A stretch of 36,632 bases of DNA from an uncultured Flammeovirgaceae bacterium (GTDB taxonomy: Bacteria; Bacteroidota; Bacteroidia; Cytophagales; Cyclobacteriaceae): contig CAJXAT010000012.1 of the NCBI GenBank assembly GCA_913050055.1, positions 1 to 36,632 of the forward strand. Reading direction: 5' to 3'. The notes under the pieces are model-generated. The model worked only from the letters and a program-made list of their open reading frames with translations. It was not told the origin of the DNA and made no database searches. The position numbers were made by a program, and so were the translations under genes. Below are positions 1 through 36,632 of this stretch, in pieces (position 1 is the stretch's first letter; every line of letters begins with the position of its first letter).

Positions 1-2512
1 TGATCAAAATAGGGGTATTTATTTTATCAACAAAAAATATGGGAGAATTTTCAATGTATCTCAACGGATATTCCCATAAAGTCCCACCAATACGACTTTG
101 AGTGCGTTCATACTGAAACATCCTGCTTAAGCCTGTCCACCATCTGATGCCTCCATAGGCACTGATCATGTTGGGTACGGGTGCACCGGCTTCTGCGCAT
201 TTGAATAAATCTGTTTTTGTCACGATATGAGCAATTTGATAGCCCCCCCAACTATGTCCTTGGATGCCGATGTGATCGGGATCTACAAATCCTTGATCAA
301 TGAGAGAGGTTACCCCTGGAATTACACTGTTATAAGCACTCTCACCCGGATATCCTGTCCGGTAATGAATATTTGGATTGAAGATAAGATAACCCCTTGA
401 TGCATAAAAGCTGTAATTAATGGTAGATCTACCTGGATTAGGGGCATGGTGTCTATATAAGTTGTCTGAACTTTGCTCGTAGAAGTTGACGATCATGGGA
501 TATTTTTTAGATGGGTCAAAGTTCTCAGGTTTGATGAGTAATCCTTCAAGTGGTTGACCGTCCAGAGAAGTCCAGTGGTAGAGTTCAGCGGTCCCCCAAT
601 TATAGGTATTCTGCTGAGGATTTGCCTGGCTGATGGTATTTATTTTTTTGAAGGAACGGGTACTTTTAATATCTGGAAAAGTACTGAAGTTTGCTTGGGT
701 AAAGATCAGTTCTTTTCCTTCTTGGGCTTGCTGTATACTGCGATATTGAGAGGGACCTGAGCTCAACATGCTCAACCGTGCACCGGGGCTGTATTTTAAG
801 GAATAGATTCCTTCTGTTTTATCCACTTCATTGAAGGCATGAAGAAGCAATGTTTGATTTTTTTCAATGAATCGTTCCTCCTTTTTTAATTTTATGTATC
901 TGTATTTTTGTTGATTTTTACGACCCTCAGGAGTAATGCGTATGGATTTGAGTATGCCTTCAGGATCAACTTCCCAGATATCATATCGATCATAGATCAA
1001 CATTTTTTTATCATCTTGACTCCAGCTCATCAGGCCGTAGGCACGTGGCATATTGGGCGTATCATGCTCCTCATTAAAAAAATCAACTGCCGTATGATCA
1101 GTGATTTTGTTGATTTGATCCTTCAAAAACGAATAAGTAAACCATGCGGAATCCATCGGATCATACCAATAGGCATAATTGCCTAAGGGTGACATTTTAG
1201 GTCGGGCATGAATTTTTTCAGCAATTTTTTCTGAAGTTCCTGCAGTCGTGCGGAGGGCATAGATGTCGGCAGGACTTGGAGATCCTTCCCAAGAAATAGA
1301 TTTAAGATAAGGTTTTTCATTGTAGCCGATCAGATGAACACCATTGCCTTCATCACTTTTATCAACGTGGGGGATATTTTCAGTACCCAAAGGCATGAAT
1401 TTTTTGGAAGTCAAATCATAAGCACTCAAAAAAGAGGCCTTTTGATCTTTTTCCTTCTCAATTTCTTGTTGCGTATAAAGCCTCTCATCTCTGTACGTCC
1501 ATACCTCAACTTTTACAATTTCATGTTCGAGTAGGGAGGTATCCGCCTGCAGGACAGGCAATGATTTTCCAAAATAGAGTATCGATCCGTTTTTAGAAAA
1601 CTCAAGGGGAGTATGCTCGCTGACCAAATAGGTTTTTTCAAGATACTCATCCCTAGCCGTAAGAATAGTCTCGGCCGTATCATCGCCTATGGACCATAAG
1701 TGAAGGTTAAAATATCTATTTAATGATTGGGTCGTATCAAGATCTGAAACAAAGCTTAAGTGCTGCCCGTCTTCATCCCATTTCAGGGATTTAAAAATCC
1801 CTTTTGATGCATAGATCGACTGAATAGACTGCTTTTGCGTATCAAAGACATATACGCCGGATTGAAATTCAGCATCCTCTCCAGAGGAGGTAAATGCAAT
1901 TTTCCCCCCTTTTTCAGATAAGGTGTATTCCTTCACAAAAGGGTATTTATAACGGGCGGTATCGATGAGGTTTCCGATGATGAGTTCATAACCCGTCTTC
2001 TTACTGATTTTTTTTGCTTTTTTCAGTGAAGTATCTTGAGGGGTTTTGTGCTGATAAACCAGCCAATCAGACCATTTTTTAGGGATTTTATAGGAGATGA
2101 GATGTGGGATTTTAGATAACGTCTCTGTATTTACATTATAAATACCGAGTGTATCAAAGGGAAGATCTTCTTCTTTGGTTTTGATACGTTTGAGTTGATT
2201 GACGTCATCTATAGCGGGTTGTATATTGAAAAAGAGATGGGTGCCATCAAAACTGAATTTAGGGTTTGTACCTCTGGGATAGGAGCGTACTTCTGCGCCT
2301 TCAAAGTCTGATAATTTGACGAGGGGATCAGAAATGCTGTTTTTTTCTAGGGCATAAGTAATCCATTTCCCATCATTACTGATGGATTGTTTTTTAATAA
2401 ACTGCCAAGTGTCATAAGCGGTATGATCAAGTATTTTTTTCTGCGCTTTGAGTTCTGTGATAAGGGCAAGAGTGATGAAAATCAAACCTAGGCTGAATCG
2501 TTGTGCGTTCAT
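1..2512 (-). CDS. Secreted S9-family (prolyl oligopeptidase-type) serine peptidase, 3' end cut off
   Basis: My reading of the minus strand gives an open frame from the ATG at 2512-2510 to the left window edge, about 837 residues with no stop. The first ~23 residues (MNAQRFSLG..., ending ELKAQ) are a signal peptide, so the enzyme should act in the periplasm or outside. The middle is beta-propeller-like, with repeats such as ISNDGKWITYAL, FSFDGTHLFF and WDEDGQHLSFVSD. The last ~200 residues are the alpha/beta-hydrolase catalytic domain: the nucleophile elbow GHSWGGY has its Ser codon at 251-253, preceded by YPMIVNFYEQ and SRGYLIFNPN. The catalytic Asp and His should lie beyond position 1. Similar Bacteroidota proteins run to roughly 900-950 residues, so about 100 are missing. 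Substrate unknown. It is divergent from the amidohydrolase at 2696. Confidence 0.88.
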   Translation of the reverse strand, partial: MNAQRFSLGLIFITLALITELKAQKKILDHTAYDTWQFIKKQSISNDGKWITYALEKNSISDPLVKLSDFEGAEVRSYPRGTNPKFSFDGTHLFFNIQPAIDDVNQLKRIKTKEEDLPFDTLGIYNVNTETLSKIPHLISYKIPKKWSDWLVYQHKTPQDTSLKKAKKISKKTGYELIIGNLIDTARYKYPFVKEYTLSEKGGKIAFTSSGEDAEFQSGVYVFDTQKQSIQSIYASKGIFKSLKWDEDGQHLSFVSDLDTTQSLNRYFNLHLWSIGDDTAETILTARDEYLEKTYLVSEHTPLEFSKNGSILYFGKSLPVLQADTSLLEHEIVKVEVWTYRDERLYTQQEIEKEKDQKASFLSAYDLTSKKFMPLGTENIPHVDKSDEGNGVHLIGYNEKPYLKSISWEGSPSPADIYALRTTAGTSEKIAEKIHARPKMSPLGNYAYWYDPMDSAWFTYSFLKDQINKITDHTAVDFFNEEHDTPNMPRAYGLMSWSQDDKKMLIYDRYDIWEVDPEGILKSIRITPEGRKNQQKYRYIKLKKEERFIEKNQTLLLHAFNEVDKTEGIYSLKYSPGARLSMLSSGPSQYRSIQQAQEGKELIFTQANFSTFPDIKSTRSFKKINTISQANPQQNTYNWGTAELYHWTSLDGQPLEGLLIKPENFDPSKKYPMIVNFYEQSSDNLYRHHAPNPGRSTINYSFYASRGYLIFNPNIHYRTGYPGESAYNSVIPGVTSLIDQGFVDPDHIGIQGHSWGGYQIAHIVTKTDLFKCAEAGAPVPNMISAYGGIRWWTGLSRMFQYERTQSRIGGTLWEYPLRYIENSPIFFVDKINTPILI

Positions 2513-2695
2513 ATTGAATAATTTTTTGAAAAGCATAATCTAACCATTTGATCCCAATATAGGTAACAAGTCTATATCAATGGTTGAGGAGTGTGATGAG
2601 CTGAGGGTTTCAATAAGGTCAGGTCTCTACGATGCTTCATGGGAGGTAGTTATTGTGAATATTCATTATATTGCCTTTAGGCTAAACTGAAGTAT

Positions 2696-4348
2696 ATGAA
2701 GGCGTTGAATTTGATTTTTGTGACAGTTATTATTTGGAGTTGTCAACCCAAATCTCGACAATTTGATTTAATCATAAGAAATGCCATGATCTATGATGGA
2801 TCTGGGAATACCCCTTATGCGGGAGATTTGGCAGTTTCTGGGGATACGATTGCTGCGATGGGGGATTTATCTAGAGATCTAGGGAACGTTGAATTTGATG
2901 CAAAAGATCTGTCCGTGGCACCGGGTTTCATTAACATGTTAAGCTGGGCCAATGAGACCTTGATCGAGGATGGCAGGTCTCAGAGTGACCTCAGGCAGGG
3001 AGTAACTCTTGAAGTTTTGGGTGAAGGTTCCAGCATGGGGCCTTGGAGTGATCAAATGATCGAAGAAGAGGAATCAGCCCAAGGGAACATTAAATATGAC
3101 GTTGAGTGGCAAACATTGGGAGGCTATATGGAGTATATGGAATCTCGGGGAGTGGCGACGAACCTTGCCTCTTTTGTTGGAAATGCAACGTTGAGAAGGT
3201 ATGTCATGGGCTATGATCAGCGCACGGCGACATCTGAAGAAATGGAAGAAATGACTAATTTGTTGGATCGAGAGATGGCCATGGGAGCCATGGGTATCTC
3301 CTCTTCTTTACTTTATGCACCTAGTCGCTATGCCAATACGGCAGAATTGATTGCCCTTTCCAAAACAGCCGCTAAACATGGGGGTATGTATATTTCCCAT
3401 ATCCGGGATGAAGGGGAGTACTTGTTGGAATCCATCGAAGAGCTCATCGCGATAGCCAAGGAAGCGGATATTGCTGCTGAGATCTATCATTTGAAAGCTT
3501 CTGGAAAGGCCTATTGGCCCAAATTAGATACTGCCTTTGACTTGATCGAGTCGGCTCGAGCGGAAGGATTGAAGATCACGGCAGATATTTATACCTACCC
3601 CGCCTCGTCTACTGGATTACATGTCCAATTGCCTGAGTGGGTGAGGGAAGGGGGCATACCTAAAACCATAGAAAGATTGGCTGATAAATCCCTACGTAAG
3701 AAGATTTTAAAAGACATTAAGTTTGAATACGGGCCAGATAAAATTTTATTTGTTGGCTTTAAGAACCCTGATTTACGTATGTACATAGGTAAGCGATTGG
3801 ATGAAGTCGCTGAGATTTTAAATAAAACGCCCGCCGAAGCTATGGTAGACTTGATCGTAGAAGATGACAGTCGGATACAGGTAGTATATTTTTCTATGTC
3901 AGAAGAAAATATAGCTAAAAAGATGGCCAAACTTTGGGTCAGTTTTTGTTCAGATGCCGGTTCTTTCACCAATGAAGGAATATTTTTGAAGCAAAGCACC
4001 CATCCCCGCGCCTATGGCTCTTTTATTCGGGTTTTAGGGAAATATGCTCGAGATGAAAAAGTCATTACCCTGGCAGAGGGCATCAGAAGGTTGACTTCCT
4101 TTCCTGCAGCCAATTTAAAAATCCAAAAAAGAGGAGCGCTCCAAGTGGGAAATTTCGCGGACCTTGTCGTCTTTGATCCAGCAGAAGTACGTGACCAAGC
4201 GACCTTTGAAGATCCTCATCAGTATGCGTTGGGTGTAAGTCAAGTCTGGGTCAACGGGATTCAAGTAATCGAAAACAGTGAACCTACCGGCGCCAAACCG
4301 GGTAGATTTGTCAGAGGTCCTGGATGGCAGCCTGAAGCAAACGATTAA
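2696..4348 (+). CDS. Lipoprotein amidohydrolase of the N-acyl-D-amino-acid deacylase type
   Basis: A 550-residue protein. Residues 1-16 (MKALNLIFVTVIIWSC) are a lipoprotein signal with Cys16 as the probable lipidated residue, so it is membrane-anchored outside the cytoplasm. Next come the amidohydrolase entry strand (FDLIIRNAMIYDGSG) and a TIM-barrel domain, then the closing FADLVVFDPAEVRD strand typical of D-aminoacylase/dihydroorotase relatives. Later metal-site motifs are recognisable: SHIRDEG (His235), YHLKASGK (His265) and CSDAG (Asp420). The usual HxH motif after PGFID is absent: residues 75-84 read APGFINMLSW. The Cys of classical D-aminoacylases is replaced by the segment GVTLEVLGEG. 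It would hydrolyse an N-acyl or cyclic amino-acid-like amide; the substrate is not readable. Its stop overlaps that of the converging aminotransferase. Confidence 0.85.
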   Translation: MKALNLIFVTVIIWSCQPKSRQFDLIIRNAMIYDGSGNTPYAGDLAVSGDTIAAMGDLSRDLGNVEFDAKDLSVAPGFINMLSWANETLIEDGRSQSDLRQGVTLEVLGEGSSMGPWSDQMIEEEESAQGNIKYDVEWQTLGGYMEYMESRGVATNLASFVGNATLRRYVMGYDQRTATSEEMEEMTNLLDREMAMGAMGISSSLLYAPSRYANTAELIALSKTAAKHGGMYISHIRDEGEYLLESIEELIAIAKEADIAAEIYHLKASGKAYWPKLDTAFDLIESARAEGLKITADIYTYPASSTGLHVQLPEWVREGGIPKTIERLADKSLRKKILKDIKFEYGPDKILFVGFKNPDLRMYIGKRLDEVAEILNKTPAEAMVDLIVEDDSRIQVVYFSMSEENIAKKMAKLWVSFCSDAGSFTNEGIFLKQSTHPRAYGSFIRVLGKYARDEKVITLAEGIRRLTSFPAANLKIQKRGALQVGNFADLVVFDPAEVRDQATFEDPHQYALGVSQVWVNGIQVIENSEPTGAKPGRFVRGPGWQPEAND

Positions 4349-5472
4349 GACAAAACCTTTTTTAGGGCATCGTTGAACTGGATGACTTCCTCCAGAGTAC
4401 CCGTACTGATGCGACACCAGTCATCAAAAGGAGGAAACGGTCTTCCCACCATGATCCCTTTGGCAAGCATTTGTTGTTGCAGCTTTTCAATATTTCTTCC
4501 TGATTTGAAGAAAATAAAATTGGTATTTGAAGGGGCATACTCTAGGTTGAGATCATCCAATCCCTCTAAAATTATTTTTTTAGCCTCCCCGGTTTTGTTC
4601 AAGCTGAAATCATAAAATTCTTGATCATCAAGAGCATTTTTTGCTGCTTCAATCGCCAGAACATTGGTAAAGGCCATGATGTTTTTTCTAAGACCGGCTG
4701 CAATTTCTGGTTTGGCAACCATATAGCCGATACGGAGGCCAGCCAGTCCGTAAACTTTTGAAAATGTTTTTGAAACAATGATATTTTTACCTTTTTTGAC
4801 TAGGGAGACCATCGAAGGATAGTTTTTATCTTCAATAAAATCGCAATAAGCCTCATCACTAAAGATAGTGACCTTATCGGATACGGTATTGCAAAAATCC
4901 AATACGCGATCAGCCGGCAATAAGGTAGAGGTAGGATTGTTTGGGTTGCAGAGGAAGATCAGTTTCGTTTTACTTGAGATTCTTTTTTCCATCTCATCTA
5001 AATCATGCATCATGTTTTTGTCTACGGGCACCCAGTTGACGGATCCTCCCCATTGGGCTGCGTAGGTCATTAGGGCGAGAAAAGTAGGTTGTGCTGCAAT
5101 GATCTCACCCCCGTTCATGCCATAAGTGAGACCCACCACTTTCAAGCCTTCGGTAGATCCACCCGCCAAAACAATGTGATCTTTGGAAACACCCTCTTTA
5201 GCGGCAATTTTTTCTATAAGTTCTCCGCTATAACTGAAGGGATACCGGCAGGCCTGATCAAAATTTGAAATCATGGCTTGCCGTACTTTTTCAGAGGGGC
5301 CATAAGGATTTTCATTAGAACTGAGCTTTATATTCCCTGTTAGAGGTCTTGGCCTAAATTTTTTAATTTCTTTGGCACTCAATTGATGAAGGGGTGCGAT
5401 ACCGCCGATTACCGCTAATGAACTCATCAGCCCTGCTCCTTTGAGCCAACTTCTTCTTGAAAGATCTGTCAT
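4345..5472 (-). CDS. Tat-exported PLP-dependent aminotransferase (HisC-like, class I/II)
   Basis: A 375-residue fold-type I aminotransferase resembling histidinol-phosphate aminotransferase. Motifs visible: KLSSNENPYGPS near the N terminus, NPNNPTS in the cofactor region, FSDEAYCDF, and SKTFSKVYGLAGLRIGY with Lys239 as the probable Schiff-base lysine. The first ~33 residues are a twin-arginine signal (SRRSWLKGAG, then a hydrophobic stretch ending near APLHQLSAKE), so the folded, cofactor-loaded enzyme would go to the periplasm. That is unlike biosynthetic HisC, and no his genes are nearby. The amino donor is unknown. It converges on the amidohydrolase, sharing four bases (TTAA) that supply the stop codon on both strands. 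Confidence 0.88.
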   Translation of the reverse strand: MTDLSRRSWLKGAGLMSSLAVIGGIAPLHQLSAKEIKKFRPRPLTGNIKLSSNENPYGPSEKVRQAMISNFDQACRYPFSYSGELIEKIAAKEGVSKDHIVLAGGSTEGLKVVGLTYGMNGGEIIAAQPTFLALMTYAAQWGGSVNWVPVDKNMMHDLDEMEKRISSKTKLIFLCNPNNPTSTLLPADRVLDFCNTVSDKVTIFSDEAYCDFIEDKNYPSMVSLVKKGKNIIVSKTFSKVYGLAGLRIGYMVAKPEIAAGLRKNIMAFTNVLAIEAAKNALDDQEFYDFSLNKTGEAKKIILEGLDDLNLEYAPSNTNFIFFKSGRNIEKLQQQMLAKGIMVGRPFPPFDDWCRISTGTLEEVIQFNDALKKVLS

Positions 5473-5637
5473 GATTTTAACTTAAAATGAGATCATTAAA
5501 TTTAAAAAGTTATTTCATTAAACTGCAGTAAAAACTTATTTTTCGTAGTGGAGCGGTTTTGCAGGAAAAAACAATGATTACCTTTCGGAGAACCCAAGGC
5601 AAAGGGCAAGAATTTATAAAATTAACAGATTCCTCAT

Positions 5638-6060
5638 TTAAGAAATCTCGTAAGTCGCCGAACATTTTCGGGTTTCTTCAATGGTGCATTTGATCAATTG
5701 ACAGCCGGTTCCCTTCAGTTGTTGGGGTCCCACCACCTCACACAAGTACTGAGCCATATTTTCAGCCGTTGGATTGAAAGGACAGCTTACGATGTCTTCT
5801 GAAGCTATTTTCTGTAGAGGAATCCGCAGTTCATCTGCTTCATACATGAGAAAGCGATGGTCCCAATGCGTTTCAAGCCAATCACATAACTGGGCTTTGA
5901 TGACACTAAAATCAATGACCCGACCAATGTCATCTAGCCTTTCGGCAGTAACTGTAAAATGAACTCTGAAGTTATGGCCATGAAGATGACTACATTTGTT
6001 CTCATGTCCTACTACGCGATGTCCGGCGCTGATGTCGTGGTACCTACTGATTGATATCAT
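5638..6060 (-). CDS. queD: 6-pyruvoyl-tetrahydropterin / 6-carboxy-tetrahydropterin synthase family protein
   Basis: A 140-residue protein of the PTPS/QueD family, which makes a pterin intermediate from dihydroneopterin triphosphate, in bacteria usually for queuosine. The zinc ligands are visible as the His of AGHRV and the two His of HLHGHNF. The nucleophilic Cys sits in ENKCSHLHGH, with WDHRF, PTAENMAQY and the C-terminal Glu region CTIEETRKCSA also present. Length and motif spacing fit QueD. A possible -7 element (TAATTTTG, minus strand at 6085-6078) lies 17 bases upstream of the ATG. No other queuosine genes are in the window, so the symbol is assigned by family; a pterin synthase role for another cofactor remains possible. 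Confidence 0.85.
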   Translation of the reverse strand: MISISRYHDISAGHRVVGHENKCSHLHGHNFRVHFTVTAERLDDIGRVIDFSVIKAQLCDWLETHWDHRFLMYEADELRIPLQKIASEDIVSCPFNPTAENMAQYLCEVVGPQQLKGTGCQLIKCTIEETRKCSATYEIS

Positions 6061-6243
6061 TTTATTAAAATATGCTGCAAAATTAACACCTTATTTTGAG
6101 TCTTTTGTGCTTAAGTGGAAGTGATTGCATGGGATTTCATTTTAAGGCTTTTTATGAGACTTCCGATGCGAGGGACTCGGTATTTTTTACTACTCAAACC
6201 TATCGTGAAGGAGCCCAATGCAAGCTACTTACTTATTTTAGGA

Positions 6244-6696
6244 CTAAAAAGTGACTCCTTTGGCCATCATGGAAGCAGCAATCATCATGACGACTAAACC
6301 AATAACCTCTAATATCAGAAGCGTTCTGAGGATATTATAGGTTTGGATTGTAAGTCTGGGGGCCGTCGCGGATTTAAGCAATGGGTTCCATTGAAAAAAC
6401 TTGATGGAGGGGTATATGGACAGGAGCCCGACCCCACTAAAAGCGGTTAATTTGATCCAGAAAAAGGGATTATTAAAATAATAATCGGGACCTTTTTCAA
6501 AATAATAAACTCTAATAAATCCCATCAATACAACTAAGAGGGCACTCAGTCCATAAATCATATCGGCCCTTTGAATATTTTTTGCAGTGGTAAGCGAGGG
6601 GGTTTGGGTCAAAAAAACCAACTCATATAATACCATGGCACAAACACCAAAAGCAGTTAAAAAATGCAAAAAAGAACCTACTATACTCCAAACCAT
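6244..6696 (-). CDS. DUF2214-like four-helix membrane protein
   Basis: A 150-residue integral membrane protein with four hydrophobic helices, roughly residues 4-28, 47-65, 78-97 and 121-145. The segment GLSALLVVLMGFIRVYYF followed by KGPDYYFNNPFFWIKL closely resembles the DUF2214 family of uncharacterised inner-membrane proteins. No catalytic motif is visible. It stands alone: the next gene on the right is on the other strand, and QueD on the left is separated by 183 bases in which I see no gene. Function unknown. Confidence 0.72.
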   Translation of the reverse strand: MVWSIVGSFLHFLTAFGVCAMVLYELVFLTQTPSLTTAKNIQRADMIYGLSALLVVLMGFIRVYYFEKGPDYYFNNPFFWIKLTAFSGVGLLSIYPSIKFFQWNPLLKSATAPRLTIQTYNILRTLLILEVIGLVVMMIAASMMAKGVTF

Positions 6697-6822
6697 GGCC
6701 TAAAACTAGTCGATAATTAGATAAAGCCCCTGCTCATGGACGGGTCTTATTTTGCCAAAGGAATTTTAGCGAGCTTTGTCTAAAAGTATTTTAACTTGGT
6801 CCTTGAGACAACATTTGAAGCG

Positions 6823-7806
6823 ATGAAGTATATAGAAGTATTCGATCAGGACGGATTAAGGGCCATGAAAATCAGTGAGCAGGAGGCCCCCCAAAACACA
6901 GATTTTGAGGTTAAGATTGCCGTTCATGCGGCAGGGGTCAATAGAGCGGATATTTTGCAGCGCCTCGGAAAATACCCAGCACCCGCAGGTATTTCTCCAA
7001 TATTGGGTTTAGAAGTAGCTGGAGAAATCGTAGCGATCGGCTGTCAAGTACAAGGGTTTCAAAAAGGTGACCGCGTCATGGCATTACTCGCTGGTGGGGG
7101 TTATGCCCAATTTGCGGTGGTAGATTACAGATTACTCATGCCGATCCCAAGGCACTTGGACTATATTCAAGCAGCGGGAATACCTGAAGTTTTTCTAACT
7201 GCTTATCAGACCTTATTTACTTTAGGAGCGCTTCGTCCAAAGGAGCAAGTTTTGCTTCACGCCGGAGCCAGCGGGGTAGGAACGGCTGCCATTCAATTGG
7301 CCCATGCTTGGGGAGCCCAAGTATCGGTTACGGCAGGAACTGATGAGAAAGTCAAGTTTTGCCAAAAACTAGGGGCTCACAGAGCTTATAATTATAAGAC
7401 CCAACCATGGTCAACATTGGTATGGGAGGATACCGAGGGAAAGGGGGCAGATGTAATACTGGATTGCGTAGGAGGGGATTATGTGGCAAAAAACATTGAT
7501 TGTGCAGCGCTTGAGGCGCGTATTGTATTGATTGGATATATGGCAAACGCTCGGGCCCAGGACATAAACTTGGCCAAGATCTTACAAAAAAGGATCGTGC
7601 TCAAAGGATCGACCTTACGCGCGAGGTCTTTGGCTTATAAAAGGGAGTTGATCCACTCATTTAATAAAGATTTTAAGGCCGCCTGGGCTGCCGAAGAATT
7701 AAAGCCCGTCATCGATAAAGTCTTACCTTGGCAGCTGGCAGATCAAGCCCATCAAAGGATGGAGAAAAGTCTAAATATGGGTAAAATCATTTTGACCATC
7801 TCCTAA
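6823..7806 (+). CDS. Zinc-independent NAD(P)H:quinone oxidoreductase (MDR superfamily, PIG3-like)
   Basis: A 327-residue medium-chain dehydrogenase/reductase. The N-terminal GroES-like domain contains the family segments VNRADILQRLGKYP and GLEVAGEIVAIG; the Rossmann domain has LHAGASGVGTAAIQLA, the dinucleotide loop. Structural and catalytic zinc ligands are absent, as expected for the quinone oxidoreductase branch. It probably reduces quinones or enone-like compounds with NADPH in the cytoplasm. The frame is open upstream to a TTG at 6796, but the ATG at 6823 gives the normal start MKYIEV and is preferred. Single-gene unit. Confidence 0.88.
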   Translation: MKYIEVFDQDGLRAMKISEQEAPQNTDFEVKIAVHAAGVNRADILQRLGKYPAPAGISPILGLEVAGEIVAIGCQVQGFQKGDRVMALLAGGGYAQFAVVDYRLLMPIPRHLDYIQAAGIPEVFLTAYQTLFTLGALRPKEQVLLHAGASGVGTAAIQLAHAWGAQVSVTAGTDEKVKFCQKLGAHRAYNYKTQPWSTLVWEDTEGKGADVILDCVGGDYVAKNIDCAALEARIVLIGYMANARAQDINLAKILQKRIVLKGSTLRARSLAYKRELIHSFNKDFKAAWAAEELKPVIDKVLPWQLADQAHQRMEKSLNMGKIILTIS

Positions 7807-7885
7807 TTTTACCTTTCATAAAATAGTATCAGAGAAAGTTTGTTCGAGTAGTTAGTTTTATCTTACATTATTAATTTAAACTATT

Positions 7886-10800
7886 ATGAAAACACTTATC
7901 CATTTTTTAATCGCCATGCTATTTGCGGGCTCAACGGCTCATGCCCAGCTCCTGGACTCAGCCGTTTTAGATGAGCTGAAATTCAGGAATATAGGACCTG
8001 CTTTCACTTCAGGTAGGATCGCGGACATCGCCATTGATTCCAAAAATCAAAACATCATGTATGCAGCCGTAGGCTCTGGCGGAGTATGGAAGACGACTAA
8101 TGCAGGAGTTACTTGGGCACCTATTTTTGATGATCAAAAAAGTTATTCGATTGGATGTGTAACCATTGACCCCAATAATCATAATCGAATTTGGGTAGGA
8201 ACAGGTGAAAACATTGGAGGTAGACATGTTGGATTTGGAGATGGTATTTACCTGAGCTTAGATGCAGGTAAAACTTGGAAAAACATGGGTTTGATTCATT
8301 CTGAGCATATTTCTAAAATCATTGTACATCCCACCAATTCTAAAATCATTTGGGTTGCTGCACAGGGACCACTTTGGAGTAGCGGTGGAGAGCGAGGTTT
8401 GTATAAATCTAAGGATGGTGGAAAGACTTGGTCCAAAAAACTAGGAGGGAATGAATGGACGGGTGTAACCGATATCGTGATGGATCCAATTAATCCTGAC
8501 TTACTTTATGCGGCGACTTGGCAAAGACATCGAACGGTGGCTGCTTTATTAGATGGGGGACCTGGTTCGGGTATTCATAGAAGTTTTGATGGGGGAACTA
8601 CTTGGGAAAAATTAAGTGTTGGCTTACCTGAATCTAATATAGGGAAGTCTGGACTGGCCATTTCTCCATTCAATACCAATACCATCTATGCAGCGATCGA
8701 AACAGATCGTAAAAAAGGGGGGCTTTATATTTCTCACGATCAAGGAAGCAGTTGGAGTAAACAATCTAGTATGGTAAGTGGAGGTACAGGACCTCATTAT
8801 TATCAAGAATTATATGCTGATCCTCATAAGGAAGGGCGTATCTATTTGGTGAGTTATCGAACTTTTGTTTCCAATGATCATGGCAAAACCTATGGTTTCA
8901 TGAACGAAAAAGACAAGCATGTAGATACCCATGCCTTGGCTTGGCGTATGTCAGATCCTGATTACCTTATTGCGGGTACCGATGGGGGGATTTATGAATC
9001 TTTCGATCAAGCCCAAACCTGGCGCTTTATGCCCAATTTACCTTTGACCCAATACTATAAATTGGCCGTCGACGATGCAGCACCATTTTATAATATCTAT
9101 GGAGGTACTCAAGACAATGGATCTCATGGAGGCCCTTCAAGAACCATGTTTACCACGGGTATTCGCAGTTCAGATTGGAGAAATGTGTTAGGAGCTGATG
9201 GCCATCAATCTGCGATTGAGCCTGGAAATCCTGACATTACTTATGGTGAATACCAGCAAGGTGTATCTTTTAGGATCGATCATAAAAATGGAGAAACCGT
9301 TTTCGTACAACCACAACCACGTGCAGGTGAGCCACATGAGCGATTCAATTGGGATGCACCCATCTTAGTCAGTAGTTTTGATCCAAAGCGTATTTATGTG
9401 GCTTCTTACCGTGTTTGGAAGTCTGAAAATCGAGGCGACGCATGGGAGCCTATCTCGTCAGATTTGACACGAAATGAAGAAAGGATGTCTTTACCCATTA
9501 TGGGAAAACAACAAAGTTGGGACAATGCTTGGGACATTGGAGCCATGTCTAGCTACAATACGATTACCTCATTGGCCGAATCCCCCTTGCAAGAAGGGGT
9601 ACTTTATGCTGGCACTGATGATGGCATCATTCAGGTCACTACCGACGGAGGAACTCGTTGGACACGTATCGCATTGGGTACCATCAAAGGTGTTCCAGCG
9701 ACCGCTTTTGTAAACGATATCAGGGCAGATCTTTTTGACCCTCAAACGGTATATGCTGCACTTGATAATCATAAGTATGGTGATTTTAAACCCTATCTGA
9801 TCGTTAGCCATGATTTGGGTCGCTCCTGGAAATTGATTTCGCAGGGACTACCTGAGAAATTATTGGTGTGGAGAATCGTTCAGGATCACATAAAAAAGGA
9901 ACTCTTGTTTGCCGCCACCGAATTTGGTATCTACTTCACCATAGATGCTGGGATGCATTGGAACGCATTGAAAGGGGGACTCCCCACCATTGCCTTTAGA
10001 GACATTGCTATTCAAAGACGTGAAAATGACTTGGTGGGGGCTTCATTTGGTAGAGGATTTTTCGTACTGGACGATTATAGTCCACTAAGGACATTAACTA
10101 AAAATAATCTAGAAAAAGAGGCCTATTTATTTCAACCTAAAAAGGCCTGGTGGTATGTTCAAAAAAGAGGGATATATGGCCAAGGAGCCTCGGATTATAA
10201 GGCACCGAATCCTGAATATGGTGCTACTTTTACGTATTATTTGAAAGAAGCGTTTCAGTCTGACAAGGAATTGAGGACTTCAGCAGAAGAAAAAAAACTG
10301 GACGCAAATTTAGACATTCCCTTCCCGGGATGGCGGGTATTGGAGCTTGAAAATAGAGCCCAAGGACCACAGATTATTTTGACCGTGCGCGATGCTGCAG
10401 GGACCATTGTCAATACCTTACCTGCCAAGAATAAGAAAGGAATGAATAGGGTCAGTTGGAATTTGACTTATGCTTCGAAATCACCGATTAAGCTCAATGA
10501 ACCGGCCTCAAAAACCAAAGGCTATACAAGTGGTTTTATGGTGACGCCAGCCACTTACAACGTAACCTTGTCCAAGTTGGTCAAGGGAGTAGTTACCGAC
10601 CTGTCTGAACCCGTCAATTTTGAGGTGGTTCCTTTGATGTCCCCTGCCTTAAAAGGCGCTCCTTTTGAGCTTATTGATCAGTTTAGGAGTGATTATGAGT
10701 CTTTCGTAGCAGATTTAACAAAACAAGATTTGGTTTTATCACAATCGCTTAAATTGGTGGGGGCTTTACAAAACGCAATGAAAAGAGCGGATAAAAGAGA

Positions 10801-11125
10801 TGCTGCTCTGATCAAAAACTTATATGAGATCCATCAATCTCTTTTAGATATCTCATTACAGATGAATGGAGAAACGGTCAAGAGTGAAGTGGGTGAAAAA
10901 TCTAACCCTACGCCCAAGGATGGCTTAATGATCGGGGACATGGCTTTGTCGACAACCTATGGACCTACACAGAATCACATGGATGCCCTGAGTAGAGCCC
11001 AAAATCAATTGAAAGAATTGGCCAATACATTGACGCCCATATCAAAGCAAACACTTCCAGATTTGATCGCGCAATTTAAAAAACTAGGAGGTCCTTGGGT
11101 GGAGGGTATATCCGATATAGAATAA
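7886..11125 (+). CDS. Secreted BNR/VPS10-type beta-propeller protein (glycosyl-hydrolase-like repeats)
   Basis: A 1079-residue exported protein. Residues 1-20 form a signal peptide with a clear cleavage site (STAHA-QLLDS). Residues ~30-760 are repeated beta-propeller blades bearing Asp-box-like motifs: KTTNAGVTW, SLDAGKTW, SKDGGKTW, SFDGGTTW, SHDQGSSW, SHDLGRSW. This is the arrangement of sortilin/VPS10 and sialidase-like WD40/YVTN proteins common in Bacteroidota. The C-terminal ~300 residues hold a beta-sandwich-like section (GWRVLELENRAQGPQ; GMNRVSWNLTY) and a helical end. No sialidase active site is evident, so enzyme activity should not be assumed. No C-terminal type IX sorting domain was recognised. 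It may bind or process polysaccharide or protein outside the cell. Confidence 0.85.
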   Translation: MKTLIHFLIAMLFAGSTAHAQLLDSAVLDELKFRNIGPAFTSGRIADIAIDSKNQNIMYAAVGSGGVWKTTNAGVTWAPIFDDQKSYSIGCVTIDPNNHNRIWVGTGENIGGRHVGFGDGIYLSLDAGKTWKNMGLIHSEHISKIIVHPTNSKIIWVAAQGPLWSSGGERGLYKSKDGGKTWSKKLGGNEWTGVTDIVMDPINPDLLYAATWQRHRTVAALLDGGPGSGIHRSFDGGTTWEKLSVGLPESNIGKSGLAISPFNTNTIYAAIETDRKKGGLYISHDQGSSWSKQSSMVSGGTGPHYYQELYADPHKEGRIYLVSYRTFVSNDHGKTYGFMNEKDKHVDTHALAWRMSDPDYLIAGTDGGIYESFDQAQTWRFMPNLPLTQYYKLAVDDAAPFYNIYGGTQDNGSHGGPSRTMFTTGIRSSDWRNVLGADGHQSAIEPGNPDITYGEYQQGVSFRIDHKNGETVFVQPQPRAGEPHERFNWDAPILVSSFDPKRIYVASYRVWKSENRGDAWEPISSDLTRNEERMSLPIMGKQQSWDNAWDIGAMSSYNTITSLAESPLQEGVLYAGTDDGIIQVTTDGGTRWTRIALGTIKGVPATAFVNDIRADLFDPQTVYAALDNHKYGDFKPYLIVSHDLGRSWKLISQGLPEKLLVWRIVQDHIKKELLFAATEFGIYFTIDAGMHWNALKGGLPTIAFRDIAIQRRENDLVGASFGRGFFVLDDYSPLRTLTKNNLEKEAYLFQPKKAWWYVQKRGIYGQGASDYKAPNPEYGATFTYYLKEAFQSDKELRTSAEEKKLDANLDIPFPGWRVLELENRAQGPQIILTVRDAAGTIVNTLPAKNKKGMNRVSWNLTYASKSPIKLNEPASKTKGYTSGFMVTPATYNVTLSKLVKGVVTDLSEPVNFEVVPLMSPALKGAPFELIDQFRSDYESFVADLTKQDLVLSQSLKLVGALQNAMKRADKRDAALIKNLYEIHQSLLDISLQMNGETVKSEVGEKSNPTPKDGLMIGDMALSTTYGPTQNHMDALSRAQNQLKELANTLTPISKQTLPDLIAQFKKLGGPWVEGISDIE

Positions 11126-11152
11126 TGTCAATGACACAAACAGGGAGATTAA

Positions 11153-11341
11153 ATGAATGATTTATTTGCTAATTTAGGAGATCGAGGTACACGGATATTT
11201 AAATTCATGAGTGCGGTGATCTTGATCGGCGCATTCTTGAATTATAATTACCATTATTTTCCTAGCAACTATATTTTCATAGGTATGTTTGGCCTTTATG
11301 GTGTATTATGGCTTTGGAATGTGATCCGTCCTGAGAGATAG
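11153..11341 (+). CDS. Small two-helix membrane protein, unknown function
   Basis: A 62-residue ORF starting 27 bases after the propeller gene, with GGGAG about six bases before the ATG. Two hydrophobic helices (about residues 17-32 and 38-56) are joined by a short polar loop (NYNYHYFPSN), and the end is basic (NVIRPER). Same strand and close spacing suggest co-transcription with the upstream gene. I do not recognise a family. It is kept because of the good ribosome site, the consistent membrane topology, and the lack of a competing frame. Confidence 0.55.
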   Translation: MNDLFANLGDRGTRIFKFMSAVILIGAFLNYNYHYFPSNYIFIGMFGLYGVLWLWNVIRPER

Positions 11342-11348
11342 TCTTCTT

Positions 11349-11873
11349 TTAAAAGGGTAAAAAGGCTTCTATTTGTTCTTTTAACAGGGTGACATAAAGC
11401 TCATTAGTGAATTGGCCCTCCTTAAAATTAGCTTCTATTTTAGCTAATTTTGGTTTTTGTGCCAAGACGTTCATACCACAATAATGCAGGATGTCAGTGA
11501 GATGACTGAGAGCCAATGCCCCACCTTGAGAACCTGAAGACAAGCTCAAAAGGGCACATTTTTTATTTTTCAGTGAATGCGGGTAATCTAGGGCGTCGAT
11601 GAAAGTTTTCAGGACCCCTGGAAATGAGCCGTTGTATTCTGGGACAATGAACACCATTTTATGGCTTTCATTAAGCTTTTTTTTAAGGGTATTGAAGGCC
11701 TCACTTTTCCCAGCATTGTCGTAAAGAGCCACGTTCATAAAATCTTCTGGAAGCTCTTTTAAGTCCAGTACATAACTATTTGCACCCGCCTCTTTGAGTA
11801 AATTCTGATAATAAAGGGCTATTTTTTTACTTACCGATTGGCCTCTATTGGTACCACAAATAATACTGATCAT
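11349..11873 (-). CDS. NADPH-dependent FMN reductase family protein
   Basis: A 174-residue flavodoxin-like protein. The N-terminal phosphate-binding loop reads IICGTNRGQSVSKKIA, and the second flavin-contact segment VPEYNGSFPGVLKTFIDAL is the family hallmark. LLSLSSGSQGGALALSHL completes the flavin site. It probably transfers electrons from NADPH to FMN, quinone or chromate-like acceptors in the cytoplasm. On the minus strand a TAGATTTG sequence (11952-11945) matches the Bacteroidota -7 element, about 70 bases before the ATG. It converges on the small membrane protein with only 7 bases between, and is divergent from gldA. Confidence 0.87.
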   Translation of the reverse strand: MISIICGTNRGQSVSKKIALYYQNLLKEAGANSYVLDLKELPEDFMNVALYDNAGKSEAFNTLKKKLNESHKMVFIVPEYNGSFPGVLKTFIDALDYPHSLKNKKCALLSLSSGSQGGALALSHLTDILHYCGMNVLAQKPKLAKIEANFKEGQFTNELYVTLLKEQIEAFLPF

Positions 11874-12001
11874 TGATTAATATATTTTATATTGATATTA
11901 AGAATAAAAAGTCTCAATATTGCAATTCATTAAAGATTAGATTGCAAATCTATTTGAACAAATTGAATGATGGTCTTATTGTCTCGTTATAATTTATATT
12001 T

Positions 12002-12931
12002 ATGTCACTAGAAGTAATCAATCTTGTGAAGAGATACGACACCCAACAGGCTGTAGATCAAATTTCTTTTGTCGCGCCCACGGGTAAAATCACGGGTTTT
12101 TTGGGTCCCAATGGAGCGGGAAAATCCACCACTTTAAAGATTGCTACGGGTTTTATAAGGCCTACGTCTGGAGACATCTTGGTGAATGATATTTCAGTGA
12201 CTCATAATCCCATGAGCGTAAAAAAAATAGTGGGTTATTTGCCGGAACACAACCCCTTGTATTTGGAGATGTACGTGAGAGAATACCTAGATTTTATAGG
12301 GAAAGCCTATGGAATGGACCGTAAAAGTCGGTACCAACGGATCCATGAGCTCTTAGACCTCTGCGGTTTAACCATTGAAAAGCACAAAAAACTCAAAATG
12401 CTTTCAAAAGGCTACCGGCAACGGGTAGGATTGGCCAAAGCCTTGATGTCGGATCCCAGTGTATTGATTCTTGATGAACCGACTACGGGACTAGATCCCA
12501 ATCAAATTATTGAGATCAGAAATGTAATTAAGACCATTTCATATGAAAAAACAGTGATTTTGTCTACACATATTATGCAAGAAGTTGAAGCGTTATGTGA
12601 TAAATTGGTCATCATCCATCGTGGGAAACTGGTAGCGGATGATAGTTTGGCTCATCTACAGCGCAAGTCCTCAAATCAATTAGGCCTCAGTGTACAATTT
12701 GATGCGCCCATTGATCCTGATCTTTTCAGATCGCTCAAGGGGATCATTTCATTGGAAGTCAAGTCGGATCATCAGTTGATCATTACTTCGAAAAGTGAGC
12801 GGCTAAGACAAGAGGTGCTGGCCGTTATTACCGAGCATAATTTACCATTAATAACCATTAAAAACGTAGGGGGTTCCTTGGAAGAAATTTTTCAAAAATT
12901 AACCACTGAGGAGGGTGAAGCGGGGTTATGA
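12002..12931 (+). CDS. gldA: Gliding-associated ABC transporter ATP-binding protein GldA
   Basis: A 309-residue ABC ATPase of the ABC-2 class. Walker A is GPNGAGKS (35-42), the signature is LSKGYRQR (134-141), Walker B is VLILDEP (154-160), and the switch His is in STHIMQEV. The C-terminal ~90 residues form the extra domain of this family (SLEEIFQKLT near the end). Its stop overlaps the next start (ATGA), and the downstream genes match GldF and GldG, which with GldA form the ABC transporter described for gliding motility in Flavobacterium johnsoniae. Homologues also occur in non-gliding Bacteroidota, so motility of this organism is inferred only. Confidence 0.88.
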   Translation: MSLEVINLVKRYDTQQAVDQISFVAPTGKITGFLGPNGAGKSTTLKIATGFIRPTSGDILVNDISVTHNPMSVKKIVGYLPEHNPLYLEMYVREYLDFIGKAYGMDRKSRYQRIHELLDLCGLTIEKHKKLKMLSKGYRQRVGLAKALMSDPSVLILDEPTTGLDPNQIIEIRNVIKTISYEKTVILSTHIMQEVEALCDKLVIIHRGKLVADDSLAHLQRKSSNQLGLSVQFDAPIDPDLFRSLKGIISLEVKSDHQLIITSKSERLRQEVLAVITEHNLPLITIKNVGGSLEEIFQKLTTEEGEAGL

Positions 12932-13653
12932 TTGCCGTGATGATGAAAGAAATTAATGAGTTTTTATATTCGATCATCGCTTATTTGGTCATTGGAGTAT
13001 TTTTGATTGGAGTGAGTATCGTTTTATGGGTATTGCCGGAAACCAGTTTATTGGAATATGGCTATGCCAGTATGGAACCTTTGTTTAGCATAGGGCCTTA
13101 TTTATTCATGTTTTTAATTCCGGCCATTACCATGAAATCATTCGCCGAAGAAAAACGAAGCGGTACCATAGAGTTGCTGTATACCTTGCCTTTGACCTCA
13201 CGAGCGATTGTGTTGGGTAAATTTTTGGCCGCAAGTTTATTGGTATTTTTCTCTCTACTTCCTACTTTGGTTTATTATTATTCCATTTATCAATTGGGAA
13301 ACCCACCTGGAAATTTGGATACTTCAGGTATTGTAGGGGCTTATTTTGGCTTGTTTTTTTTAGGATCTGTCTTTTCCTCTATCGGTATTTTTAGTTCTTC
13401 AATTACAGAAAATCAAATTGTAGCATTTGTAGTAGGCGCCTTCCTTTGTTTTATCAGTTACGCGGGATTCACCACCTTAGCGCGTATTGACCTTTGGGAT
13501 TCATGGGCGTATTATATTGAATATTTTGGCATTATGTTTCATTATAACGCCATGAGCAAGGGTGTTATCGATCTTTCGAACCTCACTTACTTTGTAGGAT
13601 TTATTATGATCATGCTTTTAGCCACCCATTATTCACTTGAGGCACGAAAATAA
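12928..13653 (+). CDS. gldF: ABC-2 type permease GldF
   Basis: A 241-residue inner-membrane permease with six hydrophobic stretches. The family-typical cytoplasmic segment KSFAEEKRSGTIELLYTLPL lies between the second and third helices, followed by GKFLAASLLVFFSLLP. It starts within the stop of gldA (ATGA) and ends in a TAATG overlap with gldG, so all three are probably translationally coupled. It should pair with GldA as the membrane half of the transporter. The helices LFFLGSVFSSIGIFSSSITENQIVAFVVG match GldF-type ABC-2 permeases. Confidence 0.88.
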   Translation: MIAVMMKEINEFLYSIIAYLVIGVFLIGVSIVLWVLPETSLLEYGYASMEPLFSIGPYLFMFLIPAITMKSFAEEKRSGTIELLYTLPLTSRAIVLGKFLAASLLVFFSLLPTLVYYYSIYQLGNPPGNLDTSGIVGAYFGLFFLGSVFSSIGIFSSSITENQIVAFVVGAFLCFISYAGFTTLARIDLWDSWAYYIEYFGIMFHYNAMSKGVIDLSNLTYFVGFIMIMLLATHYSLEARK

Positions 13654-15332
13654 TGAATAGCAGAAGTCTTTATCAATTTCTTGTATTTTTTGTAGGTATT
13701 TGTGCCGTGTTTTTGGCCAACCAGTTGGCCCATAGATACCATTTTCGCTGGGATTTGACAGAAGAAAAAAGATACACCCTGCACCCTTCCACGATCAATG
13801 GTTTAGAGCAATTGACCGAGGCCATTAACATTGAGGTTTTTTTGGAAGGCGAACTGCCGGCCAATTTCAGAAGGTTAAAAGTGGCTGTAAGAGAGACCTT
13901 AGAGCAGTTTACTTATTATGGAGGGGATCGTATTCAGTTTCGCTTTTCAGATCCAGCTTTGGCCGTAGGAACGAAAGCGAGAAATGAATATTACCGAATT
14001 CTGATGAATAAAGGCATTCAGCCATCAAATGTATCTTATACAAAAAATGGTCAAAAGACAGAGAAACTCATATTTCCAGGGGCATTGATTACTTATCAAG
14101 GTCGGGAATTGGGCATCCCACTTCTCAAAGGGAATACTACCTTATCCATTGAAGATATGCTCAATCAATCTATCGAGGGTGTTGAGTATGAATTGTCCGC
14201 GGGGATCAAACAAATCCAGTCGAGTAATCAAAGAAACATAGGATTGATTACAGGACATGGGGAACCCGACACGACGGACCTCGCAGGGATGACCAATGCG
14301 ATGCTGTCCAAATATGATTTGTTTAGAATAGACTTGCCTAGCAGCAAGAGTCTATTGACGGGATACGATGTGATTATTATTACCAAGCCCGTTCGTGCGT
14401 TTGGTGAAGTTGAGAAATATTACCTGGATCAATATGTCATGAACGGAGGTAATTTATTGGTATTCATAGATGCGTTGTCGGTAGATATGAGTCAAGCCAG
14501 TGGTTCGGGCACCTTGGCCTTTCCTATTGAGACCAATTTGCAAGATTTATTTTTCCGATATGGGGTACGGATCAATGGGAATTACGTTGCTGACGTGAAC
14601 TGTGGTTATACGCCGGTTTATACAGGATCGGTGGGGGAGCAGCCACGGATCGAAATGTTACCTTGGCCTTATTCGCCCATCATTACCAACTATGGAAAAC
14701 ACGTAACGGTCAAAAATCTAGATGCGACTTGGTTTAGAGGAGCGGCCACATTAGATACTGTAAAGGCGGAGGGTATCCGAAAAACACCCTTGTTCATGAC
14801 CAGTGAAAACACAAAAGTATTTTCGCCACCGGTTCAAGTAAGTTATAATGACCTCCAAGATAAGTTACGACCTGAGTTTTTCACTTCAGGCTCCAAAGTA
14901 TTGGGTTATTTATTGGAGGGGTCATTCACTTCCTTATATGCCAATAGGTTTGCCCCGCGTGGGATAGATCAAAATCTTAGGAAGGAAAAAGGAGATCCAG
15001 CTAAAATCATGATTATTTCAGATGGAGATTTTGTTAGAAATGATTATTCACTAGAAAATAAAAACCCCCTGCCCATGGGCAAGGATGCCTATACAGAAAA
15101 GGCCTACGCCAACGAAGCTTTTTTGTACAATGCGTTGGATTACATGTTGGATGACTATGGGCTGATGCTATCCAGAAATAAACAAGTCAAGATCCGCCCC
15201 CTTAACAAAACGGCCCTTATTCAAGAGGGTATTTATTGGCGTTGGCTGAACACATTGGGACCCTTGGTGTTTTTATTTACACTGGGGATGGCCATTCATA
15301 TTTTGAGACGTAAAAGATTTTCGAAGATATGA
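13653..15332 (+). CDS. gldG: GldG-family ABC transporter auxiliary protein
   Basis: A 559-residue protein with an N-terminal membrane helix (about residues 8-24), a large periplasmic region and a C-terminal helix (about 532-550) followed by a basic end (LRRKRFSKI). The GldG/intraflagellar-transport-like domain is visible: YHFRWDLTEEKRYTLHPST, IGLITGHGEPDT, and MNGGNLLVFIDALSVDMS. It is the third subunit of the gliding-associated ABC system. The start codon overlaps the gldF stop, and the stop overlaps the next start (ATGA). The length fits the family. Confidence 0.88.
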   Translation: MNSRSLYQFLVFFVGICAVFLANQLAHRYHFRWDLTEEKRYTLHPSTINGLEQLTEAINIEVFLEGELPANFRRLKVAVRETLEQFTYYGGDRIQFRFSDPALAVGTKARNEYYRILMNKGIQPSNVSYTKNGQKTEKLIFPGALITYQGRELGIPLLKGNTTLSIEDMLNQSIEGVEYELSAGIKQIQSSNQRNIGLITGHGEPDTTDLAGMTNAMLSKYDLFRIDLPSSKSLLTGYDVIIITKPVRAFGEVEKYYLDQYVMNGGNLLVFIDALSVDMSQASGSGTLAFPIETNLQDLFFRYGVRINGNYVADVNCGYTPVYTGSVGEQPRIEMLPWPYSPIITNYGKHVTVKNLDATWFRGAATLDTVKAEGIRKTPLFMTSENTKVFSPPVQVSYNDLQDKLRPEFFTSGSKVLGYLLEGSFTSLYANRFAPRGIDQNLRKEKGDPAKIMIISDGDFVRNDYSLENKNPLPMGKDAYTEKAYANEAFLYNALDYMLDDYGLMLSRNKQVKIRPLNKTALIQEGIYWRWLNTLGPLVFLFTLGMAIHILRRKRFSKI

Positions 15333-16255
15333 GGGTCAAAAGCATCGCATTGCTGGGTATATCCCTGCTTCTGATTATTTTAAACCTGTGGTTGTTTAAT
15401 TTAAAACCTGCTTTGGTCAGTCTCAGCTTTGATCCCGATTTATTCATGATCAGAGATACGACACAGATAGAAAAATTTCAATTTCACTCTAAAATATTGG
15501 ATCATTATTTTTCTCGTCAAGAAGGGTGGAAAATAAATAATAAATTTCCGTCCGATCCCAATTTACGAAAAATGCTTTTCACGGTATATAAAAGAATAAA
15601 GGTCGCGCGAGCCTTGACCGGAGATGAAAAAAATCAATTGCTTAAGCGAAACGAGAAAATGGGGACCTCAGTGACCCTTACAGTTGAGGGACGCGAGCAG
15701 TCTTATTCGGTCGTGGGGAATGCAAACAAAACCAAAACTTACTTTGTTCAAAATCAAGAAGTTTATCAAGTAGATATTCCAGGTTATCAGGATTTTCTAG
15801 CCAGTATTTATGAACTTAAGCGTGATCAATGGAGGGATCGATTGGTCTTTAATGGCAATTGGCGGACCATTCAAAAAATGGAAGTTATTTATCCTGAAAA
15901 ATTAGATAAAAATTTGCTGATTCGTTTTAAAGAGACGTTTTACGAAGTGGATGGCTTAACTCAAATAGATTCGAGTGCCGTCGTGGCTTATTTGAATCAA
16001 TTTGAATACATGCAGGCAAATGAACGCATCAGTGTTGGATTTTCACCGGCCTATGATAGCCTGTCTCAAACAACACCAGAAGTGATTATTTCACTTTCGG
16101 ACATTAAATATAAATTACCCATAGAAATTCGAATTTTTCCACAATTGCCCGGCCAAAACATCCGACTTATTATGGACCAGGATGATGAATTGATGGTTTT
16201 TGAATCAAAAAGAATCCTCCCTTATTTTAAATCTAAGCTTGACTTTGCGTTCTAA
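15329..16255 (+). CDS. Membrane-anchored protein of the gld/dnaN cluster, unknown function
   Basis: A 308-residue protein with one N-terminal membrane helix (about residues 5-24, SIALLGISLLLIILNLWLF) and a periplasmic remainder that looks beta-rich. It begins in the ATGA overlap with gldG, so it is translated as part of the gldA-gldF-gldG operon. Segments such as VEGREQSYSVVGNANKTKTYFV and PGYQDFLASIYELKRDQWRDRLVF suggest a DUF4340-like arrangement, but I cannot confirm the family. The coupling implies a partner of the GldAFG complex. It is followed by 77 bases containing a dnaN promoter candidate. Confidence 0.78.
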   Translation: MRVKSIALLGISLLLIILNLWLFNLKPALVSLSFDPDLFMIRDTTQIEKFQFHSKILDHYFSRQEGWKINNKFPSDPNLRKMLFTVYKRIKVARALTGDEKNQLLKRNEKMGTSVTLTVEGREQSYSVVGNANKTKTYFVQNQEVYQVDIPGYQDFLASIYELKRDQWRDRLVFNGNWRTIQKMEVIYPEKLDKNLLIRFKETFYEVDGLTQIDSSAVVAYLNQFEYMQANERISVGFSPAYDSLSQTTPEVIISLSDIKYKLPIEIRIFPQLPGQNIRLIMDQDDELMVFESKRILPYFKSKLDFAF

Positions 16256-16269
16256 ATGGGTAAAATGAT

Positions 16270-16298
16270 TTTGATGTCAATAAATGTGTATAAATTTG
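16270..16298 (+). promoter_or_regulatory. Candidate dnaN promoter (Bacteroidota type)
   Basis: TTTG at 16270-16273 and TAAATTTG at 16291-16298 match the Bacteroidota -33 (TTTG) and -7 (TAnnTTTG) elements, with 17 bases between them. The -7 element ends 34 bases before the dnaN ATG. This would let dnaN be transcribed independently of the gld operon. Confidence 0.5.
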
Positions 16299-16332
16299 AG
16301 TTAAAATTTTAGTACTACAACAAGTAATATAA

Positions 16333-17457
16333 ATGAAATTCATAGTTAATTCTTCCTATCTACTCAAGCAGCTCAATGCCATTAATGGTGTGATCACTAC
16401 AAATCCAGTAGTTCCAATTTTGGAAAATTTTCTTTTTGAAATCGCAGGAGGTACCTTGACCATCACCGCGTCAGATCTTCAAACATCTATGATTACCGAG
16501 TTGGAGGTTGAGGCAAAAGAAGATGGGAGTATTGCGATACCTGCAAAAATTTTATTGGAGACGCTTCGAAATTTACCAGAGCAACCTGTAAATTTCTCTA
16601 TAGAGGAAAGTAGCTATAGTATTGAAATCAGTTCGGACAATGGTCGTTATAAATTGTCAGGAGAAAATGCCACTGACTTCCCTCGGGTGCCTAAAGTATC
16701 AGATGGTTACTCTGTTAATATTTCTTCCGATGTACTGGAGATGGCCATTAGTAATACCATTTATGCTGCGAGCAATGATGAGCTAAGGCCTTCTATGACC
16801 GGTATTTTTCTTAAGCTAGATGAGACCAATGCAACTTTTGTGGCGACAGATTCACATCGTTTGATCAGGTACCGCCGGGTCGATATTGTTAGCGACATGT
16901 CACATAGTATGATAATTCCCCGAAAGGCTTTGACTTTATTGAAGGCTACGTTGCCCTCCGAGGTTACCAATGTGGCGATGGAATTCAATACGTCCAATGC
17001 ATTTTTTGACTTCAAAAGGATTAAAATGATTTGTCGACTCATCGATGAACGCTATCCAGATTATGAAAATGTGATTCCGGCCGATAATGAGAATAACGTC
17101 ACCATAGGCAAAGCAGAATTATTGAGTTCGTTGAAACGAATCGCTATTTATGCCAATAAAACGACCCATCAAGTAAGGCTGAAAATCACAGGAAGTGAAT
17201 TGATGATTTCTTCAGAAGATTTAGATTTTTCCAATGAGGCCAACGAGCGTTTGGTTTGCGAACATGATGGTGAAGACATCGAAATAGGTTTTAACGCTAA
17301 GTTTTTAATTGAAATGCTGGGCAATATATCTTCTGATCAGCTCACATTTAAGCTAAGTGCACCCAATAGAGCAGGGCTGATTGAACCTTCAAACAAAAAT
17401 GAAAATGAGGATATTTTAATGCTCGTGATGCCTGTCATGTTGAACAATTACGTTTGA
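16333..17457 (+). CDS. dnaN: DNA polymerase III beta subunit (sliding clamp)
   Basis: A 374-residue protein of normal clamp length, made of three repeated domains. The N-terminal start MKFIVNSSYLLKQLNAINGV is typical, followed by SGENATDFPRVP, FVATDSHRLIRYR and IPRKALTLLK. The C terminus ends with the clamp signature LMLVMPVML. It encircles DNA and tethers the replicative polymerase and repair proteins. It follows the gldAFG operon on the same strand, with its own promoter candidate. The usual dnaA neighbour is absent from the window. Confidence 0.96.
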   Translation: MKFIVNSSYLLKQLNAINGVITTNPVVPILENFLFEIAGGTLTITASDLQTSMITELEVEAKEDGSIAIPAKILLETLRNLPEQPVNFSIEESSYSIEISSDNGRYKLSGENATDFPRVPKVSDGYSVNISSDVLEMAISNTIYAASNDELRPSMTGIFLKLDETNATFVATDSHRLIRYRRVDIVSDMSHSMIIPRKALTLLKATLPSEVTNVAMEFNTSNAFFDFKRIKMICRLIDERYPDYENVIPADNENNVTIGKAELLSSLKRIAIYANKTTHQVRLKITGSELMISSEDLDFSNEANERLVCEHDGEDIEIGFNAKFLIEMLGNISSDQLTFKLSAPNRAGLIEPSNKNENEDILMLVMPVMLNNYV

Positions 17458-17650
17458 TAATAAAAGAGTATCAGTATTTGTTTTAGTTCCAATAGAGGGC
17501 TTAAGGATCACCATTAGAAGGCCTATAATCTCCCCAGCCTAGGAATCAAATCAAGCTTGAGAGTTCAAATGGGTCCTATTTAGGTCCTTTTACCCAAGAG
17601 TTAAAAATAACGTTGATCCGATTAAAAAAAGACAAAGATTTTCTCGTCGG

Positions 17651-17699
17651 TATCAACTCATCACTTACCTCAATCAGGTACTTAGTGAGAAGCTTGATA
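17651..17699. other. Imperfect inverted repeat between convergent dnaN and rhodanese genes
   Basis: The 291-base gap 17458-17748 holds no convincing gene. Within it, TATCAA (17651-17656) pairs with TTGATA (17694-17699), TCACT with AGTGA, and TACCT (17666-17670) with AGGTA (17676-17680), around a five-base loop CAATC with bulges between. Its position between two convergent genes would suit a bidirectional terminator or mRNA 3' structure, but there is no strong T run, so a role is only inferred. Confidence 0.3.
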
Positions 17700-17748
17700 G
17701 GCACTTTCAGTGAACTGCTATATTCAATAAAAAATTAATGATACCCAC

Positions 17749-18156
17749 TTATTTGAGTGAGATGGGCTTGCCTGCAGCCTCCCAACCACCCATGCCACTG
17801 GACAATTCATAGACTTGCGTAAAGCCCATTTCGGCCATCAAGACACGAGTTTTATTGCTTCTTCCACCTGCCGCACAATAAATGAGCATAGGCTGGGTAT
17901 GATCAAGTTTTTCAAAGGCGACTTTCATTTGATCAACTTGATTGAAATCAATATTGGTAGCGCCATCAATATGTCCACTTTTATATTCACCTGGCGTTCT
18001 GACATCTATTAGGAACGCATTATTAAGCGTATTTAATTTGGCTTCAAAAGTATCAACATCCACGCGTTCAATCGTTGTTTGCTGTTGGTCGGGATGGGTA
18101 CAACTCAGACTGCACGCTAGTATCAACAAGAAATTTATATTTCGTAAAACTTTCAT
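17749..18156 (-). CDS. Rhodanese-domain lipoprotein
   Basis: A 135-residue lipoprotein. The signal ends at the lipobox CSLSC (Cys19), so it is anchored outside the cytoplasm. Residues ~32-135 are a single rhodanese domain: FLIDVRTPGEYKSGHIDGATNID, then the active-site loop IYCAAGGRS with Cys94 as the persulfide-forming residue, and the C-terminal GGWEAAGKPI. It would transfer sulfane sulfur or act in periplasmic redox chemistry. It lies downstream of topA on the same strand, 62 bases away. The length is normal for a single-domain rhodanese. Confidence 0.88.
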   Translation of the reverse strand: MKVLRNINFLLILACSLSCTHPDQQQTTIERVDVDTFEAKLNTLNNAFLIDVRTPGEYKSGHIDGATNIDFNQVDQMKVAFEKLDHTQPMLIYCAAGGRSNKTRVLMAEMGFTQVYELSSGMGGWEAAGKPISLK

Positions 18157-18218
18157 TATCTTTTTTTTCTCAAAATAATCATTTTCATCAACAAAAGGAT
18201 AAATGGAGGGGATTTTGA

Positions 18219-20549
18219 CTATTTTTTCTTTTTGGCTGTAGGCTTTCTACCCCTACCTTTTTTGGCAGGTGCCGCATCAGCCAGTTCCTTGCATTCTTGA
18301 AAAGTGAGTAATTCAGGCACTTTTTCTTTGGGTATTTTCACATTCTTTTTTCCAAATTTTATGTAAGGTCCAAATTTCCCATTAATTACAAATACACTTT
18401 CATCTTCATCAAATATTTTGATGTATTTGTTGGCATCTTCTTCCCGTTTTTCTAAGATCAAGACAATGGCAGCCTCTTGCTCTATAGTGAGTGGATCTTG
18501 TTCGGGCTTCAAGGAAATAAATTTGCCGGAATGCTTGACATAAGGTCCGTACCTACCCACGTTGACTTGAATTTCAGCTTCTTCGAATGCACCTATGATT
18601 CGAGGCAATTTGAAGAGTTCGAGGGCATCTTCAAGGGTTATTTTGTCTAGAAATTGTCCTTTGCGTAGGCTGGCAAATTTGGGTTTTTCTTCTTCATCAA
18701 GATCACCCAATTGGACGTACGCACCGAATTTCCCCAATCTGGCACTGATGGGCTTACCCGTGACAGGATCCTCACCAATGAGTCGGTTTCTGTTATTTAC
18801 ATCAGATCTTTTGAGCTGATCAGATTCTTCTACCCGTGCATGGAAGGGTGCGTAAAAGGACTTGATCATTTTAGTCCAATTGGTTTTCCCATTGCCGATG
18901 TCATCAAATTCTTGTTCGACTTTGGCTGTAAACTTAACATCAATAACCGTTGGGAAATGCTCTACCAAAAAATCATTTACAATCAATGCGGTATTGGTAG
19001 GGAATAGCTTGTTTTTTTCGGCACCAGTGATCTCAACTTTGGTTTCACTTTGAATTTTTTGGTTGGTTAAGATCAATTCTCGATAAGACCTTTCACGACC
19101 GTCTCTATTTTCCTTCTCTATGTAATTTCTTTTGATGATGGTTGAAATGGTAGGTGCATAAGTTGAAGGTCTTCCAATGCCCATTTCTTCTAATTTCTTC
19201 ACTAAACTTGCTTCGGTATAACGTGGTTGGGCCCGCGCAAAAACTTCTCTACCTACCAGTCTTTGGAGGTCCAACTGCTGACCCACGTTTAGGGGGGGTA
19301 GCATGTCCTTTTGATCGTCATCGTCATCGTCATCTTTGGACTCTAGATAAACCTTCAAAAAGCCTTCAAATTTAATGACTTCACCCGAGGCAACAAGTTT
19401 TTCGTCCGTCGTTGAGATGCCAATCGTAGCGGTGGTTTTCTCAAGTCGTGCATCGGACATTTGGGAGGCGATGGCACGTTTCCAAATGAGCTCATATAAT
19501 CGATTTCCTGCGGAATCCGCACCAGCATTTTGTTGGGTGAAATCCGTAGGTCTGATCGCTTCATGCGCCTCTTGGGCACTTTGATTCTTAGTTTTGAATT
19601 TTCTAGTTTCACTAAACTCTTTGCCATAAGAGTCTAAAATCATATTTTTAGCACCTTCCGTAGCGTCATTAGAAAGATTCAATGAATCGGTTCTCATATA
19701 GGAGATTTTACCGGATTCATATAATTTTTGGGCGACTTGCATCGTCATAGAAACTGGAAATCCCAATTTCCGTGCAGCCTCTTGTTGCAGTGTAGAGGTA
19801 GTAAAAGGAGGTGAGGGTGATTTTTTTGCAGGTTTAGTGATCAGATCTATGATGGAGAAATCAGCAGATTTACATTTCTCAAGAAAATCTTGAGCTTCTT
19901 TTTCCGTTTTAAATTTTTTGGGCAATTCGGCTTTTAAAACTTTGCTCTCATTGAGATCAAATAATGCCGTGATTTTGAAGGCAGACGTACTCAAGAAATC
20001 ATCGATTTCACGTTCACGCTCAACGACCAATCGAACAGAGACTGATTGTACCCGTCCAGCTGAAAGTCCATATTTAATTTTTTTCCATAGAACGGGTGAT
20101 AGCTCATATCCAACCAATCGGTCAAGTACCCTTCGGGCTTGCTGGGCATCCACTAAATTCTGATCGATTACCCTTGGGTTATCAATGGCATTTTTGATGG
20201 CATTTTTTGTGATTTCTCTAAAAACAATTCGCCTCGTGTTTTGATCATTGAGGTTAAGGGCTTTACTTAAGTGCCAAGATATGGCCTCTCCTTCGCGGTC
20301 ATCATCCGAAGCTAAGTAGACCATATCTGATTTTTTCACGGACTTCAATAAATCCTTAATAATATCTTTCTTATCTGCAGTTACCTCATAAGTGGGTTCG
20401 AAATTATTTTCAACATCTATGGAAAGGTTATCTTTTGGGAGGTCTCTAATATGGCCATAGGAAGATTTTACTTCAAAATCTTTCCCTAAATACCCTTCGA
20501 TTGTTTTTGCTTTAGCCGGTGACTCTACTATTACAAGGTTTTTTCCCAT
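18219..20549 (-). CDS. topA: DNA topoisomerase I
   Basis: A 776-residue type IA topoisomerase that relaxes negative supercoils. The Toprim domain is at the N terminus (KNLVIVESPAKAKTIEGYLG; acidic triad in SDDDREGEAI, residues 81-90). The catalytic Tyr is probably Tyr284 in ISYMRTDSLNLS, preceded by GLSAGRVQSVSVRLV. The C terminus replaces the zinc fingers of the E. coli enzyme with two repeats of the type RYGPYVKHSGKF and KFGPYIKFGKK, and ends in a lysine-rich tail (PTAKKKK), as in other Bacteroidota. A run of seven Asp interrupts the domain near residue 410. Length is normal. It faces away from the SixA-like pseudogene. Confidence 0.96.
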   Translation of the reverse strand: MGKNLVIVESPAKAKTIEGYLGKDFEVKSSYGHIRDLPKDNLSIDVENNFEPTYEVTADKKDIIKDLLKSVKKSDMVYLASDDDREGEAISWHLSKALNLNDQNTRRIVFREITKNAIKNAIDNPRVIDQNLVDAQQARRVLDRLVGYELSPVLWKKIKYGLSAGRVQSVSVRLVVEREREIDDFLSTSAFKITALFDLNESKVLKAELPKKFKTEKEAQDFLEKCKSADFSIIDLITKPAKKSPSPPFTTSTLQQEAARKLGFPVSMTMQVAQKLYESGKISYMRTDSLNLSNDATEGAKNMILDSYGKEFSETRKFKTKNQSAQEAHEAIRPTDFTQQNAGADSAGNRLYELIWKRAIASQMSDARLEKTTATIGISTTDEKLVASGEVIKFEGFLKVYLESKDDDDDDDQKDMLPPLNVGQQLDLQRLVGREVFARAQPRYTEASLVKKLEEMGIGRPSTYAPTISTIIKRNYIEKENRDGRERSYRELILTNQKIQSETKVEITGAEKNKLFPTNTALIVNDFLVEHFPTVIDVKFTAKVEQEFDDIGNGKTNWTKMIKSFYAPFHARVEESDQLKRSDVNNRNRLIGEDPVTGKPISARLGKFGAYVQLGDLDEEEKPKFASLRKGQFLDKITLEDALELFKLPRIIGAFEEAEIQVNVGRYGPYVKHSGKFISLKPEQDPLTIEQEAAIVLILEKREEDANKYIKIFDEDESVFVINGKFGPYIKFGKKNVKIPKEKVPELLTFQECKELADAAPAKKGRGRKPTAKKKK

Positions 20550-20661
20550 TCTATTCCAAATTAAGCCTCAAAGATGAATATTTTTTTGAATATTCAAACA
20601 CATCTTTTGAGTTCTCATTTTTTTCTTTGTAATATATTGCAGAAAGATTCAAATTTAATTC

Positions 20662-21143
20662 ATGGTAAGATCTTTATTCTTGGCACGTCACGCAGCAGCC
20701 TTAACCACTTCATCAAAGGATGACTTTAACCGTAAACTTTCAGCGCTGGGTTTACGTCAAAGTCAGCGTATGGGGGCTTGGCTCTTACAAAACAATTTAT
20801 CGCTAGAGGGTATTTTTGCCAGTAGTTCCCATCGTACTAAAAGTACCACACAAATATTTGTACCGCCTTAAATATTAAAGATGGGATTTATTTTGACACA
20901 GGACATTACCAAGCATCAGGAATGGTGATGTTTGAGAAGCTTTGCCAGATTTCAAATAATCTAAAAAAATTAATAGTAGTTCATAATCAGGGAGTAACTC
21001 AGTTATTGCATTTTCTTTATCCGACTAAAGTAGTGCATTTCGATCCTCTGGATATGGTTCACATTGAGTTTAATGGAATAGAGTGGAATGAAATCACCGA
21101 GGATTCAGGTATTTTCATCAGGAGAGTATCTTTTAGGGATTAG
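20662..21143 (+). pseudogene. SixA-type histidine phosphatase, broken by one frameshift
   Basis: Two adjacent frames together make one histidine-phosphatase domain of about 160 residues. The first (20662-20871) begins MVRSLFLARHAAA, with the catalytic RHA motif, followed by KLSALGLRQSQRMGAWLL and FASSSHRTKSTTQIF, then stops early. The second frame reads through 20859-21143 as ALNIKDGIYFDTGHYQASG and then LIVVHNQGVTQLLHFL, which carries the second His of the family. The switch falls near 20857-20868 and would be repaired by one extra base, for example in the TTT run at 20857-20859. Either the gene is decaying or the assembly has a one-base deletion. SixA proteins dephosphorylate phosphohistidine or other small phospho-substrates. 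Confidence 0.75.
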
Positions 21144-21246
21144 AAATGATATAATTCATTCTCAACCGCTGATTAAATAGTATTATTTTTTTGATTATTT
21201 TGAATGTTACTTTTTGTGTGGCTGTTCATTCAGTTTAATATAGCAA

Positions 21247-21254
21247 TAGGTTTG
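21247..21254 (+). promoter_or_regulatory. -7 element candidate before the glycerate kinase gene
   Basis: TAGGTTTG matches TAnnTTTG exactly and ends 17 bases before the ATG at 21272. No convincing TTTG -33 element sits at the usual distance, so support is partial. Confidence 0.3.
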
Positions 21255-21271
21255 TAAATTCGCTAGACTTT

Positions 21272-22434
21272 ATGAAAGTACTCATTGTACCTAATCCTTT
21301 TAAAAATGCGTTAAGTGCCGAAGCCGCTGGCCAAGTAATGAAAGAAGGTATCCTCGCTTATGATCCGAACGCCGAAGTAGAAATGATTCCGATGGCCGAT
21401 GGAGGGGATGGTTCGCTCAAATTATTGATTGAGCCATTCGGAGTAGATCTAAGGGTTCCGCAGTACTTGACCCTTTAGGCAGAAAGATTCATGCCCAATG
21501 GGGTTTTAATCTTGAAACTCGGACGGCGATCATAGAATTAGCAGAAGCAAGTGGAATCAGACTTTTGAAGTCGAGCGAACTAGATCCTTTCAAGGCCCAT
21601 ACTTTTGGTACAGGAGAGCTCATCAATGAAGCCCTAGCTAAGGTAGCTCAAACGATTTATTTAACGGTTGGAGGTTCTGCAACTCTAGATGGTGGCTTTG
21701 GCATCCTCAAAGCGTTGGGCACTGATTTCCTAGATAAATCAGGTCATGCGGTAGCTATGCGTCAATTATCAGATCTTCGTTTGGTAGCTGCACTCAACTT
21801 TGATAGACTCAGGAGAAACCTACATCAAGTAAATATCGAAGTATTGGTAGATGTTGAAAACACACTTTGTGGAAATGAAGGTGCGGTCCGCATCTATGGC
21901 CCTCAAAAAGGGGTTCAACCGCATCAAATACAGGTATTTGAAAATATCATTCAACATTGGGGTAATTTGTTAACGGCTGCCTCAAATCAAAATATTTTTG
22001 AGCTGGTGGGGGAAGGAGCCAGCGGTGGCGTACCAGCTGCTATGGCCGCTTGCCATACCCAAGTAACCCTACATCCCGGGCCATCATTTTTTATGGATTT
22101 TTTCAAGATACCTGAAAAGATACTTGATGTAGATGTTTTTTTAACTTGTGAGGGGGAAATAGATAATCAGAAAAGTTATGGCAAAGGTCCAGGTTTCATA
22201 GCAAAATTAGCACATGATCAAAAGGTAGCCTGTATTGGTCTTTGCGGTCAGTTGGGGGCTGATTATGATCCTAAAATATCCTTTTTTTATGCTATTTTTC
22301 CTATCAATAAAAAATTACTTTCCCCGGAGCTAGCCATGGAGCAAACTGCATCCAACCTGCGTTACCTGGCAGGTCAGATATATGCTTTAATGCTTTTAAA
22401 GCCCCCGGAGGTAGGTGATGAAGGCATCACTTGA
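21272..22434 (+). pseudogene. Glycerate kinase (type 1 family), broken by one frameshift
   Basis: The N-terminal frame (21272-21478) reads MKVLIVPNPFKNALSAEAAG, then MIPMADGGDGSLKLLIEPFG, the typical glycerate kinase start. It runs out of frame at about 21453-21464. The following frame resumes as VLDPLGRKIHAQWGFN, then AIIELAEASGIRLL and HTFGTGELINEAL, and continues to a stop at 22432-22434. Together they make a full-length enzyme of about 387 residues. The C-terminal half keeps TVGGSATLDGGFGIL and CEGEIDNQKSYGKGP. One missing base near RVP|QYL explains the break. The enzyme would phosphorylate D-glycerate with ATP to a phosphoglycerate. A start at 21565 would lack the N-terminal lobe. Its last 39 bases overlap the convergent TlpA-like gene. 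Confidence 0.8.
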
Positions 22435-22959
22435 GTATTTGGCCATGCCTCTTTGACTGATGACAATGTGACCCTTGGTATCGATGACATAAGTAGTAGG
22501 GATGGTAGTGGACTCATAAGCTTTCGACAGGCGGCTTTTGGGGAAGTAAATGGAAAAGTCAAAATCTTTTCGCTTTGCAAAGGCCTTGGCTTTTTCGCGA
22601 TCTTCATCTACGGATATGATGGCAAAATGAACTTCTTTGTTTACCGATTGATAGAGCTTATTGATGTCGGGCATTTCTGCAATACAAGGCGGACACCAAG
22701 TAGCCCAAAAGTTTAAAAAGATCGGTTTGCCTTTCCAATCTGCTAGGTCAAGAGTATTCCCCTCTAAATCCTCAAGTACTAGGTCATAATCAGCCAATAC
22801 GTTCGCTTCATTTTCTGCAGGTTGGAAGATTCCGGTACTCAGGACAATACGCTGAAGAGTTCCAATGACTTCTGTATGGTATCCCGTGAAGTAAAGTCCT
22901 CCTCCAATCAGAAAGAAGGCAGCCCATTCAATGACTTCTCTTTTTATGCTCTTTGCCAT
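22396..22959 (-). CDS. Membrane-anchored TlpA-like thiol-disulfide oxidoreductase
   Basis: A 187-residue protein with an N-terminal membrane anchor (about residues 10-26) and a thioredoxin-fold domain facing the periplasm. The domain contains FLNFWATWCPPCIAEMP, with the redox pair Cys89/Cys92, the cis-Pro loop TIPTTYVID (Pro154), and GHIVISQRG near the end. This is the AhpC/TSA-TlpA type that reduces disulfides, for example in cytochrome c maturation or periplasmic protein repair. It stands alone on this strand. Its 3' end overlaps the 3' end of the glycerate kinase gene. Confidence 0.9.
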   Translation of the reverse strand: MAKSIKREVIEWAAFFLIGGGLYFTGYHTEVIGTLQRIVLSTGIFQPAENEANVLADYDLVLEDLEGNTLDLADWKGKPIFLNFWATWCPPCIAEMPDINKLYQSVNKEVHFAIISVDEDREKAKAFAKRKDFDFSIYFPKSRLSKAYESTTIPTTYVIDTKGHIVISQRGMAKYSSDAFITYLRGL

Positions 22960-23177
22960 AAGATTTTAATTCAATCGATCTTCTTTCTTGTTACCTGCTA
23001 TAAAATAGATTCAATTTTCTAAATTTGATTCAATTTACAGAGGGGTACAAGAGTATAGGGTGCGATACTATTTTTAATCATCCCTTACAAATGAGAAGAA
23101 CCTAGATACATTAGGGTGTAAAATTTTAGATTTTTTCAATAAATGAGATGCTTAAAAAGAATTATTTTTTAAAAAAG

Positions 23178-23579
23178 ATGAAATTTTTTCATAAACTGAT
23201 GTGGATGTTCGGTTTGGGCATCGTCTTGAGCTGCGAAGAAGATGGATTCCCAATGGCCTTGTATGATTATCAAGTAGAACGTTTATTGCATGGGGGGACA
23301 GAGAAAATGTGGCAAACCGATGAGGAAGGTGTCATGGGTTATTTATTGTTCGAATCGCTTGATGATTCGGTCAACGTCATGGGCATTACTATTGATTTTT
23401 CTGATACCCTCTCATTGGGTATGATGAGAGCCTCGGTAAAGTCTTTGCTTTTTTCTGATAGCTTGTTATTTGCTGAGGGCAATTTTTGGCTGATAGAAGA
23501 AGTTTCTGCGCATTCGCTTTTATTCAAAGGAGCGGTTTTAGATTTGGGCAGACAGTATACTTGGTATGAAACAGAATGA
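23178..23579 (+). CDS. Small lipoprotein of unknown function
   Basis: A 133-residue lipoprotein from the preferred ATG at 23178 (MKFFHKLMWMFGLGIVLSC, Cys19 of a good lipobox). The same frame also has an ATG at 23148, which would add ten basic residues (MLKKNYFLKK). The mature part is acidic and probably beta-rich, with segments like YLLFESLDDSVNVMGITIDFSD and NFWLIEEVSAHSLLFKGAVLDL, suggesting a small beta-barrel or sandwich. I recognise no family. It converges on rsmE with 31 bases between. Confidence 0.68.
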   Translation: MKFFHKLMWMFGLGIVLSCEEDGFPMALYDYQVERLLHGGTEKMWQTDEEGVMGYLLFESLDDSVNVMGITIDFSDTLSLGMMRASVKSLLFSDSLLFAEGNFWLIEEVSAHSLLFKGAVLDLGRQYTWYETE

Positions 23580-23610
23580 CTTCTTTTTTCTGATTTGGAG
23601 GTTTTATGCT

Positions 23611-24309
23611 TTAATAATGATGGATGAGATTTACGGCAATGGCAGACATAATACCTGCCGTCTCTGTCCTGAGTATTTTTTCACCTAGACTCACCGATTG
23701 GTAACCTTTCTCTAATGCTTTCCCCAATTCATCTGATGTGAAATCTCCTTCTGGACCTATGAGAATGATTTGACGAGACTGCGGTATCAAATAAGTGGTT
23801 AAATGGGCTAGCTCAGGCTGAACGGTCGCGATATAGCGAGGATCTTCTCGGGTATGTTGCATAAACGTATCGAAACTTACCAATGGATGTATTATCGTCT
23901 TAAACCCTCCTTTAGATTGCTTTAGAGCACTGATTGTTTTTTTTTCTAGTCGATCCAACTTTAATTTAGAGCGTTCTGTATTTTTTGTACGGATGAAACT
24001 GATTTCGTCTACGCCCAGTTCGCAAGCTTTTTCTACAAACCACTCCATTCTCTCAGTCTGTTTGGTGGGTGCAATGGCGAGATGCTGATGAAAGGATTTT
24101 TGAGTGATTTTATCATTTGATACAATTTCAAAATGGCATTCTTTACGATATGTGCTGATTATTTTCACCTTGGCAATCAGGCCTTTTCCATTGGTGATAT
24201 GCACTTGATCGCCCGTTTGATGTCTAAGGACCTGCAGGCAATGTCTGGACTCTTCTTCATTCAATGAATGGATGCCTAAATGTAAGTCTGGTTGATAAAA
24301 TAAATGCAA
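23611..24309 (-). CDS. rsmE: 16S rRNA (uracil-1498 N3) methyltransferase
   Basis: A 232-residue SPOUT-class methyltransferase. The N-terminal PUA-like domain contains HCLQVLRHQTGDQVHITNGKG. Further on are IAPTKQTERMEWFVEKACELGV, the family helix-loop, and the C-terminal knot for S-adenosylmethionine: ILIGPEGDFTSDEL, then VSLGEKILRTETAGIMSAIA. It methylates U1498 of 16S rRNA in the assembled small subunit. Length and motif order are normal. The genes upstream and downstream are on the other strand, so it is a single-gene unit. Confidence 0.93.
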   Translation of the reverse strand: MHLFYQPDLHLGIHSLNEEESRHCLQVLRHQTGDQVHITNGKGLIAKVKIISTYRKECHFEIVSNDKITQKSFHQHLAIAPTKQTERMEWFVEKACELGVDEISFIRTKNTERSKLKLDRLEKKTISALKQSKGGFKTIIHPLVSFDTFMQHTREDPRYIATVQPELAHLTTYLIPQSRQIILIGPEGDFTSDELGKALEKGYQSVSLGEKILRTETAGIMSAIAVNLIHHY

Positions 24310-24546
24310 TGGGTTCTTCCTTTAAGACTCAAATATTTAATGTTAAAAGGTCACGAAGTATGGATAGTTTTGATCAAATTCAAATCATTATACTCAATTT
24401 TTTTCTATACTAAAGATTCTCATTCATATTCCCACTAATAAGTTCCAATAATTTCTTTATTGAACATTATTCTGATCCATTAACGTTTATAAAATTAATT
24501 TATTTTTAAATTATGTTAATTACAATGAGCTGATGAATACAAAATT

Positions 24547-25080
24547 ATGTGGTATTTGATCAGGAATCGACGAGATACGCCAAGAGCGTTAGATTTTTTA
24601 ATCACAGAAAAGGCAAAAAGGTTATTTAAGTGACATGGGGTACTTAACGAGATTGAAATACAGGCGAGACACGAGATCATGCTTGAAAATTGCATCATGA
24701 AAGTTCAGATAGAGGTACGTATCATCGGTGATTTGGCATTGAATCATATCATTCCTACAGCCATTATTTATCAAAACAAGCTGATTCAAAATGCCAATGG
24801 TCTTAAGGGGTTAGACATTAATGCAGAGGATATCATTGAGATTATTCAAGATCTATCTAACCATATCAACATGATTAAAAAGCTCACCAATGAAATGGTA
24901 GAGGAAAGAAAAAAAGTAAATAAAATGGAGGATTCCATAACGCGAGCCATCGCCTATTGTGATCAAGTAAAAACTAAATATTTTGATCAAATCAGATATT
25001 CAGTAGATAAGTTGGAGTTGTTAGTTGATGATGAAGATTGGCTGTTGGTTAAATACAGAGAACTGCTGTTTTTGCGTTAA
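24547..25080 (+). pseudogene. glnN: C-terminal remnant of glutamine synthetase type III
   Basis: The intact reading frame 24679-25080 ends DQIRYSVDKLELLVDD then KYRELLFLR, the characteristic end of Bacteroidota glutamine synthetase III. Before that it reads QIEVRIIGDLALNHIIPTAI. The similarity continues upstream in the same frame through EIEIQARHEIMLENC, across an in-frame TGA at 24631-24633, and further up to RRDTPRALDFLITEKAKRLF starting near 24568. Above 24547 the frame is closed by several stops and the sequence turns AT-rich. Only about 175 of the usual ~700-plus residues are left, without the ATP- and glutamate-binding parts, so it cannot be a working enzyme. It is either a deletion relic or a duplicated 3' end. 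Whether an intact glnN exists elsewhere in the genome cannot be seen here. Confidence 0.82.
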
Positions 25081-25111
25081 TTTTCAGGGTTTAGAATAGC
25101 AAAATTTAAAC

Positions 25112-26422
25112 CTAATATTTTAGACGGTTCAATAATCGACCGTATTTAGAGTATTCTTTCCAAAGACCTATTTTCTCAGAATTGAGATAGGATCCTGTAG
25201 TAGAGATGCTTCCATTGTAATGATAAAATGACCACAAGCCTTGTCTCAAACCAAGTTCCATTTTTCCTTCAAAGGCGAGCGTATTGTTGATGTGATAACC
25301 TTTGTATAGTTCACTGAAACGTCCATTTTGGAGCTTAGCTTTTAGTTTTATTTCTCCTTCTGGATAGTACTCAAAATAGGTACCATTGCCATTTTTAAGA
25401 TTTCCTCTGAATAATAATTCGCCTTTGATCGAATAATAATCAGAAACTTCTAAGAGTTTTCCTTGTCGCCAGGTCTGTTCCTGCTTGAGCTGGTCATTGG
25501 GATAAAAAAATCCCCATAATCCATCTTTCTCATCATTTAGATAACTACCAATACTTTCTAGACGGCCATTTATGTAATAATAAATCCATTGACCTGTTTT
25601 TAAATCATGCTCATAGAATCCTTCATAGTCAATGGCTCCTTTTTCGGTAAAGTATTTCCAAATACCTGATTTCTCATTGCGAAAATAAGCACCAATAGAA
25701 TAAAGTTGATTATTTCCATAAAAATTGAGCCAAATCCCTGTTTTAAGTCCCAATTCGTAAGTTCCTTTTACGCTTTTGGTTCCCTCAGGATAATACTCTT
25801 GATAGTCGCCGTCAAGCAGTCCCTTTTCATACTTAAGGACTTTACTTTTGGCTCCATTGGTGTGGTAATACGTCCATTGATCAGATTTAATACCATAGGT
25901 GTAGTACTCTAATCTACTAATTTCTTGATTTGGATAATAATGGATTTGTGGGCCATGTTGCAAATTTGATTTGAAATTTTGAGTATAGCTGATTAGTCCA
26001 GAGGGGAAGTATTCAGTCCAGATACTGTCTTTTTTTCCCTGATTATAAAAGCCCACGAGGGCAGGGCTAAAAAGCTCGTAATATTCAATATAAATACCAT
26101 TCAGCAAGCCAAGAGAGAAATTACTTTCACTCAAAATACGACCTTCTTTGTCATATAAGCGTTCTAAGCCTTCCTTTTTTCCATTTTCATAAAAACTGTT
26201 GGATTTAATAACACCTTGCGTATTCCAAAAAAGCCACTGTCCTGACATTTTTCCAGAGACTACTTCTCCAGAGAAGGCTAGTACATTATTTTTGAAATGA
26301 CCTTGTACGGGTCCATCGGCCATAGTGTCCAACTGTATCATGATCTTCTTGAGATTGCTACTTTGGGAGTAGGACTGAAAGGAAAGTAAATAAAATATTG
26401 TGGCAGATAATAACCCTCTCAT
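25112..26422 (-). CDS. Secreted MORN-type repeat protein
   Basis: A 436-residue protein with a signal peptide (residues 1-20, ending SFQSYSQ). The rest is a chain of about 15 repeats of 20-24 residues of the MORN_2/YwqK type, with the core pattern G-x-W-x-x-Y/F-x-x-x-G: GQWLFWNTQGVIKS, GIWLNFYGNNQLYS, GIWKYFTEKGAIDY, GQWIYYYINGRLES, GLWGFFYPNDQLKQ, GLWKEYSKYGRLLN. Such proteins form elongated beta-hairpin sheets; a function is not known, and the 'antitoxin' label often given to them is not justified by the sequence. A TAGATTTG element (minus strand, 26464-26457) about 35 bases upstream could be its -7 box. It lies downstream of fabH. Confidence 0.82.
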   Translation of the reverse strand: MRGLLSATIFYLLSFQSYSQSSNLKKIMIQLDTMADGPVQGHFKNNVLAFSGEVVSGKMSGQWLFWNTQGVIKSNSFYENGKKEGLERLYDKEGRILSESNFSLGLLNGIYIEYYELFSPALVGFYNQGKKDSIWTEYFPSGLISYTQNFKSNLQHGPQIHYYPNQEISRLEYYTYGIKSDQWTYYHTNGAKSKVLKYEKGLLDGDYQEYYPEGTKSVKGTYELGLKTGIWLNFYGNNQLYSIGAYFRNEKSGIWKYFTEKGAIDYEGFYEHDLKTGQWIYYYINGRLESIGSYLNDEKDGLWGFFYPNDQLKQEQTWRQGKLLEVSDYYSIKGELLFRGNLKNGNGTYFEYYPEGEIKLKAKLQNGRFSELYKGYHINNTLAFEGKMELGLRQGLWSFYHYNGSISTTGSYLNSEKIGLWKEYSKYGRLLNRLKY

Positions 26423-26524
26423 ATATCTAAATGGATGTCTAATTTTAAGGAATATCCAAATCTATTGCTATTATTTTTTGTATTAAAAAACATTAAACAT
26501 TTCAAAGAGTATTTAATTGGATGG

Positions 26525-27532
26525 CTACCAGCGAATCAAAGCTGATGCCCAGGTAAAACCACTGCCAAACGCAGCAAGACACACTATTTTATCCTCTGTG
26601 ATGAGCCCTTCTTGCCATGCTTCACTTAAAGCGATGGGTATCGATGCAGCTGTGGTATTTCCGTAATGCATGATATTATTAAAAACCTGATCGTCAGTTA
26701 AGTTCATTTGTTTCTGGATAAATTGACTGATCCTGAGATTCGCTTGATGTGGGATCAAGATACCAATGTCTTCAGATTTGAGTTCATTGGCCATCAAGGC
26801 TTCCATAATTACTTCTGAAAATCGCACTATGGCATGTTTAAACACAAAATTGCCATTCATGTGAGGGTAATAACTGGTATCTTCTGGATCGTTAGTTTCG
26901 ATAATTTCAGGGACCCATCGACCCGTACTGGGACCTATCAAGGCCAGTTCTTCGGCATGCAAACCCTCGGCATGCAAGTGCGTTGATAAAATACCTGTTT
27001 CCAAATTTTCTGATCTCTGCAAAACTACTGCACCGGCACCATCACCAAAAATAACACTCACACCACGACCTCGGATACTTTTTTCAAGCCCTCCAGAATG
27101 AAGTTCGGACCCAATCACTAAGATGTTCTTGTACATACCCGTCTTTATAAACTGATCAGCTACCGAAAGACCATAAATGAATCCTGAGCATTGATTTCGG
27201 ACGTCTAGGGCGCCGATTTCCTTAATGCCTAATTCTTTTTGAACCATCACGCCAGGACCCGGAAAATAATAATCTGGACTGAGGGTAGCAAAGACAATGA
27301 AATCTATATCATCAGGTGTTAAACCTGCATTTTTTATTGCTTTACGGGCAGCTTTGGTTCCCATTGAAGAAGTGGTATTTCCGTCTCCGGGAACGACCCA
27401 ACGCCTTTCTTTAATTCCTGTACGCTCTTGAATCCATTCGTCTGTCGTCTCCATGACAGATTCAAGCGATTTATTGGTTACGATATTTTCTGGCAAGAAG
27501 TGGCCAATACTAGCTATTTTAGATCTGAACAT
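26525..27532 (-). CDS. fabH: Beta-ketoacyl-ACP synthase III
   Basis: A 335-residue thiolase-fold condensing enzyme. The catalytic triad is visible: Cys115 in DVRNQCSGFIYGL, His262 in IPHQANLRISQ, and Asn292 in YGNTTAASIPIAL. The active-site Cys context and C-terminal LAAFGSGFTWASALIRW are standard for FabH, which condenses acyl-CoA with malonyl-ACP to begin fatty-acid synthesis. Bacteroidota often have more than one copy; here it is not beside plsX or other fab genes, so it may be an additional copy or serve a specialised acyl starter. It has a good promoter candidate. Confidence 0.9.
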   Translation of the reverse strand: MFRSKIASIGHFLPENIVTNKSLESVMETTDEWIQERTGIKERRWVVPGDGNTTSSMGTKAARKAIKNAGLTPDDIDFIVFATLSPDYYFPGPGVMVQKELGIKEIGALDVRNQCSGFIYGLSVADQFIKTGMYKNILVIGSELHSGGLEKSIRGRGVSVIFGDGAGAVVLQRSENLETGILSTHLHAEGLHAEELALIGPSTGRWVPEIIETNDPEDTSYYPHMNGNFVFKHAIVRFSEVIMEALMANELKSEDIGILIPHQANLRISQFIQKQMNLTDDQVFNNIMHYGNTTAASIPIALSEAWQEGLITEDKIVCLAAFGSGFTWASALIRW

Positions 27533-27558
27533 AGAAGTATATTAATGCGTTTCACTTA

Positions 27559-27590
27559 CAAAGATAGTTAAAGGTGTTAAAATGTTCAAA
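27559..27590 (-). promoter_or_regulatory. Candidate fabH promoter (Bacteroidota type)
   Basis: On the minus strand TTTG (27590-27587) is followed after 20 bases by TATCTTTG (27566-27559), matching the -33 and -7 elements of Bacteroidota. The -7 element ends 26 bases before the fabH ATG. This is the best-matching promoter I see in the window. Confidence 0.6.
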
Positions 27591-27717
27591 AAATGTACTT
27601 GACAGCATCTTTAGCCTACTCTTTATATGTTGTAAATAGCTAACCAACCGAATTAAAAGCCATTTTTTGATTTGAGTTTTACTCATTAAACCAAGAAGGC
27701 CAAATACAATGTCAATC

Positions 27718-27739
27718 AATTAAATTATATAATTTAATT
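27718..27739. repeat. 22-bp perfect palindrome of A and T
   Basis: The 22 bases read identically on both strands, centred between 27728 and 27729, and contain only A and T. The symmetry ends at a C/T mismatch just outside. It lies about 90 bases upstream of the lipoprotein -7 candidate. It might be an operator, but AT-rich DNA makes chance palindromes more likely. Confidence 0.4.
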
Positions 27740-27826
27740 TCAATCTTTTATATAATCAGATTTTATCCTCAAAGAGAGCTCAATAAATAGATATTCTTAA
27801 TAGTAACATGAGTTCAAAACATAATA

Positions 27827-27834
27827 TAACTTTG
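27827..27834 (+). promoter_or_regulatory. -7 element candidate for the repeat-lipoprotein operon
   Basis: TAACTTTG is an exact TAnnTTTG match, 76 bases before the ATG at 27911 and 100 before the preferred ATG at 27935. No clear TTTG lies at the -33 distance. That may mean the promoter uses another sigma factor or an activator, or that the match is accidental. Confidence 0.35.
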
Positions 27835-27934
27835 CCGTATGTAATGAATTTAATTTTTTATTTAATCATCAAGGTAGGGTATAGCTTTTCCAAAGCGGTA
27901 TCCTAGTAAAATGTTTAATTTTAATTATTCTCAG

Positions 27935-29098
27935 ATGAAAAAAAATATGAAAATCGTACTTCAAAATTTGAAATCACACATTACTCTAATCGTGATGATT
28001 ATGTTTTGTATGAGTTGTCAAGAAACGATGACAAAAAAAGACTTCACGAGTGATTTGGAGTTGATCGTAGCTATTCAAAATGTAGAAAATAAAGTAATTA
28101 TATCAATGAACTCCTTGCCGGAGGAATCTAAAATTGCTATTAATACCTCTTATCCTGGCAACTATATTTCCAAAAGTGAATTAGCGCCAGAGTTGGGTTA
28201 CCAGGTTGACTTGAGAAAGCATAAGGGAAGACAGGTTGCCAACAAATCTGTTGCTTATTTTGATATGGATGGTAGAATGTTGATTGCAGACGACGGCTTT
28301 AAAGCTAAGCAAGGGAGAAGAGGTGGAAAAAAGGGAATGGGCAATAGTGGAGCCTTAGAAGATTGCTTTGATTTTGTTTATCCTTTTACGCTAGTAATGC
28401 CAGATGTTTCGGAGATTGAAATTTCTGATGTAGAAAGATGGGATTTAGTTAAAGCTTGGTATGAGGTAAATCCTGAAGAAGAGGAGCGACCTCTATTCGT
28501 TTTTCCGTTGAATATTTTGGTTGAAGAAAGTGAAATGACGATCAACGATGAGGATGAGTTTAGAGCTATTGCAGAGGGATGTGCAAATAGCAAAGGTCGT
28601 GATGGAAAGAGAGGAGATTGCTTTGAGGTAGTTTATCCTTTTACCTTGACAATGCCTGACAGTACGCTCGTTACCTTAGAGAGCGATGATGATAGAGCAG
28701 TAGTTAAAGCCTGGCATGACGCGCACCCTGAGGTTAAAGAGAAGGGTGTATTTGTATTTCCTATAAATATACTTTTGGATGGAATTGAAATGACCATCAG
28801 CGATGAGGGGGAACTTAAATCTATTGCTGAAGGATGTAAAAATGGCAAAGATCGAGATGGAAAGAGAGGAGATTGCTTTGAGATAGTTTATCCATTTATC
28901 TTGATGATGCCTGATAGCACCTTAATCATCTTGGAAAGTGAAGAGGACCGAGCAGCGGTAAAATCTTGGCATGAAGCCAATGCTGAGGTGAAAGAAAGAG
29001 GCACATTTGTGTTTCCTATCAGCTTAGAATATCCCGATGGGATTAAGGTTGAAATTGATACCAAAGAAGACTTTGAAGAGATAAAAAAGGATTGTTAA
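27935..29098 (+). CDS. Lipoprotein with three tandem 85-residue repeats, signalling-cassette cargo
   Basis: From the preferred ATG at 27935 the protein has 387 residues; an in-frame ATG at 27911 would add eight. The signal ends at the lipobox FCMSC. Residue numbers below count from 27911. Residues ~48-130 form a globular part (SLPEESKIAINTSYPGNYIS, then VAYFDMDGRMLIADDGF) resembling PepSY-like domains. Three repeats then begin at 151, 236 and 321 (bases 28361, 28616, 28871), spaced exactly 255 bases apart. Each has DCF[DE]xVYPFxLxMPD, VKxW, FVFPxxx and a final Cys, giving Cys pairs 152/224, 237/309 and 322/395. Linkers such as KDRDGKRGD are highly charged. Repeats 2 and 3 are clearly closer to each other in DNA and protein, implying a later duplication. 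I do not recognise a named family. It precedes the sigma/FecR/TonB-receptor genes on the same strand. Confidence 0.85.
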   Translation: MKKNMKIVLQNLKSHITLIVMIMFCMSCQETMTKKDFTSDLELIVAIQNVENKVIISMNSLPEESKIAINTSYPGNYISKSELAPELGYQVDLRKHKGRQVANKSVAYFDMDGRMLIADDGFKAKQGRRGGKKGMGNSGALEDCFDFVYPFTLVMPDVSEIEISDVERWDLVKAWYEVNPEEEERPLFVFPLNILVEESEMTINDEDEFRAIAEGCANSKGRDGKRGDCFEVVYPFTLTMPDSTLVTLESDDDRAVVKAWHDAHPEVKEKGVFVFPINILLDGIEMTISDEGELKSIAEGCKNGKDRDGKRGDCFEIVYPFILMMPDSTLIILESEEDRAAVKSWHEANAEVKERGTFVFPISLEYPDGIKVEIDTKEDFEEIKKDC

Positions 29099-29165
29099 GA
29101 GAACGATAGGGATGGATCATATTAATTTCTACCAATAATAAGGAATTAGGATATTTAGATTAAAT

Positions 29166-29188
29166 GCGACATGGATGAGCCATGTCGC
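29166..29188 (+). promoter_or_regulatory. Perfect 9-bp hairpin covering the sigma-factor start codon
   Basis: GCGACATGG (29166-29174), a five-base loop ATGAG and CCATGTCGC (29180-29188) make a perfect stem. The ATG of the ECF sigma gene (29171-29173) lies inside the 5' arm. No T run follows, so an intrinsic terminator is unlikely. As RNA it would hide the start codon and could make sigma translation conditional. Confidence 0.55.
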
Positions 29189-29689
29189 TTAATTATAGCT
29201 TGCTTGGAGAAAGATAAATTTAAAGAATGCTTTGATCGTTGGTTTGATGAATTGCGTAATTACATCACTTATCGTTGTGGGGATTCTGAGTTGGCTACAG
29301 ACATCGTCCAAGAGGCTTTTTTAAGAGTATGGAAAAAGAAAATTTCCTATGAAGGTGACAAGACAAGGGCATTACTTTATAAAATGGTCAAAGAACTTTG
29401 GATCTCGGAGTATCGAAAAAAACAAGTGGAATACAAATATCAGCTCAATTTAAAACAACCTTTAGAATCTAATGAAACCGAAAATCAATTAGACTTCAAT
29501 GAACTTATGACAAAATATGAAAATGCGTTAAGGATGATGTCAGAAAAGCGTAGAGCTGTCTTCCTTATGAGTCGAATGGAGGCCATGACCTACGGTGATA
29601 TTGCCACTCGACTTATGATTTCAGAGAAAGCAGTTGAGAAACGCATGCGTTTTGCATTGAAAGATCTAAGAAAACTCTTAATAGTATGA
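29171..29689 (+). CDS. ECF-type RNA polymerase sigma factor
   Basis: A 172-residue ECF sigma factor. Region 2 is visible as FDRWFDELRNYITYRCGDSELATDIVQEAFLRVWKK (residues ~18-53). Region 4 is MSEKRRAVFLMSRMEAMTYGDIATRLMISEKAVEKRMRFALKDL, with the helix-turn-helix near the end. It should direct RNA polymerase to a small regulon that probably includes this operon. It is released by the FecR-like anti-sigma encoded next, whose start overlaps its stop (ATGA). The start chosen is the ATG inside the hairpin at 29166-29188; the region upstream in frame offers no better one. Confidence 0.92.
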   Translation: MDEPCRLIIACLEKDKFKECFDRWFDELRNYITYRCGDSELATDIVQEAFLRVWKKKISYEGDKTRALLYKMVKELWISEYRKKQVEYKYQLNLKQPLESNETENQLDFNELMTKYENALRMMSEKRRAVFLMSRMEAMTYGDIATRLMISEKAVEKRMRFALKDLRKLLIV

Positions 29690-30546
29690 AAAGCAGTTTG
29701 CATAATAATGAGTTCAGTGATGAGGAGAAAATGTTATTTTCTAAATCGAGCATAGATTATGGAAAAACAAAAGAAGAGATTTGGGCTTCCTTAGACTTAA
29801 AGGATGATGTTTCTTCTGATGAGCCAAAAAAAATTCACATTTATCCAATGTTCTTGCGTGCAGCGGCCATGATCGTTTTTATGTTTGGTTTGGGCCTATT
29901 AGCTCGCTTTTATGAGAAAAATATTAATGTGAAATTGGGCCAATTGATCAGCTACAATTTACCTGACGGATCATTAGTTCATTTGAATGCAGATTCACAG
30001 TTGAAATATTATCCCATTTGGTGGTGGATGGAACGAGAAGTTATGCTGCAAGGGGAAGCATTTTTTGAAGTGAAAAAAGGTTCTAAATTTTCTGTTCAAT
30101 CAGGAAGTTATGCCACTGAAGTGCTGGGAACAACTTTTAATATATTTGCTCGAAAAAGTGGATATGAAGTTTTTTGTGCAACAGGAAAAGTTCAAGTAAA
30201 ACATTTTGAAAACACCTCAATTTTAAACCCAGGAGATTATCTAAAAAAAGTGGGATCAAACAAAATATTGATTGAGCATAAAGTGTCCAAATCCGATGTG
30301 ATGGCATGGAGACTTGGCAAATTTAATTATAATACTACGCCCATATCAAAAGTGATGGCAGACGTAGCGCGTCATTATGATATTGATATTCAAATGGAAA
30401 TGATAGACAGCGATATTTACTATACCGGTTTCTTTGATCGAGCCAAATCTGCAGATACTACATTAAAAATCATATGTAATAGTTTGGGATTTTCTTTTGA
30501 AAAAGAAACAGCTAGAAAGTACCGAATAAAAAAGATCATTTATTGA
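29686..30546 (+). CDS. FecR-family anti-sigma/sigma regulator
   Basis: A 286-residue single-pass membrane protein. The cytoplasmic N-terminal part (~residues 1-55) should hold the sigma factor. The helix at about 55-74 (FLRAAAMIVFMFGLGLLARF) crosses the inner membrane. The periplasmic part contains the FecR domain (YNLPDGSLVHLNADSQLKYYP, then MLQGEAFFEVKKGSKFSVQSG and TTFNIFARK) and a C-terminal DUF4974-type segment (FNYNTTPISKVMADVARHYDIDI) that contacts the STN domain of the outer-membrane receptor. It overlaps both neighbours: ATGA with sigma, TTGA with the receptor. Confidence 0.92.
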   Translation: MKSSLHNNEFSDEEKMLFSKSSIDYGKTKEEIWASLDLKDDVSSDEPKKIHIYPMFLRAAAMIVFMFGLGLLARFYEKNINVKLGQLISYNLPDGSLVHLNADSQLKYYPIWWWMEREVMLQGEAFFEVKKGSKFSVQSGSYATEVLGTTFNIFARKSGYEVFCATGKVQVKHFENTSILNPGDYLKKVGSNKILIEHKVSKSDVMAWRLGKFNYNTTPISKVMADVARHYDIDIQMEMIDSDIYYTGFFDRAKSADTTLKIICNSLGFSFEKETARKYRIKKIIY

Positions 30547-33029
30547 CGCATATCTTGATTATTTTGTCCAATAAATATGTGTTTTTGATTTTTTTTTCCT
30601 TGTTGTGTAAGGGCGCCCTTATGGGACAAGGTTGGACTCTGAATTATCAAAACCAACCCCTCAATGACATATTACTAGATTTGAATGATCAATATGGGGT
30701 ACAAGTATCTATAGATGCTGATTTTTCAAGAAATTGCCAGATTACATTAACTGGAAATTTTCGATCTGTTGAAACTCTCATGCATAGGTTGGCAGCCCAT
30801 TGCAATCTAGAGGTAAGTTTGATGAATAAAGTGTATCTCTTTTCGAATCCTACTATTTTATCGCCCAAGCAATCTATCTCAACTTATTTATTTCAAGGTC
30901 AGTTAATGGAAAGTTCCTCAAAAGAAATAATTCCTTATGGCTTGATTAAGATAGGGGATCAAGAGTTTCAAACAGATGAAAATGGAAAGTTTTCGGTACA
31001 AGCAGCTCATTTTTCTGAAAGTATTTCTGCTTGGGGCTTGGGTTATCAGCAGTTGGATACGGTAATGACTGCCCAAAATGAAATTCAACTGATATTAGCC
31101 CCTCATTTGCTACTTCTCGATGCTGTGTTTTTAGCCGAGAGTAACAAAAAGAGCGAAGCACATTTAGGAAAAAATATAGGTCAAATTCAGTTTAATAATG
31201 TCAATAATGCCTTGGCACCAGGGATGAGTAATAATTTAATTTTCAATAATCTGAGGCTATATCCAGGGATATTGGCTGCAGGTGAATCGAATACTGATTT
31301 TGTTATTTGGGGTTCTTATAGCGGTCAAAATAGGGTTACATACGATGAAATCACCATGTTCAACAGTTGGGGTATCAGTGATGATATCGGCAGAATTAAC
31401 CCATACATGGTCAAGAATGTAAATGTTTACAAGGGCGGCTACGGTGTATTACATGGTGACAGAGTGGGTGGTGTTGTTGAAATTGATGGGACGCAAGGCG
31501 ACAAAACCAAGTTGACCGGAGAACTGAGCCTTATCAATCAACTTACGAGTGGGCGACTAAATATTCCATTATTTTCCAATAAAGCATCCTTACAAGTAGG
31601 TATGCGTAAAACCTACTTCAATTTTACAAATTGGTCAGCCGAACATGATGATAAAAATGATTTTATCAACTCTAATTATGACTATTCGGACTTCAATACC
31701 AAATTTAATACTACGTTTAAAGGAGGTGATGAACTTTCTTTGAGTTATCTGCAGAGCAAGGATGATTATTACTCAACTTTTAAGAGTAAAGAAGGCAGAT
31801 CGGGCAGAGATAATACGTTTGAAGATAATAATATAAATTCCAACCAAGCGGGTTATGCCATCAAATACCTTAAAAAATGGTCAGAAGGAGGACATTCATC
31901 TTTCCTGCTAACACAAAGTATATATCGGGCCGTTCTCAACGTAAGTTATTATGAGGATGATAATTCCCTAGTTCCAGAAATTAAAGATACGTGGACCAAC
32001 CCTATTGAAGAAGCTAAGTTGAGTTTGAAACATGCGTTTTCAGCAAAAGGGATTCATCAGTTACAAGTAGGTTTATCCATCATTAACAACCAAACCTATA
32101 TTTCCTCGAGCAAAGGATTTAATATTTTGAATAATGAATCTCAGTCACTTACCAGATTTAATCTTTTTGTACATGACCAAATGCAGTGGAACTCACGTCT
32201 GTACATCGATTGGGGTATCAAGACCAGTTTTTTTGATAATATGAGGAACCAAGCTTATCTACAGCCGAGAATCAATGGGAGATGGGAAATTAATAAACTT
32301 TGGAGTGTCTATTTAGGCTGGGGGATATACAATCAATTTGTTAACAAAAGTCCAATTATTGATGATTATGTCAATCGATCAGATATTTGGCAGATTGCTG
32401 ATGGCATAGAAACCCCTGTTTTGAATGCTAATCATCATACTTTGGGTTGGGCATTTCGTCCTGATAATTTTGAATTGCATTTAGAGGGTTATTACAAGAC
32501 CATCAATGGTTTGAGTAGATTTTATTTCAATCGAAATTTCAATTCAATTTTGAATGTGGGATCTGCAAAGAGTAAGGGATTAGATGTTTTTTTGAAAAAA
32601 TCAATGCTAAGGCATAAATTTATTCTTTCGTATTCATTAGCTGAAGTAACTCAAAAGTTCAATAAACCAAAAGGGCAAGAAGAAGAACTTCGAGCTCCAC
32701 AAAGTCAAAAACACGAATTGAAAACTGCGGCCATATTAGACTTTTATCCTTGGCAGTTTACCGTCAGTAATGTTTACGGATCTGGTTTTCCTAATAGGCC
32801 ACAAGATCGAAGGATGCCAATATCATCTAAGTATTTTCGTGCCGATGCCGCAGCCCAATATTCTTTTGATATCAATAAATTGAATTTTCAAACAGGATTT
32901 TCATTGCTCAATATCACCAACTATACCAACATAAGATTGAACCAATCGGTCAATGTTCCAGGGGATCAAATTATAAATACCTACGGTATTCCTTTCACCT
33001 TTACCATGTTTTTGAATCTTCTTTTTTAA
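30543..33029 (+). CDS. TonB-dependent outer-membrane transducer with N-terminal STN domain
   Basis: An 828-residue outer-membrane receptor. The TTG at 30543, overlapping the FecR stop, gives a normal signal peptide (about 28 residues, ending CKGALMGQG); the next ATG at 30621 would lose it, so TTG is preferred. Residues ~30-105 are the STN signalling domain (LNDILLDLNDQYGVQVSID ... LAAHCNLEVSLMNKVYLFS). A carboxypeptidase-regulatory-like domain follows (~112-185), then the plug (VNNALAPGMSNNLIFNNLRLYPGI; VTYDEITMFNSWG; VYKGGYGVLHGDRVGGVVEI) and a beta-barrel ending in FTMFLNLLF. The STN domain marks a transducer that signals to FecR when ligand binds. The ligand is unknown; no siderophore or SusD gene is nearby. 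Confidence 0.92.
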   Translation: MTHILIILSNKYVFLIFFSLLCKGALMGQGWTLNYQNQPLNDILLDLNDQYGVQVSIDADFSRNCQITLTGNFRSVETLMHRLAAHCNLEVSLMNKVYLFSNPTILSPKQSISTYLFQGQLMESSSKEIIPYGLIKIGDQEFQTDENGKFSVQAAHFSESISAWGLGYQQLDTVMTAQNEIQLILAPHLLLLDAVFLAESNKKSEAHLGKNIGQIQFNNVNNALAPGMSNNLIFNNLRLYPGILAAGESNTDFVIWGSYSGQNRVTYDEITMFNSWGISDDIGRINPYMVKNVNVYKGGYGVLHGDRVGGVVEIDGTQGDKTKLTGELSLINQLTSGRLNIPLFSNKASLQVGMRKTYFNFTNWSAEHDDKNDFINSNYDYSDFNTKFNTTFKGGDELSLSYLQSKDDYYSTFKSKEGRSGRDNTFEDNNINSNQAGYAIKYLKKWSEGGHSSFLLTQSIYRAVLNVSYYEDDNSLVPEIKDTWTNPIEEAKLSLKHAFSAKGIHQLQVGLSIINNQTYISSSKGFNILNNESQSLTRFNLFVHDQMQWNSRLYIDWGIKTSFFDNMRNQAYLQPRINGRWEINKLWSVYLGWGIYNQFVNKSPIIDDYVNRSDIWQIADGIETPVLNANHHTLGWAFRPDNFELHLEGYYKTINGLSRFYFNRNFNSILNVGSAKSKGLDVFLKKSMLRHKFILSYSLAEVTQKFNKPKGQEEELRAPQSQKHELKTAAILDFYPWQFTVSNVYGSGFPNRPQDRRMPISSKYFRADAAAQYSFDINKLNFQTGFSLLNITNYTNIRLNQSVNVPGDQIINTYGIPFTFTMFLNLLF

Positions 33030-33093
33030 TAGCGTTGTTATCAAGTTGCCGACATTACAACATGATTAGCACATTGTTGAGGAAAGAGATGAA

Positions 33094-33285
33094 ATGAAAA
33101 ATTGGAATTTTTTTAACCGTTCATTAATCGCTAATGATGTGCGATCAAAAAACTCCAGCCATCTCATGGAGTCATCTTTCTTCATTGCGTTGATTAACTC
33201 TAACTCCGTACATAAATGGATTTTATGTTCTTTAAAAAAGGCTGAATATTTTGATCTAGGCGATATGATTTTATTATTGGAATAA
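33094..33285 (+). CDS. Doubtful small ORF downstream of the TonB receptor
   Basis: A 63-residue frame starts 65 bases after the receptor stop and is preceded by GAGGAAAGAG, a purine-rich stretch five bases before the ATG. The product (MKNWNFFNRSLIANDVRSKN...) has no recognisable domain, and the end overlaps the convergent SRAP gene by 12 bases. An opposite-strand frame also covers this stretch but begins with TTG inside the SRAP gene. I see nothing that proves either is translated. Confidence 0.2.
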   Translation: MKNWNFFNRSLIANDVRSKNSSHLMESSFFIALINSNSVHKWILCSLKKAEYFDLGDMILLLE

Positions 33286-33972
33286 GGTGTAATTACCATG
33301 TTGGTCTGAAGGTTGACTGTGTTCAATTAAGCTCGGTGAGTCCTTTTCTAAGTTAGCGATCAATGGACTGACCGGATGCGCGGTAAGTGGCCAGAGATGC
33401 GTTGATTTGCTGATTTCTTCAATTTCGAGAGCTGTGGTGCCTGCATTCATCCACGAGATGGTCTCTTTTTCACCTAAGCACAAAGGCATGTTTTCCTGAT
33501 AAGGGGTCATTCGCTCATCGGAGTGCTGCGTGATCATGATAAAGCTATGATTTGCCTTTTCATTGAAATCATCTTTTTCTTCCCAAATCCCAGCAATGGC
33601 AAGGGGCTTTTTGTCGGTACGAGAAATGAAATAAGGGACGGCTTTCTTTTTTGCAAAAGGTTTCCAAACATAAAATCCATCTACAGGGATCAGACATCTA
33701 TGCGATTTTAGACTTTTTTGATGAGACGCTTTTTTTGACAAGGTCTCTGTATCCAGATTAAACAATTTAGGGCTCATTTTTTTGTTATTTGCCCAATTCG
33801 ATATCAATCCCCATTTAAAATATTGAAAATGAGCCGTATTGTCTTGCGTAATGACGGGTAGGTCTTGGGTCGGTGCGGCATTGTAGCGAGGTACAAACTC
33901 ATTTTTGAAAGTGGCACTAAAATGTTTTTCTAAGACCTCTTGATGGTTTGAAAGGGTATATCGATCTATCAT
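33274..33972 (-). CDS. Degenerate SRAP-family (YedK/HMCES-like) protein lacking catalytic residues
   Basis: A 232-residue protein whose framework is clearly SRAP: FVPRYNAAPTQDLPVI, FKWGLISNWA, FNLDTETLSKK, RCLIPVDGFYVWKPF and SFIMITQHSDERM are recognisable in order. Active SRAP proteins start with Met-Cys, and the exposed Cys2 links to abasic sites. Here the start is MIDRYTL, with Ile at that position. The usual Glu of GFYEW is Val102, and the His of the HxRMP motif is Gln159 (PYQENMP). The Asn of FN (Asn72) is kept. So the DNA-binding fold may persist without the crosslink or peptidase chemistry. The frame is intact and 232 residues is normal, so it appears maintained rather than decayed. 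It is 20 bases downstream of the hydrolase gene. Confidence 0.82.
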   Translation of the reverse strand: MIDRYTLSNHQEVLEKHFSATFKNEFVPRYNAAPTQDLPVITQDNTAHFQYFKWGLISNWANNKKMSPKLFNLDTETLSKKASHQKSLKSHRCLIPVDGFYVWKPFAKKKAVPYFISRTDKKPLAIAGIWEEKDDFNEKANHSFIMITQHSDERMTPYQENMPLCLGEKETISWMNAGTTALEIEEISKSTHLWPLTAHPVSPLIANLEKDSPSLIEHSQPSDQHGNYTLFQ

Positions 33973-33992
33973 ATTTGTAAACGTAATTTAGC

Positions 33993-34769
33993 CTAACTTT
34001 TAAAATAATTGACAGCAAATACCTCAGACCAATAAGTTTTTGCGATAAAATTAGGATAGCCACAATGCCCCCCCTTAGGGGTGATTTTATAGGAAACATG
34101 ATCTGAATGCCCTGCAATGGATTTATTTAATATTTTTGGTGTCAAAAAGGGATCATTCATTGCATTAAGTATTTTGGTAGGAATTTGAATATTTTCTAGA
34201 AAATTTTTGGCACTGCATTTCTCATAGTAATCTTCAGCATGTTCAAACCCATGTATGGGTGCGGTAATTAAGTCATCAAAATCATAAATAGTATGGATGT
34301 TTTCTAGTTTTTTGAGATCGAAGAGCTCTGGGTACTGGGCATGCTTAGCTCGTGCTTTCTTTTTTAGAGACCTCATGAATCTCCGTTGATAATGATAGTT
34401 TTTTGGTGTGTTCAAATGAAGTGATCCAGATTTCAAATCCAGAGGGGCAGCAATTGCACAAGCTTTTTTCACCTTCTTATAAGCGCCTTGTTCACCTAAA
34501 AATTTGAGTGTCAGGTTGGCCCCAAGACTGAAACCGATCAGATAAATTTCATGATAGTCTTTTTCGGTATGATTGACGACTGCGAAGAGGTCTTCTGTGG
34601 CACCACTATGATACATTTTGGGCAGGTTATTGATTTGATCCGAGCACCCTCTGTAGTTCCAGGCGAGGACGTCAAAACCTTCAGAAAAATGGGCATTGGC
34701 CATGCCCTTGACATAGGCGCGATCTGCATTCCCTTCCAATCCATGTGAAATAATGACCAATTTTTTACT
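33993..34769 (-). CDS. YheT-family alpha/beta hydrolase, 5' end missing at the join
   Basis: About 258 residues of a hydrolase related to E. coli YheT. Visible are LVIISHGLEGNADRAYVKGMA, FDVLAWNYRGCSDQIN, FYHSG-like MYHSGATEDL, and the nucleophile elbow IGFSLGANLTLKFLGE (Ser78 counting from the TTG at 34760). The Asp region MNDPFLTPKIL and the His region KGGHCGYPNF follow. Family members are normally ~320-340 residues and have ~60 more before the SHGLEG motif. Here the frame meets a stop at 34778-34776 in sequence that belongs to tilS. The codons for SKK before LVIISHG still look like the hydrolase, so the true sequence ends at about 34769. Substrate unknown. Confidence 0.83.
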   Translation of the reverse strand, partial: SKKLVIISHGLEGNADRAYVKGMANAHFSEGFDVLAWNYRGCSDQINNLPKMYHSGATEDLFAVVNHTEKDYHEIYLIGFSLGANLTLKFLGEQGAYKKVKKACAIAAPLDLKSGSLHLNTPKNYHYQRRFMRSLKKKARAKHAQYPELFDLKKLENIHTIYDFDDLITAPIHGFEHAEDYYEKCSAKNFLENIQIPTKILNAMNDPFLTPKILNKSIAGHSDHVSYKITPKGGHCGYPNFIAKTYWSEVFAVNYFKS

Positions 34770-34775
34770 TTTTTG
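34758..34775. other. Probable join between two genomes (chimera breakpoint)
   Basis: An A-rich tract (minus strand CAAAAAAGTAAAAAATTG) can be read as the end of tilS (NKKVKN) or as the start of the surviving hydrolase (SKKLV) in another frame. To its left the sequence is Bacteroidota-like and AT-rich; to its right it is more G+C-rich with different codon use. Both genes are truncated exactly here. Confidence 0.75.
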
Positions 34776-36040
34776 TTACCCGGAGCCCCAATCGGACGAT
34801 ACAGGTCACCCGGTAGCCTGGTTCTGACAAACAACTTACAGCATGCATTCCCTTGACCTGATATAAAAGCTTCCTTCGCCGGTTCGACTTGTCCCGCAAG
34901 AATTTGATCGACCAAGCTATCCTCGTTTTTCAGAGTGCGAGCTAAAATGGAACCTTTGCCGGGTAAAAACAAGGTGTGTTTTGACACTATAGAGCAACGC
35001 TTCCACCCAGTGGCTTTGGGTTGGTTGCTATGTAGGAAGATAGTGTGCTCGTTGCCTCTGATTCTTTGGTTGGATGAAAGGGACAAGTCCAGGTTGTCGT
35101 CTGATTCGACGAAACGGAGGATCCTGTCCATTTGAATTGCTGTAGTTGAAATCGATTCAGATTGGTTGGCAAGCCAGAGATGAGCGACTTTTCTTCTTAT
35201 TGCCTGAGGTAACTTCCTTAACTCCTTCGTGTTGATTTCGTTATTGCTTATGCATTCTCCGAGAACCCGCTCAACCCAATCATTTAAAGCTTCCTCTTGT
35301 TCTTCCAGTAAATCCCTACTTCTGCTCATACCTCCCAGCAGATCCCTGTCGGCATCTTCTTTGAGTTGCCTTAAGCCATTCTTTCTAATGCGATTGCGAA
35401 GGTAGTATGAGGACTCATTGCTCTTGTCGTTGCGCCAGGGAATCCTGAAGTCCGCTAGTTTCGCGCGAATATCTTCACGATTGATGGTGATGAATGGTCG
35501 GGCAATATGAATTTGTCCATGCTTGTGTACGGGGCGTGGAGCACAAAGACCTTGAGGGCTTGCCCCACGGGCGAGTCTCCAGATCATTGTTTCAGCAACA
35601 TCGTCCTGATTGTGGCCTTGAATCAGAAGCTTTGTTTTGCTGCTTTTGCAAAACTTGATGAATGGCTCTAACCTTTCGTCTCTAAGAGTTCCTTCGTCGT
35701 TCTTTGTACGAGGAGACGAAGGTCGGTAAATCGAGTGATTGAGTTCTAGTAACCGAGCCAATTCAGAGACGAATTGCTCATCCTTATCCGACTCCTCCCT
35801 CAAGCCATGATTGAAGTGGAGGACGCATATTCTGTTGCGACAGTGAGGGAATGCCGCATAAACCATCAAAAGAGCGAAGGTTGAATCAGCTCCACCCGAG
35901 CATGCAACGGCAATGGGCGAGCTCGAGAAATCTTTCAATGCACCGACCGCCTTCTCGTGCCAGCAATTCAATGGGAAGGTTGTGAGTAGCTCACTTGAGG
36001 CGGCTCGAAGCTTTTTGCCCGAAGTAAGCTGCTCAGTCAC
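34763..36040 (-). CDS. tilS: tRNA(Ile)-lysidine synthetase, 3' end cut at the join
   Basis: TilS converts the wobble C of the AUA-reading tRNA(Ile) to lysidine. The PP-loop ATPase motif is VACSGGADST, followed by VLHFNHGLREESDKDEQFV, IQGHNQDDVAETMIWRLARG and WRNDKSNESSYYLRNRIRK, all typical. The TilS C-terminal domain appears as CKLFVRTRLPGDLYRPIGAPGNKKVKN and is then interrupted, so only the last few tens of residues are missing. The GTG at 36040 is taken as the start, 16 bases after serS, with GAGGAG upstream; a TTG at 36067 overlapping serS is the alternative. The frame continues past the join to 34538, but that part is only an out-of-frame reading of the hydrolase. The sequence looks non-Bacteroidota, perhaps Verrucomicrobiota, which is a weak inference. 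Confidence 0.85.
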
Positions 36041-36056
36041 TTGTCGAGTGGTCTCC

Positions 36057-36632
<576 letters not shown>

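Follow-up and report, generated by a model that had tools for sequence, protein, structure and literature searches.

Four genes at 27,911-33,029 of the window, by which we mean the whole 36,632-nt stretch of DNA analyzed, probably make up a cell-surface signalling system, found in Bacteroidota, in which a repeat lipoprotein (LP) takes the place of a transport operon as the conserved output. LP looks like the main product of the system, since in many Bacteroidota it lies beside the sensor, messenger and switch, behind a conserved promoter-like element; in our best reading it is first of all the regulated output of its own sigma factor, in a feedback loop. What we show are the gene content and its conservation, the element and its placement, a hairpin and the predicted folds; recognition of the element by this sigma factor, surface exposure, an excess of LP over sigma and the direction of feedback are inferred from these.

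All features described here are on the forward strand. The LP gene (27,935-29,098) lies in a reading frame open from 27,911, and its start is probably ATG 27,935 rather than the opening of that frame, because nucleotides 27,910-27,934, directly behind the element, are found again, in a leader position, at another place in the genome: a second copy of the element, on contig C87 of the same genome (G000), precedes a near-identical copy of this stretch, which suggests that it is the 5' leader of LP. A lipobox-type cysteine (Cys36, codon 28,016-28,018) can be read from the sequence. Downstream is an ECF sigma factor gene (29,171-29,689) whose product matches Sigma70_r2 (6.2e-9) and r4_2 (3.9e-13) in Pfam and resembles TIGR02985 in NCBIfam (3.8e-34, 118.3 bits; cut-off 126.4). 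It probably starts at TTG 29,204, because ATG 29,171 falls inside the hairpin at 29,166-29,188 and because the conserved part in relatives opens near the equivalent of the TTG. A FecR-type anti-sigma factor or regulator (29,686-30,546; Pfam FecR 5.7e-14, FecR_C 4.1e-10) and a TonB-dependent receptor whose N-terminal domain is of signalling type (30,543-33,029; Plug 3.8e-6) complete the cassette. As had been read from the sequence originally, the last three genes share a strand and are joined by stop/start overlaps, neighbouring frames having 4 nt in common. Of the STN-domain receptor predicted originally, the receptor part is confirmed by its Plug match. No STN model was among the Pfam matches listed for the N-terminus; residues 33-88 instead match FecR_C just under its cut-off (E 4.7e-5, 23.8 bits, cut-off 24.4), so that the 'STN' label rests on position and resemblance. 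The receptor had no PDB sequence match with a profile at E<=0.001 or with the single sequence (phmmer) at E<=10.

LP is genuinely coupled to this cassette. At 86 of the 101 related loci it lies less than 1 kb from sigma with FecR and receptor alongside, which speaks strongly for the repeated co-occurrence that the original prediction had proposed to look for. These loci come from a family sample, with LP matches in 64 of 295 genomes, 60 of which, including that of the window, supplied loci (G149, G186, G245 and G300 were omitted and G066 added), and from a phylum sample, with matches in 37 of 395 genomes, where 34 of the 35 new ones were used (G458 was omitted) and gave 40 loci. Several second LP copies of family genomes fall outside the 101, as do L110-L139, which come partly from the same genomes; one of these, L127 of Roseivirga sp. 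E12, contains the operon in full. LP was matched in 28 of the 84 genera sampled in the family and in 18 of the 171 sampled across the phylum, two genera being common to both. Distant types of sigma, FecR and receptor score low, since each profile was derived from the loci's own phmmer matches. The 15 exceptions include two loci with the cassette deleted (L052, L053), three at contig ends (L054, L057, L081), five with sigma at 1.4-3.0 kb (L069, L101, L107, L108, L167), one with FecR and receptor but a sigma under the threshold used (L170), three with another ECF type (L192, L195, L197) and one with LP and no cassette at all (L058 in G066), the last of which counts against LP being an output of the sigma. 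The association also holds from the receptor side, where no more than three candidates were scored in any genome. LP is found within 8 kb on the same contig for 36 of 42 high-scoring B-type receptors, and a contig end truncates four of the remaining six.

That this neighbourhood reflects chance or hitch-hiking is scarcely credible. Related genomes are non-independent samples, and FecR genes are abundant in some of them (82 in G018, 46 in G025). However, the pairing is seen in two layouts, co-directional (as in the window) and divergent, across many genera, and also in G462 and G659, where the single FecR gene found is the LP-linked one. Across 24 chosen LP-bearing genomes, 258 FecR genes in about 117 Mb (2.2 per Mb) would give such pairing by chance in about 1% of cases, and we discarded a chance neighbourhood on comparing this density with the observed linkage.

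The promoter-like element of the window (27,874-27,905) consists of GTAGGG (27,874-27,879), 15 nt, and GCGGTATCCTA (27,895-27,905), and follows the consensus GTAGGR-N15-16-NGKT. Searching 300 nt upstream and 130 nt within each gene, we found it in sense orientation at 75 of 101 LP genes and in antisense at none, as compared with 0.64 of 101 for shuffled LP upstreams and 17 of 865 other ORFs (11 in antisense). The LP count is no independent test, since the pattern was drawn up after inspecting LP upstreams; FecR sites played no part in this, and 60 of 92 FecR upstreams carry the element in sense (one in antisense), 59 of the 60 at 32-54 nt from the start and one at 5 nt. None of 90 sigma upstreams has it in sense, and 58 have it in antisense, on the side facing LP. 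Even with a wider search, 26 of the 101 LP upstreams lack an exact element, some of them having near matches. In a FecARI-type system the sigma's promoter would stand before the output genes and not directly before sigma; in the window the element precedes LP, and sigma would be reached by read-through. The conserved element makes transcription of LP independent of the sigma factor, which would refute the original prediction, unlikely.

We infer that the element is a promoter read by the cassette's sigma factor. The element could also be read by another sigma factor or bound by another regulator, with the cassette merely sharing it, a possibility that gains from the element being retained in G003, whose sigma gene is not intact, but that we regard as improbable. 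Two boxes at 15-16 nt in strict orientation, none of them before sigma, argue against it, as does the fact that both boxes differ between clades together. G496 and G663 have exact sites at the LP locus only, despite 8 and 12 FecR genes, and in G004, which has no sigma, both boxes are altered (GTAGGC and GAGGT, as against GTAGGG and GCGGT in its relatives, read from the DNA). Recognition by the cassette's own sigma also agrees with the LP promoter being the sole exact match to the A-type pattern in G250, G234, G275, G313, G318 and G003. The string GTAGG is absent from the main text of a paper on transcription starts in Flavobacterium psychrophilum (PMC9723704).

Elsewhere in the genomes, element sites as a group are no commoner than those of a reversed-pattern control, so the numbers do not support a wider regulon. 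In 12 type-B genomes, 14 of the 36 sites listed were away from LP, versus 14 for the reversed pattern, and in 18 type-A genomes 11 of 26, versus 20; the genome of the window has two exact matches, one of them the LP site, and its control likewise has two. A few cases were retained because of their neighbours. The second element-bearing gene of this genome, behind the copied leader, encodes an esterase of the PHB-depolymerase family that carries a lipoprotein-like signal, G006 has the element before an esterase of the same family, and G165, G109 and G521 have it before acidic lipoproteins of the type clustered with LP. That the lipoprotein is the only cargo, as stated originally, is right for the operon, although the genome has this esterase as a second element-bearing gene. 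Besides lipoproteins and esterases, the element-bearing genes seen include, in f26 genomes, cytochrome/YceI/DUF5777 genes.

Between LP and sigma is a perfect 9-bp hairpin (29,166-29,188) resembling a terminator or attenuator. Such a hairpin is present in all 16 co-directional LP-sigma junctions that we folded (near-identical L050 and the remnant L053 omitted, L119 and L159 added; 200 shuffles, 60 for controls). Their mean z is -4.2, with z<-1.5 in 16/16 and <-3 in 13/16, as compared with 15/31 and 6/31 for control gaps. The junction of the window is the weakest of the 16 (z -1.89), which counts against the output reading. The hairpin suggests that more LP than sigma is made. We can outline how the system may work. 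A signal at the outer-membrane receptor would pass through FecR to the ECF sigma factor, which would read its own promoter, of GTAGGR-N15-16 type. Where the genes are co-directional, the element would drive LP, and the hairpin would pass part of the transcripts into sigma, FecR and receptor, a partial read-through that may give weak feedback, presumably positive. Where they are divergent, LP would be served by one copy of the element and FecR and the receptor by another, with none before sigma. The lipoprotein, probably in excess over sigma, would be exported to the outer membrane and probably face the surface.

The three repeats at an exact 255-base period, each with two cysteines, that had been noticed originally are confirmed: units 28,364-28,582 (Cys152-Cys224), 28,619-28,837 (Cys237-Cys309) and 28,874-29,095 (Cys322-Cys395) are spaced at 255 and 255 nt, a 48-nt core occurs three times 255 nt apart, and the 255-nt copies at 28,446 and 28,701 are 74% identical. 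Repeat number is not constant in the family, with two units in G003 and five in L128. Unit 2 is predicted to fold as (bbb-a)x2 (pLDDT 93.8), and residues 57-136 (28,079-28,318) as a PepSY-like/DUF2874 domain, so that LP of the window type would combine a PepSY-like domain with disulphide-closed repeats. The AF2 model of the N-terminal domain matches 3u1w_C with a VIA Z of 6.9 and rmsd 1.6 over 61 residues, and its top six structural matches are DUF2874/PepSY-like periplasmic proteins of the Bacteroides group, in keeping with a BLIP/PepSY-like fold, though Z is middling and the model a prediction. Neither Pfam nor NCBIfam gives LP a match above cut-off; at E<=0.1 it has no match to the SusD family in either and none to PF11396 (DUF2874) in Pfam, and PDB sequence searches with LP and with the repeat profile gave no lead. 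The repeat model has no clear fold match in the PDB, which does not imply a new fold; a resemblance to the C-terminal domains of PorM/GldM is too weak to be telling (Z 2.5-3.3, rmsd 3.1-5.4). Among 95 LPs with a recognizable lipobox, 84 have at least 2 acidic residues at +2 to +7, in agreement with surface export signals (PMC5080379), and LP is probably an outer-membrane lipoprotein that faces the surface.

One possible, though doubtful, function is that of a surface co-receptor, which would capture a ligand and hand it over to the TonB-dependent receptor, so that induction improves uptake, much as HmuY, BtuG and SusD do. The output reading is compatible with this, which only adds a function to it. 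LP and receptor are closely paired in both directions, and the acidic N-terminus is compatible with surface export; however, the LPs scanned matched no ligand-binding family, the repeat has no clear counterpart in the PDB, and LP also occurs at loci of another ECF type, most of them with no receptor match, and at loci that have lost the receptor, as described below. A less likely role is that of a feedback modulator produced upon induction, the PepSY-like domain or the repeats binding receptor or FecR and damping or reporting signalling. An inhibitory function has been proposed for the family with the DUF2874/BLIP-like fold (PMC2954215), and an excess of LP over sigma, as the hairpin suggests, would suit this role. 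Yet inhibition is a proposal for that family, and divergent-type LPs, judged by eye, have no PepSY-like N-terminal domain.

Losses of the cassette bear on both output and co-receptor readings. In G003 and G004 the cassette has been lost and LP kept although the receptor is gone, and G003 retains LP and element despite a destroyed sigma gene, which counts against the output reading. So does the purifying selection that LP remains under after cassette loss (dN/dS 0.22 for G003-G004; 0.22-0.50 for other pairs). Two separate losses seem more likely, since the deletion junctions differ by about 10-12 nt and LP of G004 is nearer to those of G000, G006 and G008 than to that of G003, an argument that depends on one gene. 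At L129, L131, L132, L124, L192, L195 and L197, the neighbours of LP are an ECF sigma of another type and a large membrane protein with one span, and five of these seven (L129, L131, L132, L192, L197) had no receptor match in the stretch examined, a further argument against a co-receptor. Of three such membrane proteins scanned, only that of L197 matched OMP_b-brl, with a C-terminal hit that stays below cut-off (E 3e-5). The presence of one family in two trans-envelope sigma circuits, one with receptor and FecR and one with a Dma-like anti-sigma, is what one would expect of a shared component that is monitored. LP could then be both made and watched, the cytoplasm being told when it reaches or occupies an outer-membrane barrel, and the loop would gauge the condition of the cell surface or of lipoprotein export and not an outside nutrient; we consider this rather unlikely.

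Cassettes of FecR, sigma and TonB-dependent receptor genes are common in Bacteroidota and mostly have no assigned role. One clade of them now gains a candidate promoter, a local target set and a conserved output other than transport. Furthermore, a repeat domain is defined that no Pfam or NCBIfam family matched in our scans and that links two trans-envelope signalling designs, and if LP feeds back on the receptor, the result would be a self-monitoring surface circuit. Among the papers listed in our literature searches, none describes this system, judged by titles and abstract openings.

Several known systems offer comparisons. SusCD, HmuRY and BtuBG are receptor-lipoprotein pairs, and here too a TonB-dependent receptor has a dedicated lipoprotein neighbour, but LP has no such Pfam or NCBIfam match and the receptor no PDB sequence match. 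The N-terminal domain of LP shares a predicted fold with the periplasmic DUF2874/PepSY-like proteins (PF11396), though not a Pfam match, and is fused to Cys-bounded repeats, whereas DUF2874 proteins have no additional domains according to a 2010 paper (PMC2954215). The loci with the other ECF type recall Dma/Das (ECF21) of Bacteroides, dual-membrane-spanning anti-sigma systems for trans-envelope sigma control (PMC13088901); the window, unlike these, has separate FecR and TonB receptor genes and no single anti-sigma/barrel polypeptide. With FecARI and HasRSI it shares the ECF sigma, the FecR-type regulator adjoining it and the TonB-dependent receptor, N-terminal signalling-type domain included. 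HasI drives hasS and not itself (PMC9249621), and the divergent-type element likewise precedes FecR and not sigma; a hairpin behind fecA lowers fecBCDE (PMC9249621), and co-directional LP loci similarly have a hairpin behind their first gene. Iron-uptake sigma factors do not activate their own gene, according to a review (PMC9249621), whereas the only element found in the window precedes LP and hence sigma in the same operon. Finally, 27,911-33,029 contains no transporter besides the receptor, and in contrast to FecARI and HasRSI the conserved output would be a repeat lipoprotein and not an iron-carrier transport operon.

The repeat lipoprotein of the window (LP, 27911-29098) carries three repeats at a 255-nt period, with two Cys per repeat, and is followed by three genes (together, the cassette) for ECF sigma factor, FecR and TonB-dependent receptor, with 4-nt overlaps between adjoining frames. 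Reading frames, repeat comparison and Pfam agree in all these points with the original prediction, which had described the repeats, the Cys pairs, the gene order and the overlaps correctly. For LP itself, neither Pfam nor NCBIfam gave a match above cut-off. In its predicted structure (pLDDT 74.6, pTM 0.30) the N-terminal domain matches DUF2874/PepSY-like structures (Z 6.9, rmsd 1.6, 61 residues) and the repeats are modelled as beta-beta-beta-alpha half-repeats. A lone repeat unit is modelled confidently (pLDDT 93.8, pTM 0.74; 55 sequences), with no clear relative in the PDB (best Z 3.1), and C1, P7, D14, P48 and C73 are invariant across 55 units. A Saprospiraceae LP (L128 254-1852) has five repeats, and the near-identity of two of these suggests recent repeat expansion. 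At the far end of the window, the match with four sister genomes breaks off at 34777, within an alpha/beta-hydrolase gene; from there to 36632 GC climbs from about 0.35-0.40 to 0.55 and TilS and SerS genes appear, so that the contig is probably a chimera.

Within the window's family, 64 of 295 genomes matched a repeat profile built from 13 units; in a phylum-wide sample of 395 genomes, 37 did. Scanning named genomes gave 30 LP loci, Roseivirga, Microscilla, Polaribacter and Saprospiraceae among them; the window's nearest relatives there are MAGs labelled Flavobacteriaceae, Flammeovirgaceae and Cyclobacteriaceae. We examined 101 LP loci with their flanks, window included, and at 86 of them a sigma gene lies within 1 kb of LP, together with FecR and receptor genes; the recurrent co-occurrence that the original prediction named as support for a system is thus found, and the coupling of LP with the cassette is established by comparison across loci. 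By our own arithmetic, a random point is expected to have a FecR gene within 3 kb about 1.3% of the time, because 24 LP-bearing genomes hold 258 FecR genes in about 117 Mb; in two genomes (G462, G659) a single FecR gene was found, and it is linked to LP. One genome, G018, has 82 FecR matches in 7.3 Mb. Among 93 loci with a clear sigma gene, 17 have it co-directional with LP, like the window (type A), and 76 have it divergent (type B).

The association also holds when approached from the receptor, with at most three candidates scored per genome. Every one of the best 14 matches to the type-A receptor profile in the 295 genomes (at least 1069 bits) comes from an LP locus, and so does a fragmented copy in G011 (438 bits). 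Three matches score in between (587-717 bits; G038, G098, G015) and are close to contig ends, and for G038 a cut LP was found on the neighbouring contig. With the type-B profile, 42 matches reach 900 bits, and for 36 of them LP is no more than 8 kb away on their contig. For four of the remaining six (G104, G211, G015, G293) the contig ends first, and for G023 about 650 nt of contig is left, with no LP seen there. The true exception is G018 contig C88, where another lipoprotein, weakly DUF4382-like (E 0.0014, below cut-off) and carrying the promoter-like element described next, stands in LP's place. Six of eight fetched loci from a weaker type-B group (609-668 bits) have a weak repeat match (1e-4 to 7e-11) in a layout that includes PKD-type lipoproteins; the other two, both from G028, have no repeat match.

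LP upstreams have GTAGGR in common, with a second box 15-16 nt after it. At type-A loci this box reads GCGGTGTA, at the family's type-B loci CNGTTNTAT, and in the phylum sample, which here is mostly f26, a family that is probably Flavobacteriaceae, TTGTTTTA. The single pattern GTAGGR-N15-16-NGKT, at 27874-27905 in the window, occurs in sense before 75 of the 101 LP genes, vs 0.64 in shuffled upstreams, and never in antisense; of other ORFs, 17 of 865 have it. It precedes sigma in 0 of 90 cases in sense, the 58 antisense sites being the LP-facing side. The pattern was defined after inspecting LP upstreams; it also precedes FecR in 60 of 92 cases, and these sites, 59 of the 60 at 32-54 nt before the start, played no part in defining it. 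The sole exact type-A match in the genome is the LP promoter in G250, G234, G275, G313, G318 and G003. Regulation of LP by the sigma factor is likely overall. Two relatives, G003 (L053) and G004 (L052), have lost about 3.7 kb from inside sigma to the receptor end, by similar but offset deletions, and keep LP intact (dN/dS 0.22 between them); LP thus appears useful, or at least is retained, without this sigma factor. The element is unchanged in G003, and both boxes are altered in G004 (to GTAGGC and GAGGT).

Away from LP loci, sites occur at background when set against the reversed pattern: in 12 type-B genomes 14 vs 14, in 18 type-A genomes 11 vs 20, and in the window's own genome two vs two. 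Judged by neighbouring genes, some still look real. The second site in the window's genome, copied LP leader included, precedes a PHB-depolymerase-family esterase (L200 478-1464, minus strand, contig C87), and G006 has one before another such esterase (L252 309-1469, minus strand; 36% identical), with a type IX sorting tail. In G165, G109 and G521, sites 27-250 kb distant each precede acidic lipoproteins resembling a cluster immediately downstream of LP in 22 of 61 family loci. By eye this type is DUF4382-like; scans of its members L077 and L201 gave no DUF4382 match, and L099 has a true DUF4382 domain fused to LP. In several f26 genomes a site heads an operon behind the receptor, at about 13-16 kb in loci L188-L196 (in L189 at about 6-9 kb). 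It has tRNA_anti-like, DUF5777, cytochrome c-like and YceI genes and, in some loci, a PF03640 lipoprotein gene. A similar cluster behind LP in L162 includes a copper-binding-type protein. No single biochemical theme was seen among element-bearing genes.

No description of an LP/sigma/FecR/receptor system was found in the literature searched. A hairpin lies a short way ahead of sigma in all 16 type-A LP-sigma junctions folded, its sequence differing between genera. Its z averages -4.2 and is below -3 in 13 of the 16, and the window's hairpin is the weakest (z -1.9); 31 co-directional control gaps from the same loci average z -1.6 (15 below -1.5, six below -3). The hairpin would fit LP output exceeding that of sigma, FecR and receptor, and is like that of the fec system, where, according to PMC9249621, a hairpin behind fecA leaves fecBCDE made less than fecA. 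Elsewhere LP adjoins a different ECF sigma factor and a large protein (L129, L131, L132 and L124 in Saprospiraceae and other Bacteroidetes MAGs; L192, L195 and L197 in f26). By sequence the partner looks like a one-span membrane anti-sigma, with a weak C-terminal barrel match in L197, and the pair resembles Dma/Das of Bacteroides, whose anti-sigma is described in PMC13088901 as spanning both membranes.
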